From positions 1,116,001 through 1,180,000 of the forward strand of contig NZ_CP131935.1 of the NCBI RefSeq assembly GCF_030704305.1: a stretch of 64,000 bases of DNA, read 5' to 3'. The translations under genes and the position numbers were made by a program. This document shows, piece by piece, positions 1 to 64,000 of this stretch; within the stretch, counting starts at the first letter, position 1, and each line of letters begins with the position of its first letter. Source of the stretch: Massilia sp. R2A-15 (GTDB lineage Bacteria; Pseudomonadota; Gammaproteobacteria; Burkholderiales; Burkholderiaceae_D). A model generated the notes under the pieces. It did not search any database. It saw only the letters and a program-made list of their open reading frames with translations, and was not told where the DNA came from.

Positions 1-1
1 C

Positions 2-1639
<1,638 letters not shown>

Positions 1640-1662
1640 GCCGGGCCAATTCGGTCGCATAT

Positions 1663-1702
1663 AAAAAAGCCGCGTCCTCCGCAAGGGGACGCGGCTTTTT
1701 TT
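1663..1702 (+). terminator. Rho-independent terminator after rpoD
   Basis: Arms GCCGCGTCC (1669-1677) and GGACGCGGC (1687-1695) form a 9-bp GC-rich stem, preceded by six A and followed by seven T. It lies 24 bases after the rpoD stop. The flanking A and T runs make it usable in both directions. Confidence 0.9.
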
Positions 1703-1709
1703 CGGTCTT

Positions 1710-1736
1710 GGGGTCGGGTCCGGCGGACCTGACCCA
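1710..1736. repeat. GGGGTC-type hairpin repeat, copy 1
   Basis: Dyad with arms GGGGTCGGGTCC and GGACCTGACCCA around a GGC loop. It lies just behind the rpoD terminator. The same element recurs about 20 times in the window. Confidence 0.85.
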
Positions 1737-1768
1737 GGGTTTGACTGCGACGCAAGGAGATCACATTG

Positions 1769-2254
1769 TTAGCGTAGTTCGATCAGCGAACTCTCCTCGA
1801 ACAACAATAAGATCCGGTTAGTCGCGACGAGAGGAGCGCGCGCCATCGCCAGCTCCCCATAACGCCCGCTGCACATCGCAACGCCGCTGCCGATTTCGCC
1901 AGGCTGCGCTGTTCCAAGATCTGCGGCACTGATACGCTTCGCGCCCGGCGCGGTGCCGCGATTGAGCTCACCGATGACCGTTGCGACTGCGTGATCGCGC
2001 AGCTCCCATCGCACTGTACCCTCGCACTTGTCGAGGAACGGTGCATCCAGTGAGGTAGCCGACAGGTTCACCGAGCGTCCAATCTGGGCCCGGAGGAATC
2101 GCATAGTCGCTTCGCCGCAACCCGCCGGACATGAAACGCGAGCTACTTTCCATTCGGATTTCGAGAATGGCTGTGGCGCCCGCGCAAAGGCGCACGCGGA
2201 CACTGCAAGCGCCGCGATCATCGTCCCAATTAGAGCGGCACCCTTGCGCATCAT
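1769..2254 (-). CDS. Small predicted lipoprotein, candidate immunity protein
   Basis: No family recognised. About 161 residues if translation begins at the ATG at 2254. That start overlaps the stop of the upstream NlpC/P60 gene (ATGATGA), so coupled translation is likely. An in-frame start 22 codons upstream would remove the signal peptide from the N-terminus. The N-terminus (MMRKGAALIGTMIAALAVSAC) is a typical lipoprotein signal with lipobox AVSAC, so the mature protein should be anchored on the periplasmic side of a membrane. The mature part has four further cysteines (two in VSCPAGCGE, one in DKCEG, one in AMCSG). A small periplasmic lipoprotein coupled to a leaderless cell-wall peptidase resembles type VI amidase effector-immunity pairs. 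That role is inference. Confidence 0.7.
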   Translation of the reverse strand: MMRKGAALIGTMIAALAVSACAFARAPQPFSKSEWKVARVSCPAGCGEATMRFLRAQIGRSVNLSATSLDAPFLDKCEGTVRWELRDHAVATVIGELNRGTAPGAKRISAADLGTAQPGEIGSGVAMCSGRYGELAMARAPLVATNRILLLFEESSLIELR

Positions 2255-2736
2255 GCCATCACCGTCGCTGCGGAGAGTACGCCGCGGCCCGCGTTCATTG
2301 CCACTGTGGACAAACCGCACGGGCGCCGGATCTTGCGCGTTCGTTCTCCCCAGTATGGATTGCTGAACTTGACGTCCTTAACCCCGGTTGACGATTGAGA
2401 TCCGATCCACGTCACGGAATCGAGCACGATGCCGATATGGTTTGGAGCCCCCCCGCTGGCGGGAAAAATTACGATGTCGCCGGGCTTCTTGTCAGCGTCC
2501 TCAACGTCCTCGAAGAGAGTGCTGGTCTTATAGCCTGCGACGTTCATTTGATACGAGGCGCTGGCGTTCGCGAACAACGCCGCGAAAATGTAGGAAACAA
2601 ATCCGGAACAATCGAAGCCTGCAGTGGTTTTGCCTCCCCAGGTATAGGGCTTGCCGGCGGCGGCTCCGGCCACTTCGATGGCTTTGGCTGCGATTCCGGC
2701 ACCGCTCACGGCGGCGATGGATTGGTCAACGGGCAT
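2251..2736 (-). CDS. NlpC/P60-family cysteine peptidase, possible secreted peptidoglycan amidase
   Basis: 161-residue single-domain NlpC/P60 (CHAP-like papain fold) protein. The catalytic Cys is probably Cys43 in GFDCSGFVSYIF and the catalytic His is His100 in PNHIGIVL; a third polar residue may lie around Ser113-Gln114 in WIGSQSS. There is no signal peptide, membrane segment or targeting domain, so any activity on murein would need non-Sec export or delivery. The size and the CSGF/H..V pattern are close to those known for type VI amidase effectors such as Tse1/Tae1. The start at 2736 has AGAGGAAA just upstream. Its stop overlaps the start of a small lipoprotein gene. No VgrG, Hcp or PAAR gene is seen nearby. 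A cytoplasmic or phage-type amidase remains possible. Confidence 0.8.
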   Translation of the reverse strand: MPVDQSIAAVSGAGIAAKAIEVAGAAAGKPYTWGGKTTAGFDCSGFVSYIFAALFANASASYQMNVAGYKTSTLFEDVEDADKKPGDIVIFPASGGAPNHIGIVLDSVTWIGSQSSTGVKDVKFSNPYWGERTRKIRRPCGLSTVAMNAGRGVLSAATVMA

Positions 2737-2870
2737 GGCGTTTCCTCTATGGTGATCCGACTCGGGGGTAATCGATTGCTATTGACCCGATTCTTGACGA
2801 CTTGATGCAGTTCCGCCACCTATTCAAGATGTCAGGTAGACCGCCAGCCATCGGCCGCTGCCTGCCCATT

Positions 2871-2894
2871 GGGTCTGACCCGCGGGTCAGACCC
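2871..2894. repeat. Hairpin repeat, perfect-palindrome subtype
   Basis: Perfect dyad with arms GGGTCTGACCC and GGGTCAGACCC separated by GC. The arm order differs from the main repeat type. A second member of this subtype lies at 17571-17600. Confidence 0.75.
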
Positions 2895-2955
2895 TAATGC
2901 CGCAGTGGGGACGCGGCTTTGTTCGTTCCAACAATCTCGCAGCGTTGGCAGCATC

Positions 2956-2983
2956 GGGGTCTGGTCCTGCGGACCTGACCCCA
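2956..2983. repeat. GGGGTC-type hairpin repeat, copy 2
   Basis: Arms GGGGTCTGGTCC and GGACCTGACCCC around TGC, with a T:T mismatch inside the stem. Confidence 0.85.
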
Positions 2984-3114
2984 GTTCTGCGAGCCGCGCC
3001 AATTTTGATCATAACTTAACGGCATTAGGGGCAGACCTTGGTGTAACGCCAGCCAGGACTTGACATCTCGAGCGCGCTTGCTTGATTATATGGCAACACT
3101 CAACAGGAGCCAGC

Positions 3115-4011
3115 ATGCCGATTCCATCCTTCGCCCGCCGCACCTTCCTCGCGTCGCTGCTCGCCCTGGGCGCAGCCGCCTTCGCGCCGGCCTACGGCCT
3201 TGACCTCAAGCTCGAGCGCATCAGCGTCACCACCGTAGGCAAGGGCAGCGATGTGGTGCTGATCCACGGCCTCAGTTCGTCGCCGCGGGTATGGCGCGAA
3301 CTGATCGCCGCGCAGCCGAACCACCGCTACCACCTGGTGCAGATCGCCGGATTCGCCGGCCGCCCCAGCGGCGCCAATGCCGACGGCGACGTGGCCGCCC
3401 CAGTGGCAGAAGAAGTCGCGCGCTACATCGCCGCGAGCGGACTCAATAAACCGGCGGTGATCGGCCACTCCATGGGCGGCACGATCGGCATGATGCTCGC
3501 CGCGCGCCATCCCGAGTCGTTGTCGAAGCTGATGGTGGTCGACATGGTGCCCTTCCTCGGCGCGCTGTTCGGCCCTCCCGGCACGACCGCGCAAAGCGTC
3601 AAACCGATCGCCGACGGCTGGCTGGCGCAGTCGCGCGCGGCCGAGCCGGCGGCGCGCCGCGCGCGCTCGGAAGCCAACATCAAGACCATGATCGATACGG
3701 TCGCCATGCGCCCGGGTGCCCTCGACGATTCCTTCACCAGCGATCCGGATGTGGCGGCGCGCGCCATGCATGAACTGATCGCCACCGACCTGACGCCGGA
3801 ACTGGCGCGCATCAGCGTGCCGACGACCGTGCTGTATGTGACGCCGAAGGCACCGGGCCTGACGGACGAGAAGATCGACGGCTTGTACCAGGCGGCCTAC
3901 ACGCCGCTGAAGGGCGCGAAGCTCAAACGCATCCCGGCCAGCGCGCACTTCATCATGTGGGATCAGCCGGCGACGTTCCAGGCCGAAGTGAAGACCTTCC
4001 TAGGTGACTGA
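3115..4011 (+). CDS. Alpha/beta hydrolase with Tat-type signal peptide
   Basis: About 298 residues from the ATG at 3115, which has AGGAG 6 bases upstream; a longer TTG start at 3082 lacks one. The N-terminus SFARRTFLASLLALGAAAFA carries a twin-arginine pair followed by a hydrophobic stretch and an APAYG cleavage region, so Tat export to the periplasm is likely. The fold is an alpha/beta hydrolase: oxyanion-loop LIHGLSSS near residue 50, nucleophile elbow GHSMGG with Ser119, and a C-terminal SAHFIMWDQP with the probable catalytic His. Substrate is unknown; esterase or lipase-like activity is the general expectation. It converges with the diguanylate cyclase gene and overlaps its 3' end by 12 bases. 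Confidence 0.85.
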   Translation: MPIPSFARRTFLASLLALGAAAFAPAYGLDLKLERISVTTVGKGSDVVLIHGLSSSPRVWRELIAAQPNHRYHLVQIAGFAGRPSGANADGDVAAPVAEEVARYIAASGLNKPAVIGHSMGGTIGMMLAARHPESLSKLMVVDMVPFLGALFGPPGTTAQSVKPIADGWLAQSRAAEPAARRARSEANIKTMIDTVAMRPGALDDSFTSDPDVAARAMHELIATDLTPELARISVPTTVLYVTPKAPGLTDEKIDGLYQAAYTPLKGAKLKRIPASAHFIMWDQPATFQAEVKTFLGD

Positions 4012-5397
4012 AGATGGGGTCAGGTCCGCCGGACCAGACCCCGATACCGCCGCTGCCTGCTCCTGCGCGCGCCGCTGCTTGACCGCATACATCGCCGTAT
4101 CGGCGTAATCGAGCAGCTGCAGCACGCTGTCGCCATGCTCGGGGTACATCGCCACGCCGATGCTTGGCCGCGAGACCACTTCGCGCCCGCCGATATCGAC
4201 CGGGCGCTCGAACGCCTGCAGGATCTTCTGCGTCACATGCTCGGCGTCCTGCGGCGTGGCCACCGCTTCGAGCAGCACCACGAATTCGTCGCCGCCCAGC
4301 CTTGCCACGGTGTCCGCCTCGCGCACGCAGTGCTGCAGGCGCACGCCCACTTCCTTGAGCAGCAGGTCGCCCGCCCAGTGCCCGTACCGGTCGTTGACCT
4401 GCTTGAACTTGTCCAGGTCCAGGTAGAGCAGGGCGAACCCCTGCGCGCTGCGCCCGGCGCGCGCGAGCGCCGATTCGAGGCGGTCATGGAACAGCTGGCG
4501 GTTGGGCAGCCCGGTCAGCGCGTCGTGCCGCGCCATGTGCTGCAGCTGATGCTGCATCTGCATCCGCTCGACGGCGGTGTCGAGCTGCGCGGCGACGAAC
4601 TGCATCAGCGCCTGGTCCTGCTCGGTGTAAGGCGCCGCGCCAGGCAGGCTCCTGACGACGATGGCGCCTACCGTGCTGTTGCCCGATGCGAGCGGCACGC
4701 CCAGCCAGTACGGTGCGACCGTGGCGCCGGCGGCGCGCAGCGCTTCCGGCAGCGCATCGCGGTTTTGCGGTGTCAGCAGGAGCGGCCGGCCGCTGCGCGC
4801 CACGTGTGCGCACAGCGGCGCGGCCGCCGTCATGTCCGGCGCGGCCGCAACGCCATGTTCGTCGACGTGGTAGGACAGCGTCACCAGGTCCTGCTGCTGG
4901 TCGTACAGCGCGATGGTGAAGCCGGGCGCCGGCAGCAGTTCCTTGACGATCTGGTGGACCAGCGCGAACAGGGCCGGCAGGCTGCTGGCGGCGATGGCCG
5001 CCTCGGAAATTGCGTACAGCGCCGCGCGCAGGCGTTCGCCGCGCTTGCGCTCGGTGACGTCGCGCGCCACCGCGATGCGCAGCTGGTCCGCCTCCGACCA
5101 GCGCGCCGTCCACATGATGTCGATGTAGTGGCCGTCCTTGTGCACATAGCGGTTTTCGAACAGGGGATCGGCCGGCCCGGCGATCACTTCGTCCACCCGC
5201 GCCAGCGTGCGCGCGCGATCCTCCGGTGCGACCAGGTCGATCATGGACATTCCCACCATGTCCTGCGGCCGGTAGCCGAAGATGCGTTCGCCCGCCGCGC
5301 TGACGAACACGAAGCGGCCGGTCATGTCGACCGCGCATACGGCGTCGAGCAGCAGGTCCAGGACGTTGGCGGAAAGTGTGAAATCTGCGGTTTTCAT
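4000..5397 (-). CDS. PAS-GAF-GGDEF diguanylate cyclase
   Basis: Cytoplasmic enzyme expected to make cyclic-di-GMP. About 465 residues from the ATG at 5397 (MKTADFTLSANVLD); an upstream ATG at 5469 would add 24 residues of low-complexity sequence. Order: PAS with PAC (about 10-130, ending RDVTERK), GAF (about 140-295), GGDEF (about 305-465). The active site RLGGDEFVVLLE is intact, and READ five residues earlier matches the RxxD inhibitory site, so product feedback is likely. No membrane segments are seen. The last residues, [14 protein letters not shown], come from an intergenic-type hairpin repeat, so the native C-terminus has been extended. It overlaps the convergent hydrolase gene by 12 bases. 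Confidence 0.92.
   Translation of the reverse strand: MKTADFTLSANVLDLLLDAVCAVDMTGRFVFVSAAGERIFGYRPQDMVGMSMIDLVAPEDRARTLARVDEVIAGPADPLFENRYVHKDGHYIDIMWTARWSEADQLRIAVARDVTERKRGERLRAALYAISEAAIAASSLPALFALVHQIVKELLPAPGFTIALYDQQQDLVTLSYHVDEHGVAAAPDMTAAAPLCAHVARSGRPLLLTPQNRDALPEALRAAGATVAPYWLGVPLASGNSTVGAIVVRSLPGAAPYTEQDQALMQFVAAQLDTAVERMQMQHQLQHMARHDALTGLPNRQLFHDRLESALARAGRSAQGFALLYLDLDKFKQVNDRYGHWAGDLLLKEVGVRLQHCVREADTVARLGGDEFVVLLEAVATPQDAEHVTQKILQAFERPVDIGGREVVSRPSIGVAMYPEHGDSVLQLLDYADTAMYAVKQRRAQEQAAAVSGSGPADLTPSSVT
4016..4042. repeat. GGGGTC-type hairpin repeat, copy 3 (inside a coding 3' end)
   Basis: Arms GGGGTCAGGTCC and GGACCAGACCCC around GCC. It lies inside the 3' end of the cyclase gene on the minus strand and is translated there as GSGPADLTP. 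Confidence 0.85.
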
Positions 5398-5644
5398 CTG
5401 GTAAAGAGTGTAGCCGATATCGCTCGCGGCGGCTGCGGCGCCGGGCCGCATTGCCCATGTTGGCACCATGCCAAGGGTGATCTTTTGTCACGCGGCAAAT
5501 CGAAGCGCGCCAATCGCCCGTAGGATCGCTTTAAGTTGACGGACCGTCCAGTAAACGACTCCGCGATGCAACAGATGAGCGCAAATCCATTGTCGAGGAC
5601 CGATTTTCGTTGACGCTGCTGGCGCTTCCGTTAGACCATTCTGT

Positions 5645-7714
5645 ATGGCAATTTTTTGCCGCTCCTCCATCCGCCATTCCTTCAGAAAGCTCCCCGTGGT
5701 TGTCCAATTCCTACGCAATTTGTCGATCAAACAGAAGCTCATGCTCAGCATGGCTGCCTGCCTGCTGCTGTTTCTTGCGATTTCCGCAACGCTCAGCATT
5801 ACCCTGACCGGAAAGGGACTGCGCACCCGCGTGGTCGAACAGGAACTGCCGGCCGTGGTCGGCGAGATCCGCAACGACATCCTGCGCCAGATCGCGTTGC
5901 CGATGTCGGCATCGCTCGCCGTGGCGAACAACACCTTCCTGACCGGCTGGGAAGCGGGCGGCCTCGATGAAGCCGGCGTGGCCGCATGGGTCGCCTACGC
6001 CGAGAAGGTCAAGGCGGTCAACAAGGCCGCCACGGTTTTCTGGGCCTCCGAATCGACCGGCAAATTCTTCACCGAGAAGGGCTACGACCGCACGCTGACC
6101 AAGACCGCGCCGGCCGACCAGTGGCTGCCGGCTTTCCTCGCCAGCGGCAAGGCGTATGAGCTGAACCTGCAGCGCGACGTGACCACCAAGGTCATGATGA
6201 TGTTCATTAACGCCCGCGTCGACGCCGGCGCCGGCAAGCTCGGTGCGGCCGGCCTGGGCCTGTCGGTCGATGCGATGGCCAATTCGGTCAGCGCCTACCA
6301 TGTCGGAAAATCCGGTTTCGTCTACCTGGTGCGCGCCGACGGCACCGTGCTGGTGCATCGCGACGCCGCGCTGGCCGACGGCAAGCACCTGCTGAAGGAC
6401 CTGCCGGGCATGGGCGAGGCGCTCAGCGCCAAGCTGCTGGGCGGCGCCAAATTCACCCACGCCTCCTACCAGGCGCAGACCGGCACCCAGATCGTCGCGT
6501 CGAGCTTCGTGCCGGAACTGAACCTGTACGTGATCGCCGAAGTGCCGGAAGCCGAAGTGCTGGGCGACGTCGTGCGCTCGGCCTCGATCACCGCGCTGAT
6601 CGCCGGCCTGGTCGGCGGCGGCGTGAGCCTGCTGGTGATCTTCCTGGTCAGCCGCGCGATTGCCGCCCCGGTGGCGCGCGCCGCCACCATGCTGGGCGAG
6701 ATCGCCGACGGCGAGGGCGACCTCTCGCGCCGCATGCCGGTCGAAAGCGGCGACGAAGTGGGCGCGCTGGCCGATGCCTTCAACCGCTTCGTGTCCTCGC
6801 TGAACGGCACCATCAGCGATGTGCGCGGCAGCACCCAGACCATCGCGCTGGCCTCGCGCGAAATCGCCGAGGGCAACTTCAACCTGTCGAGCCGCACCGA
6901 AGCGCAGGCGTCGAGCCTGGAAGAGACGGCCGCCGCGATGGAAGAACTGACCTCGACCGTCAAGCAGAACGCCGAGAACGCGCGCCAGGCCAACCAGCTG
7001 GTGATGTCGGCCAGCGGCCACGCGGTCAAGGGCGGCGCCGTGGTGGGCGAAGTGGTCACCACCATGGGCTCGATCACCGACAGCTCGCGCAAGATCGCCG
7101 ACATCATCGGCGTGATCGACGGCATCGCGTTCCAGACCAACATCCTCGCGCTCAACGCCGCCGTCGAAGCGGCGCGCGCCGGCGAGCAGGGCCGCGGCTT
7201 CGCGGTCGTCGCCACCGAAGTGCGCAACCTGGCGCAGCGTTCGGCCGGCGCGGCCAAGGAGATCAAGACGCTGATCGTCGATTCGGTCGAGAAGGTCGAA
7301 GCGGGCAGCCGCCTGGTCGACACCGCCGGCGCCACGATGACGGAAATCGTCAACTCGGTGCAGCGCGTGGCCGACCTGATGGGCGAGATCGCCGCGGCCA
7401 GCAATGAGCAGAGCCAGGGCATCGGCCAGGTCAACCAGTCGATCGCCGAGATGGACAACGCCACGCAGCAGAATGCAGCACTGGTGGAAGAGGCGGCGGC
7501 CGCCGCGTCGTCGCTGCAAGAGCAGTCGGCGCGCCTGGCCGAAGTGGTCAGCGTGTTCAAGCTCGATGAAGCCGCCAAGGCGCCGGTTGCGGCGCGCGCT
7601 GTGGCGAAGGTGACGCCGGTCGCCAAGGCGGCTCCGAAGCCGAAGGCGGTAGCTGCGCCGCGCAAGGCGCTGCCGGCGGCGAAGGCCGAAGCGGACCAGT
7701 GGGAAGAGTTTTAA
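5645..7714 (+). CDS. Methyl-accepting chemotaxis protein
   Basis: Transmembrane chemoreceptor signalling to CheA/CheW. Order: N-terminal membrane segment (about 31-53, [19 protein letters not shown]), a periplasmic Cache-like sensor (about 55-310), a second membrane segment (about 317-340), HAMP (about 340-395), then the long cytoplasmic coiled coil. The signalling tip contains [20 protein letters not shown] and [19 protein letters not shown]. The C-terminus ends DQWEEF, resembling the pentapeptide that tethers CheR and CheB. The start is uncertain: no ribosome site precedes the ATG at 5645, and a GTG at 5696 ([15 protein letters not shown]) would give a more typical N-terminus. No other chemotaxis genes are nearby. 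The ligand cannot be read from the sequence. Confidence 0.93.
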
Positions 7715-7731
7715 GCGGAGTCAGAGACGAT

Positions 7732-7758
7732 GGGGTCAGGTCCGCCGGACCTGACTCC
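7732..7758. repeat. GGGGTC-type hairpin repeat, copy 4
   Basis: Arms GGGGTCAGGTCC and GGACCTGACTCC around GCC. First of two adjacent copies between the convergent chemoreceptor and ppc genes. Confidence 0.85.
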
Positions 7759-7788
7759 GGCCTTTGGTCCGCGCCGCATGGATAACAT

Positions 7789-7815
7789 GGGGTCAGGTTC
7801 TGCGAACCTGACCCC
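7789..7815. repeat. GGGGTC-type hairpin repeat, copy 5
   Basis: Arms GGGGTCAGGTTC and GAACCTGACCCC around TGC, with a compensated C-to-T/G-to-A change in the inner stem. It ends 10 bases from the ppc stop codon. Confidence 0.85.
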
Positions 7816-7825
7816 ATTTTCATTG

Positions 7826-10630
<2,805 letters not shown>

Positions 10631-10746
10631 AAAAGTAAAAGTAAGTGCAAAGGCTTATGGCCAGGTTCTGCAAAGGGGCGGCATGATAAAATTTGTGATC
10701 TTATACATGGCCCGATAACTGGCATCGCCGGGGTGGGCTTACGACA

Positions 10747-11751
10747 GTGAAAGAATCCGATTTGAACGCAACTCAATTGCACGATACGCCTTCGCGGCAG
10801 CAGCCTGCGACCTTGATTATCGCGTCGCGCGAAAGCCGGCTGGCCATGTGGCAGGCCGAGCATGTGCGCGCCCAATTGTCTTTATTATATCCGCAGTGCA
10901 GGATCGAGATTCTCGGCATGACCACGCGCGGCGACCAGATCCTCGACCGCGCCCTGTCCAAGGTAGGCGGCAAGGGCCTGTTCGTCAAGGAGCTGGAAGT
11001 GGCGATGGCCGAAGGGCGCGCCGACCTGGCTGTCCATTCGCTCAAGGATGTGCCGATGGACCTGCCGGAAGGGTTCGAGCTGGCCGCCGTGATGGAGCGC
11101 GAAGATCCGCGCGACGCGTTCGTCTCCAACGACTACGCCAGCCTCGATGAACTGCCGCCCGGCGCGGTCGTGGGCACCAGCAGCCTGCGCCGCCAGTCGC
11201 TGATCGCGGCGCGCTATCCGCACCTGGTCATCAAGCCGCTGCGCGGCAACCTCGACACCCGCCTGGGCAAGCTCGATCGCGGCGACTACGCGGCCATCAT
11301 CCTGGCCGCCGCGGGCCTGAAGCGCCTCGGCCTGCCGCAGCGCATCCGCGCGCTGATGGCGCCGGAACAGAGCCTGCCGGCCGCGGGGCAGGGCGCGATG
11401 GCGATCGAGGTCGTCTCCGGGCGCACCGACATCGACCTGCGCGCCGTGCTGGCGCCGCTGAACCACAGCGCCACCGCGCAGGCCGTGACGGCCGAGCGCA
11501 CCGTGTCGAAGGTGTTCGGCGGCAGCTGCCAGATTCCGCTGGCGGCCTTCGCCACCGTCGACGGCGGCCAGATGCGCCTGCGCGCAATGGTCGCCACGCC
11601 GGACGGCAAGCGCACCGCCACCGCGGAAGCGAGCGGCCCGGCCGACGCGCCCGAGCAGCTCGGCCAGCAAGTGGCCGAGCTGCTGCAACAACAGGACGCG
11701 CACGCGATCCTGGCCGAGTGCAAGGCGCAGGCGGACGCCGCCGATGCCTGA
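10747..11751 (+). CDS. hemC: Porphobilinogen deaminase (hydroxymethylbilane synthase)
   Basis: Polymerises four porphobilinogen molecules to hydroxymethylbilane in tetrapyrrole synthesis; cytoplasmic. 334 residues from a GTG start at 10747. The N-terminal [16 protein letters not shown] and [11 protein letters not shown] match the family, as does TSSLRRQ in the middle. Cys261 in [12 protein letters not shown] is the expected attachment point of the dipyrromethane cofactor. About 20 extra N-terminal residues precede the conserved start, so a later start is possible. First gene of a heme cluster; its last 8 bases overlap hemD. Confidence 0.96.
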
Positions 11752-12511
11752 TCCGGTGGTGATCACCCGCCCGCGCGCGCAGGGCGAGGAGCTGGCGCGG
11801 CGCGTGCAGGCGCTGGGTTTCGAGGCGGAGCTGTTTCCACTGCTGGAAATCGATCCGCTGGCCGACCAGTCGGCGCTTGCGCGCGTGCTGGCCGGCGTGG
11901 CGGATTATTCTTTGGTGGCCTTCGTCTCGCCCAACGCGATCGAGGCCGCGTTCGCCCACATCGCGCGCTGGCCAGCCGGCGTGGCGCTGGCGGTGCTGGG
12001 CGATACCAGCCGGGCGTGCCTGGCCAGCCACGGCGTGGACGACGCCAATGCCAACATCTACAGTCCCCAGGGCGCGGCCAGCGACTCCGAACACCTGCTG
12101 CGCGCGATCGATCCGGCCGCGCTGGCGGGCAGGAAGGTGCTGATCGTGCGCGGCGAAACCGGTCGCGAGTTGATGGGCGAAGGCCTGCGCGCGGCCGGCG
12201 CCGAGGTCACCACGGTGGCGGCCTACCGGCGCCGCGTGCCGGCGCTGACGCCCGAACTCGGCGCCACCTTGAATCGCCTGCTGGCGCGCCGCAACGACTG
12301 GATCATCACCAGTTCGGAGGCGCTGCGCGGGCTGCTGGCGCTGGTGACGCAGCTGGGCGGCCAGGCCGCTGTGGAAAAAATGCAACAACAGCGGCTGATC
12401 GTGCCGCACGCCCGAATCGCTGAAACGGCAAGCGCCCTTGGCCTGTCCCGAATCACCCTCGCAGGATCAGGCGACGCCGCCCTGCTTGCCGCGTTACAAT
12501 CACGAGCATGA
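11744..12511 (+). CDS. hemD: Uroporphyrinogen-III synthase
   Basis: Cyclises hydroxymethylbilane and inverts ring D to form uroporphyrinogen III. 255 residues, normal for this weakly conserved family. It opens with [21 protein letters not shown] and contains [31 protein letters not shown] and [10 protein letters not shown], which are typical of HemD. It overlaps hemC by 8 bases and its stop overlaps the hemX start (ATGA), so the genes are translationally linked. Confidence 0.93.
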
Positions 12512-13620
12512 ACGAATTGCCTACATTACCAGAACAAAATCCGGCTCCCGCTCCCGTGCCGGCGCCTGCCGCGCCGCAGGCGGAAGAGAGCTTTACCGAA
12601 CTGCTTCAGCGTCCGCTGTCGAAGGTGGCGATTGCCTTGCTGCTGCTGATCGCCGCGCTGGCGTGGTCGACCCACACCCGCTTCGGCCACCTGCGCCAGG
12701 AGATGGCGCGCAGCCTGCAGAAGGGCGAGGCGACCAATAACGAGACCATCGCGCTGGCGCGCCAGGTGTCGGAGCAGAACAAGGAACTGCAGGCCAAGGT
12801 GGCCGCGCTGGAAAGCCGCCAGAGCGAGGCGCAGAGCCAGCAGGTCGCGCTGGAAGCGCTGTACCAGGACCTGTCGAAGAACCGCGACGAATGGGCGCTG
12901 GCCGAGATCGAACAGGTGCTCTCGACCGCCAGCCAGCAGCTGCAACTGGCCGGCAACGTGCAGGGCGCGCTGATCGCGCTGGCCAACGCCGACCGTTCGC
13001 TGTCGCGCAGCGACAAGCCGCAGTTCATCACGATCCGCCGCGCGATCGCCCGGGACACCGACAAGCTCAAGGCGCTGCCTGGCATCGACGTGGCCGGCCT
13101 GGCGCTGCGCATCGACAGCGTGATCGGCGAGATCGACGCGCTGCCGATGCTGTCCGATTCGAAGCCGGTGGCGCCGTCGCAGCTGGCCAAGGCGCGCGTC
13201 AAGCCGGTGACCAAGCCGGGCGCGCCGGCGCCGGACGGCTTCGGCGCACGCCTGCAAAACGTCTGGACCAGCTGGACCGGCGAGATGTGGGACGAGGTGC
13301 GCCAGCTGATCCGCGTGCGCAGCGTCGACACGCCCGAGGCGCTGATGCTGTCGCCGAGCGAATCGTATTTCACCCGCGAGAACCTGAAGCTGCGCTTGCT
13401 TAACGCGCGCCTGGCCCTGTTGTCGCGCAACGAAGCGGCATTCCGCAGCGACCTGGCCAACGCGCAGGACACGCTGACGAAGTATTTCGACACCCGCGCG
13501 CGCTCGACCCAGTCGGCGCAGGCGGCGCTGCGCCAGGTCCAGGGCAATAACCTGGCGATCGACATGCCGACGCTGGCCGACAGCCTGAACGCCGTGCGCA
13601 CCTACAAAGCGAAGCCTTAA
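12508..13620 (+). CDS. hemX: HemX-like membrane protein
   Basis: 370-residue inner-membrane protein of the HemX family, found between hemD and hemY in many proteobacteria. Although such proteins have been called uroporphyrinogen methyltransferases, no methyltransferase motif is visible here. A proline/alanine-rich N-terminus is followed by one membrane segment (about 37-54, VAIALLLLIAALAWS), a long coiled coil (about 60-120) and a periplasmic helical domain. A role in heme-cluster membrane organisation is inference from context. The ATG start overlaps the hemD stop. Confidence 0.88.
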   Translation: MNELPTLPEQNPAPAPVPAPAAPQAEESFTELLQRPLSKVAIALLLLIAALAWSTHTRFGHLRQEMARSLQKGEATNNETIALARQVSEQNKELQAKVAALESRQSEAQSQQVALEALYQDLSKNRDEWALAEIEQVLSTASQQLQLAGNVQGALIALANADRSLSRSDKPQFITIRRAIARDTDKLKALPGIDVAGLALRIDSVIGEIDALPMLSDSKPVAPSQLAKARVKPVTKPGAPAPDGFGARLQNVWTSWTGEMWDEVRQLIRVRSVDTPEALMLSPSESYFTRENLKLRLLNARLALLSRNEAAFRSDLANAQDTLTKYFDTRARSTQSAQAALRQVQGNNLAIDMPTLADSLNAVRTYKAKP

Positions 13621-13623
13621 GCC

Positions 13624-14820
13624 ATGCGCCTCTTACTCTGGTTAGTCGCGCTGATGGCCACTGCCATCGGCATCGCTGTGACGGCGCGTTTCAATCCCGG
13701 TAATGTGGTGCTGTTCTACCCGCCGCACCGGATCGACCTGTCGCTCAATTTCTTCGTGGTGCTCGAAGTGCTGCTGTTCATGCTGGTGTACGCACTGGTG
13801 CGGACGTTCTACGCCACCACGAGCATGCCGGCACGGGTAGCCGCCTACCGCGCGCGCAAGCGCGAACGGGACGGCAACAAGGGGCTGCGCGACGCGCTCA
13901 AGGCGCTGTTCGAAGGCCGCTTCGGCCACGCCGAAAAAGCCGCCGCGCGCGCCGCCGAACTGCCGGAAAACGCCGGCCTGGCCGCGCTGATCGGCGCGCG
14001 CGCCGCGCACCGCATGCGCGAGCCGGCGCGCCGCGACAACTGGCTGTCCACCACCGCCAGCGACGCCAGCCTGAAGACCGCGCGCCTGATGACCGTCACC
14101 GAACTGCTGGTGGACGATCATCAGCCGGAAGCCGCGCTCGAGGCGGTGGCTGAACTCAATGCCAGCGGCACGCGCCACATCCATGCGCTGCAGTGGTCGA
14201 TGAAGGCGCACCAGCAGGCCAAGAACTGGCCCGAGGTGCTGCGCCTGGTGCGTTCGCTCGACAAGCACAAGGCGCTGCACCCGGCACTGTCGGCGCGCCT
14301 GCGCGAGCTGGCCTACGACGCGCTGCTGTCGGATAACTCGCACGACGCCGAATCGATCCAGCGCGTGTGGGCGACCGTTCCCGCGGCCGACCGAATCAAG
14401 CCGTATATCGCCGCCCACGCGGCCACCGCGCTGAACGCGCGCGGCCTGCACGACGAGGCCCGCGGCACGGTGGAGGAAGCGCTGCGCGCCGAGTGGGACG
14501 ACCGCGTCGTGCGCGCCTACCGCGAGGCTGCGGCGCCGGCCGGCACCCCGGCGCTGCTGGCGCAGATCGAAAACTGCGAGCAGTGGATCAAGCAGCGTCC
14601 GAACGACGCCGAGCTGGCGCTGACCCTGGGTTCGCTGTGCCTGAAGCAGAAGCTGTGGGGCAAGGCCCAGCGCTACCTGGAGCAGGCGCTGTCGGACGCG
14701 TCGGAGCCGCGCATGGTGCGCGAGTCGCACCTGAAGCTGGCGCAGATGCATGAAGCGCTCGGCCAGCACGACGAAGCCGCCGCCCATTTCCGCCAGTGCG
14801 CCTTGGCGAGCATCCTGTAA
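13624..14820 (+). CDS. hemY: HemY, TPR-containing heme biosynthesis membrane protein
   Basis: 398 residues. Two membrane segments (about 1-20 and 39-60) are followed by a soluble region of TPR-like helical repeats; GSLCLKQKLWGKAQRYLEQA and SHLKLAQMHEALGQHDEAAA are the clearest. It lies 3 bases after hemX, completing the hemCDXY cluster. This is the proteobacterial HemY, unrelated to the Bacillus protoporphyrinogen oxidase of the same name. Its exact biochemical role is not established. Confidence 0.9.
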   Translation: MRLLLWLVALMATAIGIAVTARFNPGNVVLFYPPHRIDLSLNFFVVLEVLLFMLVYALVRTFYATTSMPARVAAYRARKRERDGNKGLRDALKALFEGRFGHAEKAAARAAELPENAGLAALIGARAAHRMREPARRDNWLSTTASDASLKTARLMTVTELLVDDHQPEAALEAVAELNASGTRHIHALQWSMKAHQQAKNWPEVLRLVRSLDKHKALHPALSARLRELAYDALLSDNSHDAESIQRVWATVPAADRIKPYIAAHAATALNARGLHDEARGTVEEALRAEWDDRVVRAYREAAAPAGTPALLAQIENCEQWIKQRPNDAELALTLGSLCLKQKLWGKAQRYLEQALSDASEPRMVRESHLKLAQMHEALGQHDEAAAHFRQCALASIL

Positions 14821-14895
14821 AAGGCTATCGTACCTGGGCTCGGCGCCCCCCGCGTCAGGTACCCATACCGGGCATGAGCCGTCGTGCGGCCTGCT

Positions 14896-14926
14896 CAGTA
14901 TGGGTTCCTGCCTTCGCAGGAACGAC
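14896..14926. repeat. Second repeat family, TTCCTGCC/GCAGGAA hairpin
   Basis: Inverted repeat with arms GTTCCTGC and GCAGGAAC around CTTC, flanked by TATGG and GAC. Related copies lie at 40420-40450 and 40479-40508. Confidence 0.65.
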
Positions 14927-14961
14927 AGGCGTTACTGCTGCGCCGCACAATCATCTTCCGC

Positions 14962-14967
14962 TATAAT
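14962..14967 (+). promoter_or_regulatory. -10 box of the ppa promoter
   Basis: Exact TATAAT 35 bases before the ppa start codon. The -35 is weak (CTGCGC at 14938-14943, 18-bp spacer). A GAAGGAA ribosome site follows at 14991-14997. Confidence 0.6.
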
Positions 14968-15002
14968 CACGCATCAACACCATCCGCAACGAAGGAATCC
15001 CC

Positions 15003-15542
15003 ATGAGTTTGAACAAAGTCTCCGCCGGCCGCGACGTGCCGAACGATTTCAACGTCATCATCGAAATCCCGATGAACGCCGATCCGATCAAGTACGAAGT
15101 GGACAAAGAGTCCGGCGCGATTTTCGTCGACCGCTTCATGGGCACCGCGATGCACTATCCGTGCAACTACGGCTACGTGCCGAACACCATCGCCGACGAT
15201 GGCGACCCATGCGACGTGCTGGTGATCACGCCGTTCCCGCTGATCCCTGGCGTGGTGGTGCGCTGCCGCGCGATCGGCGTGCTGAAGATGACCGACGAAG
15301 CCGGCGGCGACGCCAAGGTGCTGGCGGTCCCGGTCGACAAGATCCTGCCGATCTACAGCCACTGGCAGAAGCCGGAAGACATGCAGGACCTGCGCCTGCA
15401 GCAGATCCAGCACTTCTTCGAGCACTACAAGGACCTCGAGCCGGGCAAGTGGGTCAAGGTCGAAGGCTGGGGCGGTCCGGATGATGCGAAGGCCGAGATC
15501 GTGGCCGGCGTGGCAGCGTTCAACGCAGCCGAAAAGAAGTAA
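15003..15542 (+). CDS. ppa: Inorganic pyrophosphatase
   Basis: Family I soluble pyrophosphatase that hydrolyses pyrophosphate to two phosphates and so drives biosynthetic reactions; cytoplasmic, magnesium-dependent. 179 residues, the usual bacterial length. [19 protein letters not shown] opens the conserved core, [10 protein letters not shown] follows, and [10 protein letters not shown] is the metal-binding signature with its three aspartates. ATG start preceded by GAAGGAA. Confidence 0.97.
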
Positions 15543-15553
15543 TAGTCCGAGAT

Positions 15554-15579
15554 GGGGTCGGGTCTTCGGGACCGGCCCC
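15554..15579. repeat. Hairpin repeat with TTCG loop, copy 6
   Basis: Arms GGGGTCGGGTC and GGACCGGCCCC around TTCG, a stable RNA tetraloop sequence. Confidence 0.75.
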
Positions 15580-15587
15580 CTGAAAAT

Positions 15588-15614
15588 GGGGCAAGGTCCG
15601 CGCGGCCTTGCCCC
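15588..15614. repeat. Hairpin repeat with compensated arms, copy 7
   Basis: Arms GGGGCAAGGTCC and CGGCCTTGCCCC. The outer stem has changed from GGGGTC/GACCCC to GGGGCA/TGCCCC, keeping base pairing. Confidence 0.8.
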
Positions 15615-15624
15615 ATTCTTGCGT

Positions 15625-17046
15625 TTACCAGCCGATGTCCTTCAGCAGCGAGAAGGTCAGGTCGGCCGGCGCGGTCACCTCGTGCGTCAGGTCGCCGTTG
15701 ATCGCCGGCTCCATCAGCTGGTTATGCCTGGCGTCGGTGGTATAGTGCGACACCGTCGAACCCGGCGAGTACTCGGTCGGCGTGTACATCCTGATCCGGC
15801 TCGCGCCATCGGCGCCGGCCAGCTGCGCCGGGTTCACTCCGAGGCTGGCCATCACGCCCGAGCTGCCGGGGGGCCTTCCCGCAAGCGCTGCTTTCAGCTT
15901 CGCGCCCGACAACTGCGACACCCGCACGGCCGGTATCAAAATGCCCGGATCGCTCCCGCCCAGTCCGGACACCTCGGCCGGCTCATTGTCGGCCACCACC
16001 ATGCCGATCGCGCCGGCTGCTTGCACGACCTTCGCCTTGTCGACGAAACCGCAGACGCCGCGGTCGACCAGCGCGATGTTGCCGCGCACCGCCGCCTGGT
16101 TCGCCGCGTCGAGCGGGGTGCATGCAAGCCCGGTCGCCGCGCCCTGATCGAGGACCTGCGCCAGCTGGCCGGCCACCGGTTTCATGCCCAGCGGCGGTCC
16201 GAACGACGCGTCGCCTACCGTGTAATTGCCGGCGGCGGGGCCGGCCGCGGGCCCGCTCACCATCAACATCGACATCGGCGACAGCGCCGCCGGCAGTGCC
16301 GCGGTAACCCCGGCGCCGGCCCACGACAGGCCGTTGCCGCTGATCGCCGACGCAGCGCGTTCCGTGTTGCTCATCTCGGCCCAGGTCTTGTTGCTGCGGT
16401 TGTCGAGCAGGTAGTGGTCCCAGACCGAGGGAAGGCCGTTCATCGGCTCGCCGGTCTGGCCGCTGGTGAAGGTCTGGAATCCGAGACCGTGTCCCAGTTC
16501 GTGCAGCAGCACGGTGACCAGGTCGATCTGGCTGCCGGCCTTGTTGTCCAGTCCCAGGTAGAAGCCGGAGCCGGGCATGCAGTCGGCGAACAGGCCGAGG
16601 CGCGAATTGAAGCGCGCGACGATGTGCGGAGCGGCCGGCGCCGTCTGGTCGACGCCGGCCAGCTTGGCGGCCAGCGCGGCCGGATACCAGGTGCCGCGCT
16701 TGATCGCACCGGGGAAGTCGGAGTAGACGTCGTTGGCGCCGGCCGACCCGAGCACCGCGCTGTCGGCGGTGCACGACAGCGCCTCGAAGGACGCGGCGAC
16801 CCGGATCGGCACGCTGCTGGTCAGCGTCGCGCCCCAGATGTTGGCCGCGTGCTGGAACGCGATCAGGCGCTGCTGGCCCAGCGTGGTGCCGGCGTTGCCG
16901 CCGACCGGCGCGGCCGGAGTCGGATCGTTGAAGCCTTCGCCGGCGGCGTTGGTGTTGGCGATGGTGATGGTCGCCGCGGCCTGCGCCCCGCCGGCGACGC
17001 CGCATGCCAGCGCCAGGGTGAGCGCGATGCGCTTAACGGTCATCAT
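15625..17046 (-). CDS. Secreted zinc metallopeptidase with PA domain
   Basis: 473-residue exported protein. A Sec signal peptide (MMTVKRIALTLALACGVAGG, cleavage near AQA-AATI) is followed by a peptidase region with HELGHGLGF (His182, Glu183, His186): a zincin HExxH site with the family Gly but no third His at the metzincin position (Thr192). A protease-associated (PA) segment is inserted at about 310-400 (RGNIALVDRGVCGF, AAGAIGMVVADNEP). The C-terminus HNQLMEPAI...LLKDIGW is typical of this group. It probably digests extracellular protein; substrate is unknown. It is coupled to the small exported protein upstream by a 14-base overlap. Confidence 0.88.
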   Translation of the reverse strand: MMTVKRIALTLALACGVAGGAQAAATITIANTNAAGEGFNDPTPAAPVGGNAGTTLGQQRLIAFQHAANIWGATLTSSVPIRVAASFEALSCTADSAVLGSAGANDVYSDFPGAIKRGTWYPAALAAKLAGVDQTAPAAPHIVARFNSRLGLFADCMPGSGFYLGLDNKAGSQIDLVTVLLHELGHGLGFQTFTSGQTGEPMNGLPSVWDHYLLDNRSNKTWAEMSNTERAASAISGNGLSWAGAGVTAALPAALSPMSMLMVSGPAAGPAAGNYTVGDASFGPPLGMKPVAGQLAQVLDQGAATGLACTPLDAANQAAVRGNIALVDRGVCGFVDKAKVVQAAGAIGMVVADNEPAEVSGLGGSDPGILIPAVRVSQLSGAKLKAALAGRPPGSSGVMASLGVNPAQLAGADGASRIRMYTPTEYSPGSTVSHYTTDARHNQLMEPAINGDLTHEVTAPADLTFSLLKDIGW

Positions 17047-17452
17047 GGCGCGTCTCCTTTCTGGTGAGCGCGGCGTCGGCCGCGTCGGCGCCGGTCACGC
17101 ACTGCATGCCTACCTTGCCGGTTTCATCCCGGGTGACGACCGAGTACACCAGCGAGCGCTCGCCCAGGTGCTTGTGCAGCGTGCCGTCCTTGCGAATGAC
17201 CACGGGCGCGGGCTCGGCCTGGCGCATCATCAGGTTGCGGCGCGCTTCCTGCGCCTGCAGCACCTTCACTTCGGCAGGGGTGGCGTTGCGCAGCTTGCCG
17301 GTCTGGGCGTCGCGCGCAACGACCATTCCTTCCTGCGCGTCCGCGGGGGCCTTGCCAACGGTCTCCTGCGGGACGGGGTCCGCCGCGTGGGCGCGCGGAA
17401 TGGCGAGGGCGGCAAGCAGCGCAGACGCCAGCAAAGTCTTCGAAGTGTTCAT
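17033..17452 (-). CDS. Small exported protein paired with the metallopeptidase
   Basis: No family recognised. About 139 residues from the ATG at 17452; an upstream in-frame start at 17521 lacks a sensible N-terminus. MNTSKTLLASALLAALAIPR is a clear Sec signal with cleavage after AHA. The mature part is charged and helical around KVLQAQEARRNLMMRQAEP and ends with a short domain (SLVYSVVTRDETGKVGMQCV). The 3' end overlaps the metallopeptidase by 14 bases. A chaperone, inhibitor or propeptide-like role for the peptidase is inference from this linkage only. Confidence 0.75.
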   Translation of the reverse strand: MNTSKTLLASALLAALAIPRAHAADPVPQETVGKAPADAQEGMVVARDAQTGKLRNATPAEVKVLQAQEARRNLMMRQAEPAPVVIRKDGTLHKHLGERSLVYSVVTRDETGKVGMQCVTGADAADAALTRKETRHDDR

Positions 17453-17570
17453 GGAATGGCCTTTCGATCGAGTTGGCGCGTGACCGCGTTTTCTCGTTCC
17501 ATGATATGGCTCGAAAAGCAACGAACATTGATATTTGTTTAATGAAATTCAGACACTGATGAGTTCGGCT

Positions 17571-17600
17571 GGAATCTGACCCCCGCGGATCAGACCCTGG
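17571..17600. repeat. Hairpin repeat, degenerate copy of the 2871 subtype
   Basis: Imperfect dyad with GAATCTGACCCCC and GGATCAGACCC around CGC, just past the cysS 3' end. Confidence 0.6.
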
Positions 17601-17610
17601 TGGTCGCCGG

Positions 17611-18984
17611 CTATCGCGGTTCGGCGACCGTGCCTGCGGCGGTATCGCGCACGGCGAAGCCCTCTGCCTCGATATGTGCGCGCAAGGAATCGGCGTCAGC
17701 CCAGCGCTTTTCGGACCGGGCCAGGTCACGCGCCGCGATCAATGCCTGGACAGCCTGCGGAACCGTATGCGCCGCAGGAACCCAGCGATCCAGATTCAGG
17801 CCAAGGGTTTGATCGAGCCACGATATCGTCGCCTTTTGCACGTCGCCGGGCAGCGAAGACTTCAGGACCTCCCACATCAGCGCGAGCGCCTTTGCGGTGT
17901 TCAAATCGTGATTGAGCTCGGCCAGCATGGCCTCCTTATATGCCGGATCGGGCTGTCCTTCCGCCGGCAGCCTGTAGTACGCCTGTCGCAGGCGGCCGAG
18001 CGCCGTTTGCGCGGCATCGAGCGCATCCCACGAAAACGCCAGCGGAGAACGATAGTGGGCGGACAGCACCAGGTAGCGGTACGCCATCGGATCGAAGCCA
18101 CGTTCCATCAGCGTCGCGAGCCGCAGGAAGCCACCGTCGGACTTGGACATCTTGTCGCCGCCTTCCAGCTTGAGGAACGCGCCGTGCAGCCAGTAGCGCG
18201 CCGGCGGATGGTCATGGCATGCCTCGTGTTGCGCGATTTCATTCGAGTGGTGGACGGAGATGTGATCTTCGCCGCCGATGTGGATGTCGAACAGCGCGCC
18301 CAGGTAGCGGGTGGACATGGCGGAGCATTCGATGTGCCAGCCGGGGAAGCCGCGGCCCCACGGACTGTCCCATTCCATCTGGCGCTGTTCGGCGCCGCTG
18401 AACTTCCACAGCGCGAAGTCGGTGAGGGAGCGCTTGTCGCCGATGTCGACGCGATGCCCGGCCTGCTGGCCCGCGATGTTCAGGCGCGCCAGGTGGCCAT
18501 AGCGATCGAGGCGCTGCGTGTCGAAGTAAATTCCGTCGGCGGTCCGATACGAGAAGCCCTTGCGCTCGATCTCGGCGATGAACGCAATCTGCTCGGGGAT
18601 GTGGTCGGTGGCGCGCGCCCAGACGGTCGGCGCCAGGATGTGCAGGTGCGCGAGGTCCTGCTCGAACGCCTTGGTGTAAAACTCCGCGATCTCCCACGCC
18701 GACTGCCTGGTGCGGCGGCTGCCCTTTTCCATCTTGTCCTCGCCGGTGTCCCCATCGGAGGTGAGGTGCCCGACGTCGGTGATATTGATGACGTGCGCGA
18801 CTTCGTAGCCATTCATCGCCAGGACACGCCGCAAGGTGTCGCCGAACAGATAGGTGCGCAGATTGCCGATGTGGGCGTAGTCGTAGACGGTCGGTCCGCA
18901 GGCGTAAAGGCCCGCGCGGCCAGATTCGAGCGACCCGAAAGGACGCAGCTTGCGTTCATACGTATCGTATAGCTTCAACTCCAT
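17611..18984 (-). CDS. cysS: Cysteinyl-tRNA synthetase
   Basis: Charges tRNA-Cys with cysteine; class I synthetase, cytoplasmic. 457 residues, normal length. The zinc/HIGH block is YACGPTVYDYAHIGNLRTYL, and KMSKSDGG is the KMSKS loop. WHIECSAMS and HIGGEDHISVHHSNEIAQHEA match the other conserved zinc and substrate regions. The DALR-type helical C-terminus follows. The gene is preceded by a hairpin with a T run only 15 bases upstream of the ATG, plus a competing structure, suggesting transcription attenuation. Whether it is the only cysS copy in the genome cannot be told from this window. Confidence 0.95.
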   Translation of the reverse strand: MELKLYDTYERKLRPFGSLESGRAGLYACGPTVYDYAHIGNLRTYLFGDTLRRVLAMNGYEVAHVINITDVGHLTSDGDTGEDKMEKGSRRTRQSAWEIAEFYTKAFEQDLAHLHILAPTVWARATDHIPEQIAFIAEIERKGFSYRTADGIYFDTQRLDRYGHLARLNIAGQQAGHRVDIGDKRSLTDFALWKFSGAEQRQMEWDSPWGRGFPGWHIECSAMSTRYLGALFDIHIGGEDHISVHHSNEIAQHEACHDHPPARYWLHGAFLKLEGGDKMSKSDGGFLRLATLMERGFDPMAYRYLVLSAHYRSPLAFSWDALDAAQTALGRLRQAYYRLPAEGQPDPAYKEAMLAELNHDLNTAKALALMWEVLKSSLPGDVQKATISWLDQTLGLNLDRWVPAAHTVPQAVQALIAARDLARSEKRWADADSLRAHIEAEGFAVRDTAAGTVAEPR

Positions 18985-18999
18985 GTGGACTCCAAAAGC

Positions 19000-19033
19000 A
19001 AAAAGGCCACAGGAGACGATTCTCTCTGTGGCC
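19000..19033 (-). terminator. Terminator hairpin in the cysS leader (attenuator)
   Basis: On the minus strand GGCCACAG (19033-19026) pairs with CTGTGGCC (19012-19005), followed at once by TTTTT (19004-19000). It lies inside the cysS 5' leader, between a promoter at 19131-19139 and the start codon at 18984, so it can only serve to abort cysS transcription conditionally. Confidence 0.75.
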
Positions 19034-19084
19034 GATAGAAAAACTGAGGGTGTGGGGGAACGCGATCAGCAGGCTTCTATGGCC
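19030..19084 (-). promoter_or_regulatory. Candidate antiterminator competing with the cysS terminator
   Basis: GGCCATAG (19084-19077) can pair with CTATcGGCC (19038-19030), 8 bp with one bulged C. The second arm includes GGCC of the terminator's 5' arm, so the two hairpins exclude each other. Seen by eye; no folding energy was computed. Confidence 0.5.
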
Positions 19085-19124
19085 CGCTGCGACATGCTGC
19101 AAAGTGGAAGGGTGTCTTGAACAT
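19077..19124 (-). CDS. Candidate leader peptide upstream of cysS
   Basis: Short frame MFKTPFHFAACRSGP ending in TAG. Its ATG begins 6 bases after the -10 hexamer, so transcription may start at the A of the ATG (leaderless). The stop codon lies inside the antiterminator arm. A second overlapping frame, MSQRAIEAC (19095-19066), has a Cys codon just before its stop. Either could couple translation to attenuation; neither is proven. Confidence 0.3.
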   Translation of the reverse strand: MFKTPFHFAACRSGP

Positions 19125-19130
19125 GTCTGG

Positions 19131-19139
19131 ATTGTAGCA
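19131..19139 (-). promoter_or_regulatory. Extended -10 promoter of cysS
   Basis: Minus-strand TGC-TACAAT, an extended -10 element, about 150 bases upstream of the cysS start. No good -35 is seen at standard spacing, as is common for extended -10 promoters. Confidence 0.55.
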
Positions 19140-19343
19140 TGGGCAATCAGCGGTCAGACAGCGACAAGACTTTCGTTTTCAAGAACATAGTCGACGTCGA
19201 CGTCATGCCCCGCGCCTCGCCGCCAGCCTTGTTTGGCCTAGAAGCGCTCGGCTCTCGTATCGCGGGTCATGGACAGTTTTACACTGCCGTGGCCTAGTTC
19301 TAACAGCCAGTCCACCGCCAGTTTGAGCAGCGCCTTGGCCAGA
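19140..19343. other. Intergenic stretch between cysS leader and small membrane protein gene
   Basis: No gene or repeat recognised. Together with the cysS leader (18985-19139) it makes a gene-free stretch of about 360 bases. Confidence 0.5.
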
Positions 19344-19625
19344 TCAAACCGGTCCCCGCGCGCGCCGTTCATCCCTGAAGTTCAGATAGCAGTTCGCCGC
19401 AATGCAAGTCCAAAACGCGGTGGACGCGACAAAGACGGGAAACAACGGCAATACTCCGAACAAGCGATGCGCAGCCCAACAACCCAGCACCAGCACGAGC
19501 AGGAATCCGAACGGGATGCGCCACGCCCGGCGGATCGTCAGTGAAGCGCGTTTCACGAGGTGCAAATAGAGTATCGCCACGGCGGCAATTACCGCGATTG
19601 ATACAAAAATGTCGTTGACGTTCAT
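19344..19625 (-). CDS. Small predicted membrane protein
   Basis: Not recognised. 93 residues from the ATG at 19625; the frame stays open further upstream, but MNVNDIFVSIAV gives the natural membrane-protein N-terminus. Three hydrophobic stretches are visible (about 6-24, 38-54, 56-78), separated by positively charged turns (LVKRAS, IRRAWR). The C-terminus NFRDERRARGPV is basic. No strong ribosome site is seen. It stands alone between cysS and the end of the ABC transporter operon, in the same orientation as both. Confidence 0.55.
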   Translation of the reverse strand: MNVNDIFVSIAVIAAVAILYLHLVKRASLTIRRAWRIPFGFLLVLVLGCWAAHRLFGVLPLFPVFVASTAFWTCIAANCYLNFRDERRARGPV

Positions 19626-19757
19626 GTCCGCTTTATTGACTTCGGGAAGATGCAGCCACGATATCACGTTGCTTGAACCGAAAACGCGCACAAAATCACG
19701 GTGCTGAAAAACGGTCCTGCTCCCGCGATTTGTCGCGGCCGAGGATCAGGTATGACG

Positions 19758-20825
19758 CTATTTCGAGTGAACTGTCCCGCGCAGCTTGCCGACGATCCCG
19801 GTCGGGAAGAAGTAGATCGACAGCACGAACAGCACCCCGAGCCACAGCATCCAGCGGTCCGGATGAAGCGCATCGGACAGGATCGGAATGCCGGCCAGCG
19901 CCGGCGCGCTGTTCGCCATCAGCGTCTTCAAATAATTCTGCGCGACGATGAACAGGGCGGCGCCGATCACCGCGCCGTACATGGTGCCCATGCCGCCAAT
20001 GACGACGATCAGCAGGATGTCGGTCATCACCTCGAAGCCGAGCATGGTCTTGGGCCCGACGTAGCGCAGCCACAGCGCCATCAGCGCGCCGGCCAGCGCC
20101 GCCACCAGTGCCGCCAGGCAGTTGGCCCAGATGCGGTAGACCATTGTCCGGTAGCCCAGCGCTTCGGCGCGGAACTCGTTCTCGCGGATCGCCTGCAGCA
20201 CCCGGCCGAACGGCGAATTCACGAGCCGCAGCAGGAACAGGAACAATAGCAGGCAGCCGAAGAACACGATGTAGTAGGTAATTAGCTTGCCGTCGATGGC
20301 GCGGCCCGCGATCTCGTTTTCGATCAACCGGAAACCGGGCGACAGCAGTTCCGGCACGCTGAAGGTCTTGCCATCCTCGCCGCCGGTAAAGTCCGATAGC
20401 TGCGACGCCAACACGGCGAACGACGCCGCCACCGCCAGCGTGATCATGGCGTAGAAGATGGCGCGCACGCGCAGCGCGAACAGGCCGACGATCAGTGCCA
20501 GCACGATGGTCAGCATCAGCGCGAGCACGAGGCCCGTCGCCGCGCCGCTCCATCCCGGCGTGTCGCCGGACAGTCCCAGGCCGACGCCATACGCGCCGAT
20601 CCCGAAGAACATGGTGTGCGCGAACGAGACGATGCCGGTGTAGCCGAGCAGCAGGTCGTACGACGCCACCAGCACGATATAGATGCAGATGGTGGCGGCG
20701 GTGTTGAGCGGCCGCGCGCCGGAGGTCAGGAAGGGCGCGAACGCCAGGCCGAGGAACACGGCGATCAGCGCGGCGCCAAGCACGCGGCTGCGCGGCAGGT
20801 CGCCGGAGAAGAGTTGGTTGATCAT
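19758..20825 (-). CDS. livM: Branched-chain amino acid-type ABC transporter permease LivM
   Basis: Second permease of an HAAT-family importer, inner membrane, about 355 residues from the ATG at 20825 (MINQLFSGDLPRSRVLGAAL). The frame continues upstream antisense to nothing real and reads through livH in another frame. Family motifs are GYTGIVSFAHTMFFGIGAYG, AIRENEFRAEALGYR with the EAA-like loop, and GGMGTMYGAVIGAALF. About nine to ten membrane segments. It is the last gene of the operon, 8 bases after livH. Confidence 0.92.
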   Translation of the reverse strand: MINQLFSGDLPRSRVLGAALIAVFLGLAFAPFLTSGARPLNTAATICIYIVLVASYDLLLGYTGIVSFAHTMFFGIGAYGVGLGLSGDTPGWSGAATGLVLALMLTIVLALIVGLFALRVRAIFYAMITLAVAASFAVLASQLSDFTGGEDGKTFSVPELLSPGFRLIENEIAGRAIDGKLITYYIVFFGCLLLFLFLLRLVNSPFGRVLQAIRENEFRAEALGYRTMVYRIWANCLAALVAALAGALMALWLRYVGPKTMLGFEVMTDILLIVVIGGMGTMYGAVIGAALFIVAQNYLKTLMANSAPALAGIPILSDALHPDRWMLWLGVLFVLSIYFFPTGIVGKLRGTVHSK

Positions 20826-20833
20826 GGCAAGTC

Positions 20834-21880
20834 CTAGCGCCGTGCGTTGGAAAACAGGCCGGCCGGGCGCCACAGCAGCACGGCGATCATCAGGCCGATG
20901 TTCGATACCAGCGCCAGTTTCGGCGCAAGGAAGCCGGCGTAGTTGGCGACCAGCGCCATCAAGAGGGCGCCGATGAAGCAGCCGCCGACCGATCCGAGCC
21001 CGCCGATGATGATGACGATGAATATCATCACCATCACTTCGCTGCCCATCGAGGCGCTCAGCGTCTCCTTGTACAGGCCCCACATCACGCCGCCCAGTCC
21101 CGCCAGCGCGGAGCCGGCCGCGAACACCGCGACGAACAGGCGCCGCACGCGGTAGCCCAGCGCCTCGACCATCTCGCGGTTTTCGACGCCGGCACGAATC
21201 AAGAGGCCGATCTTGGTGCGGTTCAGCACCAGGAACATGGCCGCGAACACCACCAGCCCGACCGCCACCGCGACCAGCCGGTATTTTTCGATCGCCGCGT
21301 CGCCCAGCACGATGGCGCCGCGCAGGCTGGCAGGCAGCGGCAGCGCGATGTGCTCGGCTCCCCAGATCACGCTGATCAGCTGTTCGGCGACGATCATGCC
21401 GCCCATCGTGATCAGGATCTGCTTCAGGTGCTGGCCGTAGACCGGCATGATGATGACGCGCTCGAACGCCCACCCGAGCAGCGCGGTGACGAGCATCGCC
21501 ACCAGCATCGCCAGCCCCAGCACACCGAGATTGAGCAGCAGCGAATCGGCTTCCAGCCAACCGTGCATCGGCAGCAGCACCATCGTGGCCGCGTAAGCGC
21601 CGACTGCGACAAACGCGCCATGGCCGAAATTGAGCACGTCCATCAGGCCGAACACCAGCGTCAGGCCGCTCGACATAATGAAGATCATCATGCCCATCGC
21701 CAGGCCGGCGACGGTGAGCGTGATCCAGGTCGGAAAGCTGCCTACCAGCGGCAGCATCGCCAGCATCAGGGCGGGGACCAGCAGCAGCGGGGCGATGTCG
21801 CGCCTGGCCGCCGGCAGCGCGGCGTCCGGCGCGGCGGGCAGAATTCCCTTCGGCAGGGTCGGAGGAAGTACGGAAGTCAT
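20834..21880 (-). CDS. livH: Branched-chain amino acid-type ABC transporter permease LivH
   Basis: First permease of the HAAT-type importer, 348 residues. A 30-residue hydrophilic N-terminal extension (MTSVLPPTLPKGILPAAPDA) precedes the membrane segments. LTLVFGLMDVLNFGHGAFVA is the LivH signature, ENREMVEALGYRVRR is the coupling loop to the ATPases, and GGLGSVGGCFIGALL is conserved near the C-terminus. It lies 10 bases after livF and 8 bases before livM. Confidence 0.92.
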   Translation of the reverse strand: MTSVLPPTLPKGILPAAPDAALPAARRDIAPLLLVPALMLAMLPLVGSFPTWITLTVAGLAMGMMIFIMSSGLTLVFGLMDVLNFGHGAFVAVGAYAATMVLLPMHGWLEADSLLLNLGVLGLAMLVAMLVTALLGWAFERVIIMPVYGQHLKQILITMGGMIVAEQLISVIWGAEHIALPLPASLRGAIVLGDAAIEKYRLVAVAVGLVVFAAMFLVLNRTKIGLLIRAGVENREMVEALGYRVRRLFVAVFAAGSALAGLGGVMWGLYKETLSASMGSEVMVMIFIVIIIGGLGSVGGCFIGALLMALVANYAGFLAPKLALVSNIGLMIAVLLWRPAGLFSNARR

Positions 21881-21890
21881 GGCGCAGGTC

Positions 21891-22619
21891 CTATTGGTGC
21901 GCGTCGAGCGAGAGCCCGAGCAGGCGCTGTTGCAGTTCGTCGTCCTCGACCAGGTCGCGCATGGCGCCGGCGTGCACGATGCGGCCGTCGTCCATCACCG
22001 ACACGGTGTCGCCGAGCGATTTGACGAAGCTGAAATTCTGCTCGACCAGCAGGATGGTGGTGGTTTCCTTCAGTTCGCGGAAGGCGGCGATCAGGCTCTG
22101 GATGATGGCCGGCGCCAGGCCCTTGGTCGGCTCGTCCACCAGCAGCAACTTGCGCGGCTCGACGATCGCGCGGGCGATCGCCACCATCTGCTTCTGGCCG
22201 CCGGACAGGTTGCCGGCCGGGTAGTGCCAGAATTTTTTCAGCGCCGGGAAGAAGCCGAAGATCCATTCGACGCGGGCGTCGTCGAGCGGGCCGCTGCGCG
22301 CGGCCAGCAGCAGGTTCTCGCGCACGGTCAGGTCGGAGAACACCGCCATCGATTCAGGCACGTAGGCGATGCCGGCCTGCGCGATGTCCGGCGTGGAGAC
22401 CTTGCCGATCTCGCGGCCGTCGAAATTGATGTTGCCGGCGCTGGCCTGCCATAGTCCCATGATGGTGCGCAGCGTCGTGGTCTTGCCGGCGCCGTTGCGG
22501 CCCAGCAGGACCGACAGGCCTCCGCGCGGCACTACCAGGTCGACGCCTTGCAGGATGTGGTATTCGCCGATGTGGGTGTGGACGCCGGAGAGCGTCAGGA
22601 TCGGTTCCTTGTCATGCAT
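21891..22619 (-). CDS. livF: ABC transporter ATP-binding protein LivF
   Basis: 242-residue ATPase of the HAAT importer, on the cytoplasmic side with LivG. Walker A LLGRNGAGKTTTLRTIMGL, signature LSGGQKQMVAIARA and Walker B KLLLVDEPTKGL are all intact, followed by the switch His region LLVEQNFSF. The start overlaps the livG 3' end by 8 bases. Confidence 0.93.
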   Translation of the reverse strand: MHDKEPILTLSGVHTHIGEYHILQGVDLVVPRGGLSVLLGRNGAGKTTTLRTIMGLWQASAGNINFDGREIGKVSTPDIAQAGIAYVPESMAVFSDLTVRENLLLAARSGPLDDARVEWIFGFFPALKKFWHYPAGNLSGGQKQMVAIARAIVEPRKLLLVDEPTKGLAPAIIQSLIAAFRELKETTTILLVEQNFSFVKSLGDTVSVMDDGRIVHAGAMRDLVEDDELQQRLLGLSLDAHQ

Positions 22620-23379
22620 GTTCGGGTGTTCCCAGATAAGCTTCCTGCACGATCTTCGACGACATCACCTCGGCCGGCGCGCCGTCGGCGACCAGCGCAC
22701 CGTTGTGCAGCACGATGATGCGGTCGGCCAGCCGGCGCACAACGTCCATCTTGTGCTCGACCAGCAGGATGGTCTTGTTGCGCTCTTCCTTCACTTGGGC
22801 GATCAGGTCCAGCACCACCGGCACTTCGTCAACGCTCATGCCGGCGGTCGGCTCGTCGAACATCATCACCGCCGGTTCCAGCGCGAGCAGGATCGCCACC
22901 TCCAGCTTGCGCTTGTCGCCGTGCGACAGCGCCGCCACGCGCATGTCGCGCTTGCCGGCGAGTGCGACGCGTTCGAGGTAATGGCCGGCGCGCTCGATCA
23001 GGTCCTTGTGGCCGGACCAGACCGAGAACATGTTCATGCCCACGCCCGCGCGGCTCTGGACCGCCAGGCGCACGTTCTCGATCACCGACAGGTTGGGGAA
23101 CAGGTTGGTGAGCTGGAAGGCGCGGCCGATGCCGAGCCGGGTACGCCGCGCGGCGCCGTGCCTGGTGACGTCGGCGCCGCCGAAGTGCACGCTGCCTTCG
23201 GTCGCCGCCAGCTGCCCCGACATCAGGTTGAAATAGGTGGTCTTGCCGGCGCCGTTCGGGCCGACGATGACGGTCAGCGTGCCGGGATAGAAGTCGGCGG
23301 TGACGTGATCGACCGCGACGTGGCCGCCGAAGCGGATGGTCAGGTCGCGGGTCGACAGCGAGGGACTGCGTTCGCTCAT
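22612..23379 (-). CDS. livG: ABC transporter ATP-binding protein LivG
   Basis: 255-residue ATPase. Walker A is VGPNGAGKTTYFNLMSGQL; the signature is ALSHGDKRKLEVAILLAL, the HG variant common in LivG and urea-type importers; Walker B is AVMMFDEPTAGMS, followed by LLVEHKMDVV. It begins one base after the stop of the binding-protein gene and overlaps livF by 8 bases, so the two ATPases are made together. Confidence 0.93.
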   Translation of the reverse strand: MSERSPSLSTRDLTIRFGGHVAVDHVTADFYPGTLTVIVGPNGAGKTTYFNLMSGQLAATEGSVHFGGADVTRHGAARRTRLGIGRAFQLTNLFPNLSVIENVRLAVQSRAGVGMNMFSVWSGHKDLIERAGHYLERVALAGKRDMRVAALSHGDKRKLEVAILLALEPAVMMFDEPTAGMSVDEVPVVLDLIAQVKEERNKTILLVEHKMDVVRRLADRIIVLHNGALVADGAPAEVMSSKIVQEAYLGTPEHA

Positions 23380-23380
23380 G

Positions 23381-24556
23381 TCAGCGCTTGTTCTTCACGG
23401 GCAGCGGAATCTCGCTGGCCGGGATCTCGCGCACCAGTTCGAGCAGGTCCCACTCGCTCTTCTGGTCCTTCTTGATGCGGAAGTGGTACATCGGCTGCAG
23501 CGCCTGGTGGTCCGCCTTGCGGAAGGTCATCTTGCCCTTCGGCGTATCGAAATCCATGCCCTCCATCGCCGCGATCAGCTTCTCGGTGTCGCCGGAACCG
23601 GCCTTGGTCAGCGCCGTGACCACCGCGCTGGCGGCGGCGAAACCGCCGGCGGTAAACATGTCGGGCGGCGCCTTGTAGCGCTTGGTGTGCTCGGCGACCA
23701 GCCAGTCGTTCATTTTGTTCTTCGGGAAGGCATAGTAATAATAGATGGTGCCCTCGGTGCCGGCGAAGTTCTTCCAGGTCTTCATCACCGGCAGGATGTT
23801 CCCGCCCGGCGCCAGCACGATGCCGTAACGCTCCGGCTTCATGTCGGCGAGTTTGTTCATCGGGCTCGGGCCGGCCCATACGATGGTCAGCACGCGCGGC
23901 TGCGGCTTGTCCTTCAATGCGTCGAACAGGCGCTGCGCCGATGCGGTGAAGTCGGTCGTGGCCTGCGGCGCGTATTCCTCGTGCACCACCTTCGCCTTGC
24001 TCTTGACCGCCACCAGCGCCTCCTTGGCCGCCTTCACGGCGTCGCGGCCGAAGGCGTAGTCCTGGGCCAGGAAGCCGTAGCTGCCGCTCGGCGCGATCGT
24101 CGCGGCGGCCATCGCATCCTGCATCGAGCTGCGCGCGGTGCGGAAAACGTAGCGGTTCCACTTGTCGCCGGTGATCGCATCGGCCACCGCCGGCTCGACC
24201 ACCAGCACCTTCTTGTATTCGGCCGCCACCGGCAGCATCGCGATGGCCGAGCCCGACGAACTGGTGCCCACCGCGATGTCCACCTTGTCGTCGCCATAGG
24301 CTTCGGCCAGCAGGGTGCGTCCCATGTCCGGCTTGCTCTGGTCGTCCTTGACGATCACCTTCAGCTTGCGGCCGTTGATCTCCATCTTCCCGCCGGTCAG
24401 GTACTCAAGGCCCATCAGGAAGCCGGTCTCGGTCTCCTTCGCATACGGCTCGAGCGCGCCGGTCTTGCCGGCGATGAGCGCGATCTTCAGGTCGGCGGCG
24501 GATGCGAGCGCCGGCGCGAAGGCAGCGGCAATCAGGATGGGCAGCAGTTTTTTCAT
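23381..24556 (-). CDS. Periplasmic substrate-binding protein of the HAAT importer
   Basis: 391-residue Leu/Ile/Val-binding-type protein (type I periplasmic fold). Signal peptide MKKLLPILIAAAFAPALASA. The N-terminal lobe starts DLKIALIAGKTGALEPYAKE, and VGTSSSGSAIAMLPVAAEYK is the typical ligand-loop region. Such proteins also bind aromatic acids, amides and other small molecules, so the ligand should not be assumed to be an amino acid. It sits between the dehydrogenase gene (10-bp gap) and livG. Confidence 0.9.
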   Translation of the reverse strand: MKKLLPILIAAAFAPALASAADLKIALIAGKTGALEPYAKETETGFLMGLEYLTGGKMEINGRKLKVIVKDDQSKPDMGRTLLAEAYGDDKVDIAVGTSSSGSAIAMLPVAAEYKKVLVVEPAVADAITGDKWNRYVFRTARSSMQDAMAAATIAPSGSYGFLAQDYAFGRDAVKAAKEALVAVKSKAKVVHEEYAPQATTDFTASAQRLFDALKDKPQPRVLTIVWAGPSPMNKLADMKPERYGIVLAPGGNILPVMKTWKNFAGTEGTIYYYYAFPKNKMNDWLVAEHTKRYKAPPDMFTAGGFAAASAVVTALTKAGSGDTEKLIAAMEGMDFDTPKGKMTFRKADHQALQPMYHFRIKKDQKSEWDLLELVREIPASEIPLPVKNKR

Positions 24557-24566
24557 GTGGTCTCCG

Positions 24567-25310
24567 TCATAGTGTCAGGCCGCCCGTCACTTCGAGCGTG
24601 GCGCCGTTAATGTAGCTTGCTTCGGACGATAGCAGGAACACCGCCGCTGCGGCGATCTCGCGCGGCTGTCCCATGCGTTTTTGCGGTATCTGCGACACCA
24701 TCTCGTCGATCACGCGATGCGGCATCTTGCCGAGGATCGGCGTTTCGATGAAGCCGGGGCAGATGGCGTTGCTGCGCACGCCTTTGCGTCCCAGCTCGCG
24801 CGCCCAGGTGCGGCTCATTCCGAGCACGCCGGCCTTGGCCGCGGCGTAATTGGTCTGGCCGAAATTGCCCGACAGGCCGACGATCGACGAGATGTTGACG
24901 ATCGCGCCGGCGCTTGCCAGCAGCGCATCGACGCTGGCGCGGGTGCAGTTGAACACGCCCTTGAGGTTGATGCCGATGACGCGGTCCCACTGCGCCTCGG
25001 TCATTTTCGCCAGCTGGGCGTCAGCCACCACGCCGGCGTTGTTCACCAGGCCGTCGATGTGGCCGAAGCGCGCCAGCGTGGCCTTGACCGCGTCGTGCAC
25101 GGCCGCGAGGTCGGAGACGTCGACGATGAAGCCGGCCGCCTGCGCGCGCGGGGCGCGGTCGGCGATCCGTTCCAGCGCGCCGGCGATGGCGTCGGCCTGG
25201 TAGTCCCAGACCGCGACGCTGGCGCCGTTTTCCGCGCAGCGCTCGGCGATCGCCAGGCCGATGCCCTGCGCGCCGCCGGTGACGATGACGACCTTGCCCG
25301 CAAGGTTCAT
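24567..25310 (-). CDS. Short-chain dehydrogenase/reductase (FabG-like)
   Basis: 247 residues from the ATG at 25310 (MNLAGKVVIVTGGAQGIGLA); the open frame upstream is antisense-like filler. Classical SDR: TGGAQGIG nucleotide loop (11-18), NNAG at 90-93, Ser141/142 in NISSIVG, Tyr155 and Lys159 in YAAAK, PGFIETPI after the active site. Asp36 after the second strand suggests an NAD(H) preference, which is inference. It closely resembles 3-oxoacyl reductases but is far from fatty-acid genes; here it lies between an alpha/beta hydrolase (17-bp gap) and an importer, so oxidation or reduction of an imported hydroxy or keto compound is more plausible. Confidence 0.9.
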   Translation of the reverse strand: MNLAGKVVIVTGGAQGIGLAIAERCAENGASVAVWDYQADAIAGALERIADRAPRAQAAGFIVDVSDLAAVHDAVKATLARFGHIDGLVNNAGVVADAQLAKMTEAQWDRVIGINLKGVFNCTRASVDALLASAGAIVNISSIVGLSGNFGQTNYAAAKAGVLGMSRTWARELGRKGVRSNAICPGFIETPILGKMPHRVIDEMVSQIPQKRMGQPREIAAAAVFLLSSEASYINGATLEVTGGLTL

Positions 25311-25327
25311 GGATGCGCCGTGCCCGT

Positions 25328-26200
25328 TCAATCTACGCTCCCGAGAAAGTCGCGCAGCGCCAGTTGCGCCGCCGGTTCGGTCAGCATCGGCGCGTGGCCG
25401 ACGTTGGGCACTTCGGCGTAGGCCATGGCCGGCGCGGACGCGCGCATCAGCGCCACCTGCTCCGGCTCGACCAGGTCGGACAGCGCGCCGCGGATCAGCA
25501 GGGTGGGGCGGCGGCGCGCCAGGCGGCGGAACGCAAACCGCGCCAGCAGCGAGCTCGGTTTGACCGCGCCGCCGCGGATCGCGATGCCGATGTCGGGGTC
25601 GTAGTTCATGACCAGCTGGCCGGGAGCCGTCTCGCGGAAGGCGCGGCGCGCCCACTTGTACCAGTCGTCGGCAGTGTTGTCGGGGAAGGCGACTGCGTTG
25701 ATGGCGCGTACGTGCGCGGCGGCGTCTTCCCACGAGCCGATGGCCTCGACCTTGCCGGCGTAACCGGCGATGCGCTGCAGGCCGCGCACCGACAGCGCCG
25801 GGCCGACGTCGTTCAGAACGGCCGCGCCGATCAGGTGCAGGTGGCGCATCGCCAGGGTCATCGTGATCAGGCCGCCCATCGAGGTGCCGACGAAGACGGC
25901 GCGCGCGATGCCCAGGTCGTGCGCCAGCTTGACGATGTCGTCGGCGTAGACCATCAGGTTGTAGTGGCTGGGGTCGGGATCGTAGTCGGAGTGGCCGCGC
26001 CCGCGCACGTCCACCGCCAGCACGCGCCGGCCCTGGGCGGCGATCCATGGCGCCACCTCGTCGAAGTCGGCCGAATTGCGCGTCAGCCCGTGGATGCAAA
26101 TGACGGGCAGCCGCGCCGGGCCGCTGGCCGGGGCGTAGTCGCGCGCGAACAGGCGCAGTCCATCGGTGCTTTTGAAGCTTGTCTCGGTGTGGTTGGACAC
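25328..26200 (-). CDS. Alpha/beta hydrolase, first gene of the uptake operon
   Basis: About 290 residues from a GTG at 26200 (MSNHTETSFKSTDGLRLFAR); no in-frame ATG lies nearby and the next Met is inside the fold. No signal peptide, so cytoplasmic. Fold markers: CIHGLTRNSADF oxyanion region, VDVRGRGHSDYDPD, nucleophile elbow GTSMGG with Ser107, Asp242 in RGALSDLVEP, His269 in VGHAPML. The triad is complete. An esterase, lactonase or C-C hydrolase is possible; sequence alone does not decide. It leads a seven-gene operon with a dehydrogenase and ABC importer, with a TGTGCA-N4-TGCACA site centred 93 bases upstream. Confidence 0.87.
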   Translation of the reverse strand: MSNHTETSFKSTDGLRLFARDYAPASGPARLPVICIHGLTRNSADFDEVAPWIAAQGRRVLAVDVRGRGHSDYDPDPSHYNLMVYADDIVKLAHDLGIARAVFVGTSMGGLITMTLAMRHLHLIGAAVLNDVGPALSVRGLQRIAGYAGKVEAIGSWEDAAAHVRAINAVAFPDNTADDWYKWARRAFRETAPGQLVMNYDPDIGIAIRGGAVKPSSLLARFAFRRLARRRPTLLIRGALSDLVEPEQVALMRASAPAMAYAEVPNVGHAPMLTEPAAQLALRDFLGSVD

Positions 26201-26285
26201 ATGCGCCCCGTGTGATGGGTTTCTCGTTAGGCAGCAGTGTGCGCCAAAAGGCAGCCGTGCGAAAGGCAAGGCAGCGCCCAACCTT

Positions 26286-26301
26286 TGTGCATTAATGCAC
26301 A
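26286..26301. promoter_or_regulatory. Operator-like palindrome 1, upstream of the hydrolase operon
   Basis: Perfect dyad TGTGCATTAATGCACA, centred 93 bases upstream of the hydrolase GTG. The same TGTGCA-N4-TGCACA pattern occurs at 26377 and 29833. Probable binding site of the adjacent LysR-type regulator. Confidence 0.75.
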
Positions 26302-26376
26302 GCCCGCGCGACCCTGTCTGCTGCAGCGCAATGACGAAACACGTCACGCCGCGCCATGAAGCGATTGCCTTACGGT

Positions 26377-26392
26377 TGTGCACTGATGCACA
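26377..26392. promoter_or_regulatory. Operator-like palindrome 2, upstream of the lysR-type gene
   Basis: TGTGCACTGATGCACA, dyad extended by T and A on its outer sides, ending 9 bases before the regulator's ATG. Its position over the probable core promoter or leader suits autorepression. Confidence 0.75.
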
Positions 26393-26401
26393 ATAGGCCG
26401 C

Positions 26402-27349
26402 ATGAAAACCTTGCCTGAATGGACAGACCTGCGGTTCTTCCTCGAGCTGGCGCGCGCCGGCACCCTGTCCGGCGCATCGCGCGGGCTGGAGGTGGAGCAC
26501 ACCACGGTGGCGCGCCGCATCGACCGCCTCGAAGTGCAGCTGGGATCGACCTTGTTCGACCGTTCGCGCGAGGGCTACGAGCTGACCGAGATGGGGCTGG
26601 CGCTGCTGCCGCACGCCGAAGTGATGGAAAGCGCGGCGCTGGCGGCGCAGGATCAGCTCTCCGGCAACCAGGTCGAAGTGCGCGGCGTGGTGCGCCTCGG
26701 CGTGCCCGAGGTGCTGGGCGTGCGCGTGATCACGCCGCTGCTGGCGCGCTTCCTGGCCGACCATCCGGACCTGTCGATCGACCTGCTGGTGCAGCCGCGC
26801 TTTGCCAACCTGGCCAACCGCGAGGCCGACCTGGGCGTGACGCTGGACGCGCCCAACACCGGTCGCTACATGGTGACGCGGCTGGCGTCGTTCCGGCTGT
26901 ATTTATATGGTTCGCCGGCCTACCTGGCGCGGCATCCGCCGATCCTGCGCCAGTCCGACCTGGCCGAGCACGACTTCGTCGATTACGTGCAGGACCGCCT
27001 GGCCAGCAATGAGCTCAATTTCCTCGACGCGCTCGGGTTCACTCCGAAGCGGCGCCTGTGCTGCACCGGCATGATGGCGCAGGCCGAAGCCGCTGCCGCG
27101 GGTCTGGGACTGATGATGGCGCCGCCGTATGTGATTCCGGACGACGGGCGGCTGGTGCCGATCCTGCAGGACGAAGTGTTCGCCGAGCGCGCGTACTGGA
27201 TGGTGGCGCCGGTGGACCTGTACCGGCTGCCGCGGGTGAGGGCGGTGTGGAACCTGCTGCGCGAGTATGCCGATGCGCAGCCGGAGCTGTTCGTCCATGG
27301 TGGCGCGCAGGCCGCAAAAAAAACATGGGGCCAGGTCCAGCGGACCTGA
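26402..27349 (+). CDS. LysR-family transcriptional regulator
   Basis: 315 residues. N-terminal winged helix-turn-helix (about 8-66: LRFFLELARAGTLSGASRGL, HTTVARRIDRLEVQLGSTLF) followed by a LysR substrate-binding domain (about 95-295). Divergent from the hydrolase-dehydrogenase-importer operon and followed by a TonB receptor gene, so it probably controls both in response to the imported compound or a metabolite. Three copies of one 16-bp palindrome mark these promoters. The C-terminus (WGQVQRT and the stop) is supplied by a hairpin repeat at 27327-27353, so the last residues are not native to the family. Confidence 0.92.
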   Translation: MKTLPEWTDLRFFLELARAGTLSGASRGLEVEHTTVARRIDRLEVQLGSTLFDRSREGYELTEMGLALLPHAEVMESAALAAQDQLSGNQVEVRGVVRLGVPEVLGVRVITPLLARFLADHPDLSIDLLVQPRFANLANREADLGVTLDAPNTGRYMVTRLASFRLYLYGSPAYLARHPPILRQSDLAEHDFVDYVQDRLASNELNFLDALGFTPKRRLCCTGMMAQAEAAAAGLGLMMAPPYVIPDDGRLVPILQDEVFAERAYWMVAPVDLYRLPRVRAVWNLLREYADAQPELFVHGGAQAAKKTWGQVQRT

Positions 27350-27353
27350 CCCC
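27327..27353. repeat. GGGGTC-type hairpin repeat, copy 8 (supplies a stop codon)
   Basis: Arms GGGGCCAGGTCC and GGACCTGACCCC around AGC. The TGA in the right arm (27347-27349) is the stop codon of the LysR-type gene. Confidence 0.85.
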
Positions 27354-27362
27354 GGGATGCCG

Positions 27363-27386
27363 GCGGCGCGGGAACACCCGCGCCGC
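27363..27386. terminator. GC-rich hairpin after the TonB receptor gene
   Basis: Perfect 10-bp stem GCGGCGCGGG / CCCGCGCCGC with loop AACA, 6 bases past the receptor stop codon. No T run follows on either strand, so termination is uncertain. Confidence 0.4.
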
Positions 27387-27391
27387 GTCCC

Positions 27392-29728
27392 TTAGAACTT
27401 CATGTTGACCGTCGCCTTGATGGTGCGCGGATCGCCGTAGAACGTGGTGATCGAGTTGAAGAACGCGCCGAACGGATAGCCGGCCACCTTGTAGCGCTTG
27501 TCGCCCAGGTTGCGCCCGTGGATGCCCACCTGGACCTTGCGGTCCGACCGGGTCCAGACCATGCCCGCGTCATACAGGGTATAGCCATCCTGCGCCAGCA
27601 TCAGGTTCTGCGGCACCACCACGTCGAGCGCCGCGATACCCGTGTTGCGGATGATCTCGGCCTGGTACACCTTGCTCTTGTACGAGGCGCCGCCCATGAA
27701 CGAGATCGTGCCGGAGCGGCCCGCCATCGTCATCGGCATGTCGTAGGACGCCGACAGGTTGGCCGCGTTCTTCGGCGTGTTCTGGAATTCGGCCATGCCT
27801 GCGATATTGATCAGGCCCGTGCCGTTGGCGACCATCCACTCCTTGTACTTGGCGTCGATATGGCTGTACATGGCCGACAGGTTCAGGGCCGACGTCACGT
27901 GCGCCACTGCTTCGAGTTCGATGCCCGAGATCTTGGCCTTGCCGGCGTTGGTCAGCGAGCCGGCAAAACCGGTCACCACACCGGCCGAGTTGTAAGTGGC
28001 CAGCGAGCCGGGAATCTGAATGTTCTTGTAGTCGGAGTAGAAGATCGCCGCGTTGGTCTGGAAGCGGCCGCCCATCATGGCCGACTTGATGCCCAGTTCG
28101 AACGAGTTCACCTCTTCCGGATTGACGCCCTGGCGCTTGGTCATCGATGCCGCGGTGGTCGGGCCGCCGGTGGCGGCGAGATCCATGCGCGGATCGAACA
28201 TGCCGCCCTTGAAGCCTTGCGACAGCGTGCCGTACATGTTGTGCTCGGGCGCGAACTTCCAGCCGAAGCCCAGTTTCGGCGTGAACTTGGTGTCGGTGCG
28301 GTGCAGGTCGTCCTTGCCCAGGTCCGTGTTCGCCGCGCCGCCGACCGCGGCCGGATTGCCCAGCGTCGGCGAGCCGGCCAGGCCCAGGTAGGTCTTCTTG
28401 AAGATGCGCGCGCGGCGCTCGTCATGGGTGTAGCGGCCGCCCAGGGTGACGCTGAAGGTGCTCGAGACGTTGTAGTTGGCGTCGGCGAACGCGGCCCAGG
28501 TCCTGGTGTCGATGTCGTCCATCGTGTACAGCGACAGGCCGCCGGCGGCGTTATACAGCACGTCGAATTCGTTGAACGCGTTGGCCTTCATGTAGAACAG
28601 GCCCGCCACGCCCTGCAGGCGATCGCCGGACAGGGTGAACTGGAATTCCTGGCTGTCCTGCTTGTCGCGGTAAATGGTCGGCGCTTCCCACGACGCGGTG
28701 TTGAGCGAGTCGAAATCGATCGGCGCGAAGGTGTCCGAGCCGCGGTGCGCGGTGATCGACTTGAACGACAGCGTCGGGCTCATGGTGTAGTCGACCAGCA
28801 GCGAGGCGCCCCTGGTGATCACCTGCTGGTCGTGGCCGTTGACCTTGTACAGGTTGGCGCGGGTGTTGTAGTCGCCGGCCAGCGGCGGCAGGTTGTCGGG
28901 CGCCGGGCCTGGGGTCAGGCGATAGCCCTGGCGCGGATTCGAGTCGTCCACGGTGCGGTCGGCGGCAACCCGGATGAACAAGTCGCTGTTCGGTGTCGCT
29001 TCGATGCTGACGCGGCCGGCCGCGACGTTCTTGTCGTAGTTTTCCTTGCCGTTGACGACGTTCTTGCCGAAACCGTTGTGGTTGAAGGTTGCGGCGGTGG
29101 CGCCGATGCGCACCGTGTCCGACACCGGCACGCTGCCCTTGAGGACCAGATCCTTCTCGTGCCAGCTGCCGAGGGTGGCCTTGACATCGAACGTCATCGT
29201 CGGCGCCAGCTTGCGGGTGACGTATTTGACGGCGCCGCCGATGGTGTTGCGGCCGTACAGCGTGCCTTGCGGGCCGCGCAGGATCTCGATGCGTTCGAGG
29301 TCGTAGATGTCGGTCAGCGCGCCTTGCGGGCGGGCCAGGTAGATGTCGTCGAGGTAGATGCCGACGCCTTGCTCGTAGCCGGCCACCGGGTCCTGCTGGC
29401 CGACGCCGCGGATAAAGGCGGTCAGCGTGGTGTTGGTGCCGCGCGAGGTTTTCAGGGTGGTGTTCGGGACCGTGTCCGCCACCGCGGCGAGGTCGGGGAT
29501 GGCCTGCTTTTCCATTTGGGCGCCGGAGATCGCGGTGACCGACCCTGGCACGTCCTGGATCAGTTCCGCGCGGCGGCGCGCGGTAACGATCACCTTATCG
29601 AGCTCGCGGGTGGCGCTTTCTTCGGTCGTGACTTGCGCGTATGCCGTTGACCACGACACGGCGGGAATCGCCATGATGGCAGCGACGGACCGGCGCAGCA
29701 TTGTCTTCTGTTTGTTCGACATACGCAT
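27392..29728 (-). CDS. TonB-dependent outer-membrane receptor
   Basis: 778 residues. Signal peptide (SVAAIMAIPAVSWSTAYA), then a TonB-box-like LDKVIVTARRR, the plug (about 50-160: QDVPGSVTAISGAQMEKQAI, RIEILRGPQGTLYGRNTIGG) and a 22-strand-type barrel to the terminal Phe (ATVNMKF). It actively imports substrates too large or scarce for porins, using TonB-ExbBD energy. Resembles the broad iron-complex/nutrient receptor class common in sphingomonads and Oxalobacteraceae; substrate cannot be read. It lies beside the LysR-type regulator and ABC importer and has a TGTGCA-N4-TGCACA site 112 bases upstream, so it is likely the outer-membrane half of the same uptake route. Confidence 0.93.
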   Translation of the reverse strand: MRMSNKQKTMLRRSVAAIMAIPAVSWSTAYAQVTTEESATRELDKVIVTARRRAELIQDVPGSVTAISGAQMEKQAIPDLAAVADTVPNTTLKTSRGTNTTLTAFIRGVGQQDPVAGYEQGVGIYLDDIYLARPQGALTDIYDLERIEILRGPQGTLYGRNTIGGAVKYVTRKLAPTMTFDVKATLGSWHEKDLVLKGSVPVSDTVRIGATAATFNHNGFGKNVVNGKENYDKNVAAGRVSIEATPNSDLFIRVAADRTVDDSNPRQGYRLTPGPAPDNLPPLAGDYNTRANLYKVNGHDQQVITRGASLLVDYTMSPTLSFKSITAHRGSDTFAPIDFDSLNTASWEAPTIYRDKQDSQEFQFTLSGDRLQGVAGLFYMKANAFNEFDVLYNAAGGLSLYTMDDIDTRTWAAFADANYNVSSTFSVTLGGRYTHDERRARIFKKTYLGLAGSPTLGNPAAVGGAANTDLGKDDLHRTDTKFTPKLGFGWKFAPEHNMYGTLSQGFKGGMFDPRMDLAATGGPTTAASMTKRQGVNPEEVNSFELGIKSAMMGGRFQTNAAIFYSDYKNIQIPGSLATYNSAGVVTGFAGSLTNAGKAKISGIELEAVAHVTSALNLSAMYSHIDAKYKEWMVANGTGLINIAGMAEFQNTPKNAANLSASYDMPMTMAGRSGTISFMGGASYKSKVYQAEIIRNTGIAALDVVVPQNLMLAQDGYTLYDAGMVWTRSDRKVQVGIHGRNLGDKRYKVAGYPFGAFFNSITTFYGDPRTIKATVNMKF

Positions 29729-29832
29729 TACAGTCTCCTCTGGTTTATGTTCTTGTATGCGTGCTTATACGCATTGCAATAGAGTGTGCCGCGTTTATCT
29801 GTTGATTTAAAGATAGAGGCTTGCACGGCCTG

Positions 29833-29848
29833 TGTGCAAAATTGCACA
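29833..29848. promoter_or_regulatory. Operator-like palindrome 3, upstream of the TonB receptor
   Basis: TGTGCAAAATTGCACA, centred 112 bases upstream of the receptor ATG. The arms are identical to those at 26286 and 26377; only the N4 centre differs. Confidence 0.75.
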
Positions 29849-29938
29849 ACAGGGTGTCCGAGGCTGCAGCGGTGCAGAGGGAAGCGTGGTGGCGTAGCAG
29901 ATTTGCAACACTGAAGCGTGAGCCCACCCTTCAGCACC

Positions 29939-31069
29939 CTAGCGGAAGGGATTGCGCTCGTTCAGCTCGTCGATGTAGTCGTCGATGCCGCCGGCCTCGC
30001 GTTCGAGGAAGCGCTCGATAGCGTCGGCGAACGCGGGATGCGCCAGCCAGTGCGCCGACCAAGTCCGGGTCGGCAGAAAGCCGCGCGCCATCTTGTGCTC
30101 GCCCTGGGCGCCGCCTTCGAACGCGGCTATACCTTGCTCGATGCAGAATTCCAGCGGCTGGTAGTAAGCCGTTTCGAAGTGCAGGCAGGGCACGTATTCG
30201 AGTTCGCCCCAGTAGCGGCCGAACAGCGTGTCCTCGGAGTGGATCACCAGCGACGAGGCGATCGGCTTGCCGTCGCGCTCCGCGATCACCAGCAGGATAT
30301 TCTGCGGCATGGTGCGGCCGATGCGCTGGAAAAAATCCAGGTTCAGGTAGGGCGTCGAGTGGTGCGCCGCGTAGGTGTGCTTGTAGCAGCGGTTGAACAG
30401 GCGCCAGTCGGCGTCGGTCGCATCGATCCCGCGCACGCGGCGCAGCGTGACGCCGGCCTCGCGCACCTTGCGCCGCTCCGCGCGAATGTTCTTGCGTTTC
30501 TTCTGTTCGAGCGTGGCGAGGAACTCGTCGAAGTCCTTGTAGCCGGCGTTCAGCCAGTGGAACTGCACGCCGCTGCGCAGCATGAAGCCGGCGCCGGCCA
30601 GCATCTGCGCCTGGTCTTCCGGCGGGTACAGGATGTGGGTGGACGACACCGCGGACGCCTTCTGGGTCGCGAGCAGCACCTTGACCAGGGCGGCGCGCGC
30701 ACGCGCATCGACCGCCATCAGGCGCGGTCCGGTGACGGGCGTGAACGGGATCGCCGACAGCAGCTTGGGGTAGTACTCCAGGCCATTGCGATGGTAGGCG
30801 TCGGCCCAGGCCCAGTCGAACACGTATTCGCCATACGAGTGCATCTTGACGTACAGCGGCATGGCGGCGGCCAGCTCGTCGCCGTCGAACAGGGTGATGA
30901 ACTGCGGCTGCCAGCCGGAGTCCGCGCTGGCGCTGCCCGACTCGTGCAGCGCATGCAGGAAAGCGTAGGACAGGAAGGGATTGGCGCGCTCCTGCGCCAG
31001 CGCCAGTCCGTCCCATGCGGCCTGGCCGATCTCCGACAGAGAAGAAACGATATGCGTGCGATAATTCAT
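29939..31069 (-). CDS. FemAB/GNAT-like protein (DUF482 type)
   Basis: 376 residues from the ATG at 31069 (MNYRTHIVSSLSEIGQAAWD); earlier in-frame starts add an unlikely Cys-rich lead. Contains the conserved blocks of the peptidogalycan/DUF482 family: NPFLSYAFLHALHESGSA near the N-terminus, KKRKNIRAERRKVREAGV in the middle, and FETAYYQPLEFCIEQGI with GAQGEHKMARGFLPT near the C-terminus. The family has a GNAT-like fold and is often annotated as N-acyltransferase; no substrate is established. Cytoplasmic by lack of signal. It is divergent from nadE with 74 bases between. Confidence 0.85.
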   Translation of the reverse strand: MNYRTHIVSSLSEIGQAAWDGLALAQERANPFLSYAFLHALHESGSASADSGWQPQFITLFDGDELAAAMPLYVKMHSYGEYVFDWAWADAYHRNGLEYYPKLLSAIPFTPVTGPRLMAVDARARAALVKVLLATQKASAVSSTHILYPPEDQAQMLAGAGFMLRSGVQFHWLNAGYKDFDEFLATLEQKKRKNIRAERRKVREAGVTLRRVRGIDATDADWRLFNRCYKHTYAAHHSTPYLNLDFFQRIGRTMPQNILLVIAERDGKPIASSLVIHSEDTLFGRYWGELEYVPCLHFETAYYQPLEFCIEQGIAAFEGGAQGEHKMARGFLPTRTWSAHWLAHPAFADAIERFLEREAGGIDDYIDELNERNPFR

Positions 31070-31143
31070 TGTCCAAAATTCTCCGAAGATCTGCTGCCTC
31101 GCGATGCATTTTACGCACAACGGCGCACGTCGATTGATCACAG

Positions 31144-33156
31144 ATGAAAAAGCTGTTCTCCAATTTGTATTCGCACGATTTCGCGCGCGTCGCGGTGGCC
31201 ACGCCGCGCTGCCGCGTCGCCGACCCGGCGTTCAACGCCGCGCAGACGATCGATATGGCGCGCAAGGCGCAGCAGCAGGGAGCGGTGCTGGTGGCGTTCC
31301 CCGAGCTGGGCCTGTCGGCCTACACCTGCGACGACCTGTTCCACCAGCGCGCGCTGCTCGAAGCGTGCGAGGCGGCGCTGCAGGCGGTGGTGGACGAATC
31401 GGCGAAGCTCGGCATCGTGATGATCGTCGGGATGCCTTTGCGCGTGGAGCACCTGCTGTTCAATTGCGCGGTGGTGGTGGCGGGCGGGCGCATTCACGGC
31501 GTGGTGCCGAAGAGCTACCTGCCGAACTACGGCGAATTCTACGAGGCGCGCCAGTTCAGCGCCGCCGATTGCGGCCTGGCCGATGAAGTGGCGCTGTGCG
31601 GCCAGCGCGCGCGCTTCGGCGCCTCGCTGCTGTTCGAGCTGGACGCGCTGCCGCTGTTCCGCTTTCACGTCGAGATCTGCGAGGACGTGTGGGTGCCGAT
31701 TCCGCCGTCGTCGTTTGCCGCGCTGGCCGGCGCCACGGTGCTCGTCAACCTGTCGGCGTCGAACGCGCTGGTCGGCAAGTCCGGCTACCGGCACCAGCTG
31801 GTGTCGCAGCAGTCGGCGCGCTGCGTGTCGGCCTATTTGTATACATCGGCCGGCGCAGGCGAGTCCACCACCGACATGGCGTGGGACGGCCAGGCGCTGA
31901 TCTGCGAAAACGGCGAGCTGCTGGCGCAGTCGGAGCGCTTCCTGGACGACTCGCACCTGCTGACGGCCGACATCGACCTGGAACGCCTGTCGCGCGAGCG
32001 CATGCGCCAGACCACGTTCGGGCAATCGGTGCGGCGCCATGCCGACGCGGTGTCGGAGTTCGAGGTGGTGAAAATCGAACTGGCGGTGACGATGGACCGG
32101 CCGCTGGCGCTGGAACGCAGGGTCGAGCGCTTCCCGTACGTGCCGTCGGACCCGGCGCGGCGCGACGAGCGCTGCACCGAGGTCTATAACATCCAGGTGC
32201 AGGCGCTGGTGCAGCGCCTGAGTTCGAGCGGCATGAAGAAGGTCGTCATCGGCATCTCGGGCGGGCTCGATTCGACCCACGCGCTGCTGGTGTGCGCGCA
32301 GGCGATGGACCGGCTCAAGCTGCCGCGCACGAACATCCTGGCGTACACCATGCCGGGCTTTGCAACCAGCGAGCGCACCATCGCGCAGGCGCGGCAGCTG
32401 ATGGAGGTGATCGGCTGCAGCGCGTCGGAGATCGACATCCGCCCGAGCTGCATCCAGATGCTGAACGATATCGGCCATCCGTATGCCGGCGGCGCCGAGG
32501 TGTACGACGTCACGTTCGAGAACGTGCAGGCGGGCGAGCGCACCAACCATCTGTTCCGGCTGGCGAACCTGCAAGGCGCGATCGTCATCGGCACCGGCGA
32601 CCTGAGCGAGCTGGCGCTGGGTTGGTGCACCTACGGCGTGGGCGACCATATGTCGCACTATAACGTCAACGCCAGCGTGCCGAAGACGCTGATCTCGCAC
32701 CTGGTGCGCTGGGTCGCGGAGACCGGCGCCGTGGGCGCGGGCGGATCGCAGGTGCTGATCAACATCCTCGACACCGAGATCAGTCCCGAACTGGTGCCGG
32801 GCAAGGAGGGCGAAGGGCCGTCGCAGAAGACGCAGGACGTGATCGGGCCGTACGAGCTGCAGGATTTTAATTTGTACTACACGCTGCGCTACGGCTTCAC
32901 GCCGGCCAAGGTGGCGTTCCTGGCGTCGACGGCGTGGGGCGAGCGTTACGCGCTGGCCGACATCAAGCGCAATCTCGGGATCTTCCTGTACCGCTTCTTC
33001 AAGACCAGCCAGTTCAAGCGCTCGTGCGTGCCCAATTCGCCCAAGGTCGGCACCGGCGGCTCGCTGTCGCCGCGGGGCGACTGGCGCGCGCCGAGCGATG
33101 GCGAGGCGGTGGTGTGGCTGGCGGGGCTGGACGCGATCCCGGATGGGTTAGAATAA
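31144..33156 (+). CDS. nadE: Glutamine-dependent NAD+ synthetase
   Basis: Final step of NAD synthesis: amidates nicotinic acid adenine dinucleotide using ammonia from glutamine. 670 residues in two domains, an N-terminal nitrilase-type glutaminase (about 1-290; Glu in FPELGLSAY, Lys in [13 protein letters not shown], Cys in EICEDVW) and a C-terminal synthetase (about 340-670) with the ATP loop [13 protein letters not shown]. Cytoplasmic. The next gene, 32 bases downstream, encodes a PII protein, an arrangement that fits PII control of NAD synthesis reported in Azospirillum. Confidence 0.95.
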
Positions 33157-33164
33157 TCTATTAG

Positions 33165-33527
<363 letters not shown>

Positions 33528-33536
33528 TCAACACCT

Positions 33537-33560
33537 GGGTCAGGTCCGGCGGACCTGACC
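33537..33560. repeat. GGGTC-type hairpin repeat, copy 9
   Basis: Arms GGGTCAGGTCC and GGACCTGACC around GGC, between convergent glnB and a membrane-protein gene. Confidence 0.8.
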
Positions 33561-33587
33561 TCGTTCTTGTCGGCGCCGCGGATCCTG

Positions 33588-34193
33588 TCAGCGGCCCAGC
33601 CGCATGTCGAATTTCCAGCTGAGCAGGCGCATGACGACGATGACCGTGGCGCTGGACCACAGCGCAAAATCGTGCGGCATCTCGAGCCGGCGCATGATCA
33701 GGAACATCCAGCTGCCGAAGAAGGCGCAAATCGCGTAGGGCTTACCATCCCGGAACACCATCGGCACCTCGTTGCAGACGATGTCGCGCAGCACGCCGCC
33801 GAAAATCCCCGTAATCACGCCCATCATCGATGCGATGAACAGCGGCATGCCCGCGTCGATCGCGGAGGCGACGCCGGCGATCGAGAACAGGCCGAGGCCG
33901 ATGGCGTCGGCGATGACGATCAGGCGTTCGGAGACCATCTGGCGCAGGGTGCGGATCAGCGGCGAGGCGATCAGGGCCAGCACGAAGATCAGGATCGCGT
34001 ATTCCTGGTGGGTGACCCAGAACAGCGGACGCTTGTCGAGCAGGATGTCGCGCAGGGTGCCGCCGCCGAAGGCGGTGATGAAGGCGACGGTGAATACGCC
34101 GACCAGGTCCATGCGCTTGCGGCGGGCCTCGATGAAGCCGGAGAAGGCCCCGACCAGGATCGCCATGATTTCAATGAACTTAATAAGCGTCAT
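33588..34193 (-). CDS. TRIC/UPF0126-family membrane protein
   Basis: 201 residues, about seven membrane segments arranged as two similar halves. The hallmark glycine motifs are FGGGTLRDILLDKRPLFW in the first half and FGGVLRDIVCNEVPMVFRDG in the second. This is the YadS/YicG family, whose bacterial members form trimeric cation channels (TRIC); some annotations suggest glycine or other transport. Physiological role here is unknown. Convergent with glnB. Confidence 0.88.
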   Translation of the reverse strand: MTLIKFIEIMAILVGAFSGFIEARRKRMDLVGVFTVAFITAFGGGTLRDILLDKRPLFWVTHQEYAILIFVLALIASPLIRTLRQMVSERLIVIADAIGLGLFSIAGVASAIDAGMPLFIASMMGVITGIFGGVLRDIVCNEVPMVFRDGKPYAICAFFGSWMFLIMRRLEMPHDFALWSSATVIVVMRLLSWKFDMRLGR

Positions 34194-34346
34194 GCGGTGG
34201 TTTGCTCGTGGGAAGGTGGACAGCCTAACATGCAGCTGTGCCTACATGCAAAGAGCATACATCCGCGTGGGGGGGGGCGGCGCAGCATGGCGCCGGCATG
34301 GGGGCCGCGCCGTGCCCGGAAATCGCCCGCGCCTGGACGTTAACGC

Positions 34347-34374
34347 AAAACGCGTGCGCACTGGTGCGCACGCG
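34347..34374 (-). terminator. Rho-independent terminator of the PEP-CTERM gene
   Basis: Perfect 11-bp stem with arms CGCGTGCGCAC and GTGCGCACGCG around a 2-base centre, followed on the minus strand by TTTT. It begins 18 bases after the stop codon at 34393. Confidence 0.75.
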
Positions 34375-34392
34375 TCAGGTTTGCCGCTGCCG

Positions 34393-35130
34393 TCAGGCTT
34401 TCTTGCGGAGGCGCGCAGCGATGCCGGCCAGGCCAAGGCCCAGCAAGGCCAGAGTGCCCGGTTCCGGGACAGCCGCCGGAACGCCGCCATCGACGTTGAA
34501 GAAGCGCGCTTGATTGTTGCTCAGGGTGGTGCCGTCGACGAACGAAGCGAAGGCGACCTCGCCTGGGTTCGATGCGCTCAGGCCGTCCCCGAATCCGGCA
34601 GATACTCCGGCATGGTCACCGATATTGCCGTAGAAGAAGCCGATCTGGCCCTCGCCGGCAGGGATGACCGCCTGGTTGGACCGGATCACCAACTGGAAAG
34701 TCGCCGGGCCGCTGTAGTTCCCGGGGTAGTGCCCCATGTTCTCCCAGGTCACCACAATTTCGCCGTCGGTCGAGGTGTTGGCATACACGTTGGAAGCGGC
34801 GCTGCTACGCGAGTCGAGGTCGGTGTAGAAGCCGGCAATCATCGGCGCCACGGATTGGGTATCCAGCGGCTGGGTCGAATAGTTGCTGGAGCCGCTGCCG
34901 AAAGTCACATAGCCGTTCGAGCCCACATACAGGTCACTGTAGGCGTTGCCGAAGAAGTTGATAAACTGTCCGCTGCCCGAAAATGCGATCGGGCCGGCAT
35001 AGCAGTCATCGCAATCGCTCGGGCCCGCGAGCATCGTCCCGTAGGTCGAGGTATATAAACCAGCTTGGGCCGACGACATTGCGGCCAGTGCCAGCGTTGC
35101 TGCGCACAACACATTCCACACCTTTTTCAT
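34393..35130 (-). CDS. PEP-CTERM sorted surface or exopolysaccharide-associated protein
   Basis: 245 residues. Sec signal MKKVWNVLCAATLALAAMSS, a central domain (about 40-205) with a nidogen-like pattern (GSNGYVTFGSGSSNYS, MIAGFYTDLDSR, VTWENMGHYPG, FQLVIRS), and a C-terminal PEP-CTERM tail: VPEPGTLALLGLGLAGIAAR plus LRKKA. Exosortase should process this tail. Such proteins accompany exopolysaccharide and floc formation. No exosortase gene is in the window. A near-perfect sigma-54 promoter precedes it and an intrinsic terminator follows, so it is transcribed alone. Confidence 0.92.
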   Translation of the reverse strand: MKKVWNVLCAATLALAAMSSAQAGLYTSTYGTMLAGPSDCDDCYAGPIAFSGSGQFINFFGNAYSDLYVGSNGYVTFGSGSSNYSTQPLDTQSVAPMIAGFYTDLDSRSSAASNVYANTSTDGEIVVTWENMGHYPGNYSGPATFQLVIRSNQAVIPAGEGQIGFFYGNIGDHAGVSAGFGDGLSASNPGEVAFASFVDGTTLSNNQARFFNVDGGVPAAVPEPGTLALLGLGLAGIAARLRKKA

Positions 35131-35172
35131 GATGACTCCCTTGTAGTGGTTATAGTCAGACGCAGAACCTGA

Positions 35173-35189
35173 AGCAAATGCCGTGCCAA
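35173..35189 (-). promoter_or_regulatory. Sigma-54 (RpoN) promoter of the PEP-CTERM gene
   Basis: Minus-strand TTGGCACGGCATTTGCT fits the -24/-12 consensus (TGGCAC-N5-TTGC) at every fixed position with GG and GC ten bases apart. It lies 43 bases upstream of the ATG at 35130, with AAGGGAG as ribosome site in between. Sigma-54 control of PEP-CTERM genes through PrsK/PrsR is established in several proteobacteria. Confidence 0.8.
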
Positions 35190-35387
35190 CACAAAATGTC
35201 GTTTGTAATCAATGTGTTAAGAATTCTCAAACATTCTCACTGTAAATTTTACCGACAATTGGTCGATGGGGCCGGCCCCTGTTGGCGGGGGCGGCCGGGA
35301 GGGGCGGCCGCGCGGTCGATGTGGCGCCGGCGCCGCTTGCGCCAGATGTGGCCGCCGTTCTCCGCGTTCCGCGGAAACGGGGGGAGG

Positions 35388-36047
35388 TTAGCGATCGAGT
35401 GCGGGCCTGAGGAGGACGATGAGGGCGCCGTGGCCGCCATCGCGTTTGCCGGCAACGCAGAAGGCGACGACTTCGTCCTTTTGTACCAGCCAGCTGTGGA
35501 CTATCGGACGCAGTACCGGTTCGCCGCCGGCCGAGCCGTAGCCTTTGCCGTGGATGACGCGCACGCAGCGCAGCCCACGCTTCATCGCGCGGCGCAAAAA
35601 GTCGCCCACCTGGTCGCGCGCGGTATCGCGGGTCATGTCGTGCAGGTCGAGTTCGTCCTGCACCGGCCAGTGCCGCTTGCGCAGCTTGCGCGCCACGTCG
35701 GGACCGACGCCGGGCGCCGAATAGCTGACGGTCGGATCGTCGTCGAGCATGCCTTCGACGTCGAACTGGTCCGACAGCGACTCGCGCAGCACCGCCGCAT
35801 TGTCCTCTTCGACCGTGCGCGGTTTGACAGGGGCGCCCCGAACAGGGATGCGCGCCATCGGCGCCACGTACCGGTTCGACTCGGGCATCGGCTTGATGCC
35901 CTTGGTGGCGCTGTGGAACACGTTCGCTTCTTCCTTCGCCTTCTGCTCGCGCTTTTCGCGCTCGGCCTTTTCGATCGCGCGTGCCTGTTCCTGCTCCTTG
36001 AGCGTATCGCGCAAGGATTTCAGGTCGGCGAAGTCTTTCAGGCCCAT
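35388..36047 (-). CDS. Smr-domain protein
   Basis: 219 residues. A charged, helical N-terminus (about 10-45, KEQEQARAIEKAEREKREQK) is followed by a linker and a C-terminal Smr domain (about 130-219): ELDLHDMTRDTARDQV with the LDLHG-like motif, VIHGKGYGS, and the end GGHGALIVLLR. Smr domains are related to the MutS2 C-terminus and act as nucleases or RNA/DNA-binding modules; members of this SmrA/B group have been linked to cleavage of mRNA on stalled ribosomes. Follows trxB in the same direction with an 8-base gap. Confidence 0.9.
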   Translation of the reverse strand: MGLKDFADLKSLRDTLKEQEQARAIEKAEREKREQKAKEEANVFHSATKGIKPMPESNRYVAPMARIPVRGAPVKPRTVEEDNAAVLRESLSDQFDVEGMLDDDPTVSYSAPGVGPDVARKLRKRHWPVQDELDLHDMTRDTARDQVGDFLRRAMKRGLRCVRVIHGKGYGSAGGEPVLRPIVHSWLVQKDEVVAFCVAGKRDGGHGALIVLLRPALDR

Positions 36048-36055
36048 GGCTGCGC

Positions 36056-37090
<1,035 letters not shown>

Positions 37091-37137
37091 TTATAGACGA
37101 TGATGCGGGAGGGCACGAGGCACGCCGCGACCGGGTC

Positions 37138-37155
37138 GGGGTCTGGTCCTGCGGA
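37138..37155. repeat. Hairpin repeat, left arm only
   Basis: GGGGTCTGGTCCTGCGGA, after which the sequence changes to ACGACGGGGACGCC. A similar junction occurs at 55683-55727. Confidence 0.6.
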
Positions 37156-37207
37156 ACGACGGGGACGCCTAGTCCCCATTTGCTGAGCACCTGATGAACT
37201 CCAAGAT

Positions 37208-37234
37208 GGGGTCAGGTCCGCAGGACCAGACCCC
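37208..37234. repeat. GGGGTC-type hairpin repeat, copy 10
   Basis: Arms GGGGTCAGGTCC and GGACCAGACCCC around GCA; A:A mismatch within the stem. Confidence 0.85.
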
Positions 37235-37323
37235 TCACCATGCGTGAATGATCGGCCCGCCGAACAATATATGGCTTAGAATGGGCGCATCGCATTTTCG
37301 GCACGAAAACCTCTGTATTAAGT

Positions 37324-39678
37324 ATGTCAAAAACAAGCCAATCCACAAACTCCAGCTATACCCGCAATCCGACCGTCCGGCAGCCGCTGCCGAACCGCCT
37401 GGTGCGCCTGCTGTCCGAGGCGCGCTGGATCGCGCTGGCGGTGCTGTTCCTCTACTTCGTCATCATCCTGCTCACCTATAACAAGGGCGACCCGGGCTGG
37501 TCGCACGATGTCGTCGTGCCGAAGGCGGCCAACATGGGCGGCCGCGCGGGCGCCTGGCTGGCCGACCTGATGCTGTTCATCTTCGGCTTTTCCGCCTGGT
37601 GGTGGTGCGTCTGCTTCGCCCGGCTGCTGTGGAAGGACTATCGGAACCTGACGCAAAAGCTCGAGGACAAGCAGGACGAGCCGGAACACCAGCACGAGGC
37701 GCTGATCCGCTGGATCGGCTTCGTGCTGCTGTTTGCCGGCAGCGTCGGCCTCGAATACCTGCGCATGTACACGCTGCGCGCGCAGCTGCCGCGCGCTCCG
37801 GGCGGCGTGCTGGGCCAGCTGATCGGCCATTCGTCCAGCGTCGCCTTTGGATTCACCGGCGCGACCCTGCTGCTGTTGCTGCTGTTCGGCCTGGGCGTGA
37901 GCCTGTTCTTCCACATCTCCTGGCTGTCGGTGGCCGAGCGCATCGGCGCCGCGATCGAGGTGACGATCGACTGGTTCCGCCTGCGCTACCAGGATCGCGA
38001 AGACCGCAAACAGGGCGAAGTGGCGGCGGTCAGGCGCGAGGAGGTGATCGAGCACGAACGCGCCAAGCACGTCGAGAAGCACGTCGCCGCGCCGCCGGTC
38101 AAGATCGAGCCGCAGATCGCGCCGGTCATCGTCAAGTCGGAGCGCGTCGAGAAGGAAAAACAGGCGCCGCTGTTCCGCGACCTGCCGGGCGATTCGCCGC
38201 TCCCGCCGCTGTCGCTGCTCGACGAAGCGGCCGAATACCTGGAAACCGTATCGGTCGAGACGCTGGAATTTACCAGCCGCCTGATCGAGAAGAAGCTGTC
38301 GGACTTCGGCGTGGACGCCAAGGTGGTGGCGGCCTATCCGGGCCCGGTGGTCACGCGCTACGAGATCGAGCCGGCCACCGGCGTGAAGGGCAGCCAGATC
38401 GTCGGCCTGGCGCGCGACCTGGCGCGTTCGCTGTCGCTTACCTCGCTGCGGGTGGTCGAGACCATCCCGGGCAAGAACTACATGGCGCTGGAGCTGCCGA
38501 ATCCTAAGCGCCAGATCGTGCGCCTGACCGAAATCGTCGGCTCGAAGATGTACAACGACAGCGCCTCGCCGCTGACCATCGCGCTGGGCAAGGACATCGC
38601 CGGCAAGCCGGTGATCGCCGACCTGGCCAAGATGCCGCACCTGCTGGTGGCAGGTACCACCGGCTCCGGTAAATCGGTGGGCATCAACGCCACCATCCTG
38701 TCGCTGCTGTATAAGAGCGACCCGGCCGACGTGCGCCTGATCCTGATCGACCCGAAGATGCTGGAGATGTCGGTGTACGAAGGCATCCCGCACCTGCTGG
38801 CGCCGGTGGTGACCGACATGCGCCAGGCCGGCCACGCGCTGAACTGGGCGGTCAACGAGATGGAGCGCCGCTACAAGCTGATGTCCAAGCTGGGCGTGCG
38901 TAACCTGGCCGGCTACAACGCCAAGATCGCCGAGGCGGCCAAGCGCGAGGAGCACATCCCGAATCCGTTCTCGCTGACGCCGGACGCGCCGGAGCCGCTG
39001 GAGAAGCTGCCGACCATCGTCATCATCATCGACGAGCTGGCCGACCTGATGATGGTCGTTGGTAAAAAGGTCGAGGAACTGATCGCCCGTATCGCCCAGA
39101 AGGCGCGCGCGGCCGGCCTGCACCTGATCCTGGCGACGCAGCGGCCGTCGGTGGACGTGATCACGGGCCTGATCAAGGCGAACATCCCGACCAGGATCGC
39201 GTTCCAGGTGTCGTCCAAGATCGACTCGCGCACCATTCTCGACCAGATGGGCGCCGAAGCGCTGCTCGGCATGGGCGACATGCTGTACATGCCGCCGGGG
39301 ACCGGCTTGCCGGTGCGCGTGCACGGCGCGTTCGTTTCGGACGACGAAGTGCATCGAGTTGTAAAACATTTACAATCGCTCGGCGAACCGAATTACATTG
39401 AAGGCATTCTCGAAGGCGGCACGCTGGAAGGCGAAGGCGGGGCCGACGGGGCGCCGGCGGGCGAGGGCGGCGGCGAGGCCGATGCGCTGTACGACCAGGC
39501 GGTGCAGGTGGTGCTGAAGAACCGCCGCGCGTCGATCTCGCTGGTGCAGCGGCATCTGCGGATCGGCTACAACCGTGCCGCGCGCCTGCTCGAGCAGATG
39601 GAAAACAGCGGCGTGGTGTCGGCGATGCAGTCGAACGGCAACCGGGATATTCTGGTGCCGGCCGCCAGCGCCGAGTAA
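37324..39678 (+). CDS. ftsK: DNA translocase FtsK
   Basis: Septal ATP-driven DNA pump that clears the terminus region and activates XerCD at dif. 784 residues, shorter than E. coli FtsK because the linker is short (about 205-300, charged). Four N-terminal membrane segments lie roughly at 30-50, 75-95, 125-145 and 170-195. The RecA-like motor (about 300-690) has Walker [16 protein letters not shown] and Walker [15 protein letters not shown]. The C-terminal gamma winged helix ([20 protein letters not shown]) reads KOPS. Two hairpin repeats separate it from lolA. Confidence 0.96.
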
Positions 39679-39688
39679 AGGACAAAAT

Positions 39689-39715
39689 GGGGTCAGGTCC
39701 GCAGGACCAGACCCC
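39689..39715. repeat. GGGGTC-type hairpin repeat, copy 11
   Basis: Arms GGGGTCAGGTCC and GGACCAGACCCC around GCA, just behind the ftsK stop. Confidence 0.85.
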
Positions 39716-39730
39716 GAGCCAGCACATATC

Positions 39731-39757
39731 GGGGTCTGGTCCTGCGGACCTGACCCT
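39731..39757. repeat. Hairpin repeat directly before lolA, copy 12
   Basis: Arms GGGGTCTGGTCC and GGACCTGACCCT around TGC, followed by ATTTTTAT. The hairpin plus T run resembles an intrinsic terminator and ends 18 bases before the lolA ATG. Confidence 0.85.
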
Positions 39758-39775
39758 ATTTTTATAAGGAACACC

Positions 39776-40417
39776 ATGCTAAACAAGAAAAATATTGTAG
39801 CCCCGCTGCTGCTAGCAGCAGCCTTTGCGCTGACCGGCGCTGCCCATGCGAGCGCATTGGAGCAGTTCAAGTCGTTCGTCGCCGGCACCAAAGCCGCGCG
39901 CGGCGAGTTCACCCAGCAGCAGATCAAGAAATCGGAAACCGGCAAGGTCACGCCGCCATCCACCGGCACCTTCCTGTTCGCCCGTCCGGGCAAGTTCATC
40001 TGGACGTACGTGAAGCCGTACGAGCAGTTGCTGCAGGCCGATGGCGAATCGCTGTACATCTACGACAAGGACCTGAACCAGGTGACGGTCAAGAAGCTGG
40101 GCAGCGCGCTGGGCTCGTCGCCGGCGGCGATCCTGTTTGGCAGCAATGACCTGGAAAAGAATTTCACGCTGAGCGAAGCGGGCAGCCGCAACGGGCTCGA
40201 ATGGCTCGATGCCAAGCCGAAGGCCAAGGATTCGACGTTCGAGCAGATCAGCATCGGCCTGCGCAACGGCACGCCGGAAGCGATGGAGCTGCACGACGCG
40301 TTCGGGCAGACCTCGGTGCTGTCGTTCAAGAAGTTCGAAAAGAATCCTCAGCTGACGGCGACGCAGTTCAAGTTCGTGATGCCGAAGGGCGCCGACGTCT
40401 TTAATTCCGACCACTAA
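39776..40417 (+). CDS. lolA: Outer-membrane lipoprotein carrier protein LolA
   Basis: Periplasmic chaperone that carries lipoproteins from LolCDE to LolB. 213 residues from the ATG at 39776, which follows AAGGA; the longer frame upstream runs through the repeats and ftsK in another phase. Signal peptide [20 protein letters not shown], then [40 protein letters not shown] and [20 protein letters not shown], all typical of LolA. A terminator-like repeat separates it from ftsK, so an own promoter or read-through is needed. Confidence 0.93.
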
Positions 40418-40419
40418 GC

Positions 40420-40450
40420 CTGTCGTTCCTGCGCAGGCAGGAACCCATGC
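40420..40450. repeat. Second repeat family, left half of a composite
   Basis: GTTCCTGC and GCAGGAAC-type hairpin, in inverse orientation to the copy at 14896. It faces the copy at 40479-40508. Confidence 0.6.
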
Positions 40451-40478
40451 TGAGCTCGCTTCGCCATGAACGCATTTT

Positions 40479-40508
40479 CAGCATGGGCCCCTGCCTCCGC
40501 AGGGGCGG
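40479..40508. repeat. Second repeat family, right half of a composite
   Basis: Arms CCCCTGC and GCAGGGG around CTCC, preceded by CAGCATGGG. With 40420-40450 it forms a large head-to-head inverted repeat. Confidence 0.6.
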
Positions 40509-40636
40509 CGGCGGTATTTTGGCGACGCCCGTGAACCCACCCGCCCGTTTGCCTGTCTTACAATAAGCGCCGTCTGTGCCTATCCGCTAGACTGGCGCTT
40601 TTCCGCACCCACTTTCACTCAAGCGACCCTTCGCCC

Positions 40637-41938
40637 ATGGATGACCTGTTCAAGAACGAGCCCGCTGCGCCGCTGGCCGAAGCCCTGCGCCCGCGGACCA
40701 TCGACGAAGTGATCGGCCAAAGCCACCTGCTGGGCCCCGGCAAGCCGCTGAACCTGGTATTCAAGTCCGGCAAGCCGCACTCGATGATCCTGTGGGGTCC
40801 GCCCGGCGTCGGCAAGACCACGCTGGCGCGCCTGACCGCGCATGCGTTCGACTGCGAATTCATCGCGCTGTCGGCGGTGCTGTCGGGCGTGAAGGACATC
40901 CGCGCCGCGATCGAGCAGGCCGAGCACTATCTGGCCGGCGGCAAGCACACCATCCTGTTCATCGACGAGATCCATCGCTTCAACAAGTCGCAGCAGGACG
41001 CGCTGCTGCCGTTCGTCGAATCGGGCCTGGTCACGCTGATCGGCGCCACCACCGAGAACCCTTCGTTCGAAGTCAACTCGGCGCTGTTGTCGCGCTCGCA
41101 GGTCTATGTGCTCAAGGCGCTGACTGACGCGGAAATGCTGCAGCTGCTCGCGCGCGCGCAGGAGCGGGTGCTCAAGCACCTGAAGTTCGATGATGTGGCC
41201 ATCGCCACCCTGATCGGTTACGCGGACGGCGACGCGCGCCGCTTCCTCAACCTGCTCGAGCAGACCAAGACCTCGGCAGAGACGTCCGGCCTGACGCAGA
41301 TCACCGGCGAATTCGTCGACAATGCGCTGACCTTGAATTCGCGCCGCTTCGACAAGGGCGGCGACAACTTCTACGACCAGATATCGGCGCTGCACAAGTC
41401 GGTGCGCGGCTCGCATCCGGACGCCGCGCTGTACTGGCTGTGCCGCATGCTCGATGGCGGCGCCGATCCGCAGTACCTGCTGCGGCGCATCGTGCGCATG
41501 GCGTGGGAAGACATCGGCATCGCTGATCCGCGCGCGATCCAGCTTGCCAACGACGCGGCCGCGACCTACGAGCGGCTTGGGTCGCCCGAGGGCGAGCTGG
41601 CGCTGGGGCAGTGTGTGATCTATCTGGCGATGGCGGCCAAGAGCAACGCCGGCTATAACGCGTACAACCGGGCGGTGGCGTTCGTCAAGAAAGACAAGTC
41701 GCGCGAAGTGCCGGTGCACCTTCGCAATGCGCCGACCAAGCTGATGAAGGAGCTGGGCTACGGCCACGAGTACCGGTACGCGCACGACGAGCCGCATGCG
41801 TATGCGGCCGGCGAGTCCTATCTGCCGGAAGGCATGGCCGAGCCGGGCTGGTACGAGCCGGTGCCGCGCGGGATCGAGGCGAAGATCGCCGAGAAGCTGG
41901 CGTGGCTGCGCAGCCTGGATGACGACGCGCGCGGCTAG
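40637..41938 (+). CDS. rarA: Replication-associated recombination protein A (MgsA/RarA)
   Basis: AAA+ ATPase related to clamp-loader subunits, acting at stalled replication forks. 433 residues. [20 protein letters not shown] opens the family, Walker A is [14 protein letters not shown], Walker B/DEAD-like box is [20 protein letters not shown], sensor 1 lies in [20 protein letters not shown]. The C-terminal tetramerisation part includes [20 protein letters not shown] and [12 protein letters not shown]. It follows lolA in the usual ftsK-lolA-rarA-serS order. Confidence 0.95.
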
Positions 41939-41946
41939 TCGAAGAT

Positions 41947-41973
41947 GGGGCCAGGTCCGCAGGACTAGGCCCC
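41947..41973. repeat. Hairpin repeat with compensated arms, copy 13
   Basis: Arms GGGGCCAGGTCC and GGACTAGGCCCC around GCA. GGGGCC/GGCCCC replaces GGGGTC/GACCCC, keeping pairing. Confidence 0.85.
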
Positions 41974-41999
41974 GATCCTGCCGCAGCCGCATGCACATC

Positions 42000-42026
42000 G
42001 GGGTCTGGTCCTGCGGACCTGACCCC
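42000..42026. repeat. GGGGTC-type hairpin repeat, copy 14
   Basis: Arms GGGGTCTGGTCC and GGACCTGACCCC around TGC. Confidence 0.85.
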
Positions 42027-42092
42027 GCCTTTGTCGCCGCCGCGTGGACCGCCACCTTCGCCGATTCGACAGGCTGCGCGTTCAACACCGAT

Positions 42093-42116
42093 GTCAGGTC
42101 CGCCGGACCAGACCCC
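42093..42116. repeat. Hairpin repeat, left end shortened, copy 15
   Basis: GTCAGGTCC and GGACCAGACCCC around GCC; the first GGG is missing. Confidence 0.8.
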
Positions 42117-42143
42117 AAACCCGGCCGGCGGCGCATGCATATC

Positions 42144-42170
42144 GGGGACTGGTCCTGCGGACCTGTCCCC
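42144..42170. repeat. Hairpin repeat with compensated arms, copy 16
   Basis: Arms GGGGACTGGTCC and GGACCTGTCCCC around TGC. GGGGAC/GTCCCC replaces GGGGTC/GACCCC, keeping pairing. Last intact copy in the window. Confidence 0.85.
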
Positions 42171-42368
42171 ATCTTCCTCGTACCCGCACGCAAGCATCTG
42201 CGAGCAGGCCGCCGGCCATGCCTCAAAACCCACCCGCGCGCGGTTTCATTCCGCCTTTCCTGCGGCCTGTCCCGCGTTTTGCGCGCTTCATCGCAAGCCG
42301 GTGGAGAAGCCCGAGTTGACTGGCTAAAGTACCACCATACCAACTCGCTTCACCCACTGGAGATCATC

Positions 42369-42563
42369 ATGAAAGTCCGCAAAAACATCGAAGCCGTGTT
42401 CATCGCCGCAGCCGTCCTGGCGACTTTCGCGACCTACGCTACCGCGAACGATTCGGCCGTCTACACCGCGACCCCAGTCGTCGCGGCCGCCACCAGCAAC
42501 ATGCAAGTCGTGGTCATCAAAGGCCACCGCCTGAGCGCCGCCGAAAAGGCCCAGCTGGGCTGA
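42369..42563 (+). CDS. Small exported protein of unknown function
   Basis: Not recognised. 64 residues from the ATG at 42369; the frame upstream runs through repeats. MKVRKNIEAVFIAAAVLATF is a signal-peptide-like N-terminus with probable cleavage after ATA. The mature part is only about 38 residues, with an alanine/threonine-rich stretch followed by VVVIKGHRLSAAEKAQLG. GGAG lies about 7 bases upstream of the ATG. It stands alone before serS. Confidence 0.6.
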   Translation: MKVRKNIEAVFIAAAVLATFATYATANDSAVYTATPVVAAATSNMQVVVIKGHRLSAAEKAQLG

Positions 42564-43964
<1,401 letters not shown>

Positions 43965-44034
43965 TCGCGCGGCGGGGGAGGGGGAAGAAATTTTCAACTT
44001 TCTTCAAAAAGACTCTTCCGTTTCCGTCAGGATT

Positions 44035-44043
44035 TGCTATAAT
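44035..44043 (+). promoter_or_regulatory. Promoter of tRNA-Ser
   Basis: Extended -10 TGC-TATAAT, with the hexamer at consensus, about 82 bases before the tRNA. The -35 is weak. Confidence 0.6.
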
Positions 44044-44125
44044 TTTGTCCTCGCAGCAGCAAGCGAAAAGAATTTGAAGACCACCCTAGTGTCACTCACC
44101 TGGCCTAGAGTTCAAATGAAACACC

Positions 44126-44659
<534 letters not shown>

Positions 44660-46594
44660 GTGAACGAGCAAGCAAGCGGTGCTGTCGGCGACACTGTGGA
44701 CGAGAACAATGCGGCTCCAGCTTCAGGCTATGCCGCGCCGCAGCCGACTTCGGCGGCTACGCCGGCGGGCGCTGTGCGCGTGGAGGGGCTTGCCGAAACG
44801 CTGCATCATCTGCGCAATGAAATTGATCTGATCAGCCACGCCAGCAAGTTCGATTGGGTCAATAAGCGCCTCATTGTCCTTCGCAACGCGGTTATCGCCT
44901 TCAGCGTGATTGCCGGCTTCGTTGTTATTACCTCATTGTGCTATCACGAGGCATATCGGCAGACCCTAAATATCTCCATTTTCGACACGCCCGAGCGGCT
45001 TTCGGAACACGGCATCACAGGTCCTGTTGTCGCGAAGACGCTGTTCGACAAGCTGGTAGAGCGACGCAAAACCGTAACCACCCTGGATCCAGGCGATTTA
45101 AAAGAGGGCTGGACCGAGCACCGCAGCGATGTCGCGATCCCTGACACCCACTTCACGGTGAAATCGGTGTTTCGCTACCTCCGTGAACTCACCGGCAACG
45201 AGATAGTGGTGAGCGGTGAATTGCTGGTTGACGGCGACGACTTGACGATCAAGGCACGCGTCGCGGGAAATCCACCGCTGCAGGTAGCGGGCAAGGTTGC
45301 TGAATGGGACACCATGTTGGGCCAAGTGGCAAATTACATTTATGAAACCACGCAACCGGCCGTATTGGCCAGTTATCTCGGATTGACCGCGAAGACCGAA
45401 GAGGACCTGGCCCGCCTGTCACAACATATTGTCAAGATGATCAATATCACGCCGCGCCTTCCGCGCAACGTCATGGCCGTCGCATACGATGCCTACGGCG
45501 GCGCGTTGATGCGCCAGGAGAAACTGGCCCAGGCGCTCGCCGCCTTCAATCAAGCCATGTACTACGATCCTCGATTAGGGCTGGCGGTAATGAACGCCGC
45601 GGAAGTCAATTTCCGTCTTGAAAATATCGAAACGGCGAAAAAACTCTACGAAGAGGCGAGCCAGATGCAAATTGGCGACGCGGCCAAGCGGGCTGCGTTG
45701 AGGCGGCGCGTCTCGGTTGCACTGAATCGGGATGACTGCGTTTCGGGCGCCGTCGCGGTGGCCGATGCCCGCTCATATGCACGCTACGATGAGCAATGGG
45801 AAGAATGGATGCAGGCCAGGTTTATGGTTGAGTGCGACTATTCCGAGGAGAAGGGCGTCGCCATTGCCCGCAAGATCGCGCTGCTGCATCCCGATGCGGC
45901 GACTCCTTGGATTTATTTAAGCCTGCTCCTGCTCAAACGGCCGGACGAAAAGTATTTGTCTGAGGCGGCCGTGGCGGCCCAACGCGCCATCAACCAATCC
46001 ACCGAGCCAATGGGCATCCTGAACTATTTTGCCCGTATTAATTTGGCTTACGTGGCCGCACGGTTGGGAGAGCATGAAAGGGCAATGAGGTTGATCGAGG
46101 ACGCACGTGGGACTATCAAGGCGGATCGGAAAGATTTGAAGTCCACCTTGGGTCAGGTTTTGTATTACCACGGCGATTACAAAGCCGTGGAGGACCTGCT
46201 GCGCCCGATCACAACAGGGCGTAGCAACGGCCGCCCGGAGGAATACCTTTATATGGGTATGGCATTAGGAATGCAAAAGAAATTCGAGGAGGCGCGGCAA
46301 GTTTTCCAGCGAGCGCAGCTCATGTTTCCATTGAATTGCAAGCTACACGACGAGGCGGGCAAGCTGATGGTCGCCGCCGGCCACTTAAGCGAAGGGATTA
46401 CCGAATTCGAAAAGGGCATCGCCGCGGTCAGAAAGTGCGGCTTGCCATACGTCAGCGAAGCACGGGCGCTGCTCGCAGTCAATCGCAGCGCCGAGGCCCG
46501 CGCCAGGTTGGAATCGCTGATCCAGGTTGCGCCCGATTCGGATGGCGCCGCGGAGGCGCGCGCGATTCTCGCCACGTTAGCCATGCCGCACTGA
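44660..46594 (+). CDS. Large membrane-anchored TPR protein of unknown function
   Basis: Family not recognised. 644 residues from a GTG at 44660 with AGAGGGGG about 6 bases upstream. An alanine-rich N-terminus (about 1-60) precedes one membrane segment (about 73-95, LRNAVIAFSVIAGFVVITSL). Residues 100-260 form a domain with TLFDKLVERRKTVTTL and ISGELL-type strands (NEIVVSGELLVDGDDLTIKA). From about 275 TPR-like repeats follow: GALMRQEKLAQALAAFNQAM, AARLGEHERAMRLIEDARG, EEYLYMGMALGMQKKFEEAR, then the C-terminal ATLAMPH. Membrane orientation suggests the TPR part is periplasmic, which is inference. No partner genes are evident; a Crp/Fnr gene converges with it. Confidence 0.75.
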   Translation: MNEQASGAVGDTVDENNAAPASGYAAPQPTSAATPAGAVRVEGLAETLHHLRNEIDLISHASKFDWVNKRLIVLRNAVIAFSVIAGFVVITSLCYHEAYRQTLNISIFDTPERLSEHGITGPVVAKTLFDKLVERRKTVTTLDPGDLKEGWTEHRSDVAIPDTHFTVKSVFRYLRELTGNEIVVSGELLVDGDDLTIKARVAGNPPLQVAGKVAEWDTMLGQVANYIYETTQPAVLASYLGLTAKTEEDLARLSQHIVKMINITPRLPRNVMAVAYDAYGGALMRQEKLAQALAAFNQAMYYDPRLGLAVMNAAEVNFRLENIETAKKLYEEASQMQIGDAAKRAALRRRVSVALNRDDCVSGAVAVADARSYARYDEQWEEWMQARFMVECDYSEEKGVAIARKIALLHPDAATPWIYLSLLLLKRPDEKYLSEAAVAAQRAINQSTEPMGILNYFARINLAYVAARLGEHERAMRLIEDARGTIKADRKDLKSTLGQVLYYHGDYKAVEDLLRPITTGRSNGRPEEYLYMGMALGMQKKFEEARQVFQRAQLMFPLNCKLHDEAGKLMVAAGHLSEGITEFEKGIAAVRKCGLPYVSEARALLAVNRSAEARARLESLIQVAPDSDGAAEARAILATLAMPH

Positions 46595-46841
46595 CGGTGC
46601 GCTGTAGCCGAAGCCGGCCTGCGTACAGTTCCTCGTTTGATGTAAAAAGGCGATGCACGAACCCCAAAGCGTCGCAGCACGATCGGTAGGCGCGAAGTCG
46701 TCCGGCTGCGCGCTCGTGAGCCATGCGCGTGCGGCTCTTGGAGCTTTATCGAAACGCTTGTATCCACCAAAATCTGTCTAGTGATCTCAGGCTCGCCCCG
46801 CTTTCACCGCCGCGCTCGGTAATCTCACCCAAAATGATTAA

Positions 46842-47666
46842 TCAACTGCCTGCTCGTCCCGAAGGCGGTGCCGCCTGCTCGCATTGGGGTGTTACGGGTG
46901 CCGCTCGATGGCCCACTGTCTTTGCGACTGCGTAGCACTCGCCGGCCTGATCTTCAAGGCCTGCACGATCGACGATCAGGATGGTTCCGCGGCGGTATTG
47001 GATAAGCCCGGCAGCCTGTAGCTTATGGGCGGCGGCAGTGATACTCTCTCGTCGGACTCCGAGCATTAGCGAAATGAGCCCTTGCGTCACCTTCAGTTCG
47101 TTCGACCCGGAGCGGTCAAGCCGGTCCAGGAGCCAGCGACATACCTTCTGCTCAATAGTGCCGTGCTGGCTGCTTACCGCATTTTGCGCCAATTGGGTAA
47201 ACAGGGAATTAGCATATCGCATGAATACCTGCGGCAACGCACCTCCTTGCCCGAACGCCTCACGAAGAACTTCAGTCCTCACCCGAAATGCATAACCCAT
47301 ATTCTGAACCACGGCGTTGCTCGTCGCCAGCTCACCTATGAATAGCGACATTCCGACTACACCCTCCCGACTAATTACCGCAATTTCCGTCGATGCGCCA
47401 TCAGCGGACACGTATTGAAGTGAGACGATTGCGGTCGTCGGAAAGTAGACGTAGGCCAGTTTTTGGCCCATCGTGAACAGGTCGGCACCGACTGAAAGCT
47501 CGACTAAATCGAGGTGACTGGCGAGCGCCGAAAGCTCCTCGTGCGGCAAGTCTGCCAGCACTTCGTTTTGTCTTGCGCCGCACAGCCATGCTGATTTACC
47601 AGGAGAAACTTTAATATTGTGAGGCGCTGACGGGGTGTCGCTTTTGATAGGTGAAACATCGACCAT
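46842..47666 (-). CDS. Crp/Fnr-family transcriptional regulator
   Basis: 274 residues with GGGAGGA before the ATG. A cyclic-nucleotide-binding-like beta roll (about 40-150; FTMGQKLAYVYFPTTAIVSL, EIAVISREGVVGMSLFIGEL) is followed by a long helix and a winged helix-turn-helix (about 185-245: GLISLMLGVRRESITAAAHK, LQAAGLIQYRRGTILIVDR). The pattern PTTAIVSL and GxVGMSLF belongs to a Crp subgroup without obvious cAMP phosphate-binding residues, and no Fnr-type cysteine cluster is seen. Signal unknown. A 25-residue low-complexity tail ends the protein. Confidence 0.88.
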   Translation of the reverse strand: MVDVSPIKSDTPSAPHNIKVSPGKSAWLCGARQNEVLADLPHEELSALASHLDLVELSVGADLFTMGQKLAYVYFPTTAIVSLQYVSADGASTEIAVISREGVVGMSLFIGELATSNAVVQNMGYAFRVRTEVLREAFGQGGALPQVFMRYANSLFTQLAQNAVSSQHGTIEQKVCRWLLDRLDRSGSNELKVTQGLISLMLGVRRESITAAAHKLQAAGLIQYRRGTILIVDRAGLEDQAGECYAVAKTVGHRAAPVTPQCEQAAPPSGRAGS

Positions 47667-47845
47667 CCTGGAGTTCCTCCCAAAATTTGCGGACCGCTGT
47701 CATTTTGACATTACTTCACAGTCTAAACGTGGTTTGCTCATGGCAGGTCCTTTCGCCTCAAAAAAGGGACTGTCGCGTTAAAGTTGTCGCGCAGAGTCGG
47801 CTTAAAATTTCCTGCAGGGCCGAAAGGCACCGTCCGACGCGGTTG

Positions 47846-47869
47846 GTCCGTCACCTTGCGCTGACGGAC
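47846..47869. other. Short perfect hairpin after the GGDEF-EAL gene
   Basis: GTCCGTCA and TGACGGAC, 8-bp stem with 8-base loop, 15 bases past the stop codon at 47884. No T run follows on either strand, so a terminator role is doubtful. Confidence 0.35.
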
Positions 47870-47883
47870 TCAGGCTCAGCGCG

Positions 47884-49983
47884 TCATTGAAGGGTCGCTG
47901 CGTAACGCATGAATCGTTCATTTGGTAGCGCTTTTTCGTACAAGAATCCTTGATACGCGTGGCAGCCCGCCAGGCGCAGGAACTCTCGCTGTCCCACCGT
48001 TTCGACGCCTTCGGCGATGACGTTCAAGCCGAGGCTTTCACCTAGACCGATAATTGATCGGACTATCGACGCATCGTTCTGATTGGTTAAGACATCGCGC
48101 ATGAAGGAACTGTCAATCTTCAGTTCGTCGAGGGGAAGTTTTCGAAGATAGCTCAAGGAGGAATAGCCAGTGCCAAAATCGTCAAGGGAGAAAGTGATTC
48201 CGAGCGACTTGAGATACTCCATCTTCGCCGCCGTCGTTCTCACATCGGCTACCAGGAGGCTTTCGGTGAGTTCAAATTTGAGTCGCCGAAGATTGGCGCC
48301 GGTTTCAGCGAAGATTGCCTCCGCCATCGGTACGAAACTCGCCTCTACAAATTGACGGGGGCTGATGTTGACGGAGAGCGACAACATTGCGGTTTCTGGG
48401 TGCGTGGTCCAATCGGCAAGTACACGACAAGCCGTCTCCAGCACCCATCTACCTATTTCGACAATTTGACCGGTCGATTCGGCGGCCCGGATAAATTCCA
48501 GAGGATAGGAGAGGTGACCATTCGCCTTGCGCCATCGAATTAATGCTTCAGCACCGGTAATTGAACCAGTTGAATCCATTTGAGGCTGATAGTAGAGCAC
48601 AAATTGATCTGCGATCAAGGCGCCTTGCAGATCGCGTTCAAGTTGCAAGCGCGCACTCATTGCGGCCTGCATTTTAGGATCAAAAAATCGAAAGGTATTG
48701 CGACCAGCGTTTTTGGCCTGGTACATCGCGGAATCGGCTTTCATCAATGCTGACTCGACACTATCGGTGGCGCCACAAATGAGTGTTATGCCGATGCTGG
48801 TCGAAATCCATTGGACGCCACCAGCCACTTGAACTGGCGATGCCAAGCTCGCAAGGATGTTCTCGGCAACAGTGTCCGCATGCAGCGCCGCCTCGTCATA
48901 GGTCTGATAGCTCGGGGGAAGCATGATGATGAACTCGTCGCCTCCGAGACGCGCAACGACGTCAGTTTCACGAACAGTTGTTTGAAGTCTTCGCGCGACC
49001 GCCTGCAGCAATAGATCGCCGACGGCGTGGCCAGCGGAATCGTTAAGCGCTTTGAAATTATCGAGATCGCAAAACATGATCGCGCCGATCGTTTGCTCGC
49101 GTGCGCTGCGGAGCAGTGCCTTGCGCAGCTGATCGAGGAGACTCGCGCGATTGGGCAGCTCGGTCAAAGAGTCGAAAAATGCGAGGCGCGCCATCGTCGC
49201 TTCTGTGGACTTTCGCTCGCTGATGTCCGACGCAACGGTGAGTATCTTTGGCGGACGCCCATCATCCGTTGTGACAAGCGTCCATTGAACTTCGGCTTCA
49301 ACTGTGTGTCCAAATCGATCGAGCTGAGTACAATCTCCCCGCCATTCGCCTTGCAGCATCGTGGCGTCATAAGCAATTCGAAAGAGCTCCGCGGACGCGC
49401 TGAACACGTCGTTGTAGTGTTGTCCGAGCACTTGGGGCGCAGCCCACCCGTAGAGGCGCTCCGCGCCTTTGTTCCAATAGGTTACGCACCCACCCATATC
49501 CATCACGAATATGGCATCTCGAGTGTGGTCAAGCAGTGCCGCTTGCTCGCGCAGCAGCGCCTCTGATTTTCTCGCTGGGGTAATGTCTGATACAAAACCC
49601 TCTAAGGCACGAATTTTGCCGCGTTCGTCCACCACGGCCATTCCTTGGTCTTCCACCCATTTGATATCTCCGCCGCGAGTGAGAATTCGATAGCTGACCT
49701 TGAATGACCGCCGGGAAGCGATGGCGATCTGCATCTGCTTGTCCGTTTCGGCACGGTCATCCCGGTGGATGAGGCTGGCAAATGTCAGAGTTGAGCGCGC
49801 GGTAAACTCTGCTGGCGAGTAGGAGGTTAGTTCCTCCACCCCTTCGCTTACGAACTCCATTGTCCTGTGTTCATCGTTCAAGCATCGGTACACCGCGCCT
49901 GGTAGATTGTCTAACAGGAGCGCTAAAGAGACCGAGGCGTGCGGTTCGATTTCTCTGAGCGTGCGCTTGGAGTATTTCTTCAT
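47884..49983 (-). CDS. PAS-PAS-GGDEF-EAL cyclic-di-GMP protein
   Basis: 699 residues, cytoplasmic. Two PAS/PAC sensors (about 22-140 ending GFVSDITPARK, and 145-262 ending VASDISERK), a GGDEF domain (about 270-430) with RLGGDEFIIML and an RETD inhibitory site five residues earlier, then an EAL domain (about 445-695). EAL catalytic residues look complete: EALIRW, NISPRQF, FELTES, DDFGTGYSS, LKIDSSF, AEGVET. Both synthesis and hydrolysis of cyclic-di-GMP are possible from sequence. It runs in the same direction as the Crp/Fnr gene, separated by about 220 bases. Confidence 0.93.
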   Translation of the reverse strand: MKKYSKRTLREIEPHASVSLALLLDNLPGAVYRCLNDEHRTMEFVSEGVEELTSYSPAEFTARSTLTFASLIHRDDRAETDKQMQIAIASRRSFKVSYRILTRGGDIKWVEDQGMAVVDERGKIRALEGFVSDITPARKSEALLREQAALLDHTRDAIFVMDMGGCVTYWNKGAERLYGWAAPQVLGQHYNDVFSASAELFRIAYDATMLQGEWRGDCTQLDRFGHTVEAEVQWTLVTTDDGRPPKILTVASDISERKSTEATMARLAFFDSLTELPNRASLLDQLRKALLRSAREQTIGAIMFCDLDNFKALNDSAGHAVGDLLLQAVARRLQTTVRETDVVARLGGDEFIIMLPPSYQTYDEAALHADTVAENILASLASPVQVAGGVQWISTSIGITLICGATDSVESALMKADSAMYQAKNAGRNTFRFFDPKMQAAMSARLQLERDLQGALIADQFVLYYQPQMDSTGSITGAEALIRWRKANGHLSYPLEFIRAAESTGQIVEIGRWVLETACRVLADWTTHPETAMLSLSVNISPRQFVEASFVPMAEAIFAETGANLRRLKFELTESLLVADVRTTAAKMEYLKSLGITFSLDDFGTGYSSLSYLRKLPLDELKIDSSFMRDVLTNQNDASIVRSIIGLGESLGLNVIAEGVETVGQREFLRLAGCHAYQGFLYEKALPNERFMRYAATLQ

Positions 49984-50859
49984 GGCAGCCCCGCATGTCG
50001 CATCGTATTTCTCCGTTTGGCGTATGCAAAATGGGTGAGGCTGTTCAAGATAGGCGCATTCGTGCGAGGGGTCAATTGCCGAACTTGCCCGTCGGCGAGT
50101 AGATTGCGTTTGATCAAGGTAGGGCGATTCATTGAAATTTCTTCGCGATTCGCCACGGTGGTTCAGCCCGATATGCGTCGGGATGAGTTGGGATGGATGA
50201 CCTACGTTCCGATTAGTTTGGCACCCTGGCCGCGCAGTGCGCCCGCCGCCTGGTGGTAGCGCATAAGAATGAGCGATCCAGTCAATTTGTTGATCGTTAA
50301 CTAAGCAATGCGGCCGGCATGGCCGTCTTGAAAATTCGGCCGTGCTGCATGGGACAAACGGTGGGATGGAAATATTGGGCTACCGTTTAACGGAGCGGGT
50401 TCGGCAGACGTGGGCTCAGTAGAACCCTGGATCAATATTGTGCTTGCTGAAAAAGGCAGACGCTGTCTCCGCTTGGCAGCGAGTTGCTTCAGTCGCCGGT
50501 CACCACCACTGCGAACTCCGTGGCGCGCAATGTTCCCCATCTGACTCATAGGGTTGGAGCAGCTCGCATGCCACACTGATCATTATTAGTCGAAAAAGCT
50601 CTTTGGCTTGAAACCGCCACCTTTCCCGCTATCGGCAAGTGCCCAGTTGCCCTGCGATGGACGGCGCAACAGTGTCGAATCGTGCGGCCGATTACTGATC
50701 GAGCATGCGAGGGGTCTTCACTCCGCAGGCGCTCGTGTCTGAATGTTGGACTTGCACCGGATGCGCCCGCGCCTGGCGGCGCCAACACAACTCGGCACTT
50801 GCATCGCTCGCCGACGTGTTGTGATACCAGAAGCTGATGATCCCAACAATCTTCGTACG
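49984..50859. other. Long gene-free stretch
   Basis: 876 bases between the GGDEF-EAL gene and the histidine kinase gene. Only short frames occur (at 49939-50259 plus and 50301-50576 minus), with no recognisable protein features. Composition is less GC-rich than the core. Could be a decayed region or an untranslated leader; nothing firm is seen. Confidence 0.5.
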
Positions 50860-52185
50860 TCAGTGCTGCTTCAAGGGCAAACGCAGCAGGAACTCGGACC
50901 CGGCGCCGATTCCCGCGCTGGATGCCTCGACGCTGCCGCCGTGCATGCGTGCCAGGCTGCGGACCAGGGTCAGTCCAATCCCCAGCCCGTCGTGCGGGCT
51001 GCCCGGCCCCTTGCTGACCTGCGAAAACATCTCGAACACGCGTCCGAGCTGGTCCGCCGCGATGCCCACGCCTTCGTCGCGTACCCGGATGAGGACATCG
51101 GCGCCTTCCGTGGTCACTTCCAGAAAGATCCGCCCGTCCTTGCCCGTAAACTTGCATGCGTTGTTGAGCAGGTTCGTCACCATCTGCGTCACCCGTACCG
51201 CGTCCGCCTCCAGATACACCGGCTGCGAGGGTGTGGTGACGGTGAGGGTTTGCGCCTTGGCGGCGCACAGCGGCCGGACGGTCTCGCAGGCCAGATCGAG
51301 CGCAGCCCCCAACTCCACATGCTGCAGGCGCAGGGTCAGGTCGCCTCGGGTGACGCGGTTTGCGTCCAGCAGGTCTTCGACCAGCCATTCCATGTGTTTG
51401 AGTTGACGGTCGACCGCCTGCAGCGCCCGCGTCCGCGTGCCGGCCTGGTCCGCCGCGAGCTCGATGATTGCCAGGCCATGCTTGATCGCGCCGAGTGGAT
51501 TGCGCAGCTCATGCGCGAGCGTGGCGAGGAAGGCGTCCTTGTTGGCGCCGGACTCACGCAAGTCCTTTTCGGTGGCTTCCTGTTCGCGCTTGCGCGCCTC
51601 GGCATCGAGGTGGCGCTCGATGATCAGCGATGCGATGTTGGAAAAATAGCGCACTTCTTCATAATCGGTACTCTCGGGCTCGCACGGGATGCGGTGATAT
51701 AGCGCGAAGGTGCCAAGCACCCTGTCGTTGGGGCCCTTGAGCAAGAAGGACCAGCATGCCCGGATGCCGTGTTCTTCCGCGAGTTCGCGAAACGGCGCCC
51801 AAGCCGCATCCGTGCCGACGTCGCCTACGATGATGTCGGTGCCCACGTACGCGGCGCGGCCGCACGAAGGCTGGGCAGGGCCAACCGGGAAGTTGTCGAT
51901 CTTGTCGGTGTATCCGGCGTCCAGGCCATCGGCCGCCGCGAAGCGCAGTTTCATCCCCTCTGGATCGAAAATGAACACCGCGGCGCGGGTTTCGGCGCGC
52001 CGTACTTGGGAAACCGCGCGGACCACGGCATTGAGCGCCTGGTCGACCGGCGCCCCGCGCGCCGTCAACTCGAGCAGATCCCGGTGCGGTCCGGACAGCG
52101 CGTGTGTCAGATAGACGTCGCTGCGCCGTTCGTCCGCCGCGCCGACCAATGAGAGGGTTGCTGTTGCATGGGCGGACTCGCTCAT
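50860..52185 (-). CDS. GAF-domain sensor histidine kinase
   Basis: About 441 residues from the ATG at 52185 (MSESAHATATLSLVGAADER); two earlier in-frame Mets are possible. No membrane segments. GAF domain about 45-190 (AAVFIFDPEGMKLRFAAADG, FLLKGPNDRVLGTFALYH), a linker helix, HisKA with phospho-His in ATLAHELRNPLGAI, and HATPase with N-box NLLNNACKFTGKDG, DEGVGIA and GLGIGLTLVRSLARMHGG. Cytoplasmic sensor that would pass phosphate to a response regulator, but no receiver gene is adjacent, so the partner is unknown. Confidence 0.9.
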   Translation of the reverse strand: MSESAHATATLSLVGAADERRSDVYLTHALSGPHRDLLELTARGAPVDQALNAVVRAVSQVRRAETRAAVFIFDPEGMKLRFAAADGLDAGYTDKIDNFPVGPAQPSCGRAAYVGTDIIVGDVGTDAAWAPFRELAEEHGIRACWSFLLKGPNDRVLGTFALYHRIPCEPESTDYEEVRYFSNIASLIIERHLDAEARKREQEATEKDLRESGANKDAFLATLAHELRNPLGAIKHGLAIIELAADQAGTRTRALQAVDRQLKHMEWLVEDLLDANRVTRGDLTLRLQHVELGAALDLACETVRPLCAAKAQTLTVTTPSQPVYLEADAVRVTQMVTNLLNNACKFTGKDGRIFLEVTTEGADVLIRVRDEGVGIAADQLGRVFEMFSQVSKGPGSPHDGLGIGLTLVRSLARMHGGSVEASSAGIGAGSEFLLRLPLKQH

Positions 52186-52291
52186 CGGCCGACTTTCTGA
52201 GTTAAGAATTGACCCCCACTCTACCATGGGCGGCCCCGGCGGGAAGCTGATCGCGCTTCGGCGGCATTCCAGCGCCGCGGACGATACCGCG

Positions 52292-52780
52292 TCAGCGCAC
52301 CGGGAACGGCGGCAGGCGCGCTTCCAGTTCACGCCGCGTCACCTGGCCCAGGCGCGTCATCACCAGCTTGCCCTCGGGATCGAACAGCAGCGTGGTGGGA
52401 TAGGCGTTCACCTTGAACTCCTTCATCGTGGCCTCGTTGCCGGCGACGATAGGGTAGGTCACATGCAGCAGCTCGGCGTAGCGGCGGATGTTCGGCAGGC
52501 TGTCGCCGTCGGCCGCCAGTCCCAGCACGACGACGTCGTCGCGCGAATGCGACAGCGCTTCGAGCTCCGGCATCTCCTTGATGCACGGCGCGCACCATGT
52601 GGCCCAGACGTTGAGCACGATCCATTTGCCCCGGTGGCGCTCGAGAGTGTGGCGCTGTCCCTGCACGTCGGTCAGATGGAAGGCCGACGCCGGCGCCGAC
52701 GCCGCCGCGATCAGGCAGACCAGCGCAGCGCAGCGGCGGGCCCCGGCCCACCAGCGGCGCCATGCAGGGGCGGCGCACAT
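52292..52780 (-). CDS. TlpA-like periplasmic thioredoxin
   Basis: 162 residues from the ATG at 52780; longer frames upstream run antisense to the NnrS-like gene. An arginine/tryptophan-rich start leads into a hydrophobic signal (CAALVCLIAAASAPASAF). The thioredoxin fold has WVLN..ATWCAPCIKEMPEL with a WCAPC active site and the cis-Pro region AYPTTLLFDPEG. Probably a periplasmic disulfide reductase, as in cytochrome maturation, though no ccm genes are near. Its start is 21 bases from the divergent NnrS-like start. Confidence 0.87.
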   Translation of the reverse strand: MCAAPAWRRWWAGARRCAALVCLIAAASAPASAFHLTDVQGQRHTLERHRGKWIVLNVWATWCAPCIKEMPELEALSHSRDDVVVLGLAADGDSLPNIRRYAELLHVTYPIVAGNEATMKEFKVNAYPTTLLFDPEGKLVMTRLGQVTRRELEARLPPFPVR

Positions 52781-52801
52781 TACAGCTGGCCCGACAAGCC
52801 G

Positions 52802-53563
52802 ATGACGAAGGCGCGATTCGCGGTCAGCTGCACGCCGCTGGCGATCGCGAACGCGTGCTATCACGCCACGATGCTCGGATGGCTCGCGCTGTCGCCGGTC
52901 GCGCCGGTGCAGGCGGCGATCCTGATCATCGTGCTGATCGAATCGGTCATCGGCGCGCGCGTCATCCCGATGTTTACCCGCAATGGTGTCGCCGGCACGG
53001 CGCCGGTGGTGCACCAGCGCCGCGACAACGTGGCGATGGGCCTGACCGTGGCGACGGTGATCGGCTGGATCCTGCCTTTGCCCGCGCCCATGTTCGCCGG
53101 GATCGCCTTTGCGGCCGGCTGCGCGGCGCTGCGGCGCCTGGCGGGGTGGCAGCCGCAGCGCACCCTTGGCGTGCCGCTGGTGTGGATCCTGCATCTGTCG
53201 TACGCGTGGATTCCGGTCGGCTTCTTCATGCTGGCGCTGGCCGTGCTGCACGTGCTCACGACCAGCGCGGCGTTCCACGCGCTGGCGGTGGGCTCGATGG
53301 CCGGCCTGATCATCGGCATGATGACGCGCACCGCGCTCGGCCACACGGGCCGTCCCCTCAAGGCCGGCGCTCCCGAAACGGCCATGTACTGGCTGATCCA
53401 GCTTGGCGCGCTGGCCCGCGTGTGCGCGGCCGTCGGCCCGGCGGCCGCGCGCGAGGCCTGCCTGGCCGGCGCGGCGGCGGCGTGGTCGCTGGCGTTTGTG
53501 CTGTATGTGGCCGTGTACGGCCGCTACCTGTGGCGCGTGCGGATCGACGGCAAGGAAGGCTAG
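52802..53563 (+). CDS. NnrS-like membrane protein, apparently lacking the N-terminal half
   Basis: 253 residues from the ATG at 52802, all strongly hydrophobic with about seven membrane segments. The block VLIESVIGARVIPMFTRNG and later LALAVGSMAGLIIGMMTRTALGHTGRPL are typical of the C-terminal two thirds of NnrS, a heme/copper membrane protein linked to nitric-oxide stress. Family members usually have about 400 residues and twelve segments, so roughly the first 145 residues are absent here; upstream in-frame sequence is antisense to tlpA. Either a short variant or a 5' deletion. No nitrite or NO reductase genes are near. It overlaps the convergent PaaX-like gene by 4 bases. Confidence 0.75.
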   Translation: MTKARFAVSCTPLAIANACYHATMLGWLALSPVAPVQAAILIIVLIESVIGARVIPMFTRNGVAGTAPVVHQRRDNVAMGLTVATVIGWILPLPAPMFAGIAFAAGCAALRRLAGWQPQRTLGVPLVWILHLSYAWIPVGFFMLALAVLHVLTTSAAFHALAVGSMAGLIIGMMTRTALGHTGRPLKAGAPETAMYWLIQLGALARVCAAVGPAAAREACLAGAAAAWSLAFVLYVAVYGRYLWRVRIDGKEG

Positions 53564-54465
53564 GGCGAGGGTGGCGCCGGCCGCGCCAGGTGACGGCCGG
53601 CGCCGTCGGCGGTGAGCGCTTCGAGCTCGCGGCGCAGTTGCGCGCCGCGCTCGGCCGGCCAGTCCGGCGGCAGCAGCGCGGCCGGAAGGCGCGGATCGTG
53701 CCGCTGGGCGCGGCGCCAGTCGCAGCGCACCAGGGTGCGCAGCACGAAAGCGTCACAGTCGGTCAACGCCGGCGCCGCGCGCACGCTGTCGAGCAGGGGC
53801 GCGTAATGCGCGATGAAGTCGCGGTAACCGGCCACTACCGGCGCCAGGTCCCAGGCGGCATCGACCAGTTCGGACAAGGGCCGCTGGCCCGAATCGGGCA
53901 GCTCGTTCATCTGGCAGACCCATAACCGGCCTGCGATGCCCAGCCGTTCGAGGCCGGCCGACAGCGTGGCCGGCGGGGCGCCGGGCAGCGCGAACACGCC
54001 CGGGGCAATCAGGCGAAAGCCATCGTTCCAAAGGTGTTTGCGCAACGCCTCCTGCTCGGCGCCGCACAGCCGCGCAAGCCAGCCGACCACGATGGTCCAC
54101 TTGACCGGTTCATCGGCGGTGGGGGCGCCGGCAGCGCGCCGCGCCGCGCTCGGCCAGCATGCGCTGCGGCGCCCGTCGCGGACCGTACACAGCACGCCCT
54201 GACGAACCAGCCGGAACACGCAGGTGCGCATCAGGCGTTCGCCCACGCCGAACGGCGCCATCAGCGCCGCCAGCGACGACAGCCAGAGCACGCCGCCAGC
54301 CGGCGCGGCATCTTCGACCACCTGGGCGACCAGGTCGCCGGCCGCGGGCCGGTTGCCGGCCAGGCGTGCGGCGATCGCGCCGTCGACGAGGCAGGGAGCG
54401 TCGGCAGTCCGATGCGGCGGGGCGATGGAGCGGCGAGTCGACCCGGGAATGGCGTTGGCATACAT
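53560..54465 (-). CDS. PaaX-like transcriptional regulator
   Basis: 301 residues. N-terminal winged helix with GVLWLSSLAALMAPFGVGERLMRTCVFRLVRQGVL followed by a GRRS motif, as in PaaX repressors; the central part has KWTIVV, and the C-terminal helical domain includes YRDFIAHYAPLLDS and AFVLRTLVRCDWRRAQRHDP with LLPPDWPAE. PaaX represses phenylacetate catabolism by sensing phenylacetyl-CoA, but no paa gene occurs in the window, so its targets are unknown. Assignment rests on the pattern of both domains. Confidence 0.8.
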   Translation of the reverse strand: MYANAIPGSTRRSIAPPHRTADAPCLVDGAIAARLAGNRPAAGDLVAQVVEDAAPAGGVLWLSSLAALMAPFGVGERLMRTCVFRLVRQGVLCTVRDGRRSACWPSAARRAAGAPTADEPVKWTIVVGWLARLCGAEQEALRKHLWNDGFRLIAPGVFALPGAPPATLSAGLERLGIAGRLWVCQMNELPDSGQRPLSELVDAAWDLAPVVAGYRDFIAHYAPLLDSVRAAPALTDCDAFVLRTLVRCDWRRAQRHDPRLPAALLPPDWPAERGAQLRRELEALTADGAGRHLARPAPPSP

Positions 54466-54765
54466 GGGAACCTACCTTGGATTCGACAGGTCCCCATTCT
54501 CGCCCGTGCCCGCGGTGCGATTCCATAAGACAGATCAATCAATCGCGCGCTGGGGGCGTGTTGCCCGGATACGACGCGGACACGGCGCAAGTGCGATGCG
54601 TTCTCTCCCATGACGCGCCGTTGGCAGCAACATATTGAAACGATTTCCCCAGTCTGCCCGCCGATGGTGCGTGCTAACGTAGCGACTTGCTCAGCGGCAA
54701 GAGCCGCGAAATCGCCCACGTTGCCACATCATTATTCATACGGACGCCTCTTGAAAACCCGATTC
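54466..54765. other. Divergent promoter region between paaX-like and CAP-domain genes
   Basis: 300 bases without a gene or repeat. Should contain promoters for both flanking genes; no convincing -35/-10 pair or operator was recognised. Confidence 0.45.
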
Positions 54766-55662
54766 ATGAACTTCGCCGCGACCACGCTGCCGCGCGGCCT
54801 GCTGGTCTGCCTGCCGCTGCTGGCCGCGGGCGCGGCCCACGCGCAGAGCCGCGATGCGCTGGCCGACCTCATCAACGAGTACCGCGCCGATCCGGGCAGC
54901 TGCGGCGGCTGGCGCGCCGATCCGGCGCCGCCGCTGGCGCCGCATCCTGCGCTGGCGCGGGCGCGCGTTGCGCCCGGCGGCTACATCGACGACGCGCTCG
55001 AGCGCGCCGGCTATCCGGTCGCCGAGGCCAAGATCATTTACGTCTCCGGCGCGCGCAATGCCGAGGCGGCGATGGACGCCGTGTGGGGCACCCAGTGCCG
55101 CGCGCTGTTGGGCGCGGAATGGACCTCGGTGGGCACCGCGCGCAGCGGCGACTCCTGGCAGATCGTGCTGGCGCGCCAGTCCGCGTCGCCGCATGTGTCG
55201 CACCTGTCGAACGCGCGCGTCGCCCGCCAGTCCGAAACGCGCGACATCGGCAAACTGATTCTCGACGCCGTGAACCGGGCGCGCGCAACGCCGCGCAATT
55301 GCGGCACGCGCCATTTCGACGCCGCGCGCCCGCTCACCTGGAATCGCTCGCTGGCCTCGGCGGCGCAGGCGCACAGCAGCGACATGGCAAGGCAAAGCTA
55401 CTTCAGCCACCAGGGCAGGGACGGCAGCGAAGTGTCCGATCGGGCCAAGCATGCCGGCTACCGCTACCTGGGCATCGGCGAGAATATCGCGGCCGGCCAG
55501 AAGTCGGCCGACGAGGTCATGGCCGGATGGCTGGCCAGCCCGGGGCACTGCGCCAACATCATGGACCGCTGGTTCACCGAGATGGGCAGCGCCTACGCGC
55601 TCGGCGGCGGTGGCAGCAACAGCCATCCGTATTGGACGCAGGTGTTCGGCACGCCCAAATAG
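54766..55662 (+). CDS. Secreted CAP/SCP-domain protein with tandem domains
   Basis: About 298 residues from the ATG at 54766; a TTG at 54751 is an alternative. Signal peptide GLLVCLPLLAAGAAHA. Two CAP-like regions: a degenerate one (about 28-145: DALADLINEYRADPGSCGGW, but without the usual His/Glu block) and a full one (about 163-298: LILDAVNRARATPRNCG, HSSDMARQSYFSHQGRDGSE, GYRYLGIGENIAAGQ, SPGHCANIMDRWFTEMGSAY, YWTQVFG). Bacterial CAP proteins are extracytoplasmic; function is poorly defined. Two domain cysteines suggest disulfides. Confidence 0.87.
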   Translation: MNFAATTLPRGLLVCLPLLAAGAAHAQSRDALADLINEYRADPGSCGGWRADPAPPLAPHPALARARVAPGGYIDDALERAGYPVAEAKIIYVSGARNAEAAMDAVWGTQCRALLGAEWTSVGTARSGDSWQIVLARQSASPHVSHLSNARVARQSETRDIGKLILDAVNRARATPRNCGTRHFDAARPLTWNRSLASAAQAHSSDMARQSYFSHQGRDGSEVSDRAKHAGYRYLGIGENIAAGQKSADEVMAGWLASPGHCANIMDRWFTEMGSAYALGGGGSNSHPYWTQVFGTPK

Positions 55663-55682
55663 GTACGCGCCGCGGTCCAAAA

Positions 55683-55727
55683 GCGGGGGCAGGTCCGGCG
55701 GAGCGACGGGGACGCCGAGTCCGTCGG
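55683..55727. repeat. Degenerate hairpin repeat joined to a second module
   Basis: GGGGGCAGGTCCGGCGGA followed by GCGACGGGGACGCCGAGTCC. The same kind of junction occurs at 37138-37177. Only repeat of this family seen after 42.2 kb. Confidence 0.55.
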
Positions 55728-55788
55728 GTTCGTCGCTGCCGCAGAAGCTGTCGCGAGCGGGGAGTACTGAGGAACTGGCCAGGCAGGA

Positions 55789-57114
55789 CTAAGCCGGCTT
55801 CTTCATCAGCGCCATCATCGCAGTGACCGTCGCTTCAACCCCGGTGCGTACCGCCGGTTCAGGTTCGATCTTGAAGATCGGGCTGTGGTGGCTCGGCACC
55901 GGCGCGCCGCCATTCGCCGCCGCGTCCAGCACCTGCCTGGACGTCCCGCCAACGCCGAAGTACACACTCGGAATATACGGTTTGGTGGTGAAGAACGGGA
56001 AGTCTTCGGCGCCCATGCCGGAGCGCTGATAGTTTTGATCGAAAATTTGGGCGCCCAGTTTGTCGGTCCACGCCAGCTTCAGGCGGCGGGTGAGGGCGGC
56101 GTCGTTGATGGTCGGCGGCGTTGCCTCGTCCATCACCTTCACCTCGGGCAGCTGATTCTCCGCCACGCCATTGGCGCGCGCCGTGTTGACCGCCACGCGC
56201 CGTATCGCATCGAGCAGCGCGGCGCGCGTCTGCGCATTCTCGCTGCGCACGGTCAGTTGCAACTTGGCGGAATCGGAGATGATGTTGGCCTTGGTGCCGG
56301 CATGGAACGAGCCGACCGTGATCACCGCCGCTTCGTGCGGCTCGCGCTCCCGGCTGATGATGGTCTGCAGCGCGACGACGATCTGGGACCCCAGCATGAC
56401 TGGATCCTTGCCCCGATGCGGACTGGCGCCATGCGCGCCGACGCCATGCACCAGGATCTCGACCGTGTCCGAGCCCGAGTACGGCGAGCCTTCGCTCACG
56501 GTAATTTTCCCGGCCTCGACATCGGACACCACGTGGAACGCGAGCGCATAATCCGGGCGCCCGAAACGCTCCCACACGTGGTCCTTCATCATCGCGTTCG
56601 CACCGGCGACGCGCTCTTCCGCCGGCTGGCCGATCAGCATCAGCGTGCCGGACCATTGTCCTCGACGCGCCGCCATCTGCCGCGCCGTGCCCACCAGGCT
56701 GGTCATGTGCACGTCGTGGCCGCAGGCGTGCGTCACCGGCCACAGGTTGCCTTCGCGATCCTTGCCCGTCACCGTCGATGCGTTGGGCAGCCCGGATTTC
56801 TCGAGCACGGGCAAGCCGTCCATGTCGGCGCGCATCATCACCAGCGGGCCGGGCCCGTTCTTCATGATCGCCACCACGCCCGTTCCGCCGACGCCCTCCG
56901 TCACCACAAAGCCCGCTTCGCGCAGTTCCGCTGCCAGGCGAGCGGCGGTTTTCGTTTCCATCAGCGAGAGTTCGGGATTGCGGTGGAAATGATCGAACAA
57001 GGCGCCGAGGTGGCCGCGATAATCCTTGGTCACGGCATTCGCCAGTTCGGCATCTGCCGCCTGAACCAGGTGCAGGGGCAAGACTGCGAGGAGTAGAGCG
57101 ATCGAGCGTTTCAT
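55789..57114 (-). CDS. Periplasmic M20-family amidohydrolase
   Basis: 441 residues from the ATG at 57114, giving signal peptide MKRSIALLLAVLPLHLVQA. M20D amidohydrolase/carboxypeptidase: RADMDGLPV, zinc-ligand block THACGHDVHMTSLVGTAR, catalytic-pair region IGQPAEERVAG, and dimerisation-domain His in HGASPHRGKDPV. It removes an acyl or peptide group from amidated amino acids such as hippurate-like conjugates; the actual substrate is unknown. Export of this family is less usual than cytoplasmic location but the signal is clear. Same direction as the small exported-protein gene upstream. Confidence 0.92.
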   Translation of the reverse strand: MKRSIALLLAVLPLHLVQAADAELANAVTKDYRGHLGALFDHFHRNPELSLMETKTAARLAAELREAGFVVTEGVGGTGVVAIMKNGPGPLVMMRADMDGLPVLEKSGLPNASTVTGKDREGNLWPVTHACGHDVHMTSLVGTARQMAARRGQWSGTLMLIGQPAEERVAGANAMMKDHVWERFGRPDYALAFHVVSDVEAGKITVSEGSPYSGSDTVEILVHGVGAHGASPHRGKDPVMLGSQIVVALQTIISREREPHEAAVITVGSFHAGTKANIISDSAKLQLTVRSENAQTRAALLDAIRRVAVNTARANGVAENQLPEVKVMDEATPPTINDAALTRRLKLAWTDKLGAQIFDQNYQRSGMGAEDFPFFTTKPYIPSVYFGVGGTSRQVLDAAANGGAPVPSHHSPIFKIEPEPAVRTGVEATVTAMMALMKKPA

Positions 57115-57193
57115 CGGTTTTCCTTGTGATGAGGTTTTGAAGTGCCCGCTATCGCAATGCGTCCAACAGGCAGTTGTGCTGGGCATGCTGTGG

Positions 57194-57583
57194 CTACCAG
57201 CCCATGGTCTTTTTCGATACCGTCCAGGTAACCTGCCCTGGCGCGGCGCTGGCGGAGACCAGGGCTACAAGCTTATCCGCGGCGTCACCCGCCTCAGCGT
57301 ATTCCTTGGTCCCTTCAAGCTGGTAGAGCGTGGGCGGCGTCGGCGAACTCAGGGAGATCGGGTTCGGATGGGAGACGCCATTTTCCGAGAAAATTTTCAA
57401 GCAGCGCTCGGCACCGGCCTTGTCGGGCGCTTCGACGTGAATGCTGACGATGAAGCTGCCCCGTTCTGCTTTCAACTTGTTCAAGTCGGCCATCATTTCC
57501 GACGGGGGCTTCGCGCCAGGATGCGCGCTCGCCGGCGCAACGAATAACACGATCAATGCTGCTGCAAGAATGCGACGGACCAT
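57194..57583 (-). CDS. Small exported protein of unknown function
   Basis: Not recognised. 129 residues with Sec signal MVRRILAAALIVLFVAPASA. The mature part starts HPGAKPPSEMMADLNKLKAE and contains FIVSIHVEAPDKAGAERCLKIF, suggesting a small alpha/beta fold, and ends VTWTVSKKTMGW. One cysteine. It lies 79 bases upstream of the amidohydrolase in the same direction and may be co-transcribed. Confidence 0.7.
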   Translation of the reverse strand: MVRRILAAALIVLFVAPASAHPGAKPPSEMMADLNKLKAERGSFIVSIHVEAPDKAGAERCLKIFSENGVSHPNPISLSSPTPPTLYQLEGTKEYAEAGDAADKLVALVSASAAPGQVTWTVSKKTMGW

Positions 57584-57675
57584 CGTTGCTCCAGGAGTTG
57601 GCCGATCTTTGTCGGCAAGTTATTGTTGCTGACTATACCAGTGTTTGCGTTGCATATCAGCAAGTTCATTGTGGC

Positions 57676-57705
57676 TTGCGATTCCTTTAACAATGGTCCT
57701 ATACT
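57676..57705 (+). promoter_or_regulatory. Sigma-70 promoter of the DUF885 gene
   Basis: TTGCGA, 18-bp spacer, TATACT, ending 44 bases before the ATG at 57750. Confidence 0.6.
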
Positions 57706-57749
57706 CGCTGCGATCGCAAGTTGAATCCCTCATCGCAAAAAGGAATCGC

Positions 57750-59528
57750 ATGTCGAATACGCCGTTTAAAGTTCGCGCCCTGATCGGCGCCGTGGCCCTG
57801 GCCGTGCTGTCCATTCCCGCAGCCGCCGCCGAACCCGCATGGGTCACGAAGAGCAACGCCAACACCACGTTGCTGTTGAACGTGATGGCCAAGTATTCGC
57901 CCGAAAGCGCCAGCTCGATCGGCGTCGATGGCTACGACGAGCAGATCACCGACCTGTCGCGCGACCAGTTCGAAGCGGCCAACAAGGACACGCGCGCGGC
58001 CATCGCCGAGATGGAAAGGCGCCTGAAGACCGAGACCGATCCGAAGGTGAAGCAGGATCTGGAAATCCTGATCGGCAGCGCGAAGGACCGCCTGCGCAGC
58101 AGCAGCCTCGATCGCAAATACTTCATGCCGTACAACGACCTGACGGCGAGGATCTTCGGCGTCGTGCGCGCTATGCTCGACCCGCGCGTGCCGAAGGAGC
58201 GCCAGAACACGCTGCTGGTGCGCCTCGAAAAATATGCCGGCCTGGCGAGGGGCTACCGTCCCGCCACCGAACTGGCGAACGAGCGCCTGCAGGAGCGCCT
58301 GAAGGCCAACAAGCATTTGCTCGGACCGTACAAGGGCGAAGTCGAGCAGTCCATCAACGACGGCCCGACACTGATCGCGGGCATGAAGGACTTGCTGGCG
58401 AAGAGCGACCTGAAAGGCTGGGAGCCTGCCTTCGCCGCGCTCGAAAAACAGCTGACCGCCTACAACGCGCAAATCAAATCGCAGATCCTGCCGCGCGCGC
58501 GCACCGACCATCGCCTGCCGCCGGAGGTGTACGCCAACAACCTGCACGACTTCGGCGTGGACATCAGCCCGCAGGAGATGATCGCCAAGGCGCTGACCTC
58601 GTTCGCCGAGATCCGCAATCAGATGAACATCACCGCCGGCCTGATCGCGCGCGAACGCCAGCTGCCGAACGCCGACTACCGCGCCGTTATCGCCGAACTG
58701 AAAAAACAGCAGATCCCGAGTGACAAGGTGATGCCGCTGTACCTGGAGCGCCTCGCGCAAATCGAAGCGGCGGCGCGCGACCACCACATCGTTTCGCTCC
58801 CGTCGCGCAAGGCCGTGATCCGCCTGGCCAGCGCCGCCGAGAACGCGCAGCAGCCGGCGCCGCATATGAATCCGCCCCGCCTGATCGGCAACACGGGCGA
58901 GTACGGCGAATTCGTGCTCACCACCGGCATGACGCCCGACGCCAGCGGCAAGGCTATGGTGTTCGACGATTTCACGCACCAGGCGGGAACGTGGTCCCTC
59001 ACGGCGCATGAGGCGCGGCCTGGACACGAGCTGCAGTTCGCGAAGATGATCGAAACCGGTGTGTCGACGGCGCGCGCGGTGTTCGCCTTCAACAGCGTCA
59101 ACGTCGAAGGCTGGGCCTTGTATGCGGAGGCCGAGATGCAGCCCTACGAGCCGCTCGACGGCCAGCTGTTTGCCTTGCAGGCGCGGATGCAGCGCGCGGC
59201 CCGCGCTTTCCTCGACCCGATGGTCAACCTCGGCGAGATCACGCCGGAAGGGGTGAAGTCCTTCCTGATGGATGAAGTAGGTCTGTCCGAAGGCATGGCG
59301 ACGCAGGAGATGCAGCGCTACACCTTCCGCGCACCGGGGCAGGCGACGTCGTATTTCTACGGTTACCAGCGGCTGATGGAAACGCGCCAGGCGGCCGAAG
59401 TCGCGCTGCGCAAGAAGTTCAACCGTCAGGCCTTCAACGACTTCGTGCTGGCGCAGGGGCTGGTGCCGCCGGCGCTGCTGCGCAAGGCGGTGATGGAGGA
59501 GTTCGTGCCTGCGCAGGCCAAGCTCTAA
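57750..59528 (+). CDS. DUF885-family exported protein, probable metallo-hydrolase
   Basis: 592 residues from the ATG at 57750, preceded by AAAAAGGAA; signal peptide VRALIGAVALAVLSIPAAAA. Helical DUF885 protein. The metal-binding signature appears as TAHEARPGHELQ (HExxPGHxxQ) around residue 424, followed by VEGWALYAEAEM and, near the C-terminus, QATSYFYGYQRLMETRQAAE. Family members are predicted zinc peptidases of the gluzincin kind; few have known substrates. Periplasmic by signal. Stands alone, divergent from the small exported-protein gene. Confidence 0.9.
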   Translation: MSNTPFKVRALIGAVALAVLSIPAAAAEPAWVTKSNANTTLLLNVMAKYSPESASSIGVDGYDEQITDLSRDQFEAANKDTRAAIAEMERRLKTETDPKVKQDLEILIGSAKDRLRSSSLDRKYFMPYNDLTARIFGVVRAMLDPRVPKERQNTLLVRLEKYAGLARGYRPATELANERLQERLKANKHLLGPYKGEVEQSINDGPTLIAGMKDLLAKSDLKGWEPAFAALEKQLTAYNAQIKSQILPRARTDHRLPPEVYANNLHDFGVDISPQEMIAKALTSFAEIRNQMNITAGLIARERQLPNADYRAVIAELKKQQIPSDKVMPLYLERLAQIEAAARDHHIVSLPSRKAVIRLASAAENAQQPAPHMNPPRLIGNTGEYGEFVLTTGMTPDASGKAMVFDDFTHQAGTWSLTAHEARPGHELQFAKMIETGVSTARAVFAFNSVNVEGWALYAEAEMQPYEPLDGQLFALQARMQRAARAFLDPMVNLGEITPEGVKSFLMDEVGLSEGMATQEMQRYTFRAPGQATSYFYGYQRLMETRQAAEVALRKKFNRQAFNDFVLAQGLVPPALLRKAVMEEFVPAQAKL

Positions 59529-59665
59529 GATCGCGTATGCTTTTGGTGGGCAGCTGCGTCTGCAACGTGGCCGCCCCAGACGCTGTAACGATTCGCTACC
59601 AGCGCCAATAAATATGGCGTTTGGCCTCTGGGTTTCTTCTTGCGCAATAGATGAACCAGGTCCGC

Positions 59666-60808
59666 TCAAGCCGGCGCCACTGGTCGCACTCTGACTGCCC
59701 TGGCCACTGGCTTCTCCACCGTCGGAAACCACCGCGCCCGCAGCCGCATGAACGGCGTCTCGACAAAGAAATAAAGCAGCCAGCCACTAAAGACCCCGGC
59801 CGCCATAATGCCCACGATGGTGAGAGGCGCCTGCGGATCGATACCGTACTGTTCCAGTGCCGGCCGCAGCGCCATGAACACCGGCTTGTGCGCCAGGTAA
59901 ATCGCATAAGACCAAAGGGCCAGGCTGGTCGCGCCGGGCACACGTACGCGGTTCAGCAGGGAGGCCGAACTAAGCGCCGCGCATGTCAGCAGTGCGAAGC
60001 TGATGGCGACCAACGAGAAGCCAAAGCTGGACGTGAGGAACAAATTCGGCACGTCTGAGCGCACACCATATAGCACCGTCGCCGCCATGGCCAAGCCTGC
60101 CGCCAGCAGGGCATTTCCGTGCTTTAAGATGCGGCTGAAAAGCGCGGGGTGGAAATTCTTCACCATGGCGATGGCGACGCCGGGGAGGAATTCGTCGAAG
60201 CGGCACCAGGTCGAGTAATAAGCTGGCGCCGAAAACGCCTCCTGGGCATTCATGAAGTTGGTCGCGCGCGTGGCAATGCCAGCGCCGATGGCCGCAACCA
60301 GGACGCTCCAAAGCCAGCGCGGCGAACGCGTTGTGCCGACCAGTGCCAGCACCGCCAGCGGAAGCACCAGGTAGAATTGCTCCTCAATGCACAACGACCA
60401 TGAATGCGTGAAGGTCTCGCCGTAGCGCAGGCCGAAATTCTGGGTGAAGCTGAGATAACGCCAGGCCGGCGCCATGGTCTTGCCCCAGATAACGCTGTGC
60501 GGGAGTAGCAGGTAGACCGCCAGTACCACATAGTAGTTGGGCAGCGTGCGCAACAGTCGGCGTGCGAAAAAGCTCCTCAGCGACAAAGGCTCGCCGTGCG
60601 CCGCAGGCGCCAGCAACTGGTTGCCGATCAGATAGCCGCTCAGCACGAAGAACAAATCTACCCCGGCCCAGCCGACTTCACCGATGAAGCCGAAGGTGGA
60701 ACCTTGCGCCACGAAGCCGTTATAGTGGGACATCAACACAAGTGTAATGGCAAGGGCGCGCAAAGTATCCAGACCCTTGAGCCGGACAGGTTGAAAAATA
60801 GTATGCAT
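59666..60808 (-). CDS. Acyltransferase family 3 membrane protein (OafA/YrhL type)
   Basis: 380 residues from the ATG at 60808 (MHTIFQPVRLKGLDTLRALA); the frame extends upstream without support. About ten membrane segments. Hallmarks are LKGLDTLRALAITLVLMSHY with the catalytic-type His, GVDLFFVLSGYLI, FFARRLLRTLPNYYVV and SLCIEEQFYLVLPL. It transfers an acyl group to a surface or exported polysaccharide, lipid or similar acceptor at the inner membrane. No glycan genes lie near, so the acceptor is unknown. Confidence 0.92.
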   Translation of the reverse strand: MHTIFQPVRLKGLDTLRALAITLVLMSHYNGFVAQGSTFGFIGEVGWAGVDLFFVLSGYLIGNQLLAPAAHGEPLSLRSFFARRLLRTLPNYYVVLAVYLLLPHSVIWGKTMAPAWRYLSFTQNFGLRYGETFTHSWSLCIEEQFYLVLPLAVLALVGTTRSPRWLWSVLVAAIGAGIATRATNFMNAQEAFSAPAYYSTWCRFDEFLPGVAIAMVKNFHPALFSRILKHGNALLAAGLAMAATVLYGVRSDVPNLFLTSSFGFSLVAISFALLTCAALSSASLLNRVRVPGATSLALWSYAIYLAHKPVFMALRPALEQYGIDPQAPLTIVGIMAAGVFSGWLLYFFVETPFMRLRARWFPTVEKPVARAVRVRPVAPA

Positions 60809-61149
60809 CAGGCGGGTTTCTTGTTGAGGTAATTGAGTGTATCTGCAGCGCTGGCATATCGAACAGAAAGTAAAACGCGCATGGAAAGTCCGCAGGTACG
60901 AAAGCGTCCAGCCTAGGCAGTTGCCGGAGGGCGGTCTAGTCAAATGCGCCGACCCGTGCATATCCTGCGATCAGCCGGTTCGAGCTTGAGGTAATTGGCT
61001 CGCGAGCCAAGTAACTGTAGGATGAGTATGGTTGGCGCAACCACGAACGTCCGCAACGGGTCGGAACTGGCTGGACAGCGGCAGACTGCTTGCGGCCAGG
61101 AGCACACCTATCGATTTCACGATCGCAGTCAATTCCCAGGAGGAGCACC
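60809..61149. other. Intergenic stretch between acyltransferase and YCII-like genes
   Basis: 341 bases, divergent promoter region. No gene or repeat recognised; the right end holds CAGGAGGAG as ribosome site of the next gene. Confidence 0.5.
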
Positions 61150-61491
61150 ATGGCCAAATACCTGATTTCTTTTCCAAGCGCGGCGATGGTTGTGCCCGAT
61201 GGAGAATTGGGCGCGGTGGGCAGTGACGCGCGCGCCGTGATCGATGAGGCGAAAGCCGCCGGCGTCTACGTCTTCGCCGGTGGAATCGACGAAGGCGTAC
61301 CGCCCGTGCTCGTCGCCGCCGACGGCACGGTTGCGGAGGGCGGCTATCCCTGGGCGCCCCAGCTCGATGGCGGCTTCACCGTGCTGGAATTGCCTTCGCG
61401 CGACGAGGCCATCGCATGGGCGGCGCGTATCGCCACGGCCTGCCGGTGCGGCCAGGAACTGCGCGTCTTCGGGTTCGATCCACGGTCCTGA
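61150..61491 (+). CDS. YCII-like (DGPF-domain) protein
   Basis: 113 residues from the ATG at 61150, with CAGGAGGAG upstream. Small ferredoxin-like fold expected for the YCII family: [60 protein letters not shown], then [16 protein letters not shown]. The strand-helix-strand pattern with DEAKAAG and SRDEAIAWA matches, although the classic His/Asp pair is not clear. Cytoplasmic, function unknown. 53 bases before polB. Confidence 0.75.
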
Positions 61492-61544
61492 CTTTAGCGC
61501 GCCGGCAAAATGGGTGGCGCTTTAGACCAGCCCCCATCTTTCCG

Positions 61545-63914
61545 ATGGCGTATCATTCGCCCGTGAGTATCGATCAACAACAGCAAGGTTTTCTTTTAAC
61601 GCGTCACTGGCGCGACACCGCCGCCGGCACGGAGGTGGAGTTCTGGCTCGCGACCGACGACGGCCCGCGCCACGTCCGCCTGGCGCCGCATCCGTCGGTC
61701 GCCTTCATTCCGGCCGAATCGCGCGAGTCCGCTGAAGCCGTCTTGCGCGGCGAGCGCGGCTTCGAACTGCGCGAACTGGCGCTGTGCGACTTCCACCACC
61801 GACCGGTGCTGGGCCTGTACTGCACCCAGTACCGCCAGCTGACCAAGCTCGCCAGGCGCCTGCGCGAATTCGGCATCGACGTCTACGAATCCGATATCCG
61901 TCCGCCCGAGCGCTACCTGATGGAGCGCTTCATCACGGCGCCCGTCACCTTCAGCGGCACCGAAAATGCGCAGCTCAGGCCCGCGCCCGGCTATCGGCCA
62001 AAGCTGCGCCTCGTCTCGCTCGACATCGAAACCACGTCCTACGGCGACCTGTATTCGATCGCGCTGGAAGGCTGCGGCCTGCGCCAGGTCTACATGCTCG
62101 GCCCGCCCAATGGCAGCGCGGAGGCGCTCGACTTCGATCTCGAATATTGCGACAGCCGTCCGCAGATGCTGGAGCGCCTGAACGAGTGGATGGCGCGCCA
62201 CGATCCCGACGTCATCATCGGCTGGAACCTGGTGCAGTTCGACCTGCGCGTGCTGCAGAAGCATTCCGAACGCTTCAACGTGCCGCTGCTGCTTGGCCGC
62301 GGCGCCAGCGCGATGGAGTGGCGCGAGCATGGCGGCAAGCAGGAGCATTACTTCGCGGCCGCCGCCGGGCGCCTGATCATCGACGGCATCGAGGCGCTCA
62401 GGTCCGCAACCTGGAGCTTCCCGTCGTTCAGCCTGGAGAGCGTGTCGCAGACACTGCTGGGCGAGGGCAAGTCGATCGACAATCCCTACGATCGGATGGC
62501 CGAAATCGACCGCCGCTTCGCCGAGGACAAGCCGGCGCTGGCGCGCTACAACCTGAAGGACTGCGAGCTGGTCACGCGCATCTTCGAAAAGACCGAGCTG
62601 ATGACCTTCCTGCTCGAGCGCGCCAGCGTCACCGGCCTGGCGGCCGACCGCAGCGGCGGCTCGGTGGCCGCGTTCGAGCACCTGTACATGCCGATGATGC
62701 ACCGCCAGGGCTACGTGGCGCCCAACCTGGGCGACGTCACCGGCGGCGAGAGCCCTGGCGGCTTCGTGATGGATTCGCAGTCCGGCCTGTACGACTCGGT
62801 GCTGGTGCTCGATTACAAAAGCCTGTACCCGTCCATCATCCGCACCTTCCTGATCGACCCGGTCGGACTGGTGGTCGGCACGCGCGGCGACAATGATGAA
62901 GCGACGGTGGAGGGATTTCGCGGCGGGCGCTTCTCGCGGGAGAAGCACTGCCTGCCGGCCATCGTCAAGCAGATCTGGGACGGGCGCGACGCCGCCAAGC
63001 GCGAGCAGAACAAGCCGCTGTCGCAGGCGCTGAAGATCATCATGAACGCGTTCTACGGCGTGCTGGGGTCGAGCGGCTGCCGCTTCTTCGACCCGCGCCT
63101 GGCGTCGTCGATCACGCTGCGCGGCCACGAGATCATGCACCTGACGCGCAAGCTGATCGAAGGGCAGGGCTACCAGGTGATCTACGGCGACACCGATTCC
63201 ACCTTCGTCTGGCTGAAGCACGCGCACTCGGAGGAGCAGGCCGGCGAGATCGGCCGCGCGCTGGTGAAGCACGTGAACCATTGGTTCGACGACTACCTGC
63301 GGCGCGAATTCGGCCTGGCCAACGCGCTGGAACTGCAGTACGAAACCCACTACCGGCGCTTCCTGATGCCGACCATCCGCGGCTCCGACGAAGGCAGCAA
63401 GAAGCGCTACGCGGGCCTGGTGCGCAATCCCGACGGCAGCGAGGCGATGGTGTTCAAGGGACTGGAGACCGTGCGCAGCGACTGGACGCCGCTGGCGCAG
63501 CAGTTCCAGCAGGTGCTCTACGAGCGCATCTTCAAGGGCGAGGAGTACCGCGATTACGTGCGCGACTACGCCGCGCGCACCGCCGGCGGCGACTTCGACG
63601 AGCTGCTGGTGTACCGCAAGCGCCTGCGCCGCCCGCTCGAGGATTACGAGCGCAACGTGCCGCCGCACGTGCGCGCGGCGCGCATCGCCGATGAATTCAA
63701 CCGCCAGCACGGGCGCCCGCTGCAATACCAGAACGGTGGCTGGATTCGTTACGTGATGACGCTGGCCGGGCCGGAACCGCTTGAGGCGCGCCGCTCGCCG
63801 ATCGACTACGAGCACTACCTGACGCGCCAGTTGCAACCGGTGGCGGACGCGATCCTGCCGTTCGTCGACGACGATTTCGCCGCGCTGACCAGCCGCCAGC
63901 ACACGCTGTTCTAG
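61545..63914 (+). CDS. polB: DNA polymerase II
   Basis: Family B polymerase with 3'-5' proofreading, used in lesion bypass and fork restart, often SOS-induced. 789 residues from the ATG at 61545; a GTG at 61563 ([15 protein letters not shown]) is an alternative start. Exonuclease motif 1 [12 protein letters not shown] (near residue 160), Exo [15 protein letters not shown], Exo [12 protein letters not shown]; polymerase motif [18 protein letters not shown], motif [21 protein letters not shown], motif [13 protein letters not shown]. All catalytic acids are present. No clear LexA box was recognised upstream. A terminator follows. Confidence 0.95.
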
Positions 63915-63924
63915 CGGCGCGGAC

Positions 63925-63955
63925 GAAAAAAAGCTCCCAGGTTGGGAGCTTTTTA
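63925..63955. terminator. Terminator after polB
   Basis: Stem AAGCTCCCA / TGGGAGCTT around GGT, with A run before and T run after, so usable in both directions. Confidence 0.88.
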
Positions 63956-64000
63956 TCCGCCCTGACATGCGGCGGCCACCTTGGTGGGATACGACTGACG

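Follow-up and report, generated by a model that had tools for sequence, protein, structure and literature searches.

The closest described operators belong to two LysR-type regulators. PcaQ of Sinorhizobium meliloti is described as controlling an ABC uptake system through an even 16-bp dyad with four central bases, ATAACC-N4-GGTTAT. MmsR of Pseudomonas denitrificans, which responds to a 3-hydroxy acid, is described in passages of PMC6441110 with operators centred at −79 and −28, the arrangement AATGTGCAA-N15-TTGCACATC, and mmsA as its target. The palindrome analyzed here, TGTGCA-N4-TGCACA, has the even 16-bp N4 form of the PcaQ dyad but different arms. Its half-site TGTGCA is contained in the MmsR consensus AATGTGCAA, whereas, by operator description, N15 separates the 9-mers of MmsR and only N4 the arms of our dyad. 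No pair of invariant dyad positions fits T-N11-A, the typical though not universal LTTR box. A distinctive specificity had been proposed for the regulator in the first-pass annotation; the dyad is indeed not T-N11-A, but its even N4 form has a precedent in PcaQ.

The locus lies in a window of 64,000 nucleotides (the whole stretch of DNA that was analyzed) from Massilia sp. R2A-15. Its LysR-type gene is divergent from the hydrolase operon, as is typical for an LTTR system. The genes are as follows.

19758..20834, minus strand: ABC permease (LivM-like), approximate start
20834..21880, minus strand: ABC permease (LivH-like)
21891..22619, minus strand: ABC ATPase (LivF-like)
22612..23379, minus strand: ABC ATPase (LivG-like)
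23381..24556, minus strand: Liv-type periplasmic substrate-binding protein (PF13458; relatives PDB 3n0x and 3nnd)
24567..25295, minus strand: SDR-family dehydrogenase (FabG or 3-hydroxyacyl type), approximate start
25328..26200, minus strand: alpha/beta hydrolase (PF00561, PF12697), with which the operon opens, predicted GTG start
26402..27349, plus strand: LysR-type regulator (PF00126, PF03466), proposed to bind every site
27392..29728, minus strand: TonB-dependent outer-membrane receptor (PF00593, PF07715)

The LysR protein exceeded the cut-offs for both PF00126 (N-terminal HTH, 54.9 bits) and PF03466 (C-terminal substrate domain, 123.7 bits). It stayed under the cut-off of the GcvA model (NCBIfam NF008352, 97.8 bits against 288), and it scored 48.7 bits with the PcaQ model TIGR02424, for which the cut-off is 303.8. 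The three dyads and the elements predicted around them are listed below.

26286..26301, minus strand: site 1, dyad of the hydrolase/SDR/Liv operon, centre TTAA, predicted to be centred near −65
26275..26280, minus strand: TGGGCG, a third and weaker half-site, 5 bases past site 1 at a conserved position
26259..26264, minus strand: putative weak −35, TTTCGC, of the hydrolase operon
26236..26241, minus strand: CACACT, predicted −10 of the hydrolase operon, its start 45 bases past site 1
26365..26370, plus strand: predicted lysR −35, TTGCCT (36 of 55 relatives show TTGC equally spaced)
26377..26392, plus strand: site 2, dyad of the lysR promoter between −35 and −10, centre CTGA, predicted autorepression site
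26389..26394, plus strand: predicted lysR −10, CACAAT, sharing bases with the right arm of site 2 (53 of 55 relatives have this box in the 150 bases before lysR)
29833..29848, minus strand: site 3, dyad of the TonB receptor gene, centre AAAT, predicted to be centred near −65
29822..29827, minus strand: CGTGCA, third half-site on the downstream side of site 3
29783..29788, minus strand: CACACT, predicted −10 of the TonB receptor gene, its start 45 bases past site 3

On re-reading, all three palindromes were exact, with the coordinates and centres first given for them, and the claimed 9 bases from site 2 to the lysR ATG (26402) held. Two distances had to be corrected: site 1 lies 85 bases and not 93 from the hydrolase start, a likely GTG at 26200, and site 3 lies 104 bases from the ATG of the receptor gene (29728) and not 112. 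In the whole genome (5,028,452 bases) the exact palindrome occurs three times, all within the locus, against expectations from base composition of 0.18 per genome and 0.002 per window. With up to three mismatches allowed, 12 matches were found in the window against 29.7 expected, which is no enrichment; the signal resides in the exact copies. Outside the locus only two places matched with one mismatch (L004 and L005), and the reversed-pattern control at the same threshold (at most one mismatch) gave one place. L004, whose neighbouring gene we take to resemble a Rieske-type oxygenase, was excluded: its third half-site is poor, and at 44–46 bases nothing better than a 4-of-6 box match was found. 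A second TGCA-N4-TGCA adjoining site 3 (29865–29876) was also dropped, as it is missing at the same place in the nine relatives compared.

The three palindromes are very probably bound by the LysR-type protein encoded next to them. From comparison of the promoters we hold with high confidence that the palindrome is the operator through which this protein would activate the uptake operon, the TonB receptor gene and a PHB depolymerase gene, and would repress lysR, in the service of PHB scavenging. It would be a high-affinity operator of an adjacent, as yet uncharacterised regulator. The secreted depolymerase would cut the polyester PHB and release oligomers, the outer-membrane TonB receptor would admit them and pass them to the periplasmic binding protein and the ABC importer, and inside the cell the cytosolic hydrolase and then the 3-hydroxyacyl-type dehydrogenase would act. 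To our knowledge, TonB/ABC import of PHB fragments has not been described.

The palindrome had been said to mark all three promoters, which is right for the locus; elsewhere in the genome, however, the regulon probably includes one more member. The second one-mismatch dyad, L005, lies 3.47 Mb away and fronts a PHB depolymerase gene (G000:C1:4608399-4610192). It was excluded at first because CACACT is lacking, and the exclusion was withdrawn since a third half-site is present and TAGAAT stands 45 bases on; the gene is now a candidate target. By family model its product is an extracellular type-1 scl-PHA depolymerase, for which PHB hydrolysis is predicted: it scored 196.3 bits with NCBIfam NF050058 (cut-off 150) and 240.9 with TIGR01840 (cut-off 107.85). 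In passing both models and in carrying an fn3 linker, this fourth target is like secreted type-1 PHB depolymerases. A dyad with at most two mismatches was found upstream of depolymerase orthologues in 21 of 23 genomes with the LysR orthologue and in none of seven without it. In this comparison an anchor was lacking for L188 and L190 (the latter was read afterwards), and L175 had only 423 upstream bases; among the seven controls, L202 had only 78 upstream bases, leaving six fully informative. The dyad combined with TAGAAT was found in 7 of 245 genomes, every time before the depolymerase, and its reversed control in none.

Taken alone, the reading that the substrate is PHB or 3-hydroxybutyrate oligomers appears reasonably probable. 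The same regulon might serve another ester or carboxylic acid, which we regard as unlikely, though it deserves more weight than any other alternative. The hydrolase scored 49.2 bits with the intracellular PHA depolymerase model NF050089 (cut-off 300), the SDR protein stayed under the cut-offs of the 3-hydroxybutyrate-dehydrogenase models, and no depolymerase match was found in 15 of the 30 LysR-orthologue genomes searched. Units related to that of the binding protein occur near acyl-CoA genes, and the PHB-esterase fold also takes in feruloyl and acetylxylan esterases. These points would suit a different substrate. Close relatives of the binding protein itself are Rhodopseudomonas 3n0x and 3nnd, for which no ligand was found in the passages searched or in one section of PMC3223731. 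Against another substrate stand the family assignment of the depolymerase and the operator at its promoter, and also the distant LysR relatives, which adjoin 3-oxoacid CoA-transferase genes, as expected for use of 3-hydroxybutyrate and acetoacetate.

To return to the operator reading, the arrangement was compared in the 55 relatives whose LysR gene has its start present (LysR identity at least 71%); L058 and L067, in which this gene is cut by a contig end, were left out of the lysR-promoter counts, and L090 (truncated start) and L092 (contig end) out of the outgroup control. The dyad was found upstream of every predicted target unit in all 55. Target-promoter sites number two in each of the 14 loci with a separate TonB gene (window included) and one in each of the 42 loci where the TonB gene heads the operon. 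It can be seen that all 113 sites from the window and 56 relatives (at most one mismatch; 96 exact) fit two promoter classes. Near lysR, the dyad had two or more mismatches or was not found in 14 of the 55. At target promoters, CACACT starts 44–46 bases downstream of the dyad in 67 of 71 cases (45 bases in 58, 44 in five, 46 in four) and at no other position within 80 bases on that side; because the box sits about 45 bases downstream, the dyad is predicted to be centred near −65. The hydrolase operon, the TonB gene and the depolymerase gene would thus share one plan, in which a third half-site follows the dyad after 5 bases and a −10-like box after 45. From near −65 the regulator with its inducer would recruit RNA polymerase. 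At lysR, where the right arm of the dyad lies inside the predicted −10 and the transcript is predicted to start at or next to the ATG, binding would block expression. Activation of the two transport units with autorepression of the regulator, as first suggested, agrees with the predicted promoter geometry of the relatives. No consensus sigma-70 promoter was found by a scan of 26150–30000, which fits dependence on an activator, yet lends the predicted boxes no support; CACACT and CACAAT match TATAAT at three and four of six positions, respectively.

LysR might instead bind the sites only as a repressor, everywhere; many LysR proteins do repress without inducer. In the ortholog set a TGCACA-like half-site overlaps the target −10 as well (offset 43). 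Nevertheless, promoters that are activated classically combine a dyad near −65 and a weak −35. In 12 depolymerase promoters TAGAAT or TAGACT starts either 44–45 (four) or 54–55 (eight) bases past the dyad, a shift of about one helical turn, so that the boxes stay on the same helix face. Repression alone therefore seems improbable.

Whether the dyad belongs to the neighbouring LysR protein or to another transcription factor, with LysR a mere neighbour, is addressed by co-occurrence. The even dyad does differ from the textbook LysR box, as another factor would explain. However, the dyad with CACACT was found in 40 of the 51 genomes that have the LysR orthologue and in none of the 194 that lack it, all 51 matches lay within 6.9 kb of lysR, and the reversed control was found in none of 245 genomes. 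In nine close-orthologue genomes, 19 of 21 exact dyads are at the locus, and one of the other two (in G004) stands before the PHB depolymerase. Without the regulator the dyad falls to background, with 12 exact copies in total across 91 genomes that have no close orthologue; the reversed exact pattern gave three matches across the 100 genomes. The many unrelated hits at chance frequency that the first-pass annotation had named as a refutation were thus not seen. CACACT was at the required place in none of the 11 inspected among these 12; outside that inspection were the G016 match and, among the three in G058, one that lies about 10 kb away from the depolymerase there. Depolymerase genes of genomes without the orthologue also lack the dyad, distant loci that share the LysR protein retain the site, and the outer half-site bases follow the LysR tree. 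Another factor is therefore very improbable. Least credible of all is that the palindromes act in RNA, as hairpins or parts of terminators, or are conserved merely through short divergence time: arms of 6 bp around a loop of 4 bases can fold and a terminator-like match overlaps site 3, but at target promoters transcription is predicted to start downstream of the dyad, the spacing between dyad and −10 is kept in 27 non-redundant downstream sequences, and the arms are conserved while centres and flanks vary.

The operator of the LysR protein can be followed further. At 42–48% LysR identity (Azoarcus, Aromatoleum, Achromobacter, Caballeronia, Cupriavidus, Paraburkholderia and Agrobacterium), 12 loci were compared at up to one mismatch: seven carry it in front of lysR and four at another place in the cluster; in six of those seven a −10-like box stands 44 bases off on the divergent side. 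No site at this threshold was found in L066 and L070–L074 (LysR identity 45% or 26–28%). In contrast to the window, the neighbours, named partly from annotation and partly from sequence, include CoA-transferase, enoyl-CoA hydratase, GntP and other Liv transporters in place of the hydrolase/TonB set. Neither hydrolase nor binding-protein matches were found there, the only TonB match was partial (32%, L064), and SDR and Liv paralogues at 26–36% occur in several loci. Since these LysR relatives keep the dyad beside other genes, the operator follows the regulator.

Taken together, these data tentatively suggest a wider reading, to which we give slightly less than an even chance. One LysR protein would run a complete PHB-scavenging system (secreted depolymerase, TonB oligomer receptor, Liv importer and cytosolic oligomer hydrolase) within a subfamily that reads an even-centred TGCA-N4-TGCA core, the outer base pair (TG, TT, TA, CC) varying with the recognition helix (mostly EH[ST]TV[AS]RR, DHSTVSRR, NQST[LI]SRR, DQTTVSRR), with L131, which has QHTTVARR, as an exception. 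As part of this reading, one operator could serve two promoters, as a −65 activation site and as a block of the lysR −10, and the lineage of the window would split these jobs over copies.

An anonymous palindrome is thus given an operator role, and a group of LysR proteins that occurs in many Massilia, Duganella and Undibacterium genomes gains a promoter geometry together with a likely function. The TGCA-N4-TGCA core with its clade-specific outer bases could allow sites to be predicted for many unannotated LysR proteins. If the PHB reading is right, the locus would provide a regulator and an import route for the breakdown products of a natural bioplastic.

All three copies of TGTGCA-N4-TGCACA claimed by the first-pass annotation were recovered in the window by sequence search, and all are exact:

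26286-26301, site 1, before the divergent hydrolase operon (- strand)
26377-26392, site 2, before lysR (26402..27349, + strand), which encodes the proposed binder
29833-29848, site 3, before the TonB receptor gene (27392..29728, - strand)

The whole genome (5,028,452 bases) holds no further exact copy and two one-mismatch dyads outside the locus, while base composition predicts 0.18 exact dyads per genome. Besides lysR, the locus contains genes for an alpha/beta hydrolase, an SDR dehydrogenase, a Liv-type binding protein, two ATPases, two permeases and a TonB-dependent receptor; its closest named relatives are in Massilia eurypsychrophila (LysR 95% identity) and M. psychrophila (94%). An SDR gene separates the hydrolase gene from the binding-protein gene in the window (24567-25295) and in L006-L008 and L010; tblastn mapping detected none in this operon in the remaining relatives that it covered. 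A second TGCA-N4-TGCA core (GCTGCAGCGGTGCAGA, 29863-29878) lies 30 bases from site 3, centre to centre, and is missing from the equivalent place in the nine relatives compared. Directly past the stop of a gene that we take to be PEP-CTERM-like, a long perfect hairpin around TGCGCA-CTGG-TGCGCA (34350-34375) looks like a terminator stem.

Conservation was analyzed in 69 related loci, 55 of them with the LysR start and at least 71% LysR identity; in L058 and L067 a contig end truncates the LysR gene, seven loci have LysR at 45-47% and five at 26-28%. The window and 56 relatives (L006-L060, L068) carry 113 sites at up to one mismatch, 96 of them exact, and L066, L067 and L070-L074 carry none. Every one of the 113 falls into one of two classes: class A, with CACACT (CAAACT or CAGACT also allowed) 44-46 bases from the dyad, or class B, with AT immediately after the dyad and a position 15-115 bases upstream of lysR. 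Class A comprises 71 sites, 67 with CACACT itself. With TonB gene positions taken from a tblastn map, exactly two class-A sites were found in all 14 loci, the window included, where this gene is a separate unit, and exactly one in all 42 where it heads the hydrolase operon; the truncated L058 has one. Since the number of class-A sites matches the number of target units, the operators have tracked their promoters through gene rearrangement.

On the target side (the hydrolase operon and TonB gene promoters), 58 sites have CACACT beginning 45 bases past the dyad, five have it at 44 bases and four at 46, and it appears at no other offset within 80 bases. If CACACT is the -10 box and transcription starts 7 bases downstream, the dyad centre is predicted by arithmetic to lie near -65, the usual activation position for LysR regulators. 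Matches to a TGTGCA-like third half-site are strongest at offset 6, with a mean of 4.07 of 6 matches over 27 non-redundant sites and 4.46 in 13 distant sites (all-offset mean 1.5). At the -35 place the window has TTTCGC and TTTAAA, and distant loci have TTG-type sequences; a strict consensus scan gave no sigma-70 promoter in the region.

At lysR, site 2 is followed by AT, so that its right arm forms part of CACAAT. Of 55 relatives, 53 have this hexamer in the 150 bases preceding lysR, 41 a lysR-proximal dyad at up to one mismatch and 36 a TTGC -35 element at 18 bases. In Duganella-like loci (L012:7945-8001 and similar) the lysR-proximal dyad keeps the right arm with CACAAT and has lost the left, and the predicted autorepression may be different there. 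The predicted -10 box in the window (26389-26402 region) ends 7 bases upstream of the ATG, from which a leaderless lysR mRNA is predicted; a gap of 6-7 bases is found in 17 of the 53 relatives having CACAAT.

The dyad had been expected to concentrate at this locus, and the genome-wide scan bore this out. In the nine of 100 searched genomes with a close LysR orthologue, 19 of 21 exact dyads are at the locus and one (G004) precedes the depolymerase gene; the other 91 genomes hold 12 in all, and a reversed-pattern control matched three times across the 100. Dyad plus CACACT was found in 40 of 245 family genomes, once or twice in each (reversed pattern, 0/245). The 40 all have an orthologue (LysR identity at least 61%), as 51 of the 245 do; the 194 lacking it gave none (Fisher p ~3e-36, genomes being treated as independent despite relatedness), and all 51 matches lie within 6,917 bases of lysR.

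A related core extends into the wider subfamily. TGCA-N4-TGCA lies 23-54 bases upstream of the LysR gene in 21 of 25 further loci (37-46% identity), and the other four have a one-mismatch dyad at 40-66 bases; within 120 bases of less related LysR genes (28-36%) it was found in none of 13, though L099 carries a one-mismatch TGTGCA-N4-TGCACA at 43 bases. L132 (LysR 39%) has no dyad. On a LysR tree of about 100 columns, with near-copies included and hand-made labels, some taken from a target promoter, the 20 rows with TG-type outer bases group together (one change, 88% of bootstrap trees), as do the four TA-type rows; TT and mixed TT/TG types require three changes each. The outer half-site bases thus track the LysR tree.

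Twelve loci with LysR at 42-48% (seven from the 69 relatives, five plasmid records) gave no hydrolase or binding-protein match; a partial TonB match (32%) was confined to L064, and SDR or Liv paralogues at 26-36% occur in several. A dyad at up to one mismatch lies 23-28 bases upstream of lysR in seven and elsewhere in the cluster in four (L062, L069, L128, L131); L066 has none. On the divergent side of six of the seven lysR-proximal sites, a -10-like box matching at 4 or 5 of 6 positions starts at a distance of 44 bases, so that a single operator could serve both promoters. On the CoA-transferase side six sites were compared at offset 44-45: five match the box at 4-5 of 6 positions and one at 3 of 6. 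Separately, in a Hoeflea plasmid (L125:7917-13496) genes for a binding protein, a Liv transporter and an alpha/beta hydrolase form a single run beside CoA-ligase and enoyl-CoA hydratase genes, with no LysR or TonB gene in the stretch shown.

The earlier operator interpretation is supported, and extends to a candidate target outside the locus:

G000:C1:4610299-4610314 (whole genome of the strain), one-mismatch dyad, candidate operator, third half-site CGTGCT, TAGAAT beginning 45 bases on

It lies 169 bases upstream of the ATG of a depolymerase gene. The encoded protein matches the type-1 PHA depolymerase model (196.3, cut-off 150) and the PHB depolymerase model (240.9, cut-off 107.85), and has an fn3 linker and, judged by eye, a signal-peptide-like N-terminus. 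Among PDB entries its highest-scoring relative is named "Esterase, PHB depolymerase family", ahead of feruloyl and acetylxylan esterases. Depolymerase matches occur in 35 of 245 family genomes and in 15 of 30 orthologue genomes picked from the 51. A dyad at up to two mismatches precedes the gene in 21 of 23 LysR-orthologue loci (20 plus L190), and 18 of these 20 need no more than one; L188 lacks it, and the L175 sequence is truncated 423 bases before the active-site motif. Genomes without the orthologue gave 0 of 7 (L202 offering just 78 upstream bases). Seven of 245 genomes contain dyad plus TAGAAT (reversed control, none), by coordinates always before the depolymerase gene. Among the 20 promoters with the dyad, 18 have GTGC in the third half-site and 12 a -10-like box (at least 4 of 6) at offset 43-46.

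In 12 depolymerase promoters read, TAGAAT or TAGACT starts 44-45 bases after the dyad in four and 54-55 in eight. These offsets differ by about one helical turn, which fits a regulator that would have to face RNA polymerase. Relative to other genomes, L181, L184, L187, L191, L192 and L195 have the box about 10 bases farther away from the dyad.

MmsR (PMC6441110) has the TGTGCA half-site in common with our dyad, with a spacing unlike N4; the passages of PMC5343134 consulted name no such motif. Open-access literature yielded no match to the dyad in several notations and no Massilia locus of this kind. The displacement of the box by about 10 bases is a natural one-turn shift, useful for probing face-of-helix dependence. 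Taken together, the gene set is likely a PHB-scavenging regulon.
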